Shown here: piece by piece, positions 1 to 64,000 of the stretch | Layout of the letters: the number at the start of each line of letters is the position of its first letter | Position numbering within the stretch: the stretch's first letter is position 1 | Source: Desulforapulum autotrophicum | GTDB lineage: Bacteria > Desulfobacterota > Desulfobacteria > Desulfobacterales > Desulfolunaceae | Assembly: GCA_020723285.1 (NCBI GenBank) | Contig: DYJE01000001.1 | Span: 62,001 to 126,000, forward strand | Direction: 5' to 3' | DNA: 64,000 bases | Translations under genes and position numbers: made by a program | The notes under the pieces: generated by a model | Databases searched by the model: none | Told to the model about the DNA's origin: nothing | Seen by the model: the letters and a program-made list of their open reading frames with translations, nothing else

Positions 1-30
1 ATTCAAACCGGCAAACCATTCCACGACCAT
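1..30 (-). CDS. Start of an unidentified gene (cut by the left edge)
   Basis: An ATG at position 30 on the minus strand is preceded by a perfect AAGGAG at 40-45, nine bases upstream. It opens a frame reading MVVEWFAGLN before the window ends. It lies about 115 bases downstream of the hybrid kinase stop in the same direction, so it may be cotranscribed with that kinase. Ten residues are too few to name a product. The ribosome binding site is the only real support. Confidence 0.4.
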   Translation of the reverse strand, partial: MVVEWFAGLN

Positions 31-145
31 GTTTCGGATCTCCTTGGATTATTCATCTGTTCATTTGATTGTCTTTGTCGAAGACTGAAAAGCTGAAAGA
101 CTATACATAATGGCGTTACCCGTGGTCAAGAGGATCGCCTTGTTT

Positions 146-3100
146 TTACACAATTCGCCGGGCCACGGCTCTGTTCCTCCCTGTTTTCTTGGCTTCGTAC
201 AGGCATTCGTCGGCCATTTCGATAAACTGTTTGATGGTTCTTGCCGTATCCGGTATCAGGGACACAACACCCTGGCTCACTGTCACGTAAGACGCGGCTG
301 AAGAGCCTTCATGGAGAATATCCAGTACGGACACCCTGTCACGCATCCGTTCGGCGACCAGAAGTGCACCTTCATAATCCGTGTCCGGGAGAACAGCCAC
401 AAATTCCTCACCTCCGTATCGCGCCACAAGGTCTGTTTCCCTCATGCATCCGGTGACCAAAGCCGACGCGACTTTTTTCAGACACTCGTCACCGGCCTGG
501 TGGCCGTAACGGTCATTGAACTGCTTGAAATGATCGATATCCATAAGGACCAGGGATAGCTGGTTGTTGTTCCGAAGGCACCTGCGCCAGTCCCTTGCCA
601 GGATGTCGTCGAACCTCCGTCGGTTGGCGATCTGGGTCAGACCGTCTATGGTGGACATACGCTCCAGAATATCCCTTTGCCTTTTTAATTCCAGCTGGGT
701 TTTCACACGCATTTTTACAATCGCCGGAACCACAGGCTTGGTAATGTAGTCCACGGCTCCGAGATCAAACCCTCTGGCCTGATCGGTCACTTCTGTTTCC
801 GCTGTGATGAAGATAACCGGAATATCCTTGGTTTCATCCTGTTCCTTTAATATCCGACACACATCAAAACCACTGATTCCAGGCATGTTGACATCCAGAA
901 GAATGATGTCCGGCACCTGTTTCCCGCGAGTGAGTTCGAGGGCTTTTTCACCGTCGAGCACTCCGGTCACGCGATAATCCGATTTTAAAAGTTCCATCAG
1001 AATATCGATGTTTTCCGGAACATCATCCACGACAAGAATTTTTTGTGACGACGGATCTCCTTCAACCTCACAGATATCAGGATCAGATTCATGGGACATA
1101 TCCTGGCCCAGACCCAGGGAAAGGTTCATGGTTTCAATGGATGTCAGCACCGTGTTCATTTCATGGGAAAACAGCGTGAACCGTTCAACGGCCTGGGGTA
1201 TGTCCTGGTCTTTCACCGCCTGTTCAAGCCTGGCTGAGACTTCAAAAAGCCCTGTCATTCCAAGATTACCCGCCACCCCCTTGATGGTATGGGCTATGTG
1301 TTTCACAACATCGAACGACCCGTTGTCCAGAGCGCTTTCGATACTGGCGGCACTTTGTCTGTTTCCATTGAAAAATTTTCCAAGCAGCCGGACGTAAAGT
1401 TCTTTGTTGCCAGCAACTTTAAGCAATCCTGATTCCGTATCCACGCCTTCAAGTCTTAAAACACCGTCGTTTTTAATGTTTGTTTCATCGTCTTTATGGG
1501 AAACTTCCATCTCTGACTTTTCAAAGGGGACGAGCACCCGTGTGACAGGCTGAATCCACTTGGCGAGTTGCGAAAACAACGCTTTGGGCTCTATGGGTTT
1601 GGCGACATAATCGTTCATGCCTGATTCTCGGCATTTTTCAATTTCGGATGTAAGGGCATGGGCTGACATGGCGATGACAGGCATGGGCTCCATTCCATTA
1701 TCCGTGTTGTCCTGGCTGTTTTCCCATTCCCTGATACGCTGTGTCGTCTGATAACCGTCCATTTCAGGCATCTGAAGATCCATCAGAACCGCATCGTATG
1801 GATGAACGACTTTCCCGTCTGCGCTTTTTACACGCCCCTTCTTCATGATTTTTTCAAGGGCTTTTGCGCCGCTGTCCGCACAGTCGACCACAATTCCCTG
1901 CTGTTTCATCGTTTCCGTGGCCACTTCGAGATTGATGTCGTTGTCGTCCACCAAAAGGACGCAAGCACCGTGAATCACCCGCCGGATTTCCTCACCGATT
2001 TCATCCGCATGAAGAGACTCCGTCAGATAAAGGGGATTGGAGCCGAATGACTTCAAAATGACGTTAACAAGCTGGGTCTGTTTGATAGGTTTGAAAACAA
2101 AAGAGCTGGCTCCTTCGTTTTCAGCCATTTTTCGTTCTTCTTCCTGACCGAAGTCCAGGGTAAGAACGATGGGGAGGCGCTTATCCTGATGTTTGTCGGG
2201 GAATCTTTTTCCGAGGATCGGCATCATCGTATCACGGTTCACCCGTTCCCACTCTCTGATAAGCCTCACGGATTTTTGCCTCCGTTTCAGATCGTGCTGC
2301 CAGTTGACGATCACCATATCGTAGGGTGTACCTTCATTTTTCGCACGTTCAAGCTCTGCAAGCGTTTCGTCGGCAGATGCAGCGGCCCTGACCCTGAAAG
2401 AGTAACAGATGAGAATCATCATGACCACTTCACGGATCGCAGGATTTTCATCCTGGACCAGTATATGCAAACCATTGAGCCGTTGCGGGACTTCCAGCCG
2501 TTCACCTGCACCACTGGAGGATTCCATCGTCACATGAAATGCGAATGTGCTTCCCATTTCAGCTTCACTTTTGACCCATATTTTTCCGTTCATCAGTTCG
2601 ACCAGACGTTTTGAAATGGAAAGTCCAAGACCGGTTCCACCGAATTTTCGTGTGGTCGAAGTATCCGCCTGGCTGAAAGACTCAAAAAGCCTGGACCGTT
2701 GCTCGGCTGTCATTCCGATTCCCGTATCGCTGACAGAAAACTGGAGTTTGACATGATCGCCGTTCCGTTCCACCAGAGACACCCAGACCACCACTTCCCC
2801 TTTTTTCGTAAACTTGATGGCGTTGTTGATGAGATTGATAAGAATCTGGTTAAGACGGACCGGGTCACCTTTCAACCGGTCAGGGACAAGGGGCGAGGCT
2901 GAAATGATCAGTTCGATTTTCTTTTCGATGACGCTGTTGGCAAACATGTCGGAAAGGTTGTTCAGCAGGTCGTGAAGGGCGAAAACCGTGGATTCGAGTT
3001 CAAGTTTTCCAGCTTCGATTTTTGAAAAATCGAGGATGTCGTTGATGATGCCGAGAAGGGCCCGACCTGAAATCCCGACTTTTGAAATGTAATCCCTTTG

Positions 3101-4102
3101 TTTTTCATCCAGCTCCGATTTTAAAACAAGATTGGTAAAGCCAATAATGGCGTTCAACGGTGTCCGGATTTCATGACTCATGTTCGCAAGGAAATCGCTT
3201 TTCGCCTTGGTGGCAAGTTCCGCAATTTCTTTGGCCTGTTTCAGGTCTTCAGCCGCCTTCACCGAAGAACTGATATCAATGAGAAAACCGAAAAAACCGT
3301 TGGGACGACCTGTTTCGTTCTGGGTGATCTGGGCATGGGAAAGTGACCATATTTTCGTTCCGTCTTTTTTAACGACCTGGGATTTGAAATGGTTTACCTG
3401 TTCGGCTTCCATGATGTAAAAGAAAAACTCCCGACGTTTCGTGTCGTCGGCGAAAAAACCTTTTCCAAGACCGTTGCGTTCTTCCTTCATGGATTCGGCG
3501 GATTCGTAACCCAGCATCCAGGCAAGTTCCGGATTGACATTGATGAATGTCCCGTCCATATCCGCCTGATATATGCCTATGGGTGCGCTTTTGAATATTC
3601 GGCTGAGGCCTGACCGCCTGTATCTTTCGAGTTCATGGTCTGCCATGATATTTTGGGTGATGTCCCTGACCACCATTGAAATGCCGGACACTTCACCATC
3701 CGGGTTTAAAATCGGAGAAAAAAACCATTCACATAAGATGTCCCGGCTGTCATCAACGGTGTGCTTGAAAACATCGTTGGCTTCTTGCGCTTCATTCAGG
3801 ACAAGGCTTAAAAAATCGTTGAACCACGCCCTGCTATTTTCAGGCAGAAGCAGATCTGAAAGTCCCCTGCCCCTGGTTTCATCACGGGTCATACCCCAGA
3901 TATTCGGGGCTGAACCGGCCCAGTCCACCACCTGGAAGTTTCTGTCGACTTCCAGATATGCAAGCCCGAGACGTTCAACAAGGCCGGAGAATTTCTCATG
4001 GAAAAATGCCCACGATACATGATGATCATTCGCATTTTCAACGGTCCCCATATCCATTGAAACGATATCCGAAACGGATTCGTTGTCGCAACGTTTAGTC
4101 AT
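146..4102 (-). CDS. Hybrid sensor histidine kinase with PAS, three receiver domains, HPt and C-terminal diguanylate cyclase
   Basis: A 1318-residue signalling protein without evident membrane segments, so probably cytoplasmic. Domains in order: PAS (about 35-150), PAS with PAC (165-285), HisKA with phospho-acceptor His310 in the SHEIRTPL motif, HATPase with NAIKF, DTGIG and GTGLGLS (about 415-530), a receiver-like domain (545-690), a second receiver with Asp775 in MDLQMPEMDG, an HPt domain with His938 in AHTIKG, a third receiver with Asp at about 1070, and a GGDEF domain with GGEEF at 1230-1234. An RETD I-site precedes the GGEEF, so product inhibition by c-di-GMP is likely. The first receiver has Asn600 where the phospho-acceptor Asp belongs and is probably not phosphorylated. 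Known family logic suggests a His310 to Asp775 to His938 to Asp1070 relay controlling c-di-GMP synthesis; the order of transfer is inferred. The ATG start has AGGAAAG upstream. Confidence 0.93.
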   Translation of the reverse strand: MTKRCDNESVSDIVSMDMGTVENANDHHVSWAFFHEKFSGLVERLGLAYLEVDRNFQVVDWAGSAPNIWGMTRDETRGRGLSDLLLPENSRAWFNDFLSLVLNEAQEANDVFKHTVDDSRDILCEWFFSPILNPDGEVSGISMVVRDITQNIMADHELERYRRSGLSRIFKSAPIGIYQADMDGTFINVNPELAWMLGYESAESMKEERNGLGKGFFADDTKRREFFFYIMEAEQVNHFKSQVVKKDGTKIWSLSHAQITQNETGRPNGFFGFLIDISSSVKAAEDLKQAKEIAELATKAKSDFLANMSHEIRTPLNAIIGFTNLVLKSELDEKQRDYISKVGISGRALLGIINDILDFSKIEAGKLELESTVFALHDLLNNLSDMFANSVIEKKIELIISASPLVPDRLKGDPVRLNQILINLINNAIKFTKKGEVVVWVSLVERNGDHVKLQFSVSDTGIGMTAEQRSRLFESFSQADTSTTRKFGGTGLGLSISKRLVELMNGKIWVKSEAEMGSTFAFHVTMESSSGAGERLEVPQRLNGLHILVQDENPAIREVVMMILICYSFRVRAAASADETLAELERAKNEGTPYDMVIVNWQHDLKRRQKSVRLIREWERVNRDTMMPILGKRFPDKHQDKRLPIVLTLDFGQEEERKMAENEGASSFVFKPIKQTQLVNVILKSFGSNPLYLTESLHADEIGEEIRRVIHGACVLLVDDNDINLEVATETMKQQGIVVDCADSGAKALEKIMKKGRVKSADGKVVHPYDAVLMDLQMPEMDGYQTTQRIREWENSQDNTDNGMEPMPVIAMSAHALTSEIEKCRESGMNDYVAKPIEPKALFSQLAKWIQPVTRVLVPFEKSEMEVSHKDDETNIKNDGVLRLEGVDTESGLLKVAGNKELYVRLLGKFFNGNRQSAASIESALDNGSFDVVKHIAHTIKGVAGNLGMTGLFEVSARLEQAVKDQDIPQAVERFTLFSHEMNTVLTSIETMNLSLGLGQDMSHESDPDICEVEGDPSSQKILVVDDVPENIDILMELLKSDYRVTGVLDGEKALELTRGKQVPDIILLDVNMPGISGFDVCRILKEQDETKDIPVIFITAETEVTDQARGFDLGAVDYITKPVVPAIVKMRVKTQLELKRQRDILERMSTIDGLTQIANRRRFDDILARDWRRCLRNNNQLSLVLMDIDHFKQFNDRYGHQAGDECLKKVASALVTGCMRETDLVARYGGEEFVAVLPDTDYEGALLVAERMRDRVSVLDILHEGSSAASYVTVSQGVVSLIPDTARTIKQFIEMADECLYEAKKTGRNRAVARRIV

Positions 4103-4516
4103 GAATCTTTCCTGTTTATTCTGGAAGCAATAAAATCGGCTTGTTTAACGCAATACGGGATTATGATTATTCATGTCGAAACAATCTCGAAGTTGACGTG
4201 GACATTCTAAAATATTTTATTATAAAAATCAATTTTAACCCTTTCGCGATATCGATATTCATCGGATGCTGGTCAGAAAACTTTCCACAAACAACATTCA
4301 TTGACAAAACATAGTCATTATCTGGCTGCCGATTATCATCCGTCTTGCAAATAAAATGTTGACATAAAATCCTGCATTCATGTAAAAAACCAGAAATAAA
4401 CGGGATGCCTTCCGCACTGTCAGACCGGTATGAACAATTCCTAACTGATTTAACGAAGCGACAATTTATCGTTTGCTTAATCATATTTCACATCAATAAT
4501 CATCAGGGAGAGAAAA
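4103..4516. other. Divergent intergenic region, AT-rich
   Basis: 414 bases separate the minus-strand hybrid kinase from the plus-strand lipoprotein. It is visibly richer in A and T than the flanking genes and carries at least one plausible sigma-70 promoter for the lipoprotein. The short reading frames inside have no ribosome binding site or family resemblance, and I do not consider them genes. Confidence 0.6.
4359..4388 (+). promoter_or_regulatory. Candidate sigma-70 promoter for the lipoprotein gene
   Basis: TTGACA at 4359-4364 matches the -35 consensus and TAAAAA at 4383-4388 is a moderate -10, with 18 bases between. The start codon at 4517 would lie about 120 bases downstream of transcription start. 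This is sequence resemblance only. Confidence 0.45.
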
Positions 4517-5806
4517 GTGATCGACATGATATCGTCCGTATTTCGAAAATGTGGGGTTTTAACCCTGATTCTCATGATCGTAACCAGCTGTTCAAGTCGT
4601 CTTCCGAATTCAGCTGTCCTTGACCAGATTTCCCTTGAGCAATCTCGCCAGAGCAAGCATTCCCCGAAGGAAGCTCTGGCCAGAGCGGAAAAAGATATTG
4701 AAAAAGCCAGAAAAGAAGCTCTGGAATTCTATGCCCCGCTTCATCTGTCCCAGGCTGAACAAAGCCTTAAAAAAGCACAGTCTTTGTTTGTTAAAGGGAC
4801 AGATATGATATCCGCTGTCGCCGAAACGATCAAGGTTGAAAAAATGGTGTCGGAAGGTCTCACGACTAAAAACACTGTGCTGCGGCAAATGAAGGACGTA
4901 TTCGAACAAAAGGTCCGTCTTGAGCAATTGAAATCCGATGTTATCATGCGTGACGATTTCGAAGACCAGATGGACAACATCAAAGACCTGATCGTTTTGA
5001 TCGAGCAAGGAGATCAGCCAGGTTTTGAAAAGGAAAAAAAATCCACCATGACTGAAATGCTGGAACTTGAAAAAACCGTGGTGAAAAAAAAGACTCTGGC
5101 TGAAGCCCTTGAGGTACTCCAAAGCGCTAAAAAAGCTGATGCAAAAAAACTCTGCCCTAAAACATGGAAAACTGCTGAAGCCACGCTTCAACAATCCACT
5201 GTGTTTATCGAATCTTATCCAAGAGATGATGAAGGCGTCAAAAAGGCCGGACTTGACGCCTTAAGAGCCTGTCAACACGCTCTTTTTGTGGCAAAGGAGA
5301 CCCAGGTCCTCCAGGATACGGACAAGGATGACTTTGAAAACGTCGTTCTTGACATGGAAAGCAAGCTCGACAGAATTGCTCTCGGCCTCAATCACCCCGA
5401 TGTCCGACACATGTCCCTCCACGATCAATCCGTGACTCTTTCAAAAGCCGCCGAAACCCTCAGCCGCAACCTGGTCGTAACCACCCGCAAAGAAACAACT
5501 CCCAAAGAGGTAGAAAAAACAAACCCCATTCCGCCTGCTGGCACACTTGAAATTGAAACCCAAGTTTCGGCCATCGACACCCTAAAAGAACCAGAAGCCG
5601 CCAAAATAACAGAGGAAGCGGTTGAGCCTCAGGCCATTCCAGTGAAAAAGCCGGATGAGACCATAGACGTCACTGAAGAACCCCACACCACCAAGTCTGT
5701 TTCCGAGCCAGAGGTCACGGATTCGGTTGACGAAAAACATGAAAAATCAAAAGAAGATCTTGAGACCATCAAGGCAGATTTGAATAAAATTGAGCAAAAT
5801 CTTTGA
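4517..5806 (+). CDS. Coiled-coil lipoprotein, DUF4398-like N-terminal region
   Basis: A 429-residue protein with a lipoprotein signal: hydrophobic stretch at about 12-24 followed by the lipobox VTSC, so it is probably anchored to the periplasmic side of a membrane. The N-terminal third is rich in Ala, Lys, Glu and Leu heptads (SPKEALARAEKDIEKARKE type) and resembles DUF4398 lipoproteins that often precede OmpA domains. No OmpA domain is present here. The C-terminal 100 residues are a Thr/Glu/Pro/Lys-rich low-complexity tail. The GTG at 4517 is preferred over the ATG at 4526 because AGGGAG sits six bases before it. The gene stands alone between a divergent kinase and the convergent hmc operon. 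A structural or peptidoglycan-tethering role is possible but unproven. Confidence 0.75.
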   Translation: MIDMISSVFRKCGVLTLILMIVTSCSSRLPNSAVLDQISLEQSRQSKHSPKEALARAEKDIEKARKEALEFYAPLHLSQAEQSLKKAQSLFVKGTDMISAVAETIKVEKMVSEGLTTKNTVLRQMKDVFEQKVRLEQLKSDVIMRDDFEDQMDNIKDLIVLIEQGDQPGFEKEKKSTMTEMLELEKTVVKKKTLAEALEVLQSAKKADAKKLCPKTWKTAEATLQQSTVFIESYPRDDEGVKKAGLDALRACQHALFVAKETQVLQDTDKDDFENVVLDMESKLDRIALGLNHPDVRHMSLHDQSVTLSKAAETLSRNLVVTTRKETTPKEVEKTNPIPPAGTLEIETQVSAIDTLKEPEAAKITEEAVEPQAIPVKKPDETIDVTEEPHTTKSVSEPEVTDSVDEKHEKSKEDLETIKADLNKIEQNL

Positions 5807-5855
5807 CTCTTTCCTGTTGAGCCATCTCGAAATCGAATTTTAATGCCCATCATGA

Positions 5856-5883
5856 TTCAGGGCGGGGGAAAGCCCGCCCTGAA
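5856..5883. terminator. Hairpin between the convergent lipoprotein gene and hmcF
   Basis: A perfect 11-bp inverted repeat, TTCAGGGCGGG and its complement, surrounds a six-base loop. It lies 50 bases after the lipoprotein stop and 37 bases after the hmcF stop, so it can serve both strands. The T-tract is weak in both directions, so efficiency is uncertain. Confidence 0.6.
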
Positions 5884-5919
5884 TAAAATCATCCAGTAAA
5901 CCCATCATTCCAATTAATA

Positions 5920-7308
5920 CTATTCTTCTTCCTGAACCCTCAAATGCTCAGGCACTATCACCATGCTTAAAAGAAGCGGTTTGAGAAAGGACCACCGTAT
6001 CCCGATCTTGTATACCTCTTCGATGTCCCGGATGGCATCCCAGCAGTTGTGACAGGGTGTAATAACCAGCTTGGCCCCGGTTTCAAGAATCTGGTCTCTT
6101 TTGATCTTCATTCCGATGTTGCGCTGCTGGCGGTAGCGCCCGATACCGTTCAGCCCTCCCCCGCCACCGCAACAGAAGTTGTGCTCCTTGCAAGGCTTCA
6201 TCTCCCTGAAATCTTCAGCGATATAGGCCATGATTTCCCGGCCCACCGCGGAAAGACCGCCGTTTCGGATGTAATTGCAGGAATCCTGGTACGTTACAGG
6301 TTCCTTGATTTTTTTTGCCGGATCGATTTTAAGTTTTCCGGTTTTCAATGCTTCAAGGACCCATTCCACGTAATGGATGGTTTCAACCGGTGTTTTGCCT
6401 GATTCAAGCCCGGCCCAGTAAGGGCCTTCGATCACAGTGGCCCTGTAAGCATGACCGCATTCGGTGACCACCATCCGTTTGGGATTTAACCGCTCAATGG
6501 CGGAATAGACCTCTTTAACCTGGAGTGCTGCGCCCTCCCAGTCTCCCGCGAACATGGCGATGCTTGTTTCCTCCCATCCCTTGCTGGGAACGGTCCAGTT
6601 TTCACCGGCAATGTGAAACAGGATGGCTGCGTCTCCCACATCTTCCGGATAATGCTTGGGTTCCCTGGCGTTCAAGGTGTAGATGGTATCCACGCCTTCC
6701 TTGTCCACCGGAATTTCAAGATCCGGGTATTCTTCCTGATTTTCCTCAACCATCCACTCACAGGTATCCACAAAATCTTCACCGGTGATATCCATCTGCG
6801 CTCTGTATACTCTGTGCATTCCCGAGCCGATTTTCATTTCCCAGGGAACAAACCCTTGTGAAAAACAGAGCCCCCGAAGATAGCTGAACATGACCCCCAT
6901 GCCGATTCCCATGGGACAATACAGACTGCATCGGTTGCAGCACGTGCATTTCCCCCAGGCAGTGTCCATGGCTTTCTGCATAAAAGCATTGTCCACCTTT
7001 CCCTTTCGGCGGACCAGTTCACCCAGGGTTTTTTGAATTTTAAATGAGGGAACCTGTTTGGGGTCGTGGTTGTTGGCAAGATAAAAAAAACAGCTTTCAG
7101 CGCAGAGACCGCAACGCGAGCAGATCTGAAGCCATGTTCTTATCCGTGATTTGCATGTTTTTTCAATAAGCTGTCCAAGTTTGTCCGTATCCACATCCAG
7201 TTCGTGCATCTCCGCGTAATACTTTTTCCCGTGAGTGTCTGCAAGGAGCGTGTGGAGTTCCTCTTCCGTCGTAATGGGCCTGTTGTTGCAAAGCGTCCCT
7301 TGAGCCAT
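5920..7308 (-). CDS. hmcF: HmcF, cytoplasmic iron-sulfur subunit with CCG domain
   Basis: A 462-residue protein of the heterodisulfide-reductase subunit D/DsrK type. Two ferredoxin-like clusters are visible (CGLCAESC and [12 protein letters not shown], about residues 80-150). The C-terminal half carries the cysteine-rich CCG signature ([21 protein letters not shown]) that in relatives holds a special [4Fe-4S] cluster for thiol/disulfide chemistry. It is the last gene of the hmc operon and about the size of Desulfovibrio HmcF. Role by family: the cytoplasmic end of the Hmc conduit, exchanging electrons with a cytoplasmic partner. The ATG start is preceded by AAGGAAGA. DsrK is the main alternative, but the neighbouring 16-heme cytochrome identifies the Hmc complex. 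Confidence 0.92.
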
Positions 7309-7339
7309 ACAATCCGTCTTCCTTCACATTGTGTTTAGT

Positions 7340-8017
7340 CTACCATTTCATTCCACCGGACTTCATTCCGCCGCGTTTCACCCCGAAATCGATGCCTATC
7401 TGAGCTCTTGAACAGAAAAAATAGACCACATGGGACAGTTTGGTGAGGGGGATTGCGACAAGCATCACCTCGCCGGAGAGGATATGAACCAGTGTCCAGA
7501 ACTCTGAATCAGGAATCTGGTGGTAAGCGAAAAAACCGGTCATAAATGGAGCCACTGTGATGATCAGTATCAGGATATCATGGGGTTTGGTCAGAATCCG
7601 GACCTGGGGAAGCGCTATTCTTCTCAGCAGAATGATCATGGCGCAGCAAATCACAAGAAGCGTGAGAATATCGGACACCGCATCGGGCAACATGAACAAC
7701 CGGAATCCCCACCGTTCCATCAGAATGATATTATGGGCTGAAAGAAAAATTGGCGTCACAATGATTGCGAAATGGAATATAAAAAAAATCAGGGTATAAA
7801 CCGGGTTGGCCCGCCAGCTCTGCGTGCCGTAGGGAATCAGCCAGAAAACGATGGAACGAACGGCCCCTTTGAAACCAAAGGATATGTTTTTCGTGTAGGT
7901 CACACGGTCAAGTCTCCAGTCAAGGCCCCGGATATACAGAACGACACGGACAACACAACCGACAAAGAAAAAAACAAATGAAAACCACAATAAAGGGCCT
8001 GTGATGAATTGATACAT
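7340..8017 (-). CDS. hmcE: HmcE, membrane cytochrome b-like subunit (NarI/DsrM type)
   Basis: A 225-residue integral membrane protein with about five or six hydrophobic helices and several membrane-embedded histidines (for example in FHFAII and LVHILSGE) that could ligate heme b as in the NarI/DsrM family. I start it at the ATG at 8017 (MYQFITGP) because GAGG lies five bases upstream; a TTG at 8038 would place that site inside the gene. In the complex it should pair with HmcF at the cytoplasmic side and handle quinol or relay electrons. It is followed 31 bases later by hmcF. Confidence 0.9.
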   Translation of the reverse strand: MYQFITGPLLWFSFVFFFVGCVVRVVLYIRGLDWRLDRVTYTKNISFGFKGAVRSIVFWLIPYGTQSWRANPVYTLIFFIFHFAIIVTPIFLSAHNIILMERWGFRLFMLPDAVSDILTLLVICCAMIILLRRIALPQVRILTKPHDILILIITVAPFMTGFFAYHQIPDSEFWTLVHILSGEVMLVAIPLTKLSHVVYFFCSRAQIGIDFGVKRGGMKSGGMKW

Positions 8018-8061
8018 GAAAACCTCGATTTCCTTCAAGATCGTTTCTTAGAGGCATCCTC

Positions 8062-8199
8062 CTACTTCCGGAGTTCCTTGTCCCTGCCTGTCAAAAAAGT
8101 CCAGAACCCTAAGAACAACAGCAGAGAAAGCCCCATGATGATAAAAACCAGACTTTCAGTGTACAGCAGATATTCCTGCAACGTATGAAACTCATCCAT
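8062..8199 (-). CDS. hmcD: HmcD, 45-residue single-helix membrane subunit
   Basis: A short frame encoding 45 residues, MDEFHTLQEYLLYT at the N-terminus, one hydrophobic helix (about 17-36) and a charged C-terminus (GRDKELRK). The ATG at 8199 has GAGG eight bases upstream. It lies between hmcC and hmcE, exactly where the small 5-6 kDa hmcD gene sits in Desulfovibrio vulgaris. Its specific role in the complex is unknown. Size, topology and position together make the assignment strong although the gene is easily missed. Confidence 0.85.
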   Translation of the reverse strand: MDEFHTLQEYLLYTESLVFIIMGLSLLLFLGFWTFLTGRDKELRK

Positions 8200-8216
8200 A
8201 AATCGGACCTCTGACG

Positions 8217-9395
8217 TTAATGGTTGTGTTCAGTGTAATCCGGATGCTCGTAGAAAATGGGCATTCGCGTGACGATGAATCGGAAACAAATCACGATCAG
8301 TGTCACCATGAATACGGTAATGATGACCTCCATGAACGACGGAATGTATCTTTCAGCTCTGGGAAGATGCCAGTTGAAAGCGATAAGTGACACGTTCAGT
8401 CTGTTCAGAACGATTCCCGCCACGGCAAGGGCCGATGTACGCCTGATCAGCTTCAGGTTTTTATCCCTGGCACCCACGGCAAAAAGAAAACAGGGCAGAA
8501 GAACGAAACCTATGATTTCGAAAAGATACCATAAACCGTATGAGGTGGTCAGGTAGTGCCAGTTGTTATCTGCGGCAAGACCCACCACCTTGATGGTGAA
8601 ATAACCTGCAAGAACAAGGGCTGCGGCTCTTCCGAAACCCAGAGTCAGCGGATCATGTTCCTCCAGATAGGTTTTGCTCATTTTATCGTGAAACGCTTTA
8701 TGGGAAAGAGCGCCTTCGAAAATCACCATGGATAATCCGGCAATGACGCTTGACACAAAAAAATATGTGGGAAGATACGGAGAATACCAGAGCGGATGAA
8801 GCTTGGACGGAGCGGCAAGAAACAAGGCCCCCAACGACGACTGGTGAAGCGTGGACAATACCACGCCGAAAACTGTGAGCACGATGGTCAGACGGTGAGC
8901 AAGCTCCCGTGTCCGTTTGTAGCCCAGCCATTCCAGTGCTGCCGGAGAAAACTCCAGAAACAGCACCGTCAGATACAACGCAACGCACAGACCCACTTCA
9001 AACAGAAGGGACGTGGTACCCCATCCGACAATGAAGGGATACGGAAGACGCCATGGCCTTCCAAGATCGTAATGCAGAGCGATCACCACGAAGAAATATC
9101 CCAGAAAGCCGGTGAGGATGGCGGGCCGTACCGCAGAATGGTATTTTTTCATGCCGAAGAGATACACGGCGGACGACGTCACATATCCGCCAGCGGCCAG
9201 AGCGACACCCACCATCAGATCAAAGCCGATCCATATGCCCCAGGGATTGTAGTCTGAAAGACGGGTCACCGAAGCCAGGCCCTGGGTAAAGCGGATCAGC
9301 GTGACGATGATTCCGGCGATCACGATCACCCCGGCGATCATGTTGAACGGGGTCAGCCAGGTCCATCTCGGTTTGAGATCAGTGTCGTTTGTCAT
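8217..9395 (-). CDS. hmcC: HmcC, NrfD/PsrC-family integral membrane subunit
   Basis: A 392-residue polytopic membrane protein with about ten predicted helices, of the NrfD/PsrC (PF03916-like) family. Members bind quinone near the periplasmic face and connect to a ferredoxin-like subunit. It overlaps hmcB by the four bases ATGA, showing translational coupling, and precedes hmcD by 17 bases. The size agrees with Desulfovibrio HmcC. Predicted role: menaquinone interaction and charge relay in the Hmc complex. Confidence 0.93.
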
Positions 9396-10486
9396 TCATC
9401 ACCCCCTTTTACAGCTTCGCCGCTATCATCACTTGGTTTCGCCGCGGCTTCCAGGGCTTCCTTCACCGCCTTTTCTTTTTCCCCTTCTGCTTTCTCAAGG
9501 GCCTTCCGCTTTTCGGCATCCGCTTTGGACAGCGCTTTGGCCAGTTTCTCTTCAGCAAGGTCATTGGCCTCTTCAACGGCAAGGGCCACAGCCGCCTCTT
9601 TTTCTTCTTCCGCAATTTTTTCCCGGCGCTGGGTCATGCCGTACATTCCCGCAAGAAAAACAGGCCACAGGCCCACAACCATGGGAACCACGCTCAAGGC
9701 TCCGGAGGTGAGGGACGGAGCCGGAGTATTGCCGAGATCCTCCCGCATTCCAAGGGAGGTGAACGGCGCACCTGAAAGATAGAGCCAGCTCGTGCCTCCC
9801 ATTTCAGATTCACCGTAAATGTGTTCGATATACCGTTCAGGGTGCTTGGCGATTCTCTCCCTGGCGATTTTGATCAGGTCTTTGCGTTTGCCAAACGTCA
9901 GCGCCTCTTTGGGACAGGCTTCGACACATCCCGGAAGCAGTCCTTTTTCGATGCGTGGGGAACACAGGGTGCATTTTCGCACTTCCGGCGTCAGGGGTTC
10001 ATCGTAATCATACGTGGGAATTTCAAAGGGACAAGCCACCATGCAGTAGCGACAGCCCACACAGACATTGGGATTGTAAACCACGGCACCTGTTTGACTT
10101 TTCCTGAAAGCCCGGACAAAGCATGCCGAGGCGCAGGCCGGTTCAAGGCAATGATTGCACTGTATCTTTCTGAACACGGGTTTTGTCTGTTCCGGAATTT
10201 CGTATCGATTCACCACGGTATACGCAGAAGGGGCCGTCCGCCTGGATGATTCCAGGACCGAAAGATCTTTGAAATCCTTCACGGGCTTTGGAAGATCATT
10301 GACCTTGTTGCAGGCCTCTTCACATAACCGGCATCCCACACAACGGGTCATGTCGTGAAGGACGCCCATGCTGTCCTTGTACCCCTCGAAATGTTTCAGA
10401 CTCCCGGCATGGGATTTTTCAGAAGCGGCAAGCCCCATTCCGGCAGCCCCGATCCAGGTCAGAAAACGTCGTCGTGATATCCCCAT
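9392..10486 (-). CDS. hmcB: HmcB, periplasmic four-cluster ferredoxin-like subunit with Tat signal
   Basis: A 364-residue protein starting with a twin-arginine signal ([13 protein letters not shown]). Four cysteine groups typical of the DsrO/PsrB family follow: [36 protein letters not shown] and CTLC...CVEACP, predicting up to four [4Fe-4S] clusters. After them comes one hydrophobic helix (about residue 240-260) and a roughly 90-residue Ala/Glu/Lys-rich tail that should form a long helix on the cytoplasmic side. It links HmcA hemes to the HmcC membrane subunit. It lies 45 bases after hmcA. Confidence 0.94.
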
Positions 10487-10531
10487 GTGCCATTCCTCAA
10501 CTGCGACAATGATAAATTTCTATGGCCTTCC

Positions 10532-12112
10532 CTATCGTTTCTTTTTTTCTTTATGACATGCGGTACAGCTTTCAGGCTGCCTGATCTTCATCTCCGAATG
10601 GCATTCCATACACTGGATATGGTATGCCCCCAGAAGTCCGGGTTTACCCCCCTTGGTCTTATCCGTTCCGGAATGGCAGTTGCTGCATGCCGTGGGATTC
10701 GCCGTTGCCGGACTGTTGTGGTGGCAACCCATGCACAGTGTCGATTTCTCGTGGTGAAAATACTGCGACATCCTGTTTTTATTTATCTTTCCGCATAGCG
10801 CGTTCACAATTTTTTTATGTGGAAAGACCACAGGCTGATAGTTTTTTTCAAGTTTGCTGATGACAATCCGCTCCGGGACTTTCCAGTCCTTACAGATCTG
10901 GTTGGCCTTGATTTTCGCATCGATGATCGCTGCCGCCTGGGCTTTTTCATCAGGGAGAAGCTGGTTTGCAACATGGCACTGAACGCAGTTTTTACGTTCA
11001 TCTTTCACCCAGTTCACGTCAAAGGAATGGCATCCGTTACAATCGGCTGTTTTCCGTTTCAGTTCATGACAGCCCGAACAGCTTCTCGTGGATCCGGATT
11101 GATGCATGACATATTCAAGATTGAAGTTGCCGCCTTTGGGCGAACCCTGGACCGTATGGCAGGAGACACAGGACTTCAGCTCCTTGTGATGACAGACACG
11201 GCATGACTGGTTTTTCGTTTCGTGGTTTTTATGGTCGAAGGGCACCCAGTCCATACGATTTTTCATGAGGCCCGGCATGGGATTCAGTTCGTTCTTCATC
11301 ATGGTGAAATCTCTCTGGCCCATGTCAAGCCGATCAATGTGACGGGCTTTTGCAACATTCTGCCTGGCCGACCGGTCATGACATTCCTCGCATCTCACAG
11401 GCCCCGCCTTTTTACCGGTCTTGATCCGGGTTTCATGACAGACCACGCACTGGAGATGGGAAGCTTCTTTAAATGTCAACTCAGTCGGATTCGGATTGGA
11501 AGGATTTTCAAGATGACAATAAGAACAGGAGCCTTCACGCCCTTTTTTGTAATATAACTTTTTCGAAACTTTATCGTACTGATGATGGCAGGACTGACAG
11601 GATTTTCCCAAACCATCCACATGCCTCTGATGCAGGGATTTGTCGAACCGACCGGATACGGCGGATGATTTAACTTTGTTATTTTCGATATGGCAGCCGC
11701 TGCAGGTCAGAGGACCGGCATCGGTATTTTTAGACAGGAGATCGGTATGACAGCCGATACACTTCTGGTGGTAGGCCTTCATCCTCTGTTCTTTACCGGC
11801 AGCGTCTGCAGAGATGAAATCAAATGTGCCGGAAACAGACAATTTGTCCGATTGTTTACGTTTTTGCGAAAAGGATGTATGGCAGGACCCGCACCCTTCC
11901 TTGTTTCCGCCAAGGGCATCGGTATGAAGGTCATGGTAAAACGCAACAGGCGGACGTTCTTTTTTCTCTGAGCGGTTTATCGCATCCACATGAACGATAT
12001 CCGTTCGGAGCTCCTGAACACGGTTTCCGCTTTTTTTGTTCCCATACCCGCCGGAGGTAAACAGAACAATGACAACGCCTACAACGATAAGCACCGAACT
12101 CCATCGAACCAT
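10532..12112 (-). CDS. hmcA: HmcA, 16-heme high-molecular-weight cytochrome c
   Basis: A 526-residue secreted cytochrome. I count sixteen CxxCH heme-binding motifs, from CGSCH near residue 75 to CTACH near the C-terminus, plus many extra histidines for axial ligation. The N-terminus has one hydrophobic helix (about 6-20) acting as signal or anchor. Length and heme number match the Desulfovibrio HmcA family. It should accept electrons from periplasmic hydrogenase/cytochrome c3 and pass them to HmcB. The ATG at 12112 is preceded by AAGGAG six bases away. It is the first gene of hmcABCDEF. Confidence 0.96.
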   Translation of the reverse strand: MVRWSSVLIVVGVVIVLFTSGGYGNKKSGNRVQELRTDIVHVDAINRSEKKERPPVAFYHDLHTDALGGNKEGCGSCHTSFSQKRKQSDKLSVSGTFDFISADAAGKEQRMKAYHQKCIGCHTDLLSKNTDAGPLTCSGCHIENNKVKSSAVSGRFDKSLHQRHVDGLGKSCQSCHHQYDKVSKKLYYKKGREGSCSYCHLENPSNPNPTELTFKEASHLQCVVCHETRIKTGKKAGPVRCEECHDRSARQNVAKARHIDRLDMGQRDFTMMKNELNPMPGLMKNRMDWVPFDHKNHETKNQSCRVCHHKELKSCVSCHTVQGSPKGGNFNLEYVMHQSGSTRSCSGCHELKRKTADCNGCHSFDVNWVKDERKNCVQCHVANQLLPDEKAQAAAIIDAKIKANQICKDWKVPERIVISKLEKNYQPVVFPHKKIVNALCGKINKNRMSQYFHHEKSTLCMGCHHNSPATANPTACSNCHSGTDKTKGGKPGLLGAYHIQCMECHSEMKIRQPESCTACHKEKKKR

Positions 12113-12153
12113 TCATCTCTCCTTGAAACAAATCAGGCGCAATCAAAATTGCT

Positions 12154-12173
12154 ATCGTGTCGTGTCGTATCGT
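12154..12173. repeat. Four tandem pentamers upstream of hmcA
   Basis: Plus-strand reading is ATCGT GTCGT GTCGT ATCGT, four contiguous pentamers sharing TCGT. They lie 42-61 bases before the hmcA start codon, between the candidate promoter and the ribosome binding site. They could be an operator or simply slipped repeats. Confidence 0.5.
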
Positions 12174-12227
12174 GGGCATCAGATGGCTAACATTACAGGC
12201 ATGCCCATTAAATCTTAAAATTTCATC

Positions 12228-12256
12228 CGATTATTAATGGGTGACGCCCACGTCAA
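12228..12256 (-). promoter_or_regulatory. Candidate promoter of the hmc operon
   Basis: On the minus strand TTGACG (12256-12251) and TAATCG (12233-12228) are separated by 17 bases. The -10 is poor. Transcription would start about 110 bases before hmcA. Confidence 0.3.
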
Positions 12257-12742
12257 AACATTTTGATATTCAATCGAGCTGCAATGTCGGAAGGCCATAA
12301 GCCCTGCATTGCGAAAGAAAAATTGTGTGAGTAAAAAATCATTAATCAAATAACACAGAATACAGTTTTGTCAAACGGCTTTTTAGAATGTTAAGATGGC
12401 AGATACAAGGTGTCCGGGAAGATTAAAGCGGGATATGATCAATGTGTGGTGCTGTAAGGATAGGAAAAAAATAACCCCGGATGCCGTTATTGCCCATGAT
12501 TTCCCCTTAATGATCCATGAAAACGGCAACCGGGGCACAAGGTCAGCCGCCCGTATCCAAAAACGACTGGCCCTGAAACCGTGAGGAATAGAATGGAAGA
12601 GACGTCAAAACCACCATTCCCGCTGATCGGTTGAATGTGAATATGCCACGGAACTGTGGAGGAAATATGGAGAAATGATGTGTATAATATGGATTGTCTT
12701 ACAGCACTTGAAAAGCGTCTTAACGTCATATAAAGTTTCATC

Positions 12743-14257
12743 ATGAGATTATCGTATAAAATATTCGGGTCATTTCTTATGACCATCATCCTTTCACTGA
12801 TTATCATGGTGGTGACTTTAAGGATCCACGCTTCCATCAGTTTTTCCAATTTCATCAACGACCGGCTGATGGAAAGCATGGATGATCTCAAAGAATCCCT
12901 GGTGTCAGAACACAGACGATACAACGGCTGGGATGATCTGAGATTCAATCCGGACCGTTTCCGGAATATTGTAGAATCATCGATAGACGACCGCAGGGGG
13001 GGTCACGAAAAATACCAGCCTGGCCGCCCTCCCGGCCCCAGACCTCCGCATCCTGACAGCCATGATTTTCATGGGGGTCCTTTTCCTGAACGTTATAAGC
13101 GGCATGAACCTGAATCCGGCCGGAGCATGCCGCCGCCCATGATGGGCCAACAAGATCTTATCGACCGCATTTCATTGTTTGACGCTGATAAAACACCCCT
13201 TGCCGGAATATCCCAGGACGCGGATAAAAACACACTGGGTGAACTGACAGACAACGGCCGGATCATAGGTTACCTTGGAATTGACAAAAACCGCGCCTTT
13301 ACGGAACCCCGTGAAACAGGCTTTATCAAACAGCAGTTCAAAGCGTTCTACATCATCGGCTTTGCCGTTCTCATTCTTTCGGCCCTTGTGTCGTTTATCC
13401 TTTCACGGCACCTTTTGTCGCCGGTCAAGGGCCTGATCAAAGGAACCCAGGATGTCGCCTCATTCAAGTTCGACACACGGATCGACGTCAGAACAAACGA
13501 CGAGCTGGGAAAACTGGCCTCGGATTTCAACAGCATGGCCATGACGCTGGGGAAATATGAAAATCTCAGAAAACAATGGATTTCAGACATCTCCCACGAA
13601 CTGAGAACCCCACTTTCCGTTCTCCAGGCCGAAATTGAAGCCCTCGAAGACGGTGTTCGAGCTCTTGACCATAAAGCTCTGTCCTCTCTCCACGGTGAAA
13701 TCAGCCGCCTTACAAAAATCGTCAACGACCTTCACGATCTTTCCCTCTCCGATTCAGGGATGCTTTATTTTAAAATGGAGACGGTGAATCCTGTGGCAAT
13801 ACTTTTGGAAACCCTGCGTCATTTCGAAGCGGTCTGCAAAAAGCAGGGTGTCACGCTCATCAGCAAACTGAACGATCAGCCGACAAGCCTCATATCCGGT
13901 GATGGCGACAGGCTGAAACAGATGTTTTCCAACATTCTCGAAAACGCGTTAAAATACATGACCAAACCGGGCTCCATCACATTTCGTCAGGCAGCAAGAA
14001 AAAATCATCTTGTTCTTTCCATCGAAGATTCAGGCCCAGGTGTTCCTGCAAACTCACTTCCAAGACTGTTTGACCGGTTTTACCGGATTGAATCGTCACG
14101 AAGCAGAAAATTGGGAGGCAGCGGTCTGGGACTTTCCATCTGTAAAAACATCATCGAAACCATGGGCGGCGGGATTTCAGCGAGGAACACCGCGGAGGGG
14201 GGCCTTGGAATCGACATCGAACTGCCCCTCAGCACAGGAGGCCACAGAAAATCATGA
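12743..14257 (+). CDS. Membrane sensor histidine kinase (BaeS/CpxA-like) with His/Pro-rich periplasmic loop
   Basis: A 504-residue two-helix sensor kinase. Helix one is at about 9-30, helix two at about 205-225, then HAMP (225-280), HisKA with SHELRTPLS (His at about 290), and HATPase with ENALKY, DSGPG and GGSGLGLS. The periplasmic segment between the helices contains, at about 90-145, a run rich in Pro, His, Gly and Arg (for example RPPGPRPPHP and DFHGG), which could bind metal or fold poorly. It overlaps the response regulator gene by four bases. The gene is divergent from hmcA, and a regulatory link is possible but not shown. The start has only a weak ribosome binding site. Confidence 0.92.
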   Translation: MRLSYKIFGSFLMTIILSLIIMVVTLRIHASISFSNFINDRLMESMDDLKESLVSEHRRYNGWDDLRFNPDRFRNIVESSIDDRRGGHEKYQPGRPPGPRPPHPDSHDFHGGPFPERYKRHEPESGRSMPPPMMGQQDLIDRISLFDADKTPLAGISQDADKNTLGELTDNGRIIGYLGIDKNRAFTEPRETGFIKQQFKAFYIIGFAVLILSALVSFILSRHLLSPVKGLIKGTQDVASFKFDTRIDVRTNDELGKLASDFNSMAMTLGKYENLRKQWISDISHELRTPLSVLQAEIEALEDGVRALDHKALSSLHGEISRLTKIVNDLHDLSLSDSGMLYFKMETVNPVAILLETLRHFEAVCKKQGVTLISKLNDQPTSLISGDGDRLKQMFSNILENALKYMTKPGSITFRQAARKNHLVLSIEDSGPGVPANSLPRLFDRFYRIESSRSRKLGGSGLGLSICKNIIETMGGGISARNTAEGGLGIDIELPLSTGGHRKS

Positions 14258-14952
14258 CCGACCCCATGCCCAAAGGCCATATCCTCATTGCGGAAGATGA
14301 AGAAAAAATCGCTAAGGTGGTCTGCGATTACCTGGAAAAAGCCGGTTACAGAACAAGCTGTCATCTGACAGGAGACAAGGTGATCAGCCACGTCAAAAAC
14401 AAGCCCACGGATCTGGTCATTCTGGACATCATGCTTCCTGGCCGGGACGGAATAAGCCTGTGCCGGGAGATCCGAAGTTTCACGAATATTCCTGTCATCA
14501 TGATGACCGCCAAGGTCGAGGAGGTGGACCGTCTGGTGGGGTTTGAACTTGGGGCCGACGATTACATCTGCAAACCGTTCAGCCCCCGTGAACTGGTGGC
14601 CAGGGTCAGGGCTGTGCTGAAACGTTCGCTGCCTGAATCTGCACCGGCAGGCAAAAACTTAATCCACGGCTGCATCTGCGTTAACGAGAGCAGCCGAAAA
14701 GTCACGGTGAACGAGCGGGAAATCAAGCTGACTCCCAATGAATACGGCCTGCTGGTGGCCATGGTCCGTAACCCCGGTCACGTATTCAGCCGGAATGAAC
14801 TCCTGAATCTTGTTCAGGGATACCAGTACGAAGGCTACGACAGAACCATCGATTCCCACATCAAAAATCTCAGAAAAAAAATGAATCGCGCCCTGCCGGA
14901 TACCGAATTCATTACGTCCATCTACGGGGTTGGATACAAACTCAATTCGTGA
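14254..14952 (+). CDS. OmpR/PhoB-family response regulator
   Basis: A 232-residue regulator with an N-terminal receiver (acidic DEE near residue 14, phospho-acceptor Asp in LDIMLPGRDG at about 60, conserved Lys in CKPFSPRE) and a C-terminal winged helix (LTPNEYGLL to SIYGVGYKL). Its ATG overlaps the kinase stop, so the two form a coupled pair. It resembles BaeR-type regulators; target genes cannot be read here. Candidates are its own operon and the divergent hmc operon. Confidence 0.94.
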   Translation: MTDPMPKGHILIAEDEEKIAKVVCDYLEKAGYRTSCHLTGDKVISHVKNKPTDLVILDIMLPGRDGISLCREIRSFTNIPVIMMTAKVEEVDRLVGFELGADDYICKPFSPRELVARVRAVLKRSLPESAPAGKNLIHGCICVNESSRKVTVNEREIKLTPNEYGLLVAMVRNPGHVFSRNELLNLVQGYQYEGYDRTIDSHIKNLRKKMNRALPDTEFITSIYGVGYKLNS

Positions 14953-14982
14953 AGCCGTTAAAACCTGAGAGCTTTATATGCT

Positions 14983-15990
14983 TCACACCACCCGGTTGCG
15001 AAGGGTTCCGAGTTTTTCGACAGTCAGTTCAACCACATCACCCGATTTCAGATAGCGTCCCATCTCAAGGCCGCATCCGCAGCCTTCTTTGCCCGAACAG
15101 GTGCCGGAACCGATAAATTCACCGGGATACACCGTCTCTGATCGCGAGATATGGGCGATGATGTCCTCGAACCGCCAGTGCATATCCGAAGATGAGCCTT
15201 TCGACCACAGTTCCCCGTTGACTGAGGCTGACATATCAAGACTGTAGGGGTCCTGGATTTCATCCGTTGTCACGAGGTATGGCCCGATGGCGTTTCCGGT
15301 GTCAAAATCCTTTCCCTTGGCAGGCCCGAGACGCCCTTTCTGTTCGTTCAGCTGGATGTCACGGGCGGAAAAATCATTGAAAATCGTGTATGCGCCTATG
15401 TATTCACGGGCTTTTTCAACAGGAATGTCTTTTCCGCGCTTCCATAAAAACACCCCGAACTCCAGTTCGTAATCCATCTGCCGTGTAAAAGAGGGAATCA
15501 TCACATCTGCATCATGACCCACAACGGTAAAGCGATTGCTTTTATAGTAAAGCGGTTGTTTGTAAAACGTCTGATTCAATCTGTAGGCAAGACTCCATCG
15601 TCGGCCCAGCTTCCGCTCGATATACTCATCGGCGGGGGCCAGTTTTTTAAGACCGGCTTTTCGGATGCAATTGATGATATGGTTTTCAAAAGCCATGCAG
15701 TCACGGATGGACTCCGGGCGAGGAACCGGAGACAGAAGAACAGCGTCATGATAAGGGACAATCATTCCTGGAGCATTTTCCGAAAGAGCAAAATCCATCG
15801 TCTCCATGGCGGCGTCACGGGCCTGTTCAGCCCCGTTTAAAAATGAAATCATATCCCTGAAACACCCTGCTTCATTTTTTTTCAGGGCTTGAGCCGAACG
15901 TTCCAGTGAAACGATATTAACCCCGTCGTCTGTCAAAGCACCGACCAGAGGAACAGGGTTTGAAGGTTCAAGAAAAGTGACGAGTTTCAT
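14983..15990 (-). CDS. Fumarylacetoacetate hydrolase family protein
   Basis: A 335-residue FAH-superfamily enzyme. The metal-binding acidic residues appear in DYELEFGVFLW (about 165-175), and the family segments FNDFSARDIQ, AKGKDFDTGNAIGP and GSGTCSGKEG are present. Members hydrolyse or decarboxylate beta-diketo acids from aromatic or sugar breakdown. This one is closest in layout to the long bacterial fumarylacetoacetase-like group, but the substrate is unknown. The start is preceded by GGAGGA. It stands alone, converging on the two-component operon with 30 bases between. Confidence 0.88.
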   Translation of the reverse strand: MKLVTFLEPSNPVPLVGALTDDGVNIVSLERSAQALKKNEAGCFRDMISFLNGAEQARDAAMETMDFALSENAPGMIVPYHDAVLLSPVPRPESIRDCMAFENHIINCIRKAGLKKLAPADEYIERKLGRRWSLAYRLNQTFYKQPLYYKSNRFTVVGHDADVMIPSFTRQMDYELEFGVFLWKRGKDIPVEKAREYIGAYTIFNDFSARDIQLNEQKGRLGPAKGKDFDTGNAIGPYLVTTDEIQDPYSLDMSASVNGELWSKGSSSDMHWRFEDIIAHISRSETVYPGEFIGSGTCSGKEGCGCGLEMGRYLKSGDVVELTVEKLGTLRNRVV

Positions 15991-16258
15991 GCCGAGTCCT
16001 CCGCGATCAGGGTTTAGCCTTCATATGAACCGGGATAGTAGAATAAAATTAAGATGATCCGTACTGTTATCACCGGTCCGGCTCCCTGACAAGGTCTGAT
16101 TGAATCACCTTATTTTTATCTGTTGACAAATTTTCATGATCCGTGATTATCTCCTGCACATATTTCAATGGAAACGACTCACATCCCCGGATGCAGGAAA
16201 AGCCGTTCGGGGTTGTTTTTTTTCACGACTTAATTCAAGCTCTGAAGCTTCAAGGCAC

Positions 16259-17860
16259 ATGATGAGAATAGCACTGATCGCCCCACCCTATCCCCTGGAA
16301 GAAGCACCGTCGCCACCCCTTGGCGTCGCCTACGTTGCATCGGCCTGTGAAAGAGCCGGAGCGGAAGTCCGGATTTTCGACTACATTGTCCGAAAATACA
16401 CCCCTGAAAAACTTGCAAAGGAAATGGCGGAATTCAAACCCGACGCCATTGGCACCACGTCCGTGACCATGAACTACAAAAAAGCGGCGGACATTCTCCA
16501 GACGGCCAAAACCATCGACCCGTCAGTGGTCACGATTTTCGGTGGCCCCCATGTGTCATTTGACTGGAAGAACACGCTGACAGACTATCCGGGAACGGAT
16601 ATCGTGGTGATCGGCGAGGGAGAGCAGACCCTTGCAGAACTGGTGCCTCAGATCAAAAACAAGGCGTCATGGAAGACCATCAAAGGCATCGCCATCCGGG
16701 AAAACGGAATTGCAGTACGTACTGAAGAACGCCCCCTCATGGAAAGCATTGAAGACCTTCCCCTGCCCTCGCGCCATCTCCTTCCCATGTCCCGTTATCA
16801 GGCTCTGGGTTTCCCCGTGAGCATCATCACCAGCCGGGGATGCCCCAACAAATGCATCTTCTGCCTGGGGAGGAAAATGGTGGGATTCAAGGTCCGCCAC
16901 CGTTCAACGGCCCATGTGGTGGATGAAATCGAAGACATCCTGACTTACGGCATTGATTTCATCAACATTGCCGATGACCTGTTCACCGCCAACAAAAAAA
17001 GGGTGATGGAGTTCTGTGAAGAACTTAAAAATCGTGGGTTGAAATTCCAGTGGAGCGCTTTCGCCAGAGTAAACACCGTGGATTATGAAACCCTGAAACT
17101 GATGAAAGACGCGGGCTGCCACGCCGTCAGCTTCGGTATTGAATCGGGCAACACCGACATGCTTGTCCGCGTGAGAAAAGGGATCACCCTGGATCAGGCC
17201 AGAAATGCCGTGGCCGCCTGCAAAAAGGCCGGAGTCACGGCCCATGCTTCTTTTCTTGCTGGCCTTCCCGGAGAATCCCTTGAAAGCATGCAGGATTCTG
17301 AAAGATTCAGCAAAGAGCTGGACATCCTTTACGGTTACCACTTCCTCGCCCCCTTCCCCGGCACCACCGTACGCGACAACATCGGCGATTACGATCTTGA
17401 AATCCTGAGTGATGACTGGGATCTTTACGACGCGGACAACGTCATTGTAAAGACCTCCCATCTGGAACCCCAGGCTATCAAGTCCTTTGTCGATAAGGCC
17501 ATCAGCGGCATCAAACAAGAATGGGACGATCTTGAGCAACGTTTCAAGGCCAAAGACACCCTGACCGACGCCGAATACATGCAGATGGGCGGTTATTACC
17601 GCATGAAGATGATTTACAAAATTCTTTCCGAAGACATGGTTGAAGATCATGGACGGCAGGACGGGGATTACACACAGGCCCTCACGGCTTTTTCACGTAT
17701 CGTGGCCGAAGCCACCGGACTTGATCTGGATTTCGCCAGGTACCACATCGACGATCTTATCGGCAAAGGATACATCGGCCGGACAGAGGACGGAGACGGC
17801 ATAAGGTTATTCTGGACACACAACAACAGAACCGCGGTGTATCCCACAGCGAATCCATGA
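16259..17860 (+). CDS. B12-binding-domain radical SAM protein
   Basis: A 533-residue protein when started at the ATG pair at 16259/16262, where AAGG lies just upstream and the conserved N-terminus (MRIALIAPPYP) begins. A longer frame from 16136 adds about 41 residues with no family features. Residues 1-140 form a cobalamin-binding Rossmann-like domain; then comes the radical SAM motif RGCPNKCIFC. Relatives perform methylations or ring closures on lipids, hopanoids, tetrapyrroles and peptides. The C-terminal extension (about 400-533) may define the substrate. No neighbouring gene identifies it. Confidence 0.88.
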   Translation: MMRIALIAPPYPLEEAPSPPLGVAYVASACERAGAEVRIFDYIVRKYTPEKLAKEMAEFKPDAIGTTSVTMNYKKAADILQTAKTIDPSVVTIFGGPHVSFDWKNTLTDYPGTDIVVIGEGEQTLAELVPQIKNKASWKTIKGIAIRENGIAVRTEERPLMESIEDLPLPSRHLLPMSRYQALGFPVSIITSRGCPNKCIFCLGRKMVGFKVRHRSTAHVVDEIEDILTYGIDFINIADDLFTANKKRVMEFCEELKNRGLKFQWSAFARVNTVDYETLKLMKDAGCHAVSFGIESGNTDMLVRVRKGITLDQARNAVAACKKAGVTAHASFLAGLPGESLESMQDSERFSKELDILYGYHFLAPFPGTTVRDNIGDYDLEILSDDWDLYDADNVIVKTSHLEPQAIKSFVDKAISGIKQEWDDLEQRFKAKDTLTDAEYMQMGGYYRMKMIYKILSEDMVEDHGRQDGDYTQALTAFSRIVAEATGLDLDFARYHIDDLIGKGYIGRTEDGDGIRLFWTHNNRTAVYPTANP

Positions 17861-17903
17861 TGTTCATTTCACGTGCAACATAGATCGTGCATACGGGTTT
17901 CGG

Positions 17904-17932
17904 AGGTCGGATTTCGTTTTTCGATCCGGCCT
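17904..17932. terminator. Possible hairpin between convergent genes
   Basis: AGGTCGGAT and ATCCGGCCT form a 9-bp stem with one mismatch. It lies between the radical SAM gene and the antiporter, touching the antiporter stop codon. The loop contains a short T run. Weak evidence. Confidence 0.3.
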
Positions 17933-19589
17933 ACACGTCCTGTTCTTCACAGGTTTTCAGAATCAGCTCAGACAGATGATGGCCGATAAGATCGTATGGC
18001 AGCAGAACTTCGTTGGCCCCCATGTTTTTCAGATCCTGAATCTGATCGTTCTCGTCGGCCGTGGCCACGATGAACGCCTGGGGCGCGATGGCCCGGCAGG
18101 CTTTGACCATGGCCTGGTTGCTGGTGCCTTTGAGAAGCATGTCGGGAATGGTGGAGACGATGACTTCCGCATCGGCCACATGAACGTGTTCCAGGGTGTC
18201 CACGCTGCTGATATCGCCGAAAACCCCTTTGATCCCTCTTTCGTTCAGCTCCTTTAAAAGCTCCGGGTTGTAATCGATCACAAGAATGTTCGATAAAAAC
18301 CGTGGCGCGGCCTGGGCGATTCTTTCGATGAAGGCCTTGGCTCCCCGGTGATATCCGAGAAGAACGACGGGATACGCTTGTTCCCCCTCGTTTTCATGGG
18401 CCATTCTGTCTTTGGATGCAAACCCCATGGCAGTCAGGATTCTGTCACATACAAGGAAAAGTCTGTGATTCCCTTTGATGGCGTATGAGGTCAAGACCGA
18501 CGTCATGGCCATGGCGTAGATGATCAGGGACAAAACGCCCTGGTCAATATGGCCGTAACCTACGCCCAAAGAAGCCACCACCAGTGAAAATTCGCTGATC
18601 TGCGCAAGGTTCACACTGGTTATGAAACAGGTCCGCCTGCCGCTTCCGGCCATGGCCAGGAGCGGATACACGCTGAGAAACCGGGACATGATCACAAACA
18701 GGACAATCACAGCGGAAAACATGAGAATTCCGGTATTGGGAGCCGGTATCTTCATCCCGATGGAAAGGAAGAAAAGGGTCAGAAAAAAATCTCTCAAGGG
18801 AAGAACCTTGGCCGACACATGCACACTGTAGGGAAACGCCGAAATGGACACCCCGGCGATAAGAGCCCCCATTTCCATGGAAAGCCCGATCCATGATCCC
18901 AGCCCAGCCATGAACGCGCACCAGGCGATGGACATGGCCACCACCATTTCCGGAGTTTTGGAAATTTGTCCGTAAATCCACCGCATCACATACCGGCTCA
19001 AAAGATAACCTGCGGCCAGAAGCCCGGCGCTTTTGGCAAGAGCTATTCCCACGAGCACAAGGTTGGGATTGGTGAAGTTGGGCTGAAGAGCCAGGATCAG
19101 AATAGCCCAGATATCCTGAAATATCAGGATTCCAAGGCTCAAGCGACCCGGCAGGGTATCAAGTTCGAATTTGTCGTACAGGATTTTGACCACGATGGCT
19201 GTACTGCTCAATGCGCAGAACAGCGAAAGATACAGGGCGTCCATCCCGCTTTTCAGATGAAAGACGGGCAGAAGAAAGAAACCCACCCCCATGATGGAGC
19301 AGAGAATAAACTGGCCGACACCTCCTAAAACCAGCTGCTTCCCTGATGAAACCAGCCGTTTGGGATTGATTTCAAGCCCGATGATGAAAAGAAGAAGAAT
19401 CAGCCCGATTTCCGAAATCACTTCGATGCTTTCAGGTTCTGAAACAAGCCTGAAACCGATTTCAGGCCCGATCACAGCACCTGCCACAAGATACCCCAGG
19501 ATCACCGGCTGCTTGAAATATTGAAATACAAAACCCAGCGCCGTGGCGGCAAGGAGTGAAATGCCAATCTGGGTGACAATGCCATGCAT
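17931..19589 (-). CDS. CPA2-family cation:proton antiporter with C-terminal TrkA-N domain
   Basis: A 552-residue KefB/KefC-like protein. Residues 1-375 hold about twelve hydrophobic helices of the Na+/H+ exchanger fold; residues 410-550 are a nucleotide-binding TrkA-N (RCK) domain. The glycine-rich loop reads LLGYHRGAKAF instead of the usual GxGxxG, so the ligand may differ. An acidic residue follows the second strand (VIDYNPE), as expected for NAD(H)-type binding. Predicted role: potassium or sodium efflux against protons, gated by a cytoplasmic ligand. It is monocistronic. Confidence 0.92.
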   Translation of the reverse strand: MHGIVTQIGISLLAATALGFVFQYFKQPVILGYLVAGAVIGPEIGFRLVSEPESIEVISEIGLILLLFIIGLEINPKRLVSSGKQLVLGGVGQFILCSIMGVGFFLLPVFHLKSGMDALYLSLFCALSSTAIVVKILYDKFELDTLPGRLSLGILIFQDIWAILILALQPNFTNPNLVLVGIALAKSAGLLAAGYLLSRYVMRWIYGQISKTPEMVVAMSIAWCAFMAGLGSWIGLSMEMGALIAGVSISAFPYSVHVSAKVLPLRDFFLTLFFLSIGMKIPAPNTGILMFSAVIVLFVIMSRFLSVYPLLAMAGSGRRTCFITSVNLAQISEFSLVVASLGVGYGHIDQGVLSLIIYAMAMTSVLTSYAIKGNHRLFLVCDRILTAMGFASKDRMAHENEGEQAYPVVLLGYHRGAKAFIERIAQAAPRFLSNILVIDYNPELLKELNERGIKGVFGDISSVDTLEHVHVADAEVIVSTIPDMLLKGTSNQAMVKACRAIAPQAFIVATADENDQIQDLKNMGANEVLLPYDLIGHHLSELILKTCEEQDV

Positions 19590-19857
19590 GATGTTTTAAC
19601 CCCCTATTTTCACAATATCTTTGCACTTTTTCCCGAGTGAAGGGGCAGTTTAAAAAAAATCAGGGTATCCTGTCAACTTGATTCATAAGAGAGCTTCACG
19701 ATTTCATTGACAACGATCATCCAAAACTGTAAAAGGGAAAATTCCGTTTTATGAACGGCTGCCCGAATTGAAATATTGACCGGAATTCACCAGATGTTGT
19801 GGATTCCGGTTTTTTATCGGTTCCGGGTTTATCAATCATGGATCATTCCAGGCCAAG

Positions 19858-20733
19858 ATGATGGACAATCATTCCGTCACAAAAAAAACGAAGGGTCAAT
19901 CCCTTTCACACAAGTCCATCCCCCCGGCCTTCCTGTCATCCTGGACAACGCTTACTCTTTCAAATGATCAGGAAACCCATACCGTCCGCAAGCTCGACAA
20001 TCCTCACACGGATCACGTTCTTTTTCATGTTGACACCTGTTTGTCGACCATGAATCTTGCCTGGTCTCTCTTTGAAACGGATCATTTCCCTTTGTGGTCC
20101 TCGGTTCTTTCCGATCATCAGTATCAGGGACGAGGTCAGTTCAACCGTCTATGGATCTCCGAGCCGGGCAATCTGTACGTCACGGTCAGACTTCCCGACC
20201 TGACGAAGGGTCAGGCAACCGCGCCTTTGATGACAGCTCTTGCTGTAAACCAGGCCCTTGGCCGTCTGGGGATTGATAGCGAATTCAAATGGCCCAACGA
20301 CATTCTGGTTCATCGCAAAAAAATCGGCGGAATTCTTGTGGAACAGAGGACGGGAACCGTCATGGCCGGGATTGGTGTAAACCTTGCTTCAGCCCCCTCC
20401 ATGTCTGCCATGAGAGATACAAGCCCTCTTTCACCAGGCTTTCTCGGCGAATGGGGTTTTTCCCTTTCACCTTTTGATCTGTGGCTGACCATTCTTGATG
20501 AGCTTCTTTCACTTTTCGCACAGCTTTCCGATGGAATGGAATGGTCCGTTTTTATAACCGCCTTAGAAAAGGCCATGGCGTTCAAAGATGAAAAAATTGT
20601 GTTCATCCCTCCACAAGGTCCTGAATTTTCAGCCGTGCTCACCGGACTTTCACCTGAGGGGGGAATTTGCCTGCAAACAGTTGACGGGGAAAAAACCTTC
20701 CTGTCAGGAAGCATTTTACCTGTCGTCCATTAA
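19858..20733 (+). CDS. birA: Biotin-protein ligase without DNA-binding domain
   Basis: A 291-residue BirA-type enzyme that activates biotin with ATP and attaches it to carrier lysines. The biotin-binding loop GRGQFNRLW, the KWPND motif and KIGGILVE are all present. No winged-helix repressor domain is present, so it should be a ligase only. The first ~55 residues before the catalytic core are polar and poorly conserved, so the real start may be downstream of 19858. It ends 15 bases before the biotin carboxylase gene, its likely substrate. Confidence 0.92.
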   Translation: MMDNHSVTKKTKGQSLSHKSIPPAFLSSWTTLTLSNDQETHTVRKLDNPHTDHVLFHVDTCLSTMNLAWSLFETDHFPLWSSVLSDHQYQGRGQFNRLWISEPGNLYVTVRLPDLTKGQATAPLMTALAVNQALGRLGIDSEFKWPNDILVHRKKIGGILVEQRTGTVMAGIGVNLASAPSMSAMRDTSPLSPGFLGEWGFSLSPFDLWLTILDELLSLFAQLSDGMEWSVFITALEKAMAFKDEKIVFIPPQGPEFSAVLTGLSPEGGICLQTVDGEKTFLSGSILPVVH

Positions 20734-20748
20734 TTATTCGGAGGAGTC

Positions 20749-23700
20749 ATGAAAACGTTCGAAGACATATGCAAAGAAATCAAAGGGAAAAAGATCCTGG
20801 TGGCCAACCGGGGTATCGCCGCCCGAAGAATCAGCCGCACCATCCGTGAGCTGTTGAATGCCACACCGGTCATGACCGTGACCGACGTGGACAAAACCGC
20901 TCCGTTCACAGCAGGAGCCAAGGAACTGGTCCTTCTCGGCCAGAACCCCCGGGCTTATCTTGATATCGACCGCATTATCGAGTTTGCTAAAAAACAGGGT
21001 ATCGCAGCCATCCATCCGGGCTGGGGATTTGCTTCAGAAGATTCCAGCTTCCCGGATAAATGCGAAAAAGCCGGCATCCTTTTCATCGGCCCCACCACCG
21101 ACGGCATGGAACTTTTAGGCAACAAGGTCAAAGTCCGGGACCTGGCCCGAAGCCTTGACATTCCCGTGGTTCCCGGATCCATCGGAGCCGTGGATGTGGA
21201 AACCGCGCGTCAGGTGGCCATTGACATGGGGCTTCCCGTGATGCTCAAGGCCGAAGGAGGCGGAGGAGGACGCGGCATATACGAAGTCCACGACCTTGAG
21301 CAGCTTGAAAGCGCCTTTTCAAAAGCCTCGGCACTGGCTCACGCTTCTTTCGGCAATCCCCGGCTTTTCGTGGAAAAACTCCTCACGTCCGTCCGCCATA
21401 TCGAAATCCAGACCGTCGCCGACCGTTACGGCAATGTCTTCGCCTTTGACGAACGGGACTGCACAGTTCAAAGAAATCATCAGAAACTCGTTGAAATCAC
21501 ACCGTCACCCTGGCCGAAAATGACCGAAGAACTGCGTACCCGGCTGAAAGACTATTCGAAAAAACTCGTCAAAGCCGTGGGTTATTACTCCCTGGCCACC
21601 GTAGAATTTCTGGTGGACGACGATTTGAATGTTTACCTCATCGAAGTGAACACACGTCTTCAGGTGGAGCACGGCATCACTGAAAGCCGATACGGCATCG
21701 ATCTGGTGGAAGAACAGATCGCCATCGCTTTCGGCGCGGAACTCCGGTTCAACGAAGAGAACACACGGCCCATAGCCCATGCCATCCAGGTGAGGATCAA
21801 CTGCGAAGACCCCCGTCACGGTTTCACGCCCAACTCCGGCCTGATCACACGTTACCTTTCTCCCGGAGGCCCGGGCATACGGGTCGATTCCTGCATCTCC
21901 GGCGGTCATGAATTCCCGCCGTACTACGATTCAGCGGCGGCACTTCTCATCGCTTACGGGCGTGAATGGAACAAAACGCTGGCCACCATGGAACGGGCTC
22001 TCAACGAATACGTCATCGGAGGTTTGAAAACCACCATCCCCTTCCACCTTCGGATCATCAAAAACAGGATCTTTCGTTCCGGAGATTACAATACCCGTTT
22101 CGTCAGCGTCACACCCGAACTGATGTACTACAAGGATCTGGACCCCGAAGCACTGCGCCTTTCCCGTCTCACGGCGGAAATCTCCGCCAGGGGCTTCAAT
22201 CCCTTTGTTCAGCTGGGTGAATACCGCGGTCTTTCGGATAAACGTATGCCCGAGTTCGCTCCTGTTCTGCCCAGTCTTCCGAAGACAAGTGCGGACATCA
22301 TCTACCCCAGAAAGGACAGAAAGGCCCTTTTAGATTACGTCAGGGATTCGGGCCGCATCCATTTCACGGACACGACTCCGAGAGATATCACCCAGTCCAA
22401 CAGCGGAAACCGTTTCAGACTGGCGGAAGACATCATCGTCGGCCCCTATCTCGACCGCTGCGGGTTCTTCTCCATCGAAAACGGCGGCGGGGCTCATTTT
22501 CATGTGGCCCTCATGGCCAACATGACCTACCCGTTCAACGAAGCCCGAATCTGGGATCAGATCGCTCCCACAACCCTGAAGCAGATTCTGGTCCGGTCCA
22601 CCAACCTTCTGGGATACAAACCCCAGCCCAAAAACCTGATGCAGCTCACCGGAGAGATGATCTGTGAGCACCACGACATTGTCAGATGCTTCGACTTCCT
22701 CAACCATGTGGAAAACATGGCACCTCTGGCGGAAGTGGTGATGGCCGCCAAAGGCAACGTTTTTGAACCGGCCATTTCACTGTCCTGGGCCAAAGGGTTT
22801 GACGTGCCCCATTACATGAACGTGGTGGATGAAATCGTGGCCATGATCGCCAGGATCTCCGGCCTTTCCGTGAAAAAAGCGCAAAAAGACTTCATCCTCG
22901 GTCTCAAGGACATGGCCGGTGTGTGTCCGCCCAGGTTTATCAGCAGCCTGGTTGCCGCCATCCGGGAAAAATACCCCGAGCTTGTGATTCACTACCACCG
23001 GCATTTCACAGACGGTCTCTTCACGCCTGCAGTGGGTGCGGCGGCCAAAGCCGGAGCCCATATCGTGGATACGGCCATCGGTTCCTCCGTCCGCTGGTAC
23101 GGCCAGGGCGAAGTCCTGTCCACGGCCGCGTACATCGAAGAAGAAATGGGCTTAAAGACCGCCCTCAACAAGGACATGATCAGGACCTGCAACTTTGTTC
23201 TCAAGCAGATCATGCCGTATTACGACCGTTACACCGCGCCCTATTTCCAGGGCATCGACCACGACGTCATCTCCCACGGCATGCCCGGCGGTGCCACGTC
23301 CTCGTCCCAGGAAGGCGCGATGAAGCAGGGATACATCCGTCTTCTGCCCTACATGCTGAGGTTCCTTGCAGGAACACGGCAGATCGTGCGTTACCACGAC
23401 GTGACGCCCGGCTCCCAGATTACCTGGAACACAGCGTTCCTTGCGGTGACAGGTGCCTTCAAGCGCGGCGGCGAAGACGAGGTGGCTCACCTCCTCTGGG
23501 TCATGGAATCGGTGGCCGGCGTTCCTGACAACCGCCTTTCAGACGATCTCAAAAAAGAGCGCCTGATACTCTACAAGGAAAGCAACGACGCCTTCAGAAA
23601 CCTTCTTCTCGGAAAATTCGGGAAAATGCCTCTGGGCTTTCCCCCGGACTGGGTTTACGAAAGTACTTTTGGCCCCGACTACAGGAAACACATGGCCCAA

Positions 23701-24429
23701 AGAACGGAAGACTCTCCTTTGATAGCCCTTGAAAAGATCGATATTCAAAGCGAAACCGAGTCCTTGACAGCCCAGATCGAACGGACGCCCACCAGGGAAG
23801 AACTGGCGCTATACCTCAACCACCCCGGCGACGCTTTGAAAACCATTATTTTCCGCCACAATTTCGGGAACCCCAACCGTCTTCCGCTGGATGTGTGGTT
23901 TGAAGGACTGACGGTGGGACGGGAGATGAACTTCTGCGACACCGACGGCAAGCCCCACAAGATGTCCATCATCGACATCGGGCCGGTAGATCCTCAAGGG
24001 GTCAGTAACGTGCGCTACCACCTGGATGACGAGACATTCAACCATCCGGTGCAGGTGGCCGAACCCGTTCGCGGTGGCGTCGGTGGAACGGAAATGGCGG
24101 ACAAATCCAATCCCTGCCATGTGGCGTCCCCCAGCACCGGAGACCTCTGGGTCATGTACGTGAAACCCGGAGACACGGTGGTCAAAGGCGAAGAGCTGTT
24201 CAACATCACCATCATGAAACAGGAAAAAGCCGTTATATCTCCCATGGATGGTATCGTCGAACGTGTTCTTAAAACAGCGGACTACAAACATGACAAACAC
24301 ATGACGCCGGTGCGTGAAGGCGAACTTCTGATCGTTCTGGGTCCCATTCCCAAACGATGCGGCAAGTGCCACAGTCCCATCAAAGACGAATCGTTCAAAT
24401 TCTGCCCGGCATGCGGGGCCGGACTTTGA
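20749..24429 (+). CDS. pyc: Pyruvate carboxylase-like biotin-dependent 2-oxoacid carboxylase with C-terminal zinc ribbon
   Basis: A 1226-residue multidomain enzyme. Residues 1-460 are a biotin carboxylase (NRGIAARRI, ATP-grasp loop EGGGGGRG, VEVNTRLQVEH). Residues 530-1030 are an HMGL-like carboxyltransferase barrel plus conserved pyruvate-carboxylase region. Residues about 1120-1195 form a biotinyl domain whose acceptor lysine lies in IMKQEK, not the usual AMKM. The last 25 residues form a zinc ribbon (CGKC...CPAC). The barrel metal motif reads HYHRHFTDG where pyruvate carboxylases have HTHDTAG, so the acceptor acid could differ. By family it makes oxaloacetate from pyruvate for anaplerosis. 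GGAGGA precedes the ATG, and birA is directly upstream. Confidence 0.87.
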   Translation: MKTFEDICKEIKGKKILVANRGIAARRISRTIRELLNATPVMTVTDVDKTAPFTAGAKELVLLGQNPRAYLDIDRIIEFAKKQGIAAIHPGWGFASEDSSFPDKCEKAGILFIGPTTDGMELLGNKVKVRDLARSLDIPVVPGSIGAVDVETARQVAIDMGLPVMLKAEGGGGGRGIYEVHDLEQLESAFSKASALAHASFGNPRLFVEKLLTSVRHIEIQTVADRYGNVFAFDERDCTVQRNHQKLVEITPSPWPKMTEELRTRLKDYSKKLVKAVGYYSLATVEFLVDDDLNVYLIEVNTRLQVEHGITESRYGIDLVEEQIAIAFGAELRFNEENTRPIAHAIQVRINCEDPRHGFTPNSGLITRYLSPGGPGIRVDSCISGGHEFPPYYDSAAALLIAYGREWNKTLATMERALNEYVIGGLKTTIPFHLRIIKNRIFRSGDYNTRFVSVTPELMYYKDLDPEALRLSRLTAEISARGFNPFVQLGEYRGLSDKRMPEFAPVLPSLPKTSADIIYPRKDRKALLDYVRDSGRIHFTDTTPRDITQSNSGNRFRLAEDIIVGPYLDRCGFFSIENGGGAHFHVALMANMTYPFNEARIWDQIAPTTLKQILVRSTNLLGYKPQPKNLMQLTGEMICEHHDIVRCFDFLNHVENMAPLAEVVMAAKGNVFEPAISLSWAKGFDVPHYMNVVDEIVAMIARISGLSVKKAQKDFILGLKDMAGVCPPRFISSLVAAIREKYPELVIHYHRHFTDGLFTPAVGAAAKAGAHIVDTAIGSSVRWYGQGEVLSTAAYIEEEMGLKTALNKDMIRTCNFVLKQIMPYYDRYTAPYFQGIDHDVISHGMPGGATSSSQEGAMKQGYIRLLPYMLRFLAGTRQIVRYHDVTPGSQITWNTAFLAVTGAFKRGGEDEVAHLLWVMESVAGVPDNRLSDDLKKERLILYKESNDAFRNLLLGKFGKMPLGFPPDWVYESTFGPDYRKHMAQRTEDSPLIALEKIDIQSETESLTAQIERTPTREELALYLNHPGDALKTIIFRHNFGNPNRLPLDVWFEGLTVGREMNFCDTDGKPHKMSIIDIGPVDPQGVSNVRYHLDDETFNHPVQVAEPVRGGVGGTEMADKSNPCHVASPSTGDLWVMYVKPGDTVVKGEELFNITIMKQEKAVISPMDGIVERVLKTADYKHDKHMTPVREGELLIVLGPIPKRCGKCHSPIKDESFKFCPACGAGL

Positions 24430-24452
24430 TCATCGTCGTCGCTTAAAAACAA

Positions 24453-24488
24453 AGGGTTCATGCCTGTCATCCGACAGACATGAACCCT
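24453..24488. terminator. Hairpin between the carboxylase and the chemoreceptor
   Basis: AGGGTTCATG-x-CTGTC pairs with GACAG-x-CATGAACCCT, a 15-bp stem with one mismatch and a four-base loop. It lies 24 bases after the carboxylase stop and 50 bases after the convergent chemoreceptor stop. It has no strong T-tract. Confidence 0.6.
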
Positions 24489-24537
24489 CGTAATAATGCC
24501 AGTTCTCTTTCAAGATGGCTCTTTGCAGGGTTTTAGA

Positions 24538-26619
24538 TCACACCTTGAATTTGCTGACCTTGTCGGATAGCGTTCGGGCCAGCTCCGTAAGCTTGTCGGC
24601 ACTGTGATTGACCTGGTCACTGCTCCTCATCATTTCACCGGCAGATTCATCCACATCGGCCATTTCCTTCGATATAACCGATGCCGCCCCGGCATTCCTG
24701 TTGATCTTTTCGTTCACATCCTGGATGCCCAGCGAGGCCTGGCTTATATTCTGAGCGATCTCCCGGGTGGCCACAGTCTGTTCTTCAACCGACGAAGCGA
24801 TGGTTGTTACAATATCACTGATTTCACTGATAACGCCCACCACGGTCCCGATTTCCTTCACAGTTTCCATGGTGACGGACTGAATCCCGTCGATCCTGTT
24901 TTTAATTTCCTGGGTGGCCTCAGCCGTCTGTTTGGACAGTTCCTTGATTTCACCGGCCACAACGGCAAATCCTTTTCCGGCTTCTCCGGCCCTGGCCGCC
25001 TCGATGGTGGCGTTAAGGGCAAGAAGATTGGTCTGGTTGGATATATCGTTGATGGTTTCCGTGACTTTGCCAATATCCTCTGCAGCGGCTCCCAGCCTGT
25101 TCATTTTTTCCGATGCGTCCCTTGAACTGTTCACAGCTCTCTGGGATATGCTCCGGGCTGTTTCGGAATTTTTCGCAATCTCATGGATGGTGGATGTCAT
25201 TTCTTCCGTGGCTGCTGCGACCACGTTGATATTGGACGCGGCTTCCTCCATGGACGAGGCGATGGCGTTGATGTTCATGCTCATTTCTTCGGAGGCTAAG
25301 CTGACTTTCTCGGCTTTATCTGTTGTGACAGACGATGATTTAACCATTTCCCTTGAAATACCCAACAGTTCAGACGAAGAAACCCCCACGGCCCCTGACG
25401 TCGCCACGGTCTGCGTGATCAGTTCCTGGAGCTTGTCCATAAAAAGGTTAAACCACTTCGCAAGCCTTCCGATTTCGTCCTTTGAGGTGATATCAAGCCG
25501 TTTGGTCAAATCCCCCTCCCCTTCAGCGATGTCTTTGAGTCCCTGGACCACGCGGTTGATCGGTGCAGAAATTATGGATGTGGCGATATAATAGATGGTG
25601 GCAAAAACCATGACAAGGGCAAGCACCACGATAACGAGACTGGTGTTACGCATGCTGTGAACACCCGCAAGAACCTTGTTGACAGGGACTGAAACAGCAA
25701 AACACCACGGTGTGGTGGTTCGGCCCACCGTAAAAGGCGTATAGACGAATATCGATGTCTCGTTCGTAACCCTGGATTTACGGATTTCAGTGTATTGCTC
25801 ACCGTTTTTAACAGCATCGATGACAGCTCCGCTGTACGACGCATCAGGAAGGTCTTTCATGTTTTTACCGATACGAGCCGTATCGGGGTGGTATACAAAC
25901 AGGCCGCTGTTTGAAATGAAGAATCCGTAACCTGTTTCATAGGGTTTGACGGCCCCGATCACCGAGCTGAATTTATCCATGGCAAAATCGACCCCGGCCA
26001 CCCCGATGGTCTGTCCGTTGATTTTAATGGGAATGCAGATCCCGGCAAGGGTGATGTCTTTTCCATCGTAGTTGAAGACCGTGGGTTCGTTGACAAAGTC
26101 CTTGCCGCTTCTGAAGGGTTTCCAGTACCACGAACCGACAGGATCGTTTTCTGCCTGCATTCCGGTCACATCCAGCTTGATATCGTTCCCGGATTTATGC
26201 CAGTATGGCTGGTACAAACCTTTGGCGTCACTGCCCGGCTGATTTGCAAATTCAGCGTCCCTGCCGTCGAAAGCGTTGGGTTCAAAAGCGGCCCAGACGC
26301 CGTAGCAATCAGGGTTTTCCATCATTATTCGCTTCATGATGGTGTTGAGCATATCCCGGCTCGGTGCCGGCTGATTCTCCTTGATGCCTTCAATGGTGTT
26401 GGCAAGAGCGATGGACACACCGCACGCCCGGTCAAGGTCAGCCTTGATGATTCCGCCATACCGGTAACCGATTTCAACGGCAAGACTTTCGGCATTTTTT
26501 TCAGCGTTTTTTGTAGATGACGCCGTAATGTAAAAAATAGTCGCTACAAAGGCGAGAAAAACCACACCGCAGATGGAAAACTGCATCTTTTGTCTCAACG
26601 TCAGTGTATTAAACATCAT
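24538..26619 (-). CDS. Methyl-accepting chemotaxis protein with dCache sensor
   Basis: A 693-residue chemoreceptor. Helix one (about 12-32), a double-Cache periplasmic ligand domain (35-305, with the YxxPYW-like PYWHKSG and the DFAMDKF segment), helix two (about 328-350), HAMP (350-405) and a signalling domain ending in VSKFKV. The CheA/CheW contact hairpin is seen in [13 protein letters not shown] and nearby residues. dCache domains bind amino acids or organic acids; this ligand is unknown. No other chemotaxis genes are nearby. AGGAGG precedes the ATG. Confidence 0.93.
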
Positions 26620-27034
26620 TCCTCCTTGTTTTCTTCAGGTTAAACCCATGGTTATTTCTTTGAAGTCAGTTCATAATTGATACCGTTCGGCTGGGTGGCC
26701 TTGTCAAGTTCCACCATGGTCTTCATCCAAAGACTTAGCTGGATGGTCAGGGATCTCCATGTTCTGATTCATGGTGCGCTCCAGTGACGTTTGTTTGAAT
26801 TGACGTGTGTCTATGTGCAGATTGTATCCGGCAATCACCGGTGTGACAGTTCGGCCCGGTGAAGAAACTCTCCGAATAATCCATTTATCGGGGAAGTTTC
26901 TGATACTCTTGAACTTTTTTATCTGATTTTTCGGATCTTTTTTGACAGGAATTTTTTTATAAATTGTTTTATGTGAACTTTATAACAATTACGATTTTAA
27001 GGCAAACATCTTTTTTGAAAGGCTTTTGGGGGCT
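26620..27034. other. Intergenic region upstream of the chemoreceptor
   Basis: About 415 bases. The half nearest the glutamate-synthase-like gene is very AT-rich. The half nearest the chemoreceptor has gene-like composition and includes a short minus-strand open stretch ending at 26652, which may be a decayed gene. No clear promoter for the chemoreceptor was found. Confidence 0.5.
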
Positions 27035-27064
27035 AAAAAAAAAGGGGCGTCGATAGACGCCCCT
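27035..27064 (-). terminator. Rho-independent terminator of the glutamate-synthase-like gene
   Basis: On the minus strand AGGGGCGTC and GACGCCCCT form a 9-bp GC-rich stem with a four-base loop, followed by an unbroken run of nine T. It lies 20 bases past the stop codon. This is a textbook intrinsic terminator. Confidence 0.9.
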
Positions 27065-27083
27065 AAGACATGCTGATCAACGA

Positions 27084-28721
27084 TTAAGCGCTGAGAATTT
27101 TTTTCGCGCTTTCGTCGTTTACTTCGGAAACATGGGGAATTCCGGTTTCACGCTCGGTTTCTCTGTTGCCGGAGAAAATGTCGTTGCGTGAAATCTGGTT
27201 CAGGGAGAACTTCCGGGCACCGGCCATGAGCTGCTGGAGACCGCAGGCCAGTTTGTCGGCCATGGTCCAGAAGGCGATGGCGCCGTAGGGGATGTTCTTC
27301 ATTTCGTCTTTACCCACCTTCTTCTGGACGTCGAAGTAGGACGCGAAGATCTGTTCGGCTTTTTCGCCGACGTTGGTCACGGTTTTGGGCAGGCTGTCCC
27401 AGTTGCCGTTGACTTTGGCTTTGCGATCAGGATGGAGAACGCCTTCGATGTTGGCTCCCAGGTAACCGGGGATCATGATGGCGCGGCCCATGCAGACCAG
27501 CTTGGTGTACGGAGCGCCCAGGGCGAGGGCTTTGAAAATGCTGTCTTCCAGTGCGAAACCGCCTGCGAAGGACATATCCACCACTTTCTGGCCTTTGGCG
27601 GCAAGGATGCTTGCGTATTCGTAGGCTTTGGCGTGGAGGTTGATGGATGGAACGCCCCAGCTCTGCATCATGTTCCAGGGGCTCATGCCTGTTCCGCCGC
27701 CGGAACCGTCGATGGTGAGGAGGTCGAGTTTGGCGTCGGTGGAGAACTTGATGGCCATGGCCAGCTCTTCCATGCCGTAGGAACCGGTTTTGAGGGAGAT
27801 GCGTTTGAAACCGATGCTGCGGAGGTAATCCACGCTCTTCATGAAATCTTCACGGACGAGATCCACGTTCTTGATGTTGGTGCCGCCCAGACGGCTGTGG
27901 CGTGCAAAGGATTTGATGGCACCGCTGTTGAAGGCTTCCTGGACTTCGGGCAGTTCGGGGTTGGGATCGACCACGTATCCGCGTTTTTTCAGGAACAGGG
28001 CGTAATCAAGGCTGGTGACCTGAATTTCGCCGCCGATGTCCTTGGCACCCTGGCCCCATTTCAGTTCGATGACGCATTTGTTGCCGTATTTCTGGGCCAC
28101 GTATTCGGCTACGCCGTTACGGGTGTCTTCCACGTTGAGCTGGACGATGATGGCACCGTACCCGTCGTTGTAACGGAGGTAGGTGTCGATGCGGCGGTCA
28201 AGTTCAGGGGCTTTGGTGATTTTGCCGTTGTTGATTTCGGATTCACGGTCAACACCCACCACGTTTTCGCCGATAACCACGGGGATACCCACAAGTGATC
28301 CGCCGATAGCAAAAGAATCCCAGTATTTGGCGGCGATGAAGGTGGAACCGAGGGCACCGGTCATCAGGGGCATTTTGATTTTTGTTTTCATTTCCGCGCC
28401 AAACTCGGTTTCGAGGCTGACGTTGGGGAAGATACAGTCATCGGGATCGTTGGTCATGGTACCGGTAAGACCGTGTGCGCCGTAGGCGTAGCCCTGGACT
28501 CTCAGGGAGTTGTAGGAAACACCCACATGGGTGGTGTTGTTGGCACCGGCGGTGACTGAACCGAAATCTCTGGGATAGAGAAGTTTACGGCCCACAAGGC
28601 TTGAAAGCCATGTTTCGCATTTACCCTGGCAATCGGCGCGGCAGAGCGTGCAAAGGCTGGATTCACAAGGATTTCCTCTGTTGACGGTTCCCAAGGCATC
28701 GTTATGCTTTTCAAATCTCAT
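27084..28721 (-). CDS. FMN-binding glutamate synthase-family protein (GltB central domain) with Cys-rich N-terminus
   Basis: A 545-residue protein corresponding to the FMN/Fe-S synthase domain of GltB without the glutaminase domain. The barrel motif GSGGGTGMSPW and a C-terminal conserved region are present. Residues 14-40 contain five cysteines (C..LCTLC..DCQGKC), perhaps an iron-sulfur or zinc site. The ATG at 28721 is chosen because AAGGAG lies seven to eight bases upstream; a TTG at 28739 would include that site. Relatives occur in archaea and anaerobes as stand-alone subunits, forming glutamate with separate electron and ammonia inputs. Here it is monocistronic with its own promoter and terminator; a GltD-type subunit lies 34 kb away. 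Confidence 0.88.
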   Translation of the reverse strand: MRFEKHNDALGTVNRGNPCESSLCTLCRADCQGKCETWLSSLVGRKLLYPRDFGSVTAGANNTTHVGVSYNSLRVQGYAYGAHGLTGTMTNDPDDCIFPNVSLETEFGAEMKTKIKMPLMTGALGSTFIAAKYWDSFAIGGSLVGIPVVIGENVVGVDRESEINNGKITKAPELDRRIDTYLRYNDGYGAIIVQLNVEDTRNGVAEYVAQKYGNKCVIELKWGQGAKDIGGEIQVTSLDYALFLKKRGYVVDPNPELPEVQEAFNSGAIKSFARHSRLGGTNIKNVDLVREDFMKSVDYLRSIGFKRISLKTGSYGMEELAMAIKFSTDAKLDLLTIDGSGGGTGMSPWNMMQSWGVPSINLHAKAYEYASILAAKGQKVVDMSFAGGFALEDSIFKALALGAPYTKLVCMGRAIMIPGYLGANIEGVLHPDRKAKVNGNWDSLPKTVTNVGEKAEQIFASYFDVQKKVGKDEMKNIPYGAIAFWTMADKLACGLQQLMAGARKFSLNQISRNDIFSGNRETERETGIPHVSEVNDESAKKILSA

Positions 28722-28892
28722 CTTCTTTCTCCTTAACAAATCTTCATTAATTTAAGTTTTTTTTGACTCTCCGATGCCTTTGAATAAAAAAAGGCACCAG
28801 TCCCTTTGCAATTATAACCAAAGAAAACAGACGCCTTTGTCGTTTTTCGTATGTATCCGAACGCCGTTGTTCAGATGTAATTAGAATGGATT

Positions 28893-28921
28893 TTTATAAG
28901 TATTAATGATTTTTGTGTCAA
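28893..28921 (-). promoter_or_regulatory. Strong sigma-70 promoter for the glutamate-synthase-like gene
   Basis: On the minus strand TTGACA (28921-28916) and TATAAA (28898-28893) are exactly 17 bases apart. The leader to the start codon is about 165 bases and contains a TGCCTTT...AAAGGCA hairpin near 28770-28795. Confidence 0.75.
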
Positions 28922-29143
28922 GAATAAATTAAATCAAAATATGTTTTGTTCAGTATTTGTTAATATTGAGGTAAAACATTGCGGACTTTAGACACAAACA
29001 TGCGTCTTAACCGTTGAATGAATGCCAACTCCAAATCTAAATTAATGATGATGATAAAGATGGGTTTATACAGGATAGCTGAAGCAGGCCGGGCATTCCC
29101 GACCCGCATTAAATTGACGTTGTAACGTTTGAAGAAAGCCTAT

Positions 29144-29251
29144 CGTAGGTGGGGTTGAGACACGAAACCCGACAAAAGACAGATACAGAATAAACATCCG
29201 ATTATTTTAAGGATCGGGTCATTTGTCGGGTTCTATAGAACCCGACCTACG
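29144..29251. repeat. Pair of inverted REP-like palindromes (BIME-type)
   Basis: The left unit begins CGTAGGTGGGGTT (29144-29156) and ends AACCCGACAAA. The right unit is its reverse, TTTGTCGGGTT to AACCCGACCTACG (29239-29251), and itself contains the perfect 22-base palindrome at 29225-29246. The GTAGGTCGGGTT-type head is common in REP elements of many bacteria. The two face each other around about 45 bases, lying after der and before the glutamate-synthase promoter. Confidence 0.75.
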
Positions 29252-29345
29252 AGAGACTGACGTATTCGTGCACTATTGATCGTTTATACGCAGGGCATGC
29301 CGACCCGCATGAATGAACAGGCACAATCCAGAACGATCAAACGAA

Positions 29346-30812
29346 TCAATCCGGTTCAGGAGTTTCAGCCAGTCTTTCCATTTTTTTTCTGGCCTGTATT
29401 TTTCGTTCCGTTTTTTTCTGTTCCTTGTTCCGGCTGAACTTGTCGCGCTGTTCCTTATTTCTGGTCCGGTGGCCTTCATCCTTGAGGGTTGCGAAATCGA
29501 TTTTACCCGTTCTCTGCCTGAACTCAAGCTTGACCGGGGTTTTATCAAGCCCTGTATTGTCTCGAATCTGGTTGATCAGATAACGTTTGTAAGAGAAATG
29601 AACCGCTTCGGGATAATTGACAAAACAAACCACGGTGGGAGGCTTGATTTCCACCTGGGTGGCGTAATAGAACTTGAGGCGTTTGCCTTTGTGAAGAGAC
29701 GGCGGAGTCCTTTCCGTTGCCGAACCCAGGATCTTATTGAGTTCGCCGGTGGTTACCCGGGTCTGGTACTGCTCGTACACATCTTCCACCAACTTGAAAA
29801 TTTTTCCCACCCGAAGTCCGGTAAGGGCCGAAATGGTCATGGCCGGCGCGAAATGGAGAAATTTGGCTTCCATGTAGAGCCGTTCGTAGAACGTTTTGGT
29901 GTTTTTGGCCGTCCCGTCCACAAGATCCCATTTGTTCAGGATGAAAATACATCCACAGCCCCGTTCTTCCGCATATCCGGCAATGGTGATGTCCTGGTCG
30001 GTCACGCCTTCCGCCGCGTCGATGAGAATCAGGGCCACGTCGCAGCGGTCAAGGCTCTTCAGTGATTTGATGATGGAAAACTTTTCGATTTTCTGATCGA
30101 CCTTGCCCTTTCTCCGGATACCCGCCGTATCGATGAGCAGATATTCCTTTCCGCCTCTCCGGCAAAGGGTGTCAATGGAATCTCTTGTGGTTCCGGCAAC
30201 ATCACTCACCACCAGCCGTTTTTCACCGAGAAGTTTGTTGATGAGTGAGGATTTGCCCACGTTGGGACGGCCCACCACGGCTATTTTCAGGGTGTCTTCC
30301 CCTTCCTCTTCCTCGATGTCGGGAAATGATCGGACCATGTCGTCTAAAAAGTCCGGAACGCCGTAGCCATGTTCCCCTGAAACAGGATAAGGGTTTTCAA
30401 TGCCGAGGGAAAAAAACTCGAACATGTTTTCTTCCTGGATTTCGTTATCGACCTTGTTCACCAGGTAAAAAACGGTCCGGTCCGTGTTGCGCAGAATTTC
30501 AACCAGATCCCGGTCATAGGGAGACACGCCGTTTTTTCCATCGAGGACAAGAACCACCACATCGGCCTCGTCGATGGCCTGTTCCACCTGGAAGCGGATT
30601 TCTCCGGCAAACCGGTCCATGTCACCCTGCACAAATCCGCCGGTGTCCACCAGGGTAAATTCCTTGTCCTCCCACACCGCGTTACAGTAATGCCTGTCAC
30701 GGGTCACACCGGGCATGTCGTCCACCAGGGCTTCCCTTTTTCTGATGATGCGGTTGAAAAGTGTGGATTTCCCCACATTGGGCCTGCCAACGAGCGCCAC
30801 CACGGGTTTCAT
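29346..30812 (-). CDS. der: Ribosome-assembly GTPase Der (EngA)
   Basis: A 488-residue protein with the diagnostic tandem GTPase domains: GRPNVGKST near residue 8 and GRPNVGKSS near 185, each with DxxG (DTGG, DTAG) and NKxD (NKVD, NKWD). A KH-like domain follows, then a Lys/Arg-rich tail (about 455-488). Der is required for 50S subunit maturation. The gene stands apart from other genes by over 100 bases on each side. Confidence 0.97.
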
Positions 30813-30926
30813 AGTCTATCTCCAATCTTCATATTCAAAAATTTTATACGTTACATGCCTTGATAGACATAACGCATATGTTCACGGGTTTGCAGGATGA
30901 ACTATCGTCCGTCCTCCCTAATGCCT

Positions 30927-31745
30927 TCATGGTTCACCAGCCGGTTTTAACTCAGGTTTCAAACGCAGCACTTCCTCACACAGAAAAACGATGACAGCCG
31001 GGCCGAAGACATCGGGGTCCTTTCGGCCCAGGGCTTTGTCCATGAAAGCTTCGATGCCGTCCTTGTCCGACAGCTGGACCCGGTCCTTGACAAGCCTGAT
31101 CGTTCCGTCCGCCGTATTGTAAACCACTGTGGGTCCGAACGTTTGTCCGCCGGAATCTTGGGCCGACGTGACACCGCGGATCAGGTGGTGTTCGATGCGC
31201 ATGACCTTGGGTTCGGGTTCAAACCCCAGAAGCTCTGAGAACAGCGCAAGGTTTTCCGTCACCGCATCCGTATCGTTCCATTCCACCGCCGCCCGTCCTT
31301 CGTATTCCAGCTTTTTGATATCATCCTCAGAATACCGGAGGTCAAGACGGGCCATGGCTTCCTGATACACCGTATCCACGGATTTATCCTTGCGGCTCAC
31401 CACCACGTCTTTGTCATTCAGGATTTTCATGGCGTTTTTAATGCTGATCATTTCCTTGAGCGTCGGTTCTTTCCTCATCAAAACGTCGTTCAAGGAGGTG
31501 TTGTACACGGCAAGTTCATTATCCAGCACAAGGATCACCTGTTTTCCCTGTGTTTCAGATTCGTCCGGCGTATAAAGATCAAGGCCCCGAAGATGCATGG
31601 ACCTGAAGCCTCCCGCCTTGAGCAGCTCCTTCATGGCCGCTTTGTCAATCTTGATTCCGCCGGCCGACGGTCCCAGAGTCGAGAGAATTCTCTGCCGCAT
31701 CCGGTCGAGTGTCATTTTTTTTAGAAGGTTTTCCTTGAACGCCAT
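30927..31745 (-). CDS. Conserved hypothetical protein, 272 residues
   Basis: I do not recognise this family. The protein is soluble, charged and without signal peptide or membrane helix. It begins MAFKENLLKKMTLDRM and includes a basic first 30 residues, a possible beta-rich middle (QVILVLDNELAVY) and a C-terminal segment on VFGPAVIVFLCEEVL. Coding bias agrees with neighbours, so it is a real gene. It lies upstream of der on the same strand with a 114-base gap. A GAGG-type site precedes the ATG. Confidence 0.75.
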   Translation of the reverse strand: MAFKENLLKKMTLDRMRQRILSTLGPSAGGIKIDKAAMKELLKAGGFRSMHLRGLDLYTPDESETQGKQVILVLDNELAVYNTSLNDVLMRKEPTLKEMISIKNAMKILNDKDVVVSRKDKSVDTVYQEAMARLDLRYSEDDIKKLEYEGRAAVEWNDTDAVTENLALFSELLGFEPEPKVMRIEHHLIRGVTSAQDSGGQTFGPTVVYNTADGTIRLVKDRVQLSDKDGIEAFMDKALGRKDPDVFGPAVIVFLCEEVLRLKPELKPAGEP

Positions 31746-31777
31746 GGCCGCTCCTCAGGTTCTCCACCAAAAGATCA

Positions 31778-31810
31778 GGCCATGGAAATCCATGGCCCTT
31801 ATTTTTTTAG
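31778..31810 (+). terminator. Orphan intrinsic terminator-like hairpin
   Basis: GGCCATGG and CCATGGCC form a perfect 8-bp stem with loop AAAT, followed by CTTATTTTTTT on the plus strand. No plus-strand gene ends here: the gene to the left is on the minus strand and the next plus-strand gene begins at 31993. It could terminate an antisense or small RNA. Confidence 0.6.
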
Positions 31811-31992
31811 GGGTTAGTATACGATGGAAAAGACATGGAAGCAAGCCACGTTAACGTGTTTCAGTTATCTTTTTTTATAGATATTTCGACCATTTTAGAG
31901 AAAACTGTTTCCAATAAATCATCATCCGGTGGTAAAACATGACCTGAAAACCCTTTTATTAAACGGTTAACCCATCGAACGGAGACGCACCC

Positions 31993-33000
31993 ATGACAGA
32001 CACGGACTGGAACAAACCCAGGCTTCTGGAGTTATCCGGCAGTTACTGGCAGACATGCACCCTTCACACCGGCGTGAAATTGGCCGTGTTTTCTGAGATC
32101 GGAAACAGCACTCTGTCAGCCGAAGATATGGCGATAAGGCTCGGAGCAGATGTCCGGGGCATGGAAACCCTGCTCAACGCCCTCTGCGCCATGGGACTTC
32201 TGGCGAAAAATGACGAAGCGTACAGTAACACCGGGTTTTCGGCAAAATACCTTGTGAAGGATTCGCCCGATTACACAGGGTTCATCATCATGCATCATCA
32301 CCATCTGGTGGATTCCTGGAACAGGATGAGCGAATCGGTGATCAGTGGCAACCCCTGCCGCGGCCGTTCTGCTTCGTCTTCAGACACGGAAAGGGAAAGT
32401 TTTCTCATGGGCATGTTCAACATCGCCATGGGTCTTGCCCCTTCCTTTGCCCAGGAAATCGATCTGAAAGAAAAAAGACGTTTCCTTGATTTCGGCGGAG
32501 GTCCCGGGACCTACGCCATCCAGTTCTGTCTGGCGAATCCTGCCATGAACGCCACGGTTTTCGACCTGCCCACCACACGGGTTTTCGCGGAAAGAACCAT
32601 CGACCGCTTCGGCCTGAAAGACCGCATCGATTTCAAGGAAGGCAGCTATCTGGACATGTCGGTCCCCCTTGAACGCATCTACGATGTGGCCTGGACGTCC
32701 CACAACCTTCACGGAGAAGGACCCGAAGACGCAGAACGTATCGTGGCCCACGCGGTATCCGCCGTAAAACCCGGAGGGCTTGTGATGATCCATGAATTCA
32801 TCCTGAACAATGATAAAACCGGTCCCTTGTTTCCCGCACTCTTTTCCATCAACATGCTGGTGGGCACGGATAACGGCAGAGCCTATTCTGAATTAGAACT
32901 GACCGCCATGCTTGAAAGAAGCGGGGTGCGTGACATCCACAGGCTCCCGTTGACTGCGGCTCTGACGTCCGGCGTTCTCTGCGGACGTGTTACTGAATAA
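31993..33000 (+). CDS. SAM-dependent O-methyltransferase-like protein
   Basis: A 335-residue protein with the two-part layout of plant/bacterial O-methyltransferases (acetylserotonin or hydroxyneurosporene type). Residues 1-100 form a winged-helix dimerization region (LLNALCAMGLLAK). Residues about 155-330 form the SAM-binding fold with FLDFGGGPGTYA, and HNLHGEGPEDAERI at the catalytic position. The small-molecule acceptor is unknown. A GGAGACG site precedes the ATG. The zinc-finger histone gene follows on the same strand after 139 bases. Confidence 0.88.
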   Translation: MTDTDWNKPRLLELSGSYWQTCTLHTGVKLAVFSEIGNSTLSAEDMAIRLGADVRGMETLLNALCAMGLLAKNDEAYSNTGFSAKYLVKDSPDYTGFIIMHHHHLVDSWNRMSESVISGNPCRGRSASSSDTERESFLMGMFNIAMGLAPSFAQEIDLKEKRRFLDFGGGPGTYAIQFCLANPAMNATVFDLPTTRVFAERTIDRFGLKDRIDFKEGSYLDMSVPLERIYDVAWTSHNLHGEGPEDAERIVAHAVSAVKPGGLVMIHEFILNNDKTGPLFPALFSINMLVGTDNGRAYSELELTAMLERSGVRDIHRLPLTAALTSGVLCGRVTE

Positions 33001-33139
33001 CGTTCATGGCCTGCCCTCCTGACGAGGGAGTCTGCAACGAACGATAAAAAAACGAAAGATAAAAAATGACGTGTGTCTCGCCATGCCACATATACATCAA
33101 CCTGATTTACCCCCTTCACAACCGGCCCAAGGAGGCTTC

Positions 33140-33640
33140 ATGGACCAGACCTGGAAAAAATGCAGCATCTGCAAAAAAGATATCCCCTATGATTCCAAAT
33201 ATTACGAGTGTTCTGTCTCAACCTGCACAGGCAAACGCACAGGGCTTGTTTTCTGTTCGGTGGCCTGCTGGGATGTGCATGTCCCCGGAGCGCGGCACAG
33301 ACCCGACGCCGGCGCAATTTCCATGACAGCACCGTCACGGCGTCAGGTGGAATATGAGATGAAGATGGCCGAGGACAAGGCGGCGGCAAAGACCCCTGAA
33401 ACCCGGCGAGTGGCCATCCGCCCCGAAACGAACCGTGAAGACGTAGAAACCGATGTGCTGGTGGTGGTTTCCAAAGTGAAGAAATACATTAAGGACAAGG
33501 CGGACATGAACACGGCCGGAGCCGTCATGGACGCCTTGACGGAGCACGTCATCGCCATCTGCGACCGCGCCATTGAAAACGCCCGCGAGGACGGGCGAAA
33601 AACCGTGCTTGAACGGGACGTTCCCAATCCTTACCGCTGA
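33140..33640 (+). CDS. Zinc-finger protein with C-terminal histone fold
   Basis: A 166-residue protein starting at the ATG with AAGGAGG five bases upstream. Residues about 8-55 form a cysteine/histidine array (CSIC, CSVSTC, FCSVACWDVH, ARH) of a two-zinc cross-brace type similar to ZZ or MYND fingers. A linker rich in Ala, Lys and Arg follows. Residues about 105-162 match archaeal histones: a long central helix, then AIENAREDGRKTVLERDV, aligning with AIxxARxxGRKTIxxxDI of HMfB including the GRKT loop. The histone fold implies DNA binding and dimerization. The last 10 bases overlap the 3' end of the convergent radical SAM gene. Zinc-finger histones have been predicted in surveys of prokaryotic histones; function is unknown. 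Confidence 0.85.
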   Translation: MDQTWKKCSICKKDIPYDSKYYECSVSTCTGKRTGLVFCSVACWDVHVPGARHRPDAGAISMTAPSRRQVEYEMKMAEDKAAAKTPETRRVAIRPETNREDVETDVLVVVSKVKKYIKDKADMNTAGAVMDALTEHVIAICDRAIENAREDGRKTVLERDVPNPYR

Positions 33641-34692
33641 TCAGCGAAGATCATGGCTTTCAATACTTTGGGATAAAGAGACGGGCTGAACACCACGTTC
33701 AGCCTCTGAAAACATTCCCAGGTGCAGTGACATCGGGTTTTCACGATGTCCTCCATGGCTTTCCGGGAGATGGAACGATCGAGGATGGCATACGGTGAAT
33801 ACCCGTGGTCACGGACATTTCCCAGTACCGTGTTCAGAATCTCGCAAAGAAGCACATTCCCGTCAGACGTAAGCACAAAACCCTTCTTGCCGGCCTTGCA
33901 ACTTACAACGGCTTTTTTCCGCACAAGGCTTTCCCGGATGATGTGCGTCACCACCCGATCCACAGCAACACGAGCATGTTTGAACGGGTATTCACTGACC
34001 AGCCGCGTGTTGATGCCAAATCCGATGGTGTCCACGGTGCGAAGGAAATGGTGGCTATCGATGTCCAGAAGATTCATGTCCGGCACGGACGTTCCCCGGA
34101 TCAGTCCGGCGTAATAGGGGATTCCCATGTTTTCCTGGAAATGCCGGGCAAGATCGACCAGACAGTCCGCGTTGTCATGGTTGTACGTTCCGCATGCCGC
34201 GACGGTCAGGCGTTTCCCGAATTGCGGATTGCCTTTCAGGCGTCGGAGGGTTTCCATGGCACGGGCATAACTGCCGGGTTTGGATCGGAGACGGTCGTGA
34301 ACCTGTTCAGGGCCGTCCACAGAAACCCCCACGCTCAGATGCACGTCCGGGCAGTGTTTCAGAATATCCGAAACGACCTTTTCCGCCGCTTCGGAATACC
34401 ATCCGTTGGTCACAAGATTCAGCATATGCACATCGTTGTTCGTGCAGAAAATGGAAGCGATGTCAGGCAGATCTTCACGCAACAGAGGCTCTCCACCCGC
34501 CAGGGTCAGGTATTTGATGTGCCCCATGTTTGCCGACACCCGGCGGATTTCCGGGAGCGTGAGATCGGTCCCCGGCCTGTTGTTTCTCTGGTGGTTGAAG
34601 CAGTGACTGCATGAAAAATTGCAGGCGCGGGTCACCCAGTAAATCAGGTAGACCGGATGGCGTGATATCAGAAAATTGAAGGGTCCCGTCAT
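33631..34692 (-). CDS. Radical SAM protein with SPASM-like C-terminus, in a glycosylation operon
   Basis: A 353-residue protein from the ATG at 34692, which overlaps the preceding glycosyltransferase stop by four bases; a longer start at 34734 is unlikely. The radical SAM motif is CNFSCSHCF near residue 25, followed by the LAGGEPLLRED SAM-binding segment. C-terminal cysteines (CKAGKKG, LCEI, CHCTWEC) suggest an auxiliary iron-sulfur cluster as in SPASM/Twitch enzymes. Such enzymes modify peptides, proteins or sugars. Coupling to envelope glycosyltransferase genes suggests the substrate belongs to that pathway. Confidence 0.87.
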   Translation of the reverse strand: MTGPFNFLISRHPVYLIYWVTRACNFSCSHCFNHQRNNRPGTDLTLPEIRRVSANMGHIKYLTLAGGEPLLREDLPDIASIFCTNNDVHMLNLVTNGWYSEAAEKVVSDILKHCPDVHLSVGVSVDGPEQVHDRLRSKPGSYARAMETLRRLKGNPQFGKRLTVAACGTYNHDNADCLVDLARHFQENMGIPYYAGLIRGTSVPDMNLLDIDSHHFLRTVDTIGFGINTRLVSEYPFKHARVAVDRVVTHIIRESLVRKKAVVSCKAGKKGFVLTSDGNVLLCEILNTVLGNVRDHGYSPYAILDRSISRKAMEDIVKTRCHCTWECFQRLNVVFSPSLYPKVLKAMIFADQR

Positions 34693-35699
34693 GCCTTCCC
34701 CTTTTTGACGATCCGGTTTAGGGTCCTGTCCCAAAACCCCCTCGCCATGCCCAGGTTGATGGCGGTGAATTCAATCTGGCGGAACACCACGGATAAAAGG
34801 GCCAGTTTTCGGGAATGGGCTTTTTTCATGGCCTGTGTAAAGGGATCGTCGCACACGTATAACATGGCGACCGCCACCGCATAAGCCGGAATACCCAAAT
34901 GAGGTTTCACCAGGGCTAAAAGGATCGAAGCGTTTAGTATAAAGGCACAGGCTGATCGCATCATGACCTGGGCCGTGAAACGAAACGGCAGATTGGGCAT
35001 CCGAAGGGCGATGGAGCCGATATGCCTGCTTCGCAGGTACGCTTTCTTCATCCGTTTGACAAGACCGTCGAAATGATGATCGTGGCCCAGTTGTTCGTCA
35101 AAAGCGATGAGGCCGGGCTCCATGCAGTTCAGGCGCAGCCCCAGCTCAAACTCCTCTCCCCCGCTCCGCGCGTAATCTTCCGAAAAACCACCGATATCCA
35201 GAAAAAACCGCTTTTCAATGAGAAAGCACTGGGTGAACACCGACACACGCCAGTTTTCCTGTTCGTAATAATTCCAGGCTGCGGCCAGATAATGCTGAAA
35301 CAATGAGGCGTTCGTGTTTGCCGGAATTGTGGAGGTCGGACCCTGAACGATTCGTGTTTTATCGCAATCCAGGTGTTGGTACAGCCGGGTCAGATGATAA
35401 CGTTCAAGCCGGACATCGGAATCCAGGAACAGAATATGGGTTCCCCTGCACATTTCAGCGCCCCTGTTTCTCGCCGCACCAACGCTGCTGTTGACCGGGA
35501 GCCGGATTGACGTGACCGGCACGGGCGAAAGAATCGGATCGAACGGTTCGGGGCTGTGATCGTCCACCACCACCACATGGGGCTTTTGAAACCCGTGAGT
35601 CAGGTGTTCGACGGCCTCTTTCACGGACTGCAGGCAACGGATCACGGGTTCCCTGTCGTTGTAATACGGTATGACGATGCCGATGATCGCATCCGTCAT
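34689..35699 (-). CDS. Family 2 glycosyltransferase with C-terminal membrane segments
   Basis: A 336-residue GT-A enzyme. The N-terminus IGIVIPYYNDRE and acidic VVVDDHSPE bind the nucleotide, LFLDSDV is the metal-binding DxD, and GGEEFELGLRL resembles the (Q/R)xxRW-type catalytic region. Hydrophobic stretches at about 245-295 suggest one or two membrane helices. It should transfer a sugar from a nucleotide-sugar to a lipid-linked or envelope acceptor. It overlaps both the upstream TPR protein gene and the downstream radical SAM gene by ATGA. Confidence 0.9.
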   Translation of the reverse strand: MTDAIIGIVIPYYNDREPVIRCLQSVKEAVEHLTHGFQKPHVVVVDDHSPEPFDPILSPVPVTSIRLPVNSSVGAARNRGAEMCRGTHILFLDSDVRLERYHLTRLYQHLDCDKTRIVQGPTSTIPANTNASLFQHYLAAAWNYYEQENWRVSVFTQCFLIEKRFFLDIGGFSEDYARSGGEEFELGLRLNCMEPGLIAFDEQLGHDHHFDGLVKRMKKAYLRSRHIGSIALRMPNLPFRFTAQVMMRSACAFILNASILLALVKPHLGIPAYAVAVAMLYVCDDPFTQAMKKAHSRKLALLSVVFRQIEFTAINLGMARGFWDRTLNRIVKKGKA

Positions 35700-37642
35700 G
35701 GCTTGCCCACCTTTCTTCCAAGATCGATCAGGGCCTTGAAATCCTCACGGTCTTTCAAGATCTCCAGGTCCTTGTCCCTTTCCAGATGCTCCCAGGATGA
35801 AAATCCTTCACGAACCGAATTCACCAGATAAGCCATGGCCCGGTCCGGCTGCTCCATGATGGCGTAAAGGCAGGCCAGGTTGTACAAAATGGAAACCTTG
35901 GCTTCGGGATGGGATACCAGCATGGAAAGGTACAGCTTTTCCGCCTGGGCGAACTTTTTTTCAGCGATCAGCCGAAGAGCCTCCTCCCCGGCCAGATCAA
36001 GGGCATTCTGCGATCCGCCTTCAGGCGGGGTCTGTGCGGAGGATTCCGCCGGCTGTCCGGTTTTATCTTCAGGTTCAAGGAACCGCCGGGCCTTTTCTGC
36101 ATTGATTCTGGCCTGGGTAAAACCGGGATAAGCTTCAAGTGACCGTTCAAAACATTCAAGCCCTCTGGCATAATCCCCTTTTTTCGCGTAAAGGGTCCCC
36201 AGATTGTTCAGCGCTTCGGCATAGCGCGGTTCAATGGCCAAGACTTTATGCGACACCTCGATGGCCTCGTCTATGCGGTTCTGCTCACCCAAAGCCAGAG
36301 CAAGGTTGGTCAGAGACAGCACATCGAAGGGGTTCACCTTCACCGCATGCCTGAAAAGGGTTTCGGCACTGGTCCAGTGCCCGGCCTGGGTATGGGCCAA
36401 AACAGCCAGACAAACCGCCGGAACGATTCCGACCACGGCCGATGCCGCCCTTGATGCCAGTCTGTCCATGATTTCAGATATCGACCATACAAGAACGATG
36501 AACATACCGATCATGGGAAGGTAGGTGAATCGATCGGCGTAAGCGGGCCAGTAGCCCTTTTGCACCAGACCGGACGCGGTGACGAAATTTCCGAGATACC
36601 AGAACCACCCTGTAAAAAACCACGGAAGCCTGCGGAACATCATGAACGCGAACGCGGAAACGCAGGCGAGAACAATAACGGAAAGACCCGCCGTCATGAT
36701 GCCCACCGACGCAGGATACGGATGGAACACCGTCAGGTTCACGGGCAGTATCAGCATTTTCAGATAGATCAGATAGGATGCCGCCATATTCGAAAGCCTC
36801 AGGCTCAACGGCACATGGGTTAACGGCACGGTCTGACCGGCTGTTTCGCTCATGGAAAAGCCCACGGCAAAAAAAATCAGCATCACCACGATCATCTGGA
36901 TGACAGGCTTGACCTCCCTGATGTTTTCAATCACAAAGGCCCCGGTTTTTTTCTGTGAATAATCATAGGCGGCAAGGGGGAAGTGATGCACAAGCAGCAG
37001 GGCGAAGGGGAAGGTCATCATCAGGGGTTTGGACATCATCCCTGAAAAAAAAACAATCCACAAAAGGAGATAGGAAAGACCGGACCGTTTTGCTGCGTGA
37101 TATTTCCAGGCATGAAGCCCCAGAATGAAAAAGAACACCGAAAGAAGATTTTTCCGCTCGCTGACCCAGGCCACGGTTTCCACGTTCAGGGGATGAACGG
37201 CAAACAGAAGGGCGATGAAAAAAGAAGGACCCGACCTGCCGGTGGAACGCTGGAAAAACATAAAAAGAAGTAGGACGCTTGCCGTATGGATGATCAGATT
37301 GGTCAGGTGGTGAAAACCGGGCCTAAGACCGTACATTTTAACGTCCAGCATGTGTGAAAGGCTGGTGACAGGATGCCAGTATGCCCCGCTCTCCTGTTTG
37401 AATCGAAAGATCCGTGTGAGGTTGTCCAGGCTGAAGCCGCCTTTGATCACCGGGTTGTCATACACATACACCGAGTCGTCGAAACTGATGAACGACGCAG
37501 TAAGAACGCTGTGGTAAACAGCTGCGACAGACAGCACCAGAAGAAGACATAACAACGGACTGCTTTTAATCGGATGCCGGGTGATATGCGTTGACCGATG
37601 GACGTTCACCTTTTTATTCACCCACCATTTTTTTGAATTCAT
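35696..37642 (-). CDS. TMTC-like GT-C membrane protein with C-terminal TPR repeats (copy 2)
   Basis: A polytopic protein of up to 648 residues. About ten helices (residues 30-420) carry the family segments SFDDSVYVYDNP, GAYWHPVTSLSHMLD and HPLNVETVAWVSERKNLLS; about three TPR units follow (440-640). The acidic pair early in the first loop matches the catalytic DD/DE loop of GT-C enzymes that use polyprenyl-phosphate sugars, such as eukaryotic TMTC O-mannosyltransferases. The frame overlaps the preceding paralog by 29 bases; GTG codons at 37621 or 37609 are alternative starts. Copy 1 lies directly upstream, pointing to an old tandem duplication. Confidence 0.83.
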   Translation of the reverse strand: MNSKKWWVNKKVNVHRSTHITRHPIKSSPLLCLLLVLSVAAVYHSVLTASFISFDDSVYVYDNPVIKGGFSLDNLTRIFRFKQESGAYWHPVTSLSHMLDVKMYGLRPGFHHLTNLIIHTASVLLLFMFFQRSTGRSGPSFFIALLFAVHPLNVETVAWVSERKNLLSVFFFILGLHAWKYHAAKRSGLSYLLLWIVFFSGMMSKPLMMTFPFALLLVHHFPLAAYDYSQKKTGAFVIENIREVKPVIQMIVVMLIFFAVGFSMSETAGQTVPLTHVPLSLRLSNMAASYLIYLKMLILPVNLTVFHPYPASVGIMTAGLSVIVLACVSAFAFMMFRRLPWFFTGWFWYLGNFVTASGLVQKGYWPAYADRFTYLPMIGMFIVLVWSISEIMDRLASRAASAVVGIVPAVCLAVLAHTQAGHWTSAETLFRHAVKVNPFDVLSLTNLALALGEQNRIDEAIEVSHKVLAIEPRYAEALNNLGTLYAKKGDYARGLECFERSLEAYPGFTQARINAEKARRFLEPEDKTGQPAESSAQTPPEGGSQNALDLAGEEALRLIAEKKFAQAEKLYLSMLVSHPEAKVSILYNLACLYAIMEQPDRAMAYLVNSVREGFSSWEHLERDKDLEILKDREDFKALIDLGRKVGKP

Positions 37643-39485
37643 CCATACCCTTCAGACTTTCAAGCTGAGGATCGGCCTTCATCACGTCAAAACGGCGGAA
37701 GCCGTCGGCCACGATGTCCTGAAGGGTCTTCAGGGATTTTTCACGTTCATTGCTCATGGCATACACACAGGCCAGATTGTAGCGGATGCTCAAACCTGCT
37801 TCCGGGGCCTGGATCAAGGCATTTTCGTAAAGGAGCCTGGCCTTGTCATAATCCTTTTTTTTTATAAGGAGCCCGGACAGGCCTTGCAAAGCTTCAAGAT
37901 GGCCGGGTTCAAGGTCGAGGACCTTTCGGAAACTCTCTTCCGCCGCGGCATCCTCGTTTCGCCCGGCATGGAAACGGGCCTTGTTGATATATGCCGTAAC
38001 AGGCTTCGGTCCTTTCACCGCCTCGTTAAAATGAAGCAGGGCTTTTTCATCCTCGCCTTTTCCCGCAAAAATCACCGCCATATTGGCGTGAACTTCAGCG
38101 TATCCCGGATGCTTCGAAACGATGGTCTCGTAATACGGCAAGGCCTCTTCCGTTTTTCCCGCCTTGTCCAGGGCAAAGGCCAGATTCACCGTGCTCACCA
38201 TGTCGCTGGGATCAGCCTGAACGGCCTGTGTGAATAGAGTGACGGAATCTTTCCAGTCCCAGGACCGCATATGGGCAAGCTGGGCCATTCCCAGGCAGAA
38301 CGCGATCCCCAGGGCCCAGGCGTGGATACCCTTGAATTTTTCATTGAACAGGTAAGCAAGAATGAGAAAAAGTCCCACAGCCGGAACGTACATGAACCGG
38401 TCCGCATGGGCTGGCCAGAGTCCACCCTGGATCACCCCGGACACCATGACAAGGTTGCCTGTGAAAAAAAACCAGCCCACCGCCAGATAGGGTCGCCGCT
38501 TGAGGGAATACAGCGCGTAAACACTCACGCAGACAAGGGCTGTCGCAGCCGGAACGCTTTTCCACAAGGAAACATACGCCGGATAGGGGTAATGGACGGA
38601 AAGGGAGATGGGCCACACCGACTGGATCATGTAAGTGACATAGGCCGTGAGAGCGTTGGCTGCCCTCAGCCCCATGCCCACCGATTCCGTGGTCGTGGCC
38701 TCGTTAACAAACGACGCCTTGCTGAAATTCAGGTAAAGAATCAGTCCGGTGACAATGATCAGTGGAATTTTTTCAAACACGGGCGCGATATTCCGCCGGT
38801 CAAAGATTCTGAAATTCAGCGCATCGCCTTCTCTGAACAGCAGAAACCGGTGAAACGGCCAGAGATCGAAAAGAAGAAATGAAAAAATCAGCGTGATCAC
38901 CGAAGCTTTGGATGCCAGGGCAAGGACGTAGAATAACAGGACCAGAAGGTATCGGTTGAGATTTTTTTTCAGCACATACCCGTGATACGCCAGAAGGGCC
39001 AGCAAAAGAAACAGCGTGGACAACAGATTTTTCCGGCTGGTCACCCAGGCCACCGATTCCACGTTCAAGGGATGGAGCGCAAAAAGGGCTGAAATAAAAA
39101 GGCTTTTCCCAAAACACCCCGTCGTTTTATAGAAAAAAAGAAACAGAAGGGCCGTATTTATAAGGTGAAGGATAAGGTTGTGCAGATGGTGACGGCCTGG
39201 ATCAAGTCCGAACAGCCGGCAGTCCATCATATGGGAGAGCATGGTCATGGGCATCCAGTACGGCCCGGAGTCATGGCCGAAATCAACGGCCCAGGTCACA
39301 CCTTTCAAGGTCACGCCCTGATTTACATAAGGGTTGTCCGTCACGTAAACCGGATCGTCCATGCTGATGAAATCGAAGGTTCCAACGTGGCTGTAAACAA
39401 GCACGGTGAGAAAAATCAGCAGGGAAAAGATAAGGACATGGACGAATCCCTGTTTGCCGCCCGAACTGTTTGCCGTATCCTTCAT
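37614..39485 (-). CDS. TMTC-like GT-C membrane protein with C-terminal TPR repeats (copy 1)
   Basis: A 623-residue paralog of the next gene. Conserved landmarks: SMDDPVYVTDNPYV in the first periplasmic loop, GPYWMPMTMLSHMMD, HPLNVESVAWVTSRKNLLS and GGLWPAHADRFMYVP, with about ten helices to residue 400, then at least four TPR-like units (410-600). By comparison with TMTC and PMT enzymes it probably transfers a sugar from a polyprenyl phosphate to a protein or glycan on the periplasmic side, and the TPR part may select the acceptor. It begins 13 bases after the nucleotidyltransferase-GT2 fusion. Confidence 0.84.
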   Translation of the reverse strand: MKDTANSSGGKQGFVHVLIFSLLIFLTVLVYSHVGTFDFISMDDPVYVTDNPYVNQGVTLKGVTWAVDFGHDSGPYWMPMTMLSHMMDCRLFGLDPGRHHLHNLILHLINTALLFLFFYKTTGCFGKSLFISALFALHPLNVESVAWVTSRKNLLSTLFLLLALLAYHGYVLKKNLNRYLLVLLFYVLALASKASVITLIFSFLLFDLWPFHRFLLFREGDALNFRIFDRRNIAPVFEKIPLIIVTGLILYLNFSKASFVNEATTTESVGMGLRAANALTAYVTYMIQSVWPISLSVHYPYPAYVSLWKSVPAATALVCVSVYALYSLKRRPYLAVGWFFFTGNLVMVSGVIQGGLWPAHADRFMYVPAVGLFLILAYLFNEKFKGIHAWALGIAFCLGMAQLAHMRSWDWKDSVTLFTQAVQADPSDMVSTVNLAFALDKAGKTEEALPYYETIVSKHPGYAEVHANMAVIFAGKGEDEKALLHFNEAVKGPKPVTAYINKARFHAGRNEDAAAEESFRKVLDLEPGHLEALQGLSGLLIKKKDYDKARLLYENALIQAPEAGLSIRYNLACVYAMSNEREKSLKTLQDIVADGFRRFDVMKADPQLESLKGMDEFKKMVGE

Positions 39486-39498
39486 GTGAAATACCCGC

Positions 39499-41004
39499 TC
39501 ATTTCCTGGTCCAAAGACCTTTGATCAAAGGGACAAGATCGTCGGTCACCGTGTACCGGATCTTTTTTTTAAGTATCAGCGCCAGCATGGAAAACCCGGT
39601 TTTCAGACTGGCTTTGACATTCCCCGAATGTTTCGATTCTCCGCCGATCCTTCCGTGATACGACACGGGGATCTCGATGATCCGCAGACCGTGACGAATG
39701 GGTTCGATGATCATCTCCGGGGAAAAAGACGGGCCGTCTGCCGAAAGACCGCCGCTGATCCGGCGGTAGGCGTCGGACCAGATGGCCCTGAAGGTGCAGC
39801 CCACATCGGTGAGCCGGGGTTCGTTCCGGCTCCACCAGAGGATCTCGATGATTTTGGCCACCGCCACATTCCCGACGCGAAGAAACAGGTTCATGTTGGC
39901 CCCCTGCTGAATCATCTGCTTGGTGGTCCGCGTGCCGAGAACCATGTCGGCGTCTTTCAGGTATTCCAGGAGTTTGCCCAGATCCCTTGATTTGAAGGAA
40001 CCGTCGGCCTCGGTAAGCACCAGGATATCCCCCGTGGCTTTTTCCATGCCCCAGCGCAGGGCATGACCGTATCCCTTAAGGTCCGCCGAATGTACTTTCG
40101 CCCCTTTTTCAGCGGCGATTTCCGCTGTCCTGTCCGACGACCGGTTGTCGGCCACGATGATTTCATGCACCAGGCCTTTGAAATCGTCAATCACATGACC
40201 GATGGAATCTTCCTCGTTGAACGCCGGAATAACCAGACTGACGGTCTTTTCATGAAACTTCGAGGAACGGACCATGTAACAGGCCTGGTTCAGATCATCC
40301 GCAGTGTTCACATTCACATACCCGCCGGTAAAAAAGAAAGGTCGCACGGTCTTTCCCCCGCTGATCATGGCGGACACACCGTCGATCAATTCCTTTTTTC
40401 CGGTGCGATGTGATACAGGCATTTCCCGGATAAAGTCAAACACTTCCGGCATAAAAAGTAAGGTCCCGCAACCCAGGAATCCGTTCATCACCTTATCCGG
40501 TTTTTCCATCACCGAAACCACGGTGCCGTCTTCAATTTCCAGGGCGTAGTTTTTACGGATTTCAAAGGGATTGGCCGCCTGTTTCACCGCGCATACACAG
40601 GTATAATCGCCATGATCCGTACTGACCAGACCGCTTAGCGTGGATGCGTGGTACAGTTCATCCCCGAGCATCAGGCAGAACGGACCCCGGATATACGGCT
40701 GCGCGAGAAGAACGCCCTCTGCCAGACCTTCCGCCGGATCGTTATGTCGGATCAGGGTGATGTTCACGTCTTTCGGACAGGCGGTTCGGATCTCCTTTTC
40801 CACCTCTGCCGTATTGTCTCCCGTGATGATGAAAATCTCACGGATCCCCATTTCACAATTCATCAGAAGGATATTCCGCATCAGAAGGGACACCCCGTCA
40901 ACCGTGAGCAGAACCTTGGATCTGCTTTTCGTTTCGGGATAAAGCCGTGTGCCCGCACCTGCGGCTGCAATGATTCCAACCATTTCAGCGGCTTTGTCAG
41001 TCAT
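39499..41004 (-). CDS. Nucleotidyltransferase fused to a DPM1-like family 2 glycosyltransferase
   Basis: A 501-residue bifunctional protein from the ATG at 41004, which overlaps the GT87-like gene by eight bases and follows a G-rich ribosome binding site. Residues 5-240 are an NTP-transferase (AAGAGTRLYPETKSRSKVLL signature, LMLGDELYH, VMEKPDK) that makes a nucleotide-sugar. Residues 255-480 are a GT2 like dolichyl-phosphate mannose synthase (SLVIPAFNEEDSIGHV, IVADNRSSDRT, LTEADGSF, RIGGESK). The combination suggests synthesis of a nucleotide-sugar and its transfer to a polyprenyl phosphate. The sugar cannot be read from the sequence. Confidence 0.87.
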   Translation of the reverse strand: MTDKAAEMVGIIAAAGAGTRLYPETKSRSKVLLTVDGVSLLMRNILLMNCEMGIREIFIITGDNTAEVEKEIRTACPKDVNITLIRHNDPAEGLAEGVLLAQPYIRGPFCLMLGDELYHASTLSGLVSTDHGDYTCVCAVKQAANPFEIRKNYALEIEDGTVVSVMEKPDKVMNGFLGCGTLLFMPEVFDFIREMPVSHRTGKKELIDGVSAMISGGKTVRPFFFTGGYVNVNTADDLNQACYMVRSSKFHEKTVSLVIPAFNEEDSIGHVIDDFKGLVHEIIVADNRSSDRTAEIAAEKGAKVHSADLKGYGHALRWGMEKATGDILVLTEADGSFKSRDLGKLLEYLKDADMVLGTRTTKQMIQQGANMNLFLRVGNVAVAKIIEILWWSRNEPRLTDVGCTFRAIWSDAYRRISGGLSADGPSFSPEMIIEPIRHGLRIIEIPVSYHGRIGGESKHSGNVKASLKTGFSMLALILKKKIRYTVTDDLVPLIKGLWTRK

Positions 41005-42244
41005 GATCCCCCCTTGCATCCCCGATCATTTTTTCACCCTGCCCCGCCCAATGATTCACCACAAGATAAACCAGGAGGTTGATTCCGATAAACTGAAAAG
41101 ACACCACGTAAAAAAAGCGTGAAACAAACCATGACGCCATGTCACACCCTGAGGATTTCAACAGTGTTTCCAGGGGAAGACGGCATAATGTCATAAAAAA
41201 AAGAGACGCTGCCAAAAGTTTTCGTTCTTCGTTTTTCAGTTCGGAAAACCAGGGAAGCGCAGCAAGAAAAAGCGTTCCATGATCGAATCTGAAGTTGAAA
41301 CCGATACAAAGAACCAGGACACAGGCGAACGCTTTTACAAAAAAAAACCGGTCCGCATTCACAGCGCCCTGGTTTACGAATATCTGAAAGCAGACAAATA
41401 AAAACGCACAACCGTAAAGCCCGGCAAGGGTCAGAGTCAAGGGAAAAACCATGGTTTTGGGCATCAAACCGCCCACGGCAAGTTTGTTGAAAAAATCCTG
41501 CCATCCTGCAAACCCGTCCGACACATACGGATAGCCGATGCCGTGAAGTCGCATGCGTCCGTATCCTTCACTCATGGCTTTTATCATGTCCACATGAGTG
41601 TCCCACCCGAAAAGTGCCAGGGAAACCATCACAAGACCGAATAAAAAGATCATGCTCCAGGAAAAGAGCCGGTACTTCCGGGTCAGGAGGGGAACCGCTA
41701 TAAGCGGTGCGAGAAACACTTTGAAAACAACGGCAAGACTCAAAAAAAACCCGGCGGCGCAATCCATTTTCCGTTCAGTGAAATACAGGACAGCCATCAG
41801 GCATGCCGCCACTTCCACGTAGATATTGAGATAACACAGCTGAGCCAGCACAAAAGAAAAAGCCATGACAAAAAAAGCGTATCTTGCCGGATTGTCAGGG
41901 CTGAAAAAACCCGCGCCCATTTTCTTCAGCAGCGAGGTACACAACGCAGCCAGCGCGAGGGTCTGGACACATTTCAAAGCAACTGCCGGACCGACAGGCA
42001 GAAAAAGGGTTGGGCCATAAGCTGCCACAGCCAGCGGAAAATTGTAAAAAACCGTGTTTTCCGGAAAGAAAACACCGGTCCGAAGATAGCTTGAAAACCA
42101 GGCGTGGGCCATGTGGTAATCCACTCCGAAAAGGAACCGGAGTTTGAAGAGTACAAAATAAAGGGTGATGATCATGCCCGACGCCGCAATGAAGACCATC
42201 AGGATTTCAAGGCTCTTCCAGATTTTTCCCCTGTGGGTGTCCAT
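40997..42244 (-). CDS. GT87-like polyprenyl-phosphate-sugar-dependent membrane glycosyltransferase
   Basis: A roughly 415-residue protein with about ten hydrophobic helices, similar in layout to DUF2029/GT87 mannosyltransferases. The first periplasmic loop carries GVDYHMAHAWFSSYL and NFPLAVAAYGPT, comparable with the acidic loop and PP-like segment of that family. I prefer the ATG at 42244 with GAGG eight bases upstream; a GTG at 42253 is in frame. It is the first gene of the six-gene operon. GT87 assignment is moderate; a generic GT-C is the alternative. Confidence 0.75.
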   Translation of the reverse strand: MDTHRGKIWKSLEILMVFIAASGMIITLYFVLFKLRFLFGVDYHMAHAWFSSYLRTGVFFPENTVFYNFPLAVAAYGPTLFLPVGPAVALKCVQTLALAALCTSLLKKMGAGFFSPDNPARYAFFVMAFSFVLAQLCYLNIYVEVAACLMAVLYFTERKMDCAAGFFLSLAVVFKVFLAPLIAVPLLTRKYRLFSWSMIFLFGLVMVSLALFGWDTHVDMIKAMSEGYGRMRLHGIGYPYVSDGFAGWQDFFNKLAVGGLMPKTMVFPLTLTLAGLYGCAFLFVCFQIFVNQGAVNADRFFFVKAFACVLVLCIGFNFRFDHGTLFLAALPWFSELKNEERKLLAASLFFMTLCRLPLETLLKSSGCDMASWFVSRFFYVVSFQFIGINLLVYLVVNHWAGQGEKMIGDARGDHD

Positions 42245-42745
42245 GCTCCGCACCTCGGATTCGTCGTTTCAACGCCGTTCCCGGCAGTCCATCCCAATAT
42301 CTTGTCTCTTGCAGTTCCATCACAGATCCATAAACAGGCCTACATCCTTTAACCTGTTGAAAAAACGTAGTCAAGACATGGAATACGACGTTCATCGATC
42401 CATACCTGCCCCCTGGATTCGCGGGCTGACCCGTGTTCCGTTTTCCTGACCTGACTCCTTGATTATCACAACTATTACATATGTATAATTCTTTTGGTTT
42501 TTTTCCTTTCTCAAAAATCAAGATTCCTATCGAAACCAGAGGTTTCTATCAGGGAACACCGATATAAATCCTTGACGCCCGGATCGGATCGCATGTATTA
42601 ATCTACACCCCGGACGATCAGACGATGACCATGGGTACGATACGGCGGCTCGAAACAGCAGCAGCATGTTCTTTTTTTGTTCTTTATTTTAAAGAAAGCT
42701 ACAACCGCTGCCCTGACTGAAACATGTGTTTGCAGAGGTTAAACG
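42245..42745. other. Divergent regulatory region of the glycosylation genes
   Basis: About 500 bases between two divergent glycosylation operons. The middle is AT-rich and contains a likely promoter for the plus-strand GT4 gene. No gene, RNA motif or repeat was recognised. The leader before the GT4 start is about 135 bases. Confidence 0.55.
42572..42601 (+). promoter_or_regulatory. Candidate sigma-70 promoter for the GT4/methyltransferase operon
   Basis: TTGACG at 42572-42577 and TATTAA at 42596-42601 are separated by 18 bases, upstream of the GT4 glycosyltransferase. Confidence 0.5.
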
Positions 42746-43999
42746 ATGGCTCAAGACATGAACAGGCCACTTAAAATATGCATGATCAGCTACAGAAGTA
42801 ACCCCCACTGCGGCGGTCAGGGGGTGTACATCAGGAACCTGAGCCGTGCTTTGACGGACCTCGGGCACAGCGTCGAAGTGGTGGCCGGTCCGCCGGACCC
42901 GCTTCTCGACAGCGACGTGAAACTGTCCATGCTCGACTGCCTGAACCTGTACGATCCCGAAAACATGTTCAGGACTCCAAGGGCGGATGAGCTGAAAAAC
43001 CCCATCAACCTCATTGAATGGCTGAGTGTGAGTACCCAGGGCTATCCTGAGCCCTTCACCTTCGGGCTGAGGGCGTACCAGTACCTGAAAAACAGGTTAT
43101 CCCAGTACGACATCATCCACGACAACCAGAGTCTGTCCTACGGTCTTCTGGCCCTGAGCCGGAGTATCCCCACCGTGGCCACCATTCACCATCCCATCAC
43201 GGTGGACCGGCGCATCGCCGTCAAGAGTGTGCGGTCATTCAGGAAAAAAGTCCAGCACTTACGCTGGTATTCATTTATCGGCATGCAGAAACGGGTGTCC
43301 CGGAGACTTCCCAGAATCATCACGGTCTCGGATTTTTCAAAGCAGGACATCATCCGCGAATTCAACATCCCGGAAGAGCGGTTCAGCGTGGTTCCCAACG
43401 GCATCAACACCCAGATATTCCACCCTGTTGAGGGAATCGAACGGGAAAAGGACAGGATCATCGTCACCAACAGCGCTGACATGCCCCTCAAAGGACTGTA
43501 CTATCTTCTCCAGGCCGTGCACGACATTTCGAAAAAAAGGAATATCCGGCTCACGGTCATCGGAAAACCCAAGGAAAACGGCGGGGTTGAAAAACTCATC
43601 GACAAACTCAGGATAGGGCATCTCATCGATTTCACAGGCCGGATCACCGATGAGGAATTCGTCCTTCAATACGCCCGTGCGGCCATTGCGGTGGTGCCTT
43701 CGGTGTACGAAGGTTTCGGCCTCCCCGTGGGCGAAGCCATGGCCAGCGGTATTCCGGTGATCTCCACCACCGGCGGAGCCCTGCCCGAGGTTGCCGGTGA
43801 CGCGGCGGTTCTCGTGCCGCCCCGTGATCCCGAAGCCCTTGCCAAAGCCATCACCGGGTTACTGGACAACCCGAAACGCGCCGAAGAGCTCGGCAAGGCC
43901 GGATACAAGAGGGTTATGGAACAATTCACATGGAAAAACGCGGCCGAAAAGACCGTTGAAGCTTACAGGGAGACACTTCGTGATTACGGTAAACTTTAA
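42746..43999 (+). CDS. Family 4 glycosyltransferase
   Basis: A 417-residue GT-B enzyme. The N-terminal acceptor domain opens with KICMISYRSNPHCGGQGVYI, including the glycine loop. The C-terminal domain has PNGINTQIF and the nucleotide-sugar motif PSVYEGFGLPVGEAMASG followed by ISTTGGALPEV, characteristic of GT4 (GDP-mannose, UDP-glucose or similar). Retaining transfer to a lipid-linked or surface glycan is likely. Its 3' end overlaps the methyltransferase gene by 20 bases. Confidence 0.93.
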   Translation: MAQDMNRPLKICMISYRSNPHCGGQGVYIRNLSRALTDLGHSVEVVAGPPDPLLDSDVKLSMLDCLNLYDPENMFRTPRADELKNPINLIEWLSVSTQGYPEPFTFGLRAYQYLKNRLSQYDIIHDNQSLSYGLLALSRSIPTVATIHHPITVDRRIAVKSVRSFRKKVQHLRWYSFIGMQKRVSRRLPRIITVSDFSKQDIIREFNIPEERFSVVPNGINTQIFHPVEGIEREKDRIIVTNSADMPLKGLYYLLQAVHDISKKRNIRLTVIGKPKENGGVEKLIDKLRIGHLIDFTGRITDEEFVLQYARAAIAVVPSVYEGFGLPVGEAMASGIPVISTTGGALPEVAGDAAVLVPPRDPEALAKAITGLLDNPKRAEELGKAGYKRVMEQFTWKNAAEKTVEAYRETLRDYGKL

Positions 44000-44693
44000 T
44001 AAAATCGATATCAAACCCGGATTTAAAATTCTTGACATCGGATGCGGACCGGGGCGCCACGTCAGCGCCCTTTACGCCTACAGGAATGTCACCGTGATCG
44101 GCGCGGACCTGAGCCTTGAAGACCTGAAACAGGGTGTGAAACGACTTCAGTACCATGATCAGCTCGGAGCCCACTGCGGCGGAACCTGGGCCTTCACCAC
44201 GGCGGACATCACCCGCCTTCCCTTCAATGACAACGAATTCGACCTGGTTCTCTGTTCGGAAGTCATGGAACACATCCCCGACGAAGGCAAGGCCGCATCG
44301 GAGATTTTAAGGGTTCTCAAACCGGGCCACGATCTGGTGGTCAGCGTACCAAGATTCTGGCCCGAGAAAATCTGCTGGGCCCTGTCCGACGAATATTTCA
44401 ACGCCAACCAGGGCCACATCCGCATTTACAAAAAAAACCGTCTGAAACAGCTCATCGAAAAAGCCGGGTCCACATACAGAACCGCCCATCACGCCCACAG
44501 TCTCCACTCGCCGTACTGGTGGCTGAAATGTTTCGTGGGACCCACCCGTGAGGACTCTTACGCCGTGAACCTGTACAAGCGATTCCTCACCTGGGACATC
44601 ATGCAGAAACCTGTTCTCACCAAAACCCTGGACAGGTTCCTGAACCCCCTCATGGGAAAAAGCCTGGTGCTTTACTTCAAGAAAAAGTCGTAG
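43980..44693 (+). CDS. Class I SAM-dependent methyltransferase
   Basis: A 237-residue protein starting at the GTG at 43980, with AGGGAG about seven bases upstream; earlier ATGs lie within the GT4 coding region and give no family match. Motif I is ILDIGCGPGRHVSAL, the acidic strand-two end is IGADLSLED, and DLVLCSEVMEHIPDEG marks the Methyltransf_11 family. It is coupled to the GT4 gene, so a sugar or glycolipid is the likely substrate. Confidence 0.9.
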   Translation: MITVNFNKIDIKPGFKILDIGCGPGRHVSALYAYRNVTVIGADLSLEDLKQGVKRLQYHDQLGAHCGGTWAFTTADITRLPFNDNEFDLVLCSEVMEHIPDEGKAASEILRVLKPGHDLVVSVPRFWPEKICWALSDEYFNANQGHIRIYKKNRLKQLIEKAGSTYRTAHHAHSLHSPYWWLKCFVGPTREDSYAVNLYKRFLTWDIMQKPVLTKTLDRFLNPLMGKSLVLYFKKKS

Positions 44694-44736
44694 GACTCTT
44701 TTCGTTTCATAAAAAAAACTCTCAACTTTCACACCG

Positions 44737-44780
44737 AAATGACGATGGCTTGATTAATGGAGCATCGTCATTTTTATTTT
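44737..44780 (+). terminator. Rho-independent terminator of the GT4/methyltransferase operon
   Basis: AAATGACGATG and CATCGTCATTT form a perfect 11-bp stem with a 15-base loop, followed by TTTTTATTTTT. It lies 44 bases after the methyltransferase stop. Confidence 0.85.
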
Positions 44781-44811
44781 TATGGACGCCATCTCGAAAA
44801 GGAGAGTTCCC

Positions 44812-44943
44812 ATGGGACATAAACCCAAACAACTTCAGGCCCAGGTCATGACATGGCCTTCTTTAAGGACTCATTCCAGGCTTATCCATGTCACAACCCT
44901 TATGGCATCGACCCTTCTGACGTTGCTCATAAGGAATTTATGA
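44812..44943 (+). pseudogene. Short frame with strong ribosome binding site, possibly a broken gene
   Basis: An ATG with AAGGAG seven bases upstream opens 43 codons (MGHKPKQLQAQVM...). From about 44854 the +1 frame reads MAFFKDSFQAYPCHNPYGID, which looks more protein-like, so a frameshifted remnant is possible. It sits next to the alcohol dehydrogenase fragment. No family is recognised. Confidence 0.3.
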
Positions 44944-44960
44944 CCATAATCCTAACCCGT

Positions 44961-45197
44961 TCATAGATGAATGATCGTCTTGATATCGGTCATGGCTCCT
45001 TTACTGTGTGATTCAAAGGTTTCCTGAACATCATCAAGGCCGATGGTCTTTGTCACAAGAAAATCAAGATCTATGATTTTTCTGGACAGGGCCTCGATAA
45101 CCTCTTCGAACTCCTGGATGGAATATCCGAAGGAGCCGTTTTTGAAAGCAAACAAGAAGGCGATAGCCCCCTTGTCTGCCGTCCGGTTTTTTGCAGA
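44961..45197 (-). pseudogene. C-terminal remnant of a zinc-type alcohol dehydrogenase (MDR family)
   Basis: The minus-strand frame encodes 78 residues (SAKNRTADKGAIAF at the start, TDIKTIIHL at the end). The pattern GSFGYSIQEFEEVIEAL...IDLDFLVTKTIGLDDVQETFE is typical of the last 80 residues of threonine/sorbitol-dehydrogenase-like MDR enzymes. The catalytic and NAD-binding parts are missing. It starts immediately after the methyltransferase stop TGA and in the same frame, so the deletion breakpoint lies at or very near 45198. A short expressed protein from an internal TTG is possible but unlikely. Confidence 0.75.
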
Positions 45198-45845
45198 TCA
45201 AGCGGGAAGGTCTGTTGGAATTTCTCCGGCACAGTAACGCCTGAGAACCCCGAGGGTTTTGGTCATGGGGAGAATTTCGAACTGGCCGGAGGCCATGGCC
45301 AGTTTGTACACATGATACGGAGCCTGTCCGCCTTCGTCGGGGTTCTTGAAAATGTCGTGGACCACCAGGAAACCGCCGGGCATGATGTGACGGGACCAGC
45401 AGGAATAATCGTTGAACGCGGCCCTGTACGTATGGCCGCCGTCGATGAACACCAGACTCAAGGGCGTGGCCCAGACTTTCGCAATCACGTGGGACGTGGA
45501 CACCATGGGAACCACCGCGTCTTCAAGGCCCGCCCGTTCCAGGGTTTTCCGAAGGTGGGGAAAAGTATCCACCTTCTTTTCCTTTTCGTCGTACAGCTCC
45601 GGATCAAAATACCCTTCCCCGAACTGCTGCTCTTCAGACCCCCGGTGATGATCGATGGTAAAAAGTACCGAACCCTGGGTTTTGGCGGCGGACCCCAGAT
45701 AAACCGATGATTTTCCGCAGTAACTTCCTATTTCAAGCATCGGCCCCATTTTCGCAGCCGTGAGGGCCACGTCGTACAGCCTCATCCCCTCTTCCGGGTC
45801 AAGGAAGCCTTTGATTTCTTCGATCAGTTTCATGTCGGGTGTCAT
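45198..45845 (-). CDS. Class I SAM methyltransferase (Methyltransf_24-like)
   Basis: A 215-residue protein with the SAM motif MLEIGSYCGKSSVYLG, an acidic DHHRGSEEQ after strand two, and VFIDGGHTYRAAFNDYSCW, which matches the cephalosporin-hydroxylase/Methyltransf_24 group. AAGGA precedes the ATG. It lies 17 bases after ftsK on the same strand and may share its transcript. Substrate unknown; a small hydroxylated metabolite or sugar is typical. Confidence 0.87.
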   Translation of the reverse strand: MTPDMKLIEEIKGFLDPEEGMRLYDVALTAAKMGPMLEIGSYCGKSSVYLGSAAKTQGSVLFTIDHHRGSEEQQFGEGYFDPELYDEKEKKVDTFPHLRKTLERAGLEDAVVPMVSTSHVIAKVWATPLSLVFIDGGHTYRAAFNDYSCWSRHIMPGGFLVVHDIFKNPDEGGQAPYHVYKLAMASGQFEILPMTKTLGVLRRYCAGEIPTDLPA

Positions 45846-45862
45846 ATATTATTCCTTATCCA

Positions 45863-48175
45863 TTAATTGTCATAACTGCTGACCAGAATTTCACGGGGTT
45901 TGGCCCCATCCGCAGGCCCGATGATCCCTTCTTTTTCCATGGTTTCGATGATCCTGGCGGCCCGGTTGTAGCCGATGCGCAGATGCCTCTGAACGCTGGA
46001 GATGGACGCCTGACGGGTCTTTGTGACCAGGGCCACGGCCTCGTCGTATTTTTCGTCGTAATCGGCTTCCTCCTCGCCGTCTTCAACTTTTTCAGGCGGG
46101 GGTTTCAGGATGGATTCGTCGTATTCCGGAGCTTTCTGGTTTTTCCAGTACTCGATGAGCTGATTCAGTTCATCGTCTGAAATGTAGGCTCCGTGGATGC
46201 GCTGAAGCTTGGCCGTTCCCGGCGGCAGATACAGCATGTCGCCCATGCCCAGCAATGCTTCCGCGCCGTTGGTGTCGATGATGGTTCTTGAATCGATTTT
46301 CGACGATACCTGAAACGAGATGCGTGTGGGGAAGTTGGCTTTGATGATGCCGGTGAGAACGTCCACCGACGGGCGCTGGGTGGCCAGGATGATGTGCATG
46401 CCGCAGGCCCTGGCCATCTGGGCCAGTCGCGTGAGGGAGACTTCCACATCCCGTGACGCCACCATCATGAGGTCCGCCAGCTCGTCGATGATGATCACGA
46501 CATAGGGAAGCCGCTCATGAATGTGTTCGTATTCCGCATCCCCGTCGTTCCGGCTCACCGGATGCCCGGCTTTGAATTCCTTGTCCACCTTCTTGTTGTA
46601 CTGACCAATGTTCCGAGTCTTGAGTTCCGCCAGAAGCTCGTAGCGCCGCTCCATTTCCCTCACCGCCCAGAACAGGGCGTTGGTGGCCTTTTTCATGTCG
46701 GTGACCACCGGGGTGATGAGATGGGGAATACCGTCGTAAACGGAAAGTTCGATACGCTTGGGGTCGATCATGATCATGCGCACATCGTCGGGCGTGGCTC
46801 TGAAAAGGATGCTCGAAATCATGGCGTTCAGCCCCACGCTTTTACCGGCTCCGGTTGCCCCGGCGATGAGGAGATGGGGCATTTTATCCAGTTCGGCGGA
46901 AACGGGGTTGCCCACGATGTCATGCCCCAGGCAGATGGTCAATGGAGATTTGGAGCTCATGTAGGATGCTGACGTGACGATTTCCTTGATACACACCGAT
47001 TCCCGGGTGTCGTTGGGAATTTCGATACCGATGGCGTCCTTACCCGGAATGGGGGCGACGATACGGATACTGATGGCCCGCAATGCCAGGGCCAGATCGT
47101 CGGAGAGATTGACGATCTTGTTGATTTTCACACCCGGCGCGGGCTTGTATTCGAAGGTGGTGATCACAGGCCCGGGGGTCACGGCGGAAACCTGACCGAA
47201 CACGCCGAAATCCTCAAGTTTTTTTTCAAGGAGCCTGGACCGCATTTTCAGGTTTTCATCATCCACGGTGGACGGCCGCTTTTTGGGATTGTTTAAAAAT
47301 CCGATTCCGGGAAGTTTGAACTCATCGTTTCCTTTCATGAATTCAAATTCTTCCTGCTCGGTCACCGCCTGAATTTTCGGAGCCTTGGCCGGTTTGGGCG
47401 CTGAAATTTTTATGTCATGTTCCGGTCGTTTTTTTTCCGGGTCTTTCTTGTTTTTCCGGACCTCTTCGCGAAAGGGTTCGTCGAGTTTCTTCAGTTCACG
47501 TCTCGCCTTGTAATCCCTGATATACGCCGACAACCGGGACGGAAGAGAACCGATGAACGCGGCTGCCACAGCAATGGAACGGCCGGTTTTCTTCATAAAG
47601 GAAACGATGGAAAAATCCGTGGAAAGAATAAGCCCGATGATCACCAGAACTGCCACAATGACGCTGCCGCCCGTTACGTTGGCATATTCGACAAGCACGC
47701 TTTTCAAAGGAATGCCGATGATGCCTCCGGATGAAAACGGATGTCCGAACAGCGTGCAGGACTGATCGTCCGTGGCCATGGATACGAGCACACCGGTGGT
47801 GAGCACCAGTATAAATCCCCCTGAAGCCAGGGATTTGAGGTTCCGCTCCTTTTTCTGTCCCAGAAACCGCACGCTGGCCAGAAGCAGAATCGCTGGAATC
47901 CAGAACGATCCCACCCCGAAGAGTCCCACGAGGATACCTGAAAGATAAGACCCCATCATTCCGAAAAGATTCCGGACTTCCCCTTCGGCTCCGGCGTGAT
48001 TCAGTGACGGATCAGTGGGGCTGTAGGAGATAAGGCTTACCAGAGTCAAAATGACCAGGAAGAAAAGAACGGTGCCGATGATCTCTTTACGCATCGTGTC
48101 ACTCAGCCTGAATGCCGATAGTACCGGAGCTTCCGGTTTTCGATCGGGTTGACGGTTCGTTCGTTTCTTTTTCAT
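45863..48175 (-). CDS. ftsK: DNA translocase FtsK/SpoIIIE
   Basis: A 770-residue protein from the ATG at 48175, which shares one base with the RNase J stop codon; a longer upstream frame lies inside the RNase J gene. The N-terminus has four membrane helices (about 25-180), then a short charged linker, the RecA-like motor with Walker A AGATGAGKS and Walker B VIIIDELADLMM, and a C-terminal winged-helix gamma domain (QRHLRIGYNRAARI). It moves chromosome ends through the septum and activates XerCD recombination. Confidence 0.95.
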   Translation of the reverse strand: MKKKRTNRQPDRKPEAPVLSAFRLSDTMRKEIIGTVLFFLVILTLVSLISYSPTDPSLNHAGAEGEVRNLFGMMGSYLSGILVGLFGVGSFWIPAILLLASVRFLGQKKERNLKSLASGGFILVLTTGVLVSMATDDQSCTLFGHPFSSGGIIGIPLKSVLVEYANVTGGSVIVAVLVIIGLILSTDFSIVSFMKKTGRSIAVAAAFIGSLPSRLSAYIRDYKARRELKKLDEPFREEVRKNKKDPEKKRPEHDIKISAPKPAKAPKIQAVTEQEEFEFMKGNDEFKLPGIGFLNNPKKRPSTVDDENLKMRSRLLEKKLEDFGVFGQVSAVTPGPVITTFEYKPAPGVKINKIVNLSDDLALALRAISIRIVAPIPGKDAIGIEIPNDTRESVCIKEIVTSASYMSSKSPLTICLGHDIVGNPVSAELDKMPHLLIAGATGAGKSVGLNAMISSILFRATPDDVRMIMIDPKRIELSVYDGIPHLITPVVTDMKKATNALFWAVREMERRYELLAELKTRNIGQYNKKVDKEFKAGHPVSRNDGDAEYEHIHERLPYVVIIIDELADLMMVASRDVEVSLTRLAQMARACGMHIILATQRPSVDVLTGIIKANFPTRISFQVSSKIDSRTIIDTNGAEALLGMGDMLYLPPGTAKLQRIHGAYISDDELNQLIEYWKNQKAPEYDESILKPPPEKVEDGEEEADYDEKYDEAVALVTKTRQASISSVQRHLRIGYNRAARIIETMEKEGIIGPADGAKPREILVSSYDN

Positions 48176-49821
48176 CACAATTCCATGATCACCGGAACGA
48201 TGATGGGGCGTCGTTTGATGGTGAAATTGAAGTACTGGCGAAGGGCCTTCTGAATTTTCGAGCGGATGATTTCGATCCTGTTGGGGATATCCAGCCCAAC
48301 CTCTTCGATGACTTCCAGGATGACGCACTGGGCGTCGTCGATCAGATGGCCGGTGGCGGTCCAGAACACGAACCCCCTGGACACGATTTCAGGACCGTAC
48401 ATGATGATGCCTGTTTCCTCGTCAAAGACAATGGTGACCACCACAAGCCCGTCTTCGGAAAGCATCTGGCGTTCCTTGAGAACGCTTCGGCCCACATCGC
48501 CCACACCTTTGCCGTCAACGAGAACACGGCCCGTGGGAACACGGCCGACAATCCGGCCTTTCCTGTTTTCAAAGGAGATAATCTGGCCGTTTTCCGCCAG
48601 AATGATTTTTTCCCTGTTGATTCCGGCAGACTGCGCAAGCCGGGCATGGTGAACAAGATGCCGGTATTCGCCGTGGATGGGGATGAAAAATTCCGGATTG
48701 GTGAGCCGGATCATCATCTTCAGCTCTTCCTGGTATGCGTGGCCGGACACATGGACGCTGGATGTCCGTTCGTACACCACGTTGGCCCCCAGTTTGTAAA
48801 GGCTGTTGATGATGTTGGAAATGGGTTTTTCATTACCGGGAATGATTTTCGACGACAGGATCACGGTGTCATCTTTTTCGATCCGGATATGCTTGTGGCT
48901 TCCGGTGGATATTCGCGCCAGGGCCGACATGGGTTCTCCCTGGCTGCCGGTGGTGAGCATGACGATCTGCCGGGGCGGATAATGATCCACATCCTTCACA
49001 TCGATCTCCATGCCGTCGGGGACCGACAGAAATCCCAGGCGTTTGGCGATTTCAACCGTCATTTCAAGGCTCCGGCCACTGAAAATCAGTTTGCTTTTCC
49101 GACGTTCGGCGATATTGACGATCTGCTGGATCCGCGCCACATTGGAAGCGAACAAGGCAACAATGATCCGGCCCTTGCTTTCTTCACAGACCGACTGGAG
49201 CGAATCCGCCACCGACTGATCCGACATGGTGTAACCTTCGGTTTCCACGTTGGTGGAATCGGACATCAGAGCAAGAACCCCTTCCGCTCCGCAACGGGCG
49301 AAACTGTTCACGTCGGTCATCATGGCTTCGTTGCCGCCGTGTCCGATTTTGAAATCGCCGGTGTGGATCAGCATGCCTTCGGGTGTTTTAACGGTGATTC
49401 CCACACCATCCACGGTGCTGTGGCTGACTCTGATGAATCCCATCTCAAACGGTCCGATATGAACGGGTTTTCCGGGAAAGACTTCGATATACTCCACGTC
49501 GAACAGCCCGTGTTCCTCCACCTTGTTTTTTGCGACTCCCAGGGTGAACGGCGTGCCGTAAACCGGAATCCGCAGTTCTTTCAGGAGGTAGGGAAGTGCT
49601 CCGATATGGTCTTCGTGGGCGTGGGTCAGGAAAACTGCCGAAATACGGGCGTCACTTTGAATGATGTAGTCCATGGACGGAATGACAATATCGATGCCCA
49701 GCATGTAATCCTCGGGAAACATCAGCCCCGCATCGATGATGATACCGGTGTCTCCATATTCGATGACCATCATGTTGAGCCCGATTTCTCCAAGGCCCCC
49801 CAGAGGAATGATTTTCAGCAT
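48175..49821 (-). CDS. rnj: Ribonuclease J
   Basis: A 548-residue metallo-beta-lactamase/beta-CASP nuclease. The zinc ligands appear in THAHEDHIG (about residue 74-82) and HTGDFKIGH; MSDSTNVETEG and SVHVSGHAYQEEL mark the beta-CASP domain, and the C-terminal region ends in RRPIIVPVIMEL. RNase J is a 5'-exonuclease/endonuclease for mRNA and rRNA processing. It is coupled to ftsK (overlapping stop and start) and lies 68 bases after the 110-residue gene. Confidence 0.95.
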   Translation of the reverse strand: MLKIIPLGGLGEIGLNMMVIEYGDTGIIIDAGLMFPEDYMLGIDIVIPSMDYIIQSDARISAVFLTHAHEDHIGALPYLLKELRIPVYGTPFTLGVAKNKVEEHGLFDVEYIEVFPGKPVHIGPFEMGFIRVSHSTVDGVGITVKTPEGMLIHTGDFKIGHGGNEAMMTDVNSFARCGAEGVLALMSDSTNVETEGYTMSDQSVADSLQSVCEESKGRIIVALFASNVARIQQIVNIAERRKSKLIFSGRSLEMTVEIAKRLGFLSVPDGMEIDVKDVDHYPPRQIVMLTTGSQGEPMSALARISTGSHKHIRIEKDDTVILSSKIIPGNEKPISNIINSLYKLGANVVYERTSSVHVSGHAYQEELKMMIRLTNPEFFIPIHGEYRHLVHHARLAQSAGINREKIILAENGQIISFENRKGRIVGRVPTGRVLVDGKGVGDVGRSVLKERQMLSEDGLVVVTIVFDEETGIIMYGPEIVSRGFVFWTATGHLIDDAQCVILEVIEEVGLDIPNRIEIIRSKIQKALRQYFNFTIKRRPIIVPVIMEL

Positions 49822-49889
49822 GTTATGATCAGCCTTTTGGTTTACAGAACAGGTTAGTACGTCGCAAGGATCATTCTCATAACCGGTTG

Positions 49890-50222
49890 TCAGACAATAA
49901 TCCCCAGTTGTTCCATCATGGCGTCCAGAGTTTCAACCAGCCAATTCCGCTGTTCCCGATTTGCGTAAGCGATGCAATGGCATCGGATGTTGCCGGACGC
50001 CCGGACCAACAGCCCGCAGGACAGGCGGTCTTCTTCAAGCTCGATCCCGAAATGGAAGGGCTTGCACGGGCCATGGTCATTCTGCTGGTCCGTCAGAAGC
50101 TCCTCCGGAATCTCAAGCCAGTAGACCCCTTCCAGTCCGGCGGTTTTTAAGTGTTTGCCCAGATAGTCTTTGACTTTCCCGTAATCCCAGGATCTCAGTT
50201 CATCAATCACGTATTGTTTCAT
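49890..50222 (-). CDS. Conserved hypothetical protein, 110 residues
   Basis: A small acidic, soluble protein beginning MKQYVIDELRSWDYGKVKDYL. It has a beta-rich centre (EGVYWLEIPEELL...FHFGIELEEDRL) and a C-terminal helix; three cysteines do not form an obvious metal site. No function is recognised. Its position upstream of rnj and ftsK on the same strand suggests cotranscription with them. Confidence 0.72.
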   Translation of the reverse strand: MKQYVIDELRSWDYGKVKDYLGKHLKTAGLEGVYWLEIPEELLTDQQNDHGPCKPFHFGIELEEDRLSCGLLVRASGNIRCHCIAYANREQRNWLVETLDAMMEQLGIIV

Positions 50223-50400
50223 AATCAGATGGCATTACCATACTTCAGACATCCAGGCAAGGCGGTTGTCGCAAGGCAGTACAGATAAACATTCAACATC
50301 AAACGGAAAGTCGGCTCGGTTAAGGACTGACTTGCAGATACTGAGAAATAGTTAGAAGCAATTCTTAAAAGGAAGGGCATGCCCAATGGATAATGGAATT

Positions 50401-50431
50401 CTCCGGCCCTTAACGGCACGACAGGCCGGAG
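50401..50431 (-). terminator. Hairpin downstream of the ferredoxin gene
   Basis: CTCCGGCC and GGCCGGAG form a perfect 8-bp GC-rich stem around a 15-base loop, 16 bases after the ferredoxin stop. The T-tract is absent on the minus strand, so it may act as an mRNA 3' stabiliser or weak terminator. Confidence 0.5.
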
Positions 50432-50446
50432 AAAAATATCATAAAA

Positions 50447-50635
50447 TCAGTCTTCTTCCACGGCAACGGCGTCGGTTTCACAAACTTCAACGCAGCTCTC
50501 GCAGCCAAGACATTCTTCGCCATTTACAACAACGGATTTTCCGTTTTTCATTTCAAACACTTCCACAGGACAAACATCCACACACTCTTCGCAACCTACA
50601 CATTTGTCAGCATCTACGGTCGGTGTAAAACCCAT
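50447..50635 (-). CDS. Two-cluster (8Fe) ferredoxin
   Basis: A 62-residue clostridial-type ferredoxin with two motifs, CVGCEECVDVCP and CLGCESCVEVCE, each for a [4Fe-4S] cluster. It is very acidic, as usual for low-potential cytoplasmic electron carriers. AGGAGG lies upstream of the ATG. It is monocistronic, with an AT-rich upstream region and a downstream hairpin. Confidence 0.95.
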   Translation of the reverse strand: MGFTPTVDADKCVGCEECVDVCPVEVFEMKNGKSVVVNGEECLGCESCVEVCETDAVAVEED

Positions 50636-50838
50636 GTTAAAAGCCTCCTCAAAAAAAATAATTATTATAATAGTTTACATAACCCAATATCGGCTTTGCA
50701 AAACTTTTTTTTCAAGTTCGACAAACCGGTCTATTCTTATATCTATTTTTTTCTGCCTGTCAATATGGTTTTTTATTAAATTCCCTCAGGCAAAAAAAGT
50801 GCCAGAATGCCTATCATTCCACGATATTCACACCTTTT

Positions 50839-51810
50839 TCACATTTGAAAAAAACCGATCACGGTATTCCGAAACCGGTTTTTATCCATTTCCCTTACGA
50901 CCTTTGTTTCTGTAAAACGCGAGAAAAAATCATTCGGATGAACATGATAAGCGACATACAGTTCCAGGCCCTCTGCCGTGTTTGACATGGTCGTGTCAAA
51001 GCATGACATCTTTTCGTTGGCATCGAAAAGGGTGAGTTCTTTCAAAACCCTGGATAAATCTCCGCCACGATTGAGTCGATCCAGGGATTCAGGACCCATC
51101 GTCCCGATGTGGACAAGTTCGGGAACATGCTCTTTAAGATGGTCGATGACAGGCTTTCGCGTTGTGAGAAAAAAAACATCCATGGCATCCCGTTCGCTTG
51201 CATCGCCATGGACATACAGACTGGCCCAGGCTGAAATCCGCTGTTCGATATTCATGTCTGCGGAGAGATCCGGAGGGACAGGTTGGGATAGGGCCATATC
51301 CGATTCACGCCTGAGTTCCGCAATATCATCGTCGCCGAGAAGAGTCTCGAACAGTTTTTTTTCACGGCTGAAAACAGATTCAAGATCCCTGTCGATCTCC
51401 CGGTTTTTCACGTCATAGTCCCTTGCCATTTCAAGAAAAGCAGCGGACCTGAACACATACGGCCACACGTCCGGCTCATTCGGATGAGCATAAGATTCAT
51501 CAGAGCCCTTGAGAACGGCAGACCGAATGAAAGGAACGCAATCCGGGTCCACCAGAGGAACGCCTCCCTGTCCTTTCAAGAAAGACGACAATTTTTCATG
51601 GATCAGACCTGTCCCCGATGTGTGTTCTTTTAAAAAACACCTGACCTTTTCCTCAATTCCCTGAGCCCGAAACACGGTCGTCACTCCGGGATACGAATCT
51701 TCAGGATGATTCAGAACGCCGAGCAAGGCCATGGAACCGAAAATGCCGAGGATCGCTTCTCGAAGGGTATCACTCACACATGTGTGTGGAAAAACAAGCG
51801 GTGTCATCAT
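50839..51810 (-). CDS. Conserved hypothetical protein, 323 residues, third gene of the tmk operon
   Basis: I do not recognise the family. The protein is soluble and largely helical, with charged stretches at about 130-180 (REIDRDLESVFSREKK) and a C-terminal part rich in polar residues (SNTAEGLELYVAYHVHPND). There is no signal peptide or metal motif. It starts 19 bases after the CysK-CysRS fusion on the same strand, so it is very probably cotranscribed with it and tmk. Confidence 0.72.
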   Translation of the reverse strand: MMTPLVFPHTCVSDTLREAILGIFGSMALLGVLNHPEDSYPGVTTVFRAQGIEEKVRCFLKEHTSGTGLIHEKLSSFLKGQGGVPLVDPDCVPFIRSAVLKGSDESYAHPNEPDVWPYVFRSAAFLEMARDYDVKNREIDRDLESVFSREKKLFETLLGDDDIAELRRESDMALSQPVPPDLSADMNIEQRISAWASLYVHGDASERDAMDVFFLTTRKPVIDHLKEHVPELVHIGTMGPESLDRLNRGGDLSRVLKELTLFDANEKMSCFDTTMSNTAEGLELYVAYHVHPNDFFSRFTETKVVREMDKNRFRNTVIGFFQM

Positions 51811-51829
51811 CCTATTTCCTTATGCAGGG

Positions 51830-54100
51830 TCAGCTTTTGGAGTCCCGTGTCCGAACCCCGAGGGATTCCAGCCGTTCTCTCAACCGGTCGGCCTTTTCCC
51901 AATCTTTGTCCGCCCTCGCCCGTTCACGCTCTTCCATCAGGCTTTGGACAAGGGTGTCAGAGTAGAGGTTATGAAAATCACACACATTGAGCACAGCGTC
52001 AAGATCCCTGAACACCTTGACCACCTCGCCCGCACCGTCTTCGTCGATGGCTCTTTCCTGAATCAGAACGTTCAGCTTTTTCACAGCTCCGAATATGGAC
52101 GCCAGCGCTTCGGACATGTTCAAATCTTCGTTCATGGCATGAATAAACCCATGCTTGATGTCATAGACGATCTGCCCCAGATCGGGATACGGCCTGCCAC
52201 CTCTGACATTCAGAAGATCCTGAATGCAGTCGTCAAGTTTCTGCAATGCACGTCGTGATTCCATAAGTCTGTCTTCACTGAAATGTAGGGCTTTCCGGTA
52301 ATGGGTGGCGAGCATCCAGAACCTGATTTCACGGCCGCTGAATCCCCTGTCGGCCAGCTGATCCAGTGTCAGATAATTTTCGGATTCATCCACACGTTTT
52401 CCGTTGAAAAAAACCTGATCACAGTGGACCCAGAAATTGGCCAGAGGTTTGCCATGAAGCGACCTGGAGATGGCCTGTTCGTTTTCATGATGGGGAAACA
52501 CCAGCTCCCTGCTGCTGGTATGGATATCGAAATGACTGCCCAGATATTTCATGGAGATGGCCGCACACTGGAGATGAAGCGTGGGCCGTACCCGTCCCCA
52601 GACCGTGTCCACATAATTCCCCCGTTCATCTTCTGAAGGTCTGCTCTTTTTCAGCAGTGTGAAATCTCTGGGATTGTCTTTTTCATACTCCCCGAGATCC
52701 ACGGTGTGACCCAGCCGGATCTTGTCCAGGTCCACCCGAGAAAGGCTTCCGTACTCTTCAAATTTAGACACGTCGAAGTACAGGCTCTGCTGTTTTTCAT
52801 ACGCCAGTCCTTTTTCCGCCAGTTGGCCGGCCAGAGCGGCCATGTCGTCCAGATGCTCGCTGACCCTTGGATACCGTTCCGCAGGTTTCACGCCCAATGT
52901 GCCCAGATCATCGACAAAACGCTTGAAGTACTCATCCGTCACGGTTTTAAGAGAGACATTCTCCCGCTCCGCCCTCTGGATGGTCTTGTCGTCAAAATCG
53001 GTGACATTCACGATGTGCGTGGTCTTGAATCCCCTGAAGTCCAGATAACGGCACAGAAGATCGGCAAAAACGTAGCGCCGAAGCACACCGAGATGAAGAC
53101 GGTCGTGAACCGTGGGACCGCAGGAATACATGGACACTTTGCCCGGTTCAATGGACACGAAGGGTTCCTTCCTGTGACTCTGGGTATTGAACAGCACAGG
53201 ACCGGCGATGTCCTGAACGGCAAACACCGGCGTTGACAGATAGCGCTCGCCGCCGTCGGGGAAAATCACGACAAGGGTTCCGGAGTCCATGGTTTCGGCA
53301 ATCTGCATGGCCACGGCACAGGCCGCACCGCTGCTCATTCCCACAAAAAGGCCAGATTCCCTGGCAAGCCGCCGGGTCATGTCAAACGCCGCGTCGTCCT
53401 CCACATTGATTTTCCTGTCCAGCCGCGACCTGTCGTATATGCCGGGTTCATAAGCCTCTTTCATGTTCTTGAGGCCCTGGATCTTATGGCCCAGGTAGGG
53501 CTCAACGCCAATGATCTCTATGGCTGGGTTCAGTTCCTTGAGCCTTCGGGAAAGTCCCATAAGGGTTCCGGTGGTCCCCATGGTGGCCACCACGGCCGTG
53601 ACCGACCCTCCGGTGTCCCGCCAGATTTCCTCGGCAGTCCCGTGGTAATGAGCCATCCAGTTGGCGTCCGTGTTATACTGATCACTCATGAAATAACGAT
53701 CCGGATTTTCCTTGAAAAGACGCCGGACTTCCTCGATGGCTCCGTCCGTCCCAAGATGTCCGGGCGTAAGAATGATTTCAGCGCCCCTGGCCTGAAGGAT
53801 CTGTCGTCTTTCCAGACTCACCGCCTCGCTCATGGCCAGTTTCAGCCGGTAACCCTTGACCGAACAGACCAGAGCGAGACCGATGCCCGTGTTACCGCTG
53901 GTGGCTTCGATGACGATTTTATCCCGGGTCAGCGCCCCGGATCGTTCGCCGCGTTCGATCATGTTCAGGGCCGGCCTGTCCTTGATGGAACCGCCGGGAT
54001 TGAAATATTCGAGTTTGGCGAGAATAGTGACGCCTTTTTTCGGAGACTTCAGCTCCACGAGAGGCGTGTTTCCTATGGTATCTAAAATGGATCGGCTCAT
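51830..54100 (-). CDS. Cysteine synthase fused to cysteinyl-tRNA synthetase
   Basis: A 756-residue fusion. Residues 1-300 are a PLP-dependent cysteine synthase/cystathionine-beta-synthase-like domain: PLP lysine in NPGGSIKDRP, phosphate/substrate loop EATSGNTGIG and GTTGTLMG. Residues about 310-756 are a class I cysteinyl-tRNA synthetase: CGPTVHDRLHLG (HIGH region and zinc Cys), HLQCAAISMKYLG, and FPHHENEQAIS with zinc ligands. The KMSKS loop at 568-572 reads KRVDE, so the second catalytic lysine is an aspartate. By family the protein could make cysteine and charge it to tRNA-Cys, though the altered loop could weaken aminoacylation. It lies nine bases after tmk. Confidence 0.9.
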   Translation of the reverse strand: MSRSILDTIGNTPLVELKSPKKGVTILAKLEYFNPGGSIKDRPALNMIERGERSGALTRDKIVIEATSGNTGIGLALVCSVKGYRLKLAMSEAVSLERRQILQARGAEIILTPGHLGTDGAIEEVRRLFKENPDRYFMSDQYNTDANWMAHYHGTAEEIWRDTGGSVTAVVATMGTTGTLMGLSRRLKELNPAIEIIGVEPYLGHKIQGLKNMKEAYEPGIYDRSRLDRKINVEDDAAFDMTRRLARESGLFVGMSSGAACAVAMQIAETMDSGTLVVIFPDGGERYLSTPVFAVQDIAGPVLFNTQSHRKEPFVSIEPGKVSMYSCGPTVHDRLHLGVLRRYVFADLLCRYLDFRGFKTTHIVNVTDFDDKTIQRAERENVSLKTVTDEYFKRFVDDLGTLGVKPAERYPRVSEHLDDMAALAGQLAEKGLAYEKQQSLYFDVSKFEEYGSLSRVDLDKIRLGHTVDLGEYEKDNPRDFTLLKKSRPSEDERGNYVDTVWGRVRPTLHLQCAAISMKYLGSHFDIHTSSRELVFPHHENEQAISRSLHGKPLANFWVHCDQVFFNGKRVDESENYLTLDQLADRGFSGREIRFWMLATHYRKALHFSEDRLMESRRALQKLDDCIQDLLNVRGGRPYPDLGQIVYDIKHGFIHAMNEDLNMSEALASIFGAVKKLNVLIQERAIDEDGAGEVVKVFRDLDAVLNVCDFHNLYSDTLVQSLMEERERARADKDWEKADRLRERLESLGVRTRDSKS

Positions 54101-54109
54101 GACATGACC

Positions 54110-54757
54110 TTATATACTGTGGACCAGTGAAAACCGGCGTTCCAGAGTCGACCGGATCTGTTCAAAAACCAGGGCCTCCGAGACAGAGGCATCGATGATC
54201 ACGATGCGTTCAGGATATTCTTCGGCGAGAATGAGATACCCCTTTCTCACTTTTTCATGAAAGGCAAGGGTTTCCTGTTCAAAACGGGACTCTCCCGTGG
54301 GCCGTTTGCCGCCGTCAATGGCGGCCCAGGCCCGTTCAAGCCCCACAACCGGATCGAGATCGAAAAGAAACGTGATGTCGGGTGTCAGTCCTTCAAGAAC
54401 CTGAGTGTGGATGTCACGGATCATGGAAAGATCAAGACCTCGTGCATGCCCTTGATACACGGTGGTGGCGTCAGAAAACCGGTCACTGATCACGGCGTGA
54501 CCGGCCTCAAGAGCCGGGCGTATCCTTTCCCGGATATGCTGGGCTCTGTCCGCCGCGTAGAGAAAAAGCTCGGCTTCCGGGGCAAGATCACGGTTTTCAG
54601 GGTCCAGCAGAATTTTTCTGATCTGCCTTCCGATACGGGTATCTCCCGGTTCCCGTGTCGTGACGCATGGTTTTCCGCAGGCTTCCAGATAACGCCGGGT
54701 ATGCTCCATCTGGGTTGTTTTGCCCGACCCCTCAATGCCTTCAAATGTGATGAACAT
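54110..54757 (-). CDS. tmk: Thymidylate kinase
   Basis: A 215-residue dTMP kinase from the ATG at 54757 (MFITFEGIEGSGKTTQ); an upstream TTG adds 14 residues that do not fit the family. The P-loop is EGIEGSGKT, TREPGDTRIG is the DRX/ERP segment, and DRFSDATTVYQGHARGLD contains the catalytic DR motif. It makes dTDP for DNA synthesis and heads the operon tmk, cysK-cysS fusion, hypothetical protein. The ribosome binding site is weak. Confidence 0.95.
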   Translation of the reverse strand: MFITFEGIEGSGKTTQMEHTRRYLEACGKPCVTTREPGDTRIGRQIRKILLDPENRDLAPEAELFLYAADRAQHIRERIRPALEAGHAVISDRFSDATTVYQGHARGLDLSMIRDIHTQVLEGLTPDITFLFDLDPVVGLERAWAAIDGGKRPTGESRFEQETLAFHEKVRKGYLILAEEYPERIVIIDASVSEALVFEQIRSTLERRFSLVHSI

Positions 54758-54992
54758 AAATTTAAAACCGTTTTTAAAAAGGGCTGGTTCATGTTTCAAG
54801 GTTCAACAATCCCTTGACTTTTGGCTGTAATTTGGCTTTTATACTGTTTTTCCATGACGTGTTCAAGCGGTTATCCGAAGAACAGGGCTTTTTTCCCAAA
54901 ACACGGAAATCCACGTTCCGGTTCAAGATAAGGTCCGGAATAACCTTATAAAAAACCGGGTTCAAACCACCCTACACAATACCGACGACTCT

Positions 54993-57326
54993 ATGTGTGT
55001 TAATCAACCCCATGCACAACACTCCACAGCCCGGTTCATTATCCGGAACATACCTTTAAACGGTCATTTCCCCTTTATCGTAAACATGATCCTGCTGCTG
55101 GGACTGATCTTCTGTTTTTCGGTGCCGATGAATGCGGAAGCGGAAGACGAAGAACCCTGGCACATTGTGGCTGACTCGCTGAAATTCGACAAAAGCAGCG
55201 GGATAAGCACTGCGGAAGGCGATGTGGTGGTGACTCACCAGGACAAGGAACTCAAGGCCGACTTTCTGGAATACGACAAAACCGGTGAAAACGTCTTCGC
55301 CCGAGGAAACGTGGAAATGAAATCCAAGGGAGACCGGAGCACCGCGGACCGGATGCTTTTAAACCTAAAAAAAGACACCGGTGTGCTGTACAACGGGTCC
55401 GTTTTTATGGAGTCCAACCATGTGTACGTCAACGGTGAGGAAATCCGAAAAGTCGATGAGGACTCTTACACCGCATCCACAGTGAGCATCACCACCTGCG
55501 ACGGGGACAACCCGGACTGGAAATTTACAGGCCATGACCTTTCATTGACCGTTGAAGGTTACGGAACCGTGTACAATGCGGCGTTCTGGACAAAAAAGCT
55601 TCCGGTTCTCTACACGCCCTTCCTTGTTTTTCCTGTAAAAATCAAAAGACAAAGCGGTCTTTTGCCGCCGGAATTCGGCATGTCGGACCGCAAAGGATTC
55701 GAATACCTCCAGCCGTTGTACTGGGCCATCAACGACAGCAGCGATGCCACAATCTACGACCGTTACATCGAAAAACGCGGCAACATGACCGGCCTGGAAT
55801 ACCGATACATTTTATCCGATACATCCAAAGGCACCCTGTTTTTCGATTACATGAAAGACAAGGAAATCGATGACGGCACAGCGGATGCCACGGAAAAATG
55901 GGGCTATGAAGACGGAGCCATCAGAGACAACCGGAACCGTTACTGGCTTCGGATGAAACAGGACCAGACCCTTCCGGGTGACGCTGTTTTAAAAACCGAT
56001 ATCGACGTGGTCAGCGATCAGGACTACCTGCGTGAATTCAGTGATATGAAAAACGGTTTCGATTTTTCCAAAGGTTACTTTCTCGACCATTTCGGAAGAG
56101 ACTTAGAAGCCGAAGACGATGCCATCAGAACCAACAGCCTTGTCTTCACGAAAACCTGGTCATCCTACAGCCTGAACGCAAGCACCCTCTGGTACGACAA
56201 TGTGGTAAAACGGGAAGATCATCTGACGGACGCCACGCTCCAGACTTTGCCCCAGGTGGCGTTCAACATCTCACGACGCCAGATATTCAGCACTCCGTTT
56301 TATTACGACCTGGATTCAGAATACGATTATTTCTTCCGGAAAGACGAAACAGCCAGCCTCCGATCCGGCCAGCGGCTGGATCTTTACCCCAGGGTCATTC
56401 TCCCCTTGAGATACAAAAACTGGCTTTCCATAGAATCCATCGCGGCTTTCAGAAACACCAACTGGTACATCGGCAGCAACACCGATGTGGCCGATACTTA
56501 TGACGGCTCAGATGATCGCCAGATTTACGATCTTTCCCTGGACCTCTCGACCAGTTTCTACAAAATATTCAACACCGGAATCGATCGTGTCGATAAAATC
56601 AGACATTCGTTCACCCCCAAACTGGTTTATAACTTCACGCCGGAAAAGGACCAGACCGAATACCCGTATTTTGACGGACTTGACCGCATTTCACGGGTCA
56701 ACACCCTGACCCTGACCCTTTCAAACACCCTGACCAGCCGTTCCAGTGCCATGGACGCGGCGGGAGAAGCACAGGATTCAAACGTTAAAAAACCTGAAAC
56801 CCCCCAGCTTAAAAAATTCAATTACCGACAGTTCTGCCGGTTCAAACTGGAACAGATCTATGACATCAACGAAGCCAACGAACGTGACCCGGATCTTTTC
56901 CTGAACAAGGAGACACGTGAACCTTTCAGGCCCCTTTACGGTGAAATCGAATTTATACCTGCGGACTACATCAGTTTTGACGCCGATGCCACATGGGATC
57001 ATTACGACCGGCATCTTCTGGAAGGGAATGTGGGTTTAAGCCTGAAAGACGCTCGGGGCGACATTTTGAACGTGGAGAAGCGATACACCCACGATTCGGT
57101 AAAATACCTGAATTCCTATCTTCTCCTCGTTCTCACCGACAGCCTTTCCCTGTACGGTCGGAATGAAAGGAACCTCATGGAGCATGAAGATATCAAATCC
57201 GGCGGCGGTCTGATCTACACGTCCCAATGCTGGGGAATTCAGGCGGATTACACCCACAAACCCGGAGACAGAAGGTACGCCCTGACCTTCCAGCTCACGG
57301 GTCTTGGGGAGTTCGGTGCGAAATAA
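54993..57326 (+). CDS. lptD: LPS-assembly outer membrane protein LptD
   Basis: A protein of up to 777 residues. A hydrophobic signal (around MILLLGLIFCFSVPMNAEA) precedes an OstA/LptA-like periplasmic domain (about 55-170, with WHIVADSLKFDKS and AEGDVVV) and the OstA C-terminal barrel (200-770: PFLVFPVKIKRQSGLLPPEFG, MTGLEYRYI). LptD with LptE inserts lipopolysaccharide into the outer membrane, so the organism is diderm with LPS. The start is uncertain: neither 54993 nor the ATG at 55086 has a clear ribosome binding site, and the latter gives a better signal peptide. Confidence 0.9.
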   Translation: MCVNQPHAQHSTARFIIRNIPLNGHFPFIVNMILLLGLIFCFSVPMNAEAEDEEPWHIVADSLKFDKSSGISTAEGDVVVTHQDKELKADFLEYDKTGENVFARGNVEMKSKGDRSTADRMLLNLKKDTGVLYNGSVFMESNHVYVNGEEIRKVDEDSYTASTVSITTCDGDNPDWKFTGHDLSLTVEGYGTVYNAAFWTKKLPVLYTPFLVFPVKIKRQSGLLPPEFGMSDRKGFEYLQPLYWAINDSSDATIYDRYIEKRGNMTGLEYRYILSDTSKGTLFFDYMKDKEIDDGTADATEKWGYEDGAIRDNRNRYWLRMKQDQTLPGDAVLKTDIDVVSDQDYLREFSDMKNGFDFSKGYFLDHFGRDLEAEDDAIRTNSLVFTKTWSSYSLNASTLWYDNVVKREDHLTDATLQTLPQVAFNISRRQIFSTPFYYDLDSEYDYFFRKDETASLRSGQRLDLYPRVILPLRYKNWLSIESIAAFRNTNWYIGSNTDVADTYDGSDDRQIYDLSLDLSTSFYKIFNTGIDRVDKIRHSFTPKLVYNFTPEKDQTEYPYFDGLDRISRVNTLTLTLSNTLTSRSSAMDAAGEAQDSNVKKPETPQLKKFNYRQFCRFKLEQIYDINEANERDPDLFLNKETREPFRPLYGEIEFIPADYISFDADATWDHYDRHLLEGNVGLSLKDARGDILNVEKRYTHDSVKYLNSYLLLVLTDSLSLYGRNERNLMEHEDIKSGGGLIYTSQCWGIQADYTHKPGDRRYALTFQLTGLGEFGAK

Positions 57327-57389
57327 TCAACCCTGTTTCCATGAAAACATTATATTTCATGATATCAACGTATCAAAGAGACCGTATCC

Positions 57390-57914
57390 ATGAGTGACCT
57401 GATCGTCAAACCCGACCCTCTTCTGTGGTATGTGCTCCATACCAAAAGCCGTTGTGAAAAAGTGGTGAACGACATTCTCCAGAAAAAATCCCTGGATGTG
57501 TTTTTGCCGCTGGTCCACGTGAGAAGCAAGCGCAAAGACCGGAAAGCCATGGTGGATCTTCCCCTCTTTCCCGGATATGTGTTTGTCAGGACCCAGCTTT
57601 ATTCGGAAAGATACCTGTCCGTCCTTAAAACGCCCGGAGCGGTGAAACTGATCGGAAACAAGGACGGCCCCGTGCCGGTTCATGCCTCCATCATCGAATC
57701 CCTTCAGATCATGGTGCAATCCGGGGAATCCGTTCTCACCGGTTTCGAATTCCAGAAAGGGGAAAAGGTGATTGTCAAAAACGGTCCCTTTACCGGTGTG
57801 ACCGGCGTCTTTTCCATGTATAAAGGTGTGGGACGGGTGATTGTCTACATCGATATTCTCGGTCAGTCCGCATCCGTTGAAGTGGACGAAGCTGACATCG
57901 AACGTCTTGAATGA
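57390..57914 (+). CDS. NusG-family transcription antiterminator (RfaH/UpxY-like)
   Basis: A 174-residue NusG paralog. The N-terminal NGN domain starts WYVLHTKSRCEKVV and includes LPLFPGYVFVRT; the C-terminal KOW domain has FEFQKGEKVIVKNGPFTGVTG. Such paralogs usually bind RNA polymerase on specific long operons, often for capsule or LPS. It starts 63 bases after lptD on the same strand and precedes the HU gene, which has its own promoter. Confidence 0.9.
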   Translation: MSDLIVKPDPLLWYVLHTKSRCEKVVNDILQKKSLDVFLPLVHVRSKRKDRKAMVDLPLFPGYVFVRTQLYSERYLSVLKTPGAVKLIGNKDGPVPVHASIIESLQIMVQSGESVLTGFEFQKGEKVIVKNGPFTGVTGVFSMYKGVGRVIVYIDILGQSASVEVDEADIERLE

Positions 57915-57929
57915 TTTCAGTATAAGTGC

Positions 57930-57958
57930 TTGACTTAGTATCCAATTACGTTTATTAA
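57930..57958 (+). promoter_or_regulatory. Strong candidate promoter for the HU-family gene
   Basis: TTGACT at 57930-57935 and TATTAA at 57953-57958 are 17 bases apart. The start codon at 58022 follows about 55 bases after the predicted transcription start. Confidence 0.65.
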
Positions 57959-58021
57959 TTTGCTTTGCATAAATCCGGAGGAAAAACCCGGCTTTTTTTT
58001 GGAATTCACGAAGGAGGATAT

Positions 58022-58300
58022 ATGAATAAGTTGGAGTTGATCTCCGCGCTCAAGAATGATGCCGATATCTCAAAAGCAGAAGCCGCAGAAGTAGTTCAGA
58101 TTTTTTTCGATTCCATGACGGACGCCCTGGTCAAAGGAGATCGGGTGGAGATTCGCGGGCTGTGCAGTTTTTTTGTCAAGGAATACAAAAGCTACACCGG
58201 AAGAAATCCGAAAACAGGTGAAAAAGTCACGATCAAACCCAAAAAGCTTCCCTTCTTCAAATGCGGAAAGGAACTGAAGGAAAGGGTCGATTACAAATAG
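58022..58300 (+). CDS. HU/IHF-family DNA-binding protein
   Basis: A 92-residue nucleoid protein of the HU/IHF family. Two N-terminal helices (KLELISALKND...AEVVQIFFDSM) are followed by the DNA-wrapping beta arm GRNPKTGEKVTIKPKK, with the proline at its tip (RNP). The ATG at 58022 has AAGGAGG upstream; an earlier frame start adds residues without match. It is monocistronic, with its own promoter and terminator. Whether it behaves as HU or IHF cannot be decided. Confidence 0.95.
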   Translation: MNKLELISALKNDADISKAEAAEVVQIFFDSMTDALVKGDRVEIRGLCSFFVKEYKSYTGRNPKTGEKVTIKPKKLPFFKCGKELKERVDYK

Positions 58301-58610
58301 CCGCCACAATTATTGCGGCCTGTTCAATTCCAGCGCTTTATTTGTGGAACAGATCATGGATTCACAAGGGATTCTGAACCGGTTCAAAGAGCTCTTCTAT
58401 CAGACATCTGGGGAAAAGACGGGCGCATCATGCGTCAGGTCTTTTCTCCTTTTTGCTCTCTGATCCGGTTAAACTGAAGATAGAACATCATCAGCACTCC
58501 ATGAAAAGAACCGGTTGTTTCATCGGGTGATCGGGAATTGGCCTGCACGTTGTTTGGATGCCGTTTTCACATTCATTTCACCCTGACTTCGGACATGAGA
58601 ACTTCAGCGT
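58301..58610. other. Intergenic region after the HU-family gene
   Basis: 310 bases containing a terminator-like hairpin and otherwise nothing recognisable. It should also hold the promoter for holB-ricT-metG, although no clear -35/-10 pair was found. Confidence 0.5.
58409..58455 (+). terminator. Intrinsic terminator downstream of the HU-family gene
   Basis: GGGGAAAAGAC and GTCTTTTCTCC enclose an inner GCGCA/TGCGT helix, followed by a TTTTT run. It lies about 110 bases after the HU stop; no other plus-strand gene precedes it. Confidence 0.7.
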
Positions 58611-59597
58611 ATGTTTGACATCATCACAGGCCAGGACGAACCCCTTTCACGTTTGATGACGATGAAGAAGAACGGTGCGGTGCCTCATGCGCTTCTTTTC
58701 ACGGGAATCGACGGCATCGGAAAAAGTCTGGCCGCCCTGTCATACGCCATGGCGCTCAACTGCAAGGCCGTGGAACCGGAATCCGTTCCATGCCGTCAGT
58801 GCCGGTCCTGTAAAAAAATCCTTGGTGAAACACACCCGGACATTCTGCCCATCCGCCCATCGGGCAGTATCATAAAAATTGCCCAGATCCGGGATCTTTG
58901 CCAGAAGCTCCTCATCAAACCCGTTGAGGCGGCGGTTCGTGTGGTGATCGTCCACGACACACACACCATGAATCCCGAGTCAGGCAACGCTCTCCTCAAG
59001 GTCCTTGAAGAACCTCCGGACCGGACCATGTTCATTCTGATTTCAGATCAGGCGTCCGATGTGCTTCCCACCATCCTGTCACGGTGTCAGCGGGTGTCGT
59101 TCAGTCCCCTGAGCCGGGGAAGCATCAAGGATCTCCTGATCCAAAATGGTGTGGATGCCCATCAAGCCGAAGGAGTGTCTGCCATGGCTTGCGGAAGTCT
59201 TGGCCGGGCCCTGTCGTTGTGCGAAAAAAAACCCAATCGTCCTGACCCTCTGGTGTTCAGGCGTTTTCTTTTTGATGAGCTGGTCTCCCTGATCCGAGGC
59301 GGAACCTTCGATGTTCTTTCATTTGCTGAAAAATTTTCACAAAAGAAAGACCAAACTCTGAACGTTCTGGACATTCTTCTCTCGTTCATCAGAGACCTGA
59401 TCGTTCACCCCTTTGACAAGGACACCGTGATCAACCGGGATATAGCCGACGAGATCGAGAATATATCCGGGTCAATGACCACAGCGTCCCTTCTATGCAT
59501 GGCTGACCTCATCACAGCCGCTCACCAGGGCATCAAAGCCAACGCCTCGGTGAGGTTATGCCTCGAAACCATGGCCATTCAGATTAAACGGATATGA
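58611..59597 (+). CDS. holB: DNA polymerase III subunit delta-prime
   Basis: A 328-residue clamp-loader subunit. AAA+ features: GIDGIGKS P-loop, the four-cysteine zinc module CRQCRSCKK, NALLKVLEEPP, and LPTILSRCQ with the SRC motif. The protein loads the sliding clamp with tau/gamma and delta. It ends one base before the RicT-like gene, indicating a common operon with metG. Confidence 0.93.
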   Translation: MFDIITGQDEPLSRLMTMKKNGAVPHALLFTGIDGIGKSLAALSYAMALNCKAVEPESVPCRQCRSCKKILGETHPDILPIRPSGSIIKIAQIRDLCQKLLIKPVEAAVRVVIVHDTHTMNPESGNALLKVLEEPPDRTMFILISDQASDVLPTILSRCQRVSFSPLSRGSIKDLLIQNGVDAHQAEGVSAMACGSLGRALSLCEKKPNRPDPLVFRRFLFDELVSLIRGGTFDVLSFAEKFSQKKDQTLNVLDILLSFIRDLIVHPFDKDTVINRDIADEIENISGSMTTASLLCMADLITAAHQGIKANASVRLCLETMAIQIKRI

Positions 59598-59598
59598 T

Positions 59599-60567
59599 AT
59601 GCAGAAAGTCGTTGGAATAAGATTCAAACCTGCCGGGAAAATATACGATTTCGCCTGCGGTCCTTTTGTTCTCGATGTGGGTGACAAGGTCATCGTCACG
59701 ACGGAACAGGGACTGGGATACGGTGTGGTGGCCACAGCCCCCATGCCCATTGCGGAACGTTCGTCCAAAGTTCCCTTGAAAAAAGTGTTCCGGCTCGCCA
59801 CGGAAGCGGATACGGAACAGAGAGAAAAAAACATTCAGCTTGAAAACGAAGCGTTCGAGTACTGTCAGGCCGAGGTTGAAACCTTAAAACTGGATATGAA
59901 CCTCTTTTCCGTGGAAAGCACGTTCGACACCAGCAAGCTGACGTTTTTCTTCACCGCCGAAGGCCGGGTGGATTTCAGACAGCTTGTGAAAAACCTGGTC
60001 AAGCAGTTCCGGGTCCGCATTGAAATGCGGCAGGTGGGCATCAGAAACCAGGCGAAGATGTGCGGAGGTCTTGGCCGCTGCGGCAGGGAAATCTGTTGTT
60101 CAAGCTACATCGAAAAATTCGAACCGGTGTCCATCCGCATGGCCAAGGAGCAGGGTTTATCCCTCAATCCAACCAAAATTTCAGGGCTTTGCGGACGATT
60201 GATGTGTTGCCTCACCTTTGAGAACGAAACTTACAGGGCCCTTAAAAAAGATTTTCCCAAAATCGGAAAAACCGTGACCTGCCCCAAAGGCAAAGGCAAG
60301 GTCATCCGCCACAATGTCATCGGCGGCCGTCTCACCTTGAAGATGGAAGATGATACCGAAGCGGAATTGAGCGTCAAGGACATCACGTTTCATCAGGAAG
60401 ACCCGTCAAGGCAACGGAAACCCGACCGCCGGGACAAATCTGAAGGAACGGTGAACACCTCTGAAGACACCAGCGACTCATCCGTCTCGGATCAACTTCC
60501 GGAAGACGACATCATCCCGGATGATAGTGAGGGCGATGATTCTTTATTACCTGACAATCAAGGATAA
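59599..60567 (+). CDS. ricT: PSP1-domain protein, RicT/YaaT-like
   Basis: A 322-residue protein with the PSP1 domain and the cysteine signature CGGLGRCGREICC...GLCGRLMCC that in Bacillus RicT helps bind iron-sulfur clusters of the RicAFT complex, which modulates RNase Y. No sporulation context exists here, so its role is probably in RNA processing or redox regulation. The C-terminal ~50 residues form an acidic Ser/Asp-rich tail. It lies between holB and metG, a gene order I recall from several bacteria. Confidence 0.88.
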   Translation: MQKVVGIRFKPAGKIYDFACGPFVLDVGDKVIVTTEQGLGYGVVATAPMPIAERSSKVPLKKVFRLATEADTEQREKNIQLENEAFEYCQAEVETLKLDMNLFSVESTFDTSKLTFFFTAEGRVDFRQLVKNLVKQFRVRIEMRQVGIRNQAKMCGGLGRCGREICCSSYIEKFEPVSIRMAKEQGLSLNPTKISGLCGRLMCCLTFENETYRALKKDFPKIGKTVTCPKGKGKVIRHNVIGGRLTLKMEDDTEAELSVKDITFHQEDPSRQRKPDRRDKSEGTVNTSEDTSDSSVSDQLPEDDIIPDDSEGDDSLLPDNQG

Positions 60568-60575
60568 AAAAAACC

Positions 60576-62540
60576 GTGACGACGATACCCAACGATCCAT
60601 TTTACATAACCACCCCCATATATTACGTCAACGCAAAGCCGCACCTGGGCCATGCCTACACCACCATCGCAGCGGATGTGGCCCGTCGTTTCCACCGGCT
60701 TAAAGGCGTGCCCACCTATTTTTTGACAGGCACCGACGAACACGGTGACAAGATTGACGAAGCCGCAAAAAAGGAAAACACGAGTCCCCAGGAATACGCC
60801 GACAAAATCAGCGCCCTGTTCAAGGACCTGTGGCCCCAGCTCAACATTTCAAACGACGATTTCATCAGAACCACGGAACCGCGTCATAAAACCGTGGTAT
60901 CCCGTGTGCTCCAGGAGATCTACGACCGGGGAGAAATCTATTATTCCGAATACGAGGGGCTTTACTGCGTGGGCTGCGAGCGGTTTTACCAGGAGCGTGA
61001 ACTGGTGGACGGCCTGTGCCCTGACCATAAAAAAGAACCGAAGCGGATCAGGGAATCCAACTATTTTTTCAAGATGAGCGCGTACCAGAACTGGCTCATC
61101 GACCACATCAATCAGAATCCCAATTTCATCCGTCCGAAGCAGTACCGCAACGAAGTGCTGTCGTTTTTGAAGGAACCCCTGGAAGACCTGTGCATATCAC
61201 GGCCCAAAACCCGTCTCACCTGGGGCATCACCCTGCCCTTTGACGAAAACTATGTCACCTACGTGTGGTTTGACGCCCTTTTGAACTATGTGTCCGCCCT
61301 GGGTTATCCCGACGGTGATGCGTATAAAACATTCTGGCCCTACGCCCAGCACATCATCGCCAAAGATATCCTTAAAACCCACGCCATTTACTGGCCCACC
61401 ATGATGAAGGCAGCAGGCATTCCCCTGTTCAAATCCCTGAATGTCCACGGCTTCTGGAACATGGGCGACAGCAAGATGTCCAAAAGCCTGGGCAACGTGG
61501 CCAATCCCCTGTCCCTCAAGGAAAAATACGGGGTGGACGCCTACCGGTTCTTCCTGATCCGGGACATGGTGTTCGGCCTGGACTCCAATTTTTCTGAAGA
61601 AGCCATTGTCCAGCGCATCAACAGTGATCTGGCCAACGACCTGGGCAATCTTTTCTCCCGGGTCATCGCCATGAGCCTCAAATATTTCGACGGCACTGTC
61701 CCTGCCTGGGATGATGACGAAGATAAAGCCCACAGCCTTTCCCTTGCGGTTGACGCTGAAGAAGCGATTCGCGATTATTTGGAATCCATGGAGGTTTTCG
61801 CGTTTCACAAAGGGCTTGCCGCCGTGTTCAAATTCATCGGCCGCATGAACAAATACGTGGATGAAACAGCCCCCTGGGATCTTGCCAAGGATAAAAAATT
61901 AGAGCCCCGCCTGAAAACCGTCATGTACAATCTTCTTGAAGGTCTGCGGATTGTGGCAGGTCTGATCAGTCCGGTGATGCCCGACACATCCAAAACCATG
62001 CTGAAACACCTGGGTTTCGACGATTCAGCCCTTGAAATCACGCTCGCCGATCTCCAGAGCTGGAAGAGCCTCAAACCCGGTTCACCGCTGTCCAAAGTAA
62101 AGGCCCTGTTCCCACGAATCGATGTGAAAAGCGCCAAAGAACCGGCCAGCGAAACACCTTCCGCCGCAGCGCCGGTGGAATCCGTGCCAAGCGCCCTTAA
62201 AACACCGCTGAAACCCGAAATCACCTTTGAAGATTTCTCAAAAATCGATCTGAGAACCGCCAAAGTGATCAAAGCCGAAGCCATTCCCAAAGCCGACAAA
62301 CTTTTAAAAGTCACCGTGGACATGGGCGAAGGCGTTGAACGGACCCTGGTGGCCGGAATCTCGAAATTCTACACACCCGAAGACCTTCTCGGAAAACAGG
62401 TGATCATCGTGGCCAACCTCAAACCCGCCAAACTCATGGGCCAGCTGTCCCACGGCATGATCCTCGCCGCCACCGATGACGACGGTCTGTGCACAGCCAC
62501 CTTTGACAGAGATTTCACGCCGGGATCTCAGGTTAAATAA
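60576..62540 (+). CDS. metG: Methionyl-tRNA synthetase with C-terminal EMAP/tRNA-binding domain
   Basis: A 654-residue class I synthetase. HIGH is HLGHAYTTI (about residue 24), the zinc-knuckle-like insertion has CVGCERFY...CPDH, and KMSKSLGNV provides the catalytic loop. The anticodon domain follows, then a Ala/Pro/Lys linker and a tRNA-binding domain (about 550-654) beginning FEDFSKIDLRTAKV. The start is GTG at 60576, close to the RicT stop. The layout is that of two-domain bacterial MetG with dimerization domain. Confidence 0.96.
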   Translation: MTTIPNDPFYITTPIYYVNAKPHLGHAYTTIAADVARRFHRLKGVPTYFLTGTDEHGDKIDEAAKKENTSPQEYADKISALFKDLWPQLNISNDDFIRTTEPRHKTVVSRVLQEIYDRGEIYYSEYEGLYCVGCERFYQERELVDGLCPDHKKEPKRIRESNYFFKMSAYQNWLIDHINQNPNFIRPKQYRNEVLSFLKEPLEDLCISRPKTRLTWGITLPFDENYVTYVWFDALLNYVSALGYPDGDAYKTFWPYAQHIIAKDILKTHAIYWPTMMKAAGIPLFKSLNVHGFWNMGDSKMSKSLGNVANPLSLKEKYGVDAYRFFLIRDMVFGLDSNFSEEAIVQRINSDLANDLGNLFSRVIAMSLKYFDGTVPAWDDDEDKAHSLSLAVDAEEAIRDYLESMEVFAFHKGLAAVFKFIGRMNKYVDETAPWDLAKDKKLEPRLKTVMYNLLEGLRIVAGLISPVMPDTSKTMLKHLGFDDSALEITLADLQSWKSLKPGSPLSKVKALFPRIDVKSAKEPASETPSAAAPVESVPSALKTPLKPEITFEDFSKIDLRTAKVIKAEAIPKADKLLKVTVDMGEGVERTLVAGISKFYTPEDLLGKQVIIVANLKPAKLMGQLSHGMILAATDDDGLCTATFDRDFTPGSQVK

Positions 62541-62545
62541 CATAA

Positions 62546-62575
62546 AAAGGGGCGGACAACCCTGCCCTCCCCTTT
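62546..62575. terminator. Hairpin between convergent metG and gltD
   Basis: AAAGGGG (62546-62552) and CCCCTTT (62569-62575) form a 7-bp stem with flanking A and T runs, six bases after the metG stop and 35 bases from the gltD stop. It may terminate both strands; the loop is 16 bases. Confidence 0.5.
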
Positions 62576-62609
62576 AATAACTATTGATTTATAATTTGGT
62601 ATGATCCGG

Positions 62610-64000
62610 CTATTTATTTCCGGCTTCCATGGAAAGATAGTCGATCACGCCTTTGGCGGCCTGTTTTCCGGAGTAGATGGCCGTGACAACCAGAGACTGG
62701 CCATGGGCCATATCCCCTGCTGAAAACACGCCTTTGACGTTGGTCATCATGGTTTCATTCACCTTGATATTTCCACGGTTGTCTGTTTCAAGACCGAAAT
62801 CCGCGATCAGGGATTCGTTGCCGGGACCTGTGAAACCCATGGCCAGAAGCACCATGTCCGTTTCAATCTCAAATTCCGAGCCTTTGATTTCTTCAGGCAC
62901 CATGCGTCCGTCTTTGTTCAGCCAGTTCAGCTCCACGCAGCGGATTTTTTTCAACACCCCGTTTTCACCGAAACAGGATTTGGTGGAAACAGACCAGCGC
63001 CGTGATCCGCCCTCCTTGTGGGCGTGGGATTCACGGAGCTTCATGGGCCACATGGGCCAGGGCGTGGTTTCGGCACGTTCGACAGGCGGCTTGGGCAGAA
63101 TTTCAAGCTGAATGACTTCTTTGGCACCCTGCCTCAATGACGTTCCGATGCAGTCAGAGCCTGTGTCACCGCCGCCGATCACCACCACTTTTTTGCCGGA
63201 TGCGTTGATGTTGCAGGCCACGGGAATGGCTTCACCGGCCACACGCTTATTCTGCTGGGTCAGAAAATCCATGGCATAGAAAATACCCGTCAGATTACGA
63301 CCGGGCACATCCAGATCCCGGGGTTTCCTTGCTCCGCAGGTGAGGATCACCGCGTCGAAATGGTTCATCAGATATCGAGTGCTGATGTCTTTGCCCACCA
63401 GGACATTCGGCTCAAACGTGATACCTTCTTCCTCCATGAGCCGGATGCGGCGTTCCACCACGCTTTTTTCCAGTTTGAAATCGGGAATTCCGTAACGCAG
63501 AAGCCCACCGGGTTTTTCCGCTTCGTCGAACACCGTGACACGGTATCCGGCACGGTTGACCATGAGGGCTGCGGCAAGTCCGGCAGGCCCGGCCCCGATC
63601 ACCGCCACTTTCTTGTCATGGTATGATGCCGGAGGCTGGGGCTTCATCAACCCTTTGGCAAAGGCTTTTTCGATGATGGACAACTCGATCTGACGGATGG
63701 TCACCGCGTCACCGTTCACCGAATCCACACAGGCCGCCTCACAGGGGGCAGGACAGATCCTTCCGGTGAATTCGGGAAAACTGCTGGTGGAAAGAAGGAT
63801 GGACAGGGCTTCGGTCCAGTCTCCCCGGTAAACCTGCTCGTTGAATTCGGGAATGATATTCAGCAAGGGGCATCCGTAATCATGGCAGAACGGTATGCCG
63901 CAGTCCATGCACCGGGCCGCCTGGTCGTAAATCACCTCTTCATCCGGCAGGTTTTCCACAGCCTTGTAATCCGAAAGCCGTTCGGAAACACTCCGGTAAT
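62610..64000 (-). CDS. gltD: Glutamate synthase small subunit-type oxidoreductase (GltD), 5' end outside the window
   Basis: The frame continues past the right edge: upstream of the GTG at 63959 it reads YRSVSERLSDYKAVEN, which fits the usual GltD N-terminus, so the gene is incomplete here. Visible features are the cysteine clusters CMDCGIPFCHDYGCP and CPAPCEAAC for two [4Fe-4S] centres, the FAD-binding GAGPAGLAAAL, and the second Rossmann loop GGGDTGSDCIG for NAD(P)H. GltD passes electrons from NADPH to the GltB synthase. Related proteins act as NfnB or other transhydrogenase modules; the length favours GltD. A gltB should lie just beyond the window. Confidence 0.92.
   Translation of the reverse strand, partial: YRSVSERLSDYKAVENLPDEEVIYDQAARCMDCGIPFCHDYGCPLLNIIPEFNEQVYRGDWTEALSILLSTSSFPEFTGRICPAPCEAACVDSVNGDAVTIRQIELSIIEKAFAKGLMKPQPPASYHDKKVAVIGAGPAGLAAALMVNRAGYRVTVFDEAEKPGGLLRYGIPDFKLEKSVVERRIRLMEEEGITFEPNVLVGKDISTRYLMNHFDAVILTCGARKPRDLDVPGRNLTGIFYAMDFLTQQNKRVAGEAIPVACNINASGKKVVVIGGGDTGSDCIGTSLRQGAKEVIQLEILPKPPVERAETTPWPMWPMKLRESHAHKEGGSRRWSVSTKSCFGENGVLKKIRCVELNWLNKDGRMVPEEIKGSEFEIETDMVLLAMGFTGPGNESLIADFGLETDNRGNIKVNETMMTNVKGVFSAGDMAHGQSLVVTAIYSGKQAAKGVIDYLSMEAGNK

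Follow-up and report, generated by a model that had tools for sequence, protein, structure and literature searches.

What work a protein with a zinc finger at one end and a histone fold at the other does in a member of the Desulfobacterota, and where its gene came from, are the questions raised by an open reading frame of Desulforapulum autotrophicum. It lies within the window, by which we mean the whole stretch of 64,000 nucleotides analysed. The gene at 33140-33640 (+ strand) encodes 166 amino acids, and both domains that an initial annotation had read in it, a Cys/His finger and a histone fold, are confirmed, with a flexible linker between them. The suspicion that such zinc-finger histones were already a published type was also right: the gene is a newly found member of the ZZ histones, which Schwab et al. 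2024, in their passages on this group, define by the finger plus histone architecture and place mostly in Proteobacteria (PMC11390915). Our literature searches found nothing on bacterial histones in Desulfobacterota, no DNA-binding experiment on a ZZ histone, and no tested ZZ-histone function. The features of the gene are:

33129..33135, + strand: Shine-Dalgarno sequence AAGGAGG, 4 nt upstream of the ATG (from the sequence)
33140..33640, + strand: ZZ histone gene, 166 aa (open reading frame; family alignment of 84 rows)
33152..33316, + strand: predicted two-zinc ZZ-like finger, residues 5-59 (ligand columns; model of the finger alone; weak ZZ fold match)
33404..33424, + strand: linker motif RRVAIRP, residues 89-95 (family pattern R[RK][IV][IVA])
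33452..33622, + strand: predicted histone fold, residues 105-161 (sequence match, profile, structure model)
33631..33640, no strand: 10-base 3'-to-3' overlap with the convergent radical-SAM gene (minus strand, stop at 33631)

The ribosome binding site had been called perfect, which holds for its sequence (anti-Shine-Dalgarno duplex energy −11.4 kcal/mol), but the spacer is at the short end. The overlap with the convergent gene is as it had been described, and the name glycosylation operon fits the genes beyond it, which encode the radical-SAM protein, a GT2, two TPR proteins, an NTase-GT2 and a GT87. The NTase-GT2 gene, at 39499-41019 on the minus strand, is a nucleotidyltransferase fused to a family-2 glycosyltransferase, in a block shared with the two TPR proteins and the radical-SAM protein. 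Upstream of the ZZ histone gene is an O-methyltransferase gene with a relative in six of seven genomes of the host family. A search of about 6 kb around these relatives for 11 further window genes found none, so the locus is not conserved. Elsewhere in the host genome, a dsrA gene (C67:86894-88222) scores above a curated cut-off reached by none of 14 control genomes; the host therefore probably has dissimilatory sulfite reductase.

By sequence search, residues 105-161 align without gaps to HBb (Bd0055) of Bdellovibrio with an E-value of 1.2 x 10−12, and the next matches are HLp, HTkC and HmvA. A profile of 84 relatives (the alignment omits L040, which has a run of Ns, and L059, which has a stop inside the histone) hits HBb at E = 7.6 x 10−19, an 'archaeal histone A' at 0.004 and HMfB at 0.023. 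A search against the HMfB and Bd0055 families, proposed as a check, is thus strong for Bd0055 and weak for HMfB. Structure prediction, another of the proposed checks, yielded the histone fold: AlphaFold2, run on the 84-row alignment (mean pLDDT 89), places helices at residues 110-121 and 127-150 and a three-residue helix turn at 158-160. The model has HBb as its top fold match (Foldseek TM 0.95 of target; VIA Z 9.6, rmsd 1.3, 63 residues aligned), and in VIA it matches HLp and HTkC with Z of 8.0 and 7.8. The E-value against HBb, the conservation in 84 rows and the structure model together exclude a chance match. The pattern AIxxARxxGRKT[VI]xxxD[VI] quoted in the initial annotation is at residues 144-161, but its term 'archaeal-type' is loose, since the Pfam family CBFD_NFYB_HMF matches residues 129-161 alone and scores 16 bits where the cut-off is 21.4, and the nearest solved relative is the bacterial HBb. 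Judged by sequence and model, the histone half is closest to the bacterial-dimer alpha3 type, nearer to HBb than to archaeal nucleosomal histones.

Ten HBb residues, T8 and S24 among them, are listed as important DNA contacts in the published descriptions that we drew on. When they are placed on the window protein through its sequence alignment with HBb, eight are identical (S111, K112, K114, K118, N124, K154, T155 and R159), and T8 and S24 are replaced by V110 and A126. The family has A or V in the V110 column, and S in 81 of 84 rows in the A126 column. The RD clamp, R153-D160, is kept in all 84 rows. The dimer surface is likewise kept across the family, as the annotation had asked of homologs: the L133 column is L in 80 rows and I in 4, the V113, V137 and V161 columns are hydrophobic, and the I140 column is mostly hydrophobic, with E in 5 rows. 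R49 and N53, two tetramer residues of the FtF histone HLp, correspond to N147 and D151 in the window protein, a loss expected of dimer-type histones. Its histone half has a net charge of 0 (family mean +1.6), so DNA affinity may be weak.

The finger has eight putative zinc ligands, C8, C11, C24, C29, C39, C43, H47 and H53, which bear out the two-zinc Cys/His array described at residues 8-55; zinc is predicted on this basis. Seven of the ligand columns are invariant in the 84 rows, and the C39 column is C in 82 and D in 2. Modelled alone, the finger has a mean pLDDT of 90. It is basic (net charge +3; family mean +3.9), and its conserved non-ligand surface comprises K12, V26, S27, T28, R33, F38, P49 and R/K54. 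Foldseek ranks zinc domains of p62, KCMF1 and plant BIG first, all weakly (E of 0.096 and up); the top entry is the p62 ZZ domain, with E = 0.096 and probability 0.72. In VIA, ZZ-named entries have Z of at most 4.2, level with small zinc folds of other kinds, and all rows stay below 5. At E ≤ 1, eight family members match 13 Pfam families; ZZ (PF00569) is not one of these, the weak matches include FLZ/FCS-type and C1 fingers, and the finger profile found nothing under E = 1 among solved structures by sequence. Because the structural matches are weak and Pfam ZZ is absent, 'ZZ-like' is a fair description of the modelled shape and unproven as a statement of descent.

The linker carries a recurrent motif. 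R[RK][IV][IVA] occurs in 42 of 84 linkers, compared with a mean of 1.05 and a maximum of 5 in 500 shuffles, although the rows are related and so these are not 42 independent cases. Two fused proteins whose linkers do not have it, L067 and L079, have VIRR placed after the histone instead, and finger-only proteins of 63-73 residues stop before any such motif. From this pattern we regard R[RK][IV][IVA] as a candidate binding motif.

The window gene is the sole histone found in the host genome (single-sequence search; profile, E ≤ 0.1), where one further partial match is weak (E = 0.42) and falls outside the histone part. It stands alone in a sample of 58 genomes from the host family and order. 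In the class sample 4 of 291 genomes have a match, with the finger fusion in the window's genome alone, and the other 287 have none; in the phylum sample the finger is present in 8 of 395 genomes, the window's included. A scan of named genomes with one finger peptide gave 225 relatives, and the 80 of these that were retained are mostly Bdellovibrionota and Myxococcota by title. We found no ZZ histone in phages, in plasmids or in viral contigs (for the last, one single-sequence scan that reaches close relatives only); the plasmid scan returned one haloarchaeal plasmid-borne histone, matching residues 111-161.

In a concatenated tree of 120 columns, whose bootstraps had not settled, the window gene belongs to a clade of 34 rows (support 100/96), and 30 of the 33 other rows are titled or classed as Bdellovibrionota. 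Its place inside this clade, beside L019 and L021, is not firm (89/68). The finger tree pairs it with L016 (95/97), and the histone part alone leaves its placement open (thinned tree, AU test). Because the tree sets the gene inside a Bdellovibrionota clade, lateral transfer is likely, and it probably reached the host from a Bdellovibrionota-type donor, lateral gain being the simplest reading of the sequence relationships. Its GC3 resembles that of its neighbors, so there is no sign of a recent gain, and an empty site is not demonstrable because synteny with relatives is lost. We also considered a chimera with finger and histone from different lineages, since a first histone tree, at odds with the finger tree, had put the window among stand-alone histones (98/97). 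We dropped this idea because no position of the window was supported in a thinned tree and a common placement with L015, L016 and L023 is not rejected by an AU test (p = 0.447). One further member of the Bdellovibrionota clade, L026, comes from a record titled Streptomyces griseus (MAG), which is probably a mislabelled bin.

Sequence comparison further shows the finger to be an autonomous module, which also exists without a histone. The class of L049, whose named members are Bacteriovoracaceae and other Bdellovibrionota, comprises 58 genomes in our sample; by a tally of the match table, 14 have only the fused gene, 6 the fused gene and a separate histone, 16 a finger-only protein and a separate histone, 18 a histone only, and 4 neither. 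We examined the sequences of 14 of the 16 finger-only proteins (L139-L151 and L153). All are without a histone, and all 14 have the tail [VTPA][IL][ILV]R[RK] within their last 20 residues. In Myxococcota, the finger is present in 104 of 329 sampled genomes, at 109 places, of which we examined 90 (the best 30 and 60 selected). Here a script scored 73 places as fused genes, inspection by eye added five (L282, L290, L298, L324 and L329), ten are finger-only proteins of 63-73 residues (L285, L293, L301 and L312-L318), L305 looks frameshifted, and L319 runs off its contig. Six genomes with a finger-only protein have no histone by profile (G389, G593, G1097, G924, G1100 and G851; G389 has a completeness of 100, and G593 a completeness of 96 with contamination of 9), and in two more, G1082 and G1003, the histone matches are marginal and half-length. 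Because finger-only proteins occur in genomes without a detected histone, the finger seems to have work apart from the histone. The ZZ histone family thus appears as a set of exchangeable parts within which the window gene is ordinary, and its natural finger-only and plain-histone versions offer clean parts for testing each half.

Two variants of this architecture are worth recording. Four genomes (G1054, G822, G1068 and G860) have a fused ZZ histone together with a second, finger-only paralog of 63-70 residues (L312-L315) with the signature C[ST]VA[SA]CN...PTARHR[KN]A. In L324 (G886), a protein of 249 residues, visual inspection suggests a finger with two histone domains in tandem behind it; Pfam matches neither half.

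In the class of L049 some fused genes sit where a stand-alone histone would be. Stand-alone histones there start M-[TSE]-...-LVV behind a ribosome-binding site. Among their stretches from 31 genomes, 21 have an FKBP-type isomerase and 4 an upstream GAF-GGDEF gene; the remaining six mostly cover a few hundred bases. Pfam confirms the FKBP and GAF-GGDEF neighbors at one stand-alone and one fused locus each. (The loci in which an FKBP-type peptidyl-prolyl isomerase gene adjoins a stand-alone histone include L188-L201.) The fused gene of L041 is directly behind the FKBP gene, in the stand-alone histone's place, and in L073, L088, L129 and L152 the fused gene is downstream of the GGDEF gene, with one gene between them in the last three. 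The stand-alone start can survive within a fused frame, as is seen by comparing stand-alone L158 (CAACAAAGGAGCTAaatATG, MTDGNTEKEVLVV) with fused L073 (AAGAAAAGGAGCTAgatATG, MTDGNTEKEVLVV), whose histones are sisters in the first histone tree (100/87).

An in-frame ATG with a ribosome-binding site precedes the histone in 12 of the 14 fused-only genomes (all except G743 and G776), and in none of the six fused genomes with a separate histone, whose linkers are without any Met. Because these six genomes and the two exceptions all fall in a single clade, the number of independent events behind the contrast is far below 20. Our criterion was an ATG 7-20 codons before the fold with a duplex energy of at most −4.9, a limit chosen after the values were seen. 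One of the twelve genes, L059 (G708), has a stop inside the histone. An internal start is present too in L092, though its genome has two more histone matches, and in L008, found outside this class. We compared 13 genes (the twelve and L092) with synonymous shuffles: the values are 0.021 for L059, 0.039 for L073 and 0.05 for L068, and for the other ten they range from 0.10 to 0.66, so that these sites are not singled out. Since this control is not decisive and the energy limit is post hoc, the argument for internal starts rests on position and synteny. It suggests that one fused gene may give two histone products, one fingered and one plain; the change may have been a fusion or a split. Among the literature matches listed, none had a title that bore on internal starts or on a fusion of genes in Bdellovibrio histones. 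For the window gene itself we rejected an internal start: the candidate, an ATG at codon 74, is equalled by 36% of synonymous shuffles, and the close homologs L014 and L016 are without a linker ATG.

Taken jointly, these patterns allow a tentative reading, which we hold to be a real possibility somewhat short of probable: a free-standing finger module with a non-chromatin role would have been welded on more than one occasion to dimer-type histones; in the class of L049 the weld would keep the histone's ribosome-binding site and ATG and so give a fingered and a plain histone; and the window gene would be a laterally acquired, single-product member that is its host's only histone. Should the internal starts be functional, two histone forms from one gene would be a means by which bacteria tune chromatin.

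Gene neighborhoods point to no partner by association: when ORFs of at least 80 residues were clustered from 113 loci, a few of them included twice, with flanks of at most 6 kb and in some cases only 1.5 kb, no gene family was common to more than 10 loci. The ZZ histone gene is near flagellar genes in L019, L021, L024, L030 and L035; relatives of FliJ, FlgD or the ATPase are present in four or five of these loci, and Pfam identifies FliJ in L024, FlgD in L021 and a FliI/T3SS-type ATPase in L035.

What, then, does the window protein do? On the strength of its sequence, the models and the analogy with HBb, we consider it reasonably probable that it is a non-specific DNA-bending homodimer with recruiting fingers, acting as a low-abundance adaptor. 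Two histone halves would join through their central helices into a homodimer, which, like HBb, would bind DNA non-specifically at minor grooves and bend it. A flexible linker of about 50 residues, with its short basic-aliphatic motif, would tether two copies of the basic finger, and each two-zinc finger may recruit or anchor a protein partner or a nucleic acid, not histone tails. A DNA bender with recruiting fingers is likelier to be such an adaptor, or a targeted DNA-bending protein, than a bulk nucleoid packager. A variant of this explanation, a special case of it that we find possible if on balance doubtful, makes the finger a nucleic-acid-binding module that gives the histone a preference for certain sequences or structures. 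This would suit its basic character, its conserved non-ligand surface and its occurrence alone in proteins of 63-73 residues, but the ligands of ZZ, MYND and similar cross-brace fingers are mostly proteins.

That the gene instead encodes the general nucleoid-packaging histone of its host, with a finger that merely tunes binding, is unlikely. It is the only histone-fold gene found there, keeps most DNA-contact residues and has a strong ribosome-binding site (−11.4 kcal/mol), and in the published account of Bdellovibrio chromatin HBb is a major chromatin protein (PMC10627809). However, the histone half is neutral, packaging in the 287 class genomes without a match must be independent of ZZ histones, and Schwab et al. 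report few transcripts and little protein for the B. bacteriovorus ZZ histone (PMC11390915). Presumably this histone is Bd3044, which the account of Bdellovibrio chromatin calls a less abundant histone-fold protein (PMC10627809). We think it very unlikely that the finger reads histone tails as eukaryotic ZZ domains do, targeting other histones, even though it has a weak fold likeness to the ZZ domains of p62, HERC2 and ZZZ3 and 33 of the 49 ZZ-histone genomes searched have one or more additional histone-fold matches, including some weak ones. The host has no other histone that we could find, finger-only proteins occur in the six genomes without a detected histone, and Schwab et al., where they discuss this point, doubt tail reading and report that H3-pocket residues are not conserved (PMC11390915); the suggestion of a chromatin 'reader' in the initial annotation thus finds no support. 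Its other suggestions, a bridge on DNA or targeting by way of the finger, may hold. Least probable of all is that the gene is a passenger, from a mis-binned contig or gained without function. No other fused case is present among the 291 sampled class genomes, but its contig is 677 kb long in an assembly with an estimated contamination of 0.65%, its composition matches that of its neighbors, and it has an unbroken reading frame and retains each of the eight zinc ligands and 8 of the 10 contact residues. A host in which no histone besides the ZZ histone was detected removes confusion with HBb.

The window protein resembles several known systems in part. With the eukaryotic ZZ domains of p62, HERC2 and ZZZ3 it shares two zinc sites (predicted here) and a weak fold match, but there is no Pfam ZZ match here, and its spacing, C-x4-C / C-x3-C / H-x5-H, is unlike that usual in ZZ domains. 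It has the second half of the fold and the GRKT loop in common with archaeal nucleosomal histones such as HMfB, from which it differs in falling below the Pfam cut-off, in its profile E-value of 0.023 and in its shorter third helix. The FtF histones HLp (9qt0) and HTkC (9f2c) have the same alpha3 histone fold; of the HLp residues, R49 and N53 are not kept and R55, also the RD-clamp residue, is. HBb/Bd0055 (PDB 8cmp, 8fvx, 9ezz and 9f0e) is closer, with the one-turn third helix, the RD clamp and 8 of 10 DNA contacts in common, but it is without finger or linker and is abundant in the reports that we drew on, whereas the window histone half is neutral in charge. The closest likeness is to the ZZ histones as Schwab et al. 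2024 describe them (for example, Haliangium D0LYE7). The C4 ligands C41 and C43 given in their profile misfit the conserved pair here, C39 and C43, which are four residues apart; moreover, the window's host has no second histone that we found, carries dsrA, and belongs to a class that, as sampled, is almost entirely without the family. What the window protein shares with them is the architecture itself, an N-terminal two-zinc finger with C4 and C2H2 sites followed by a C-terminal, bacterial-dimer-like alpha3 histone.
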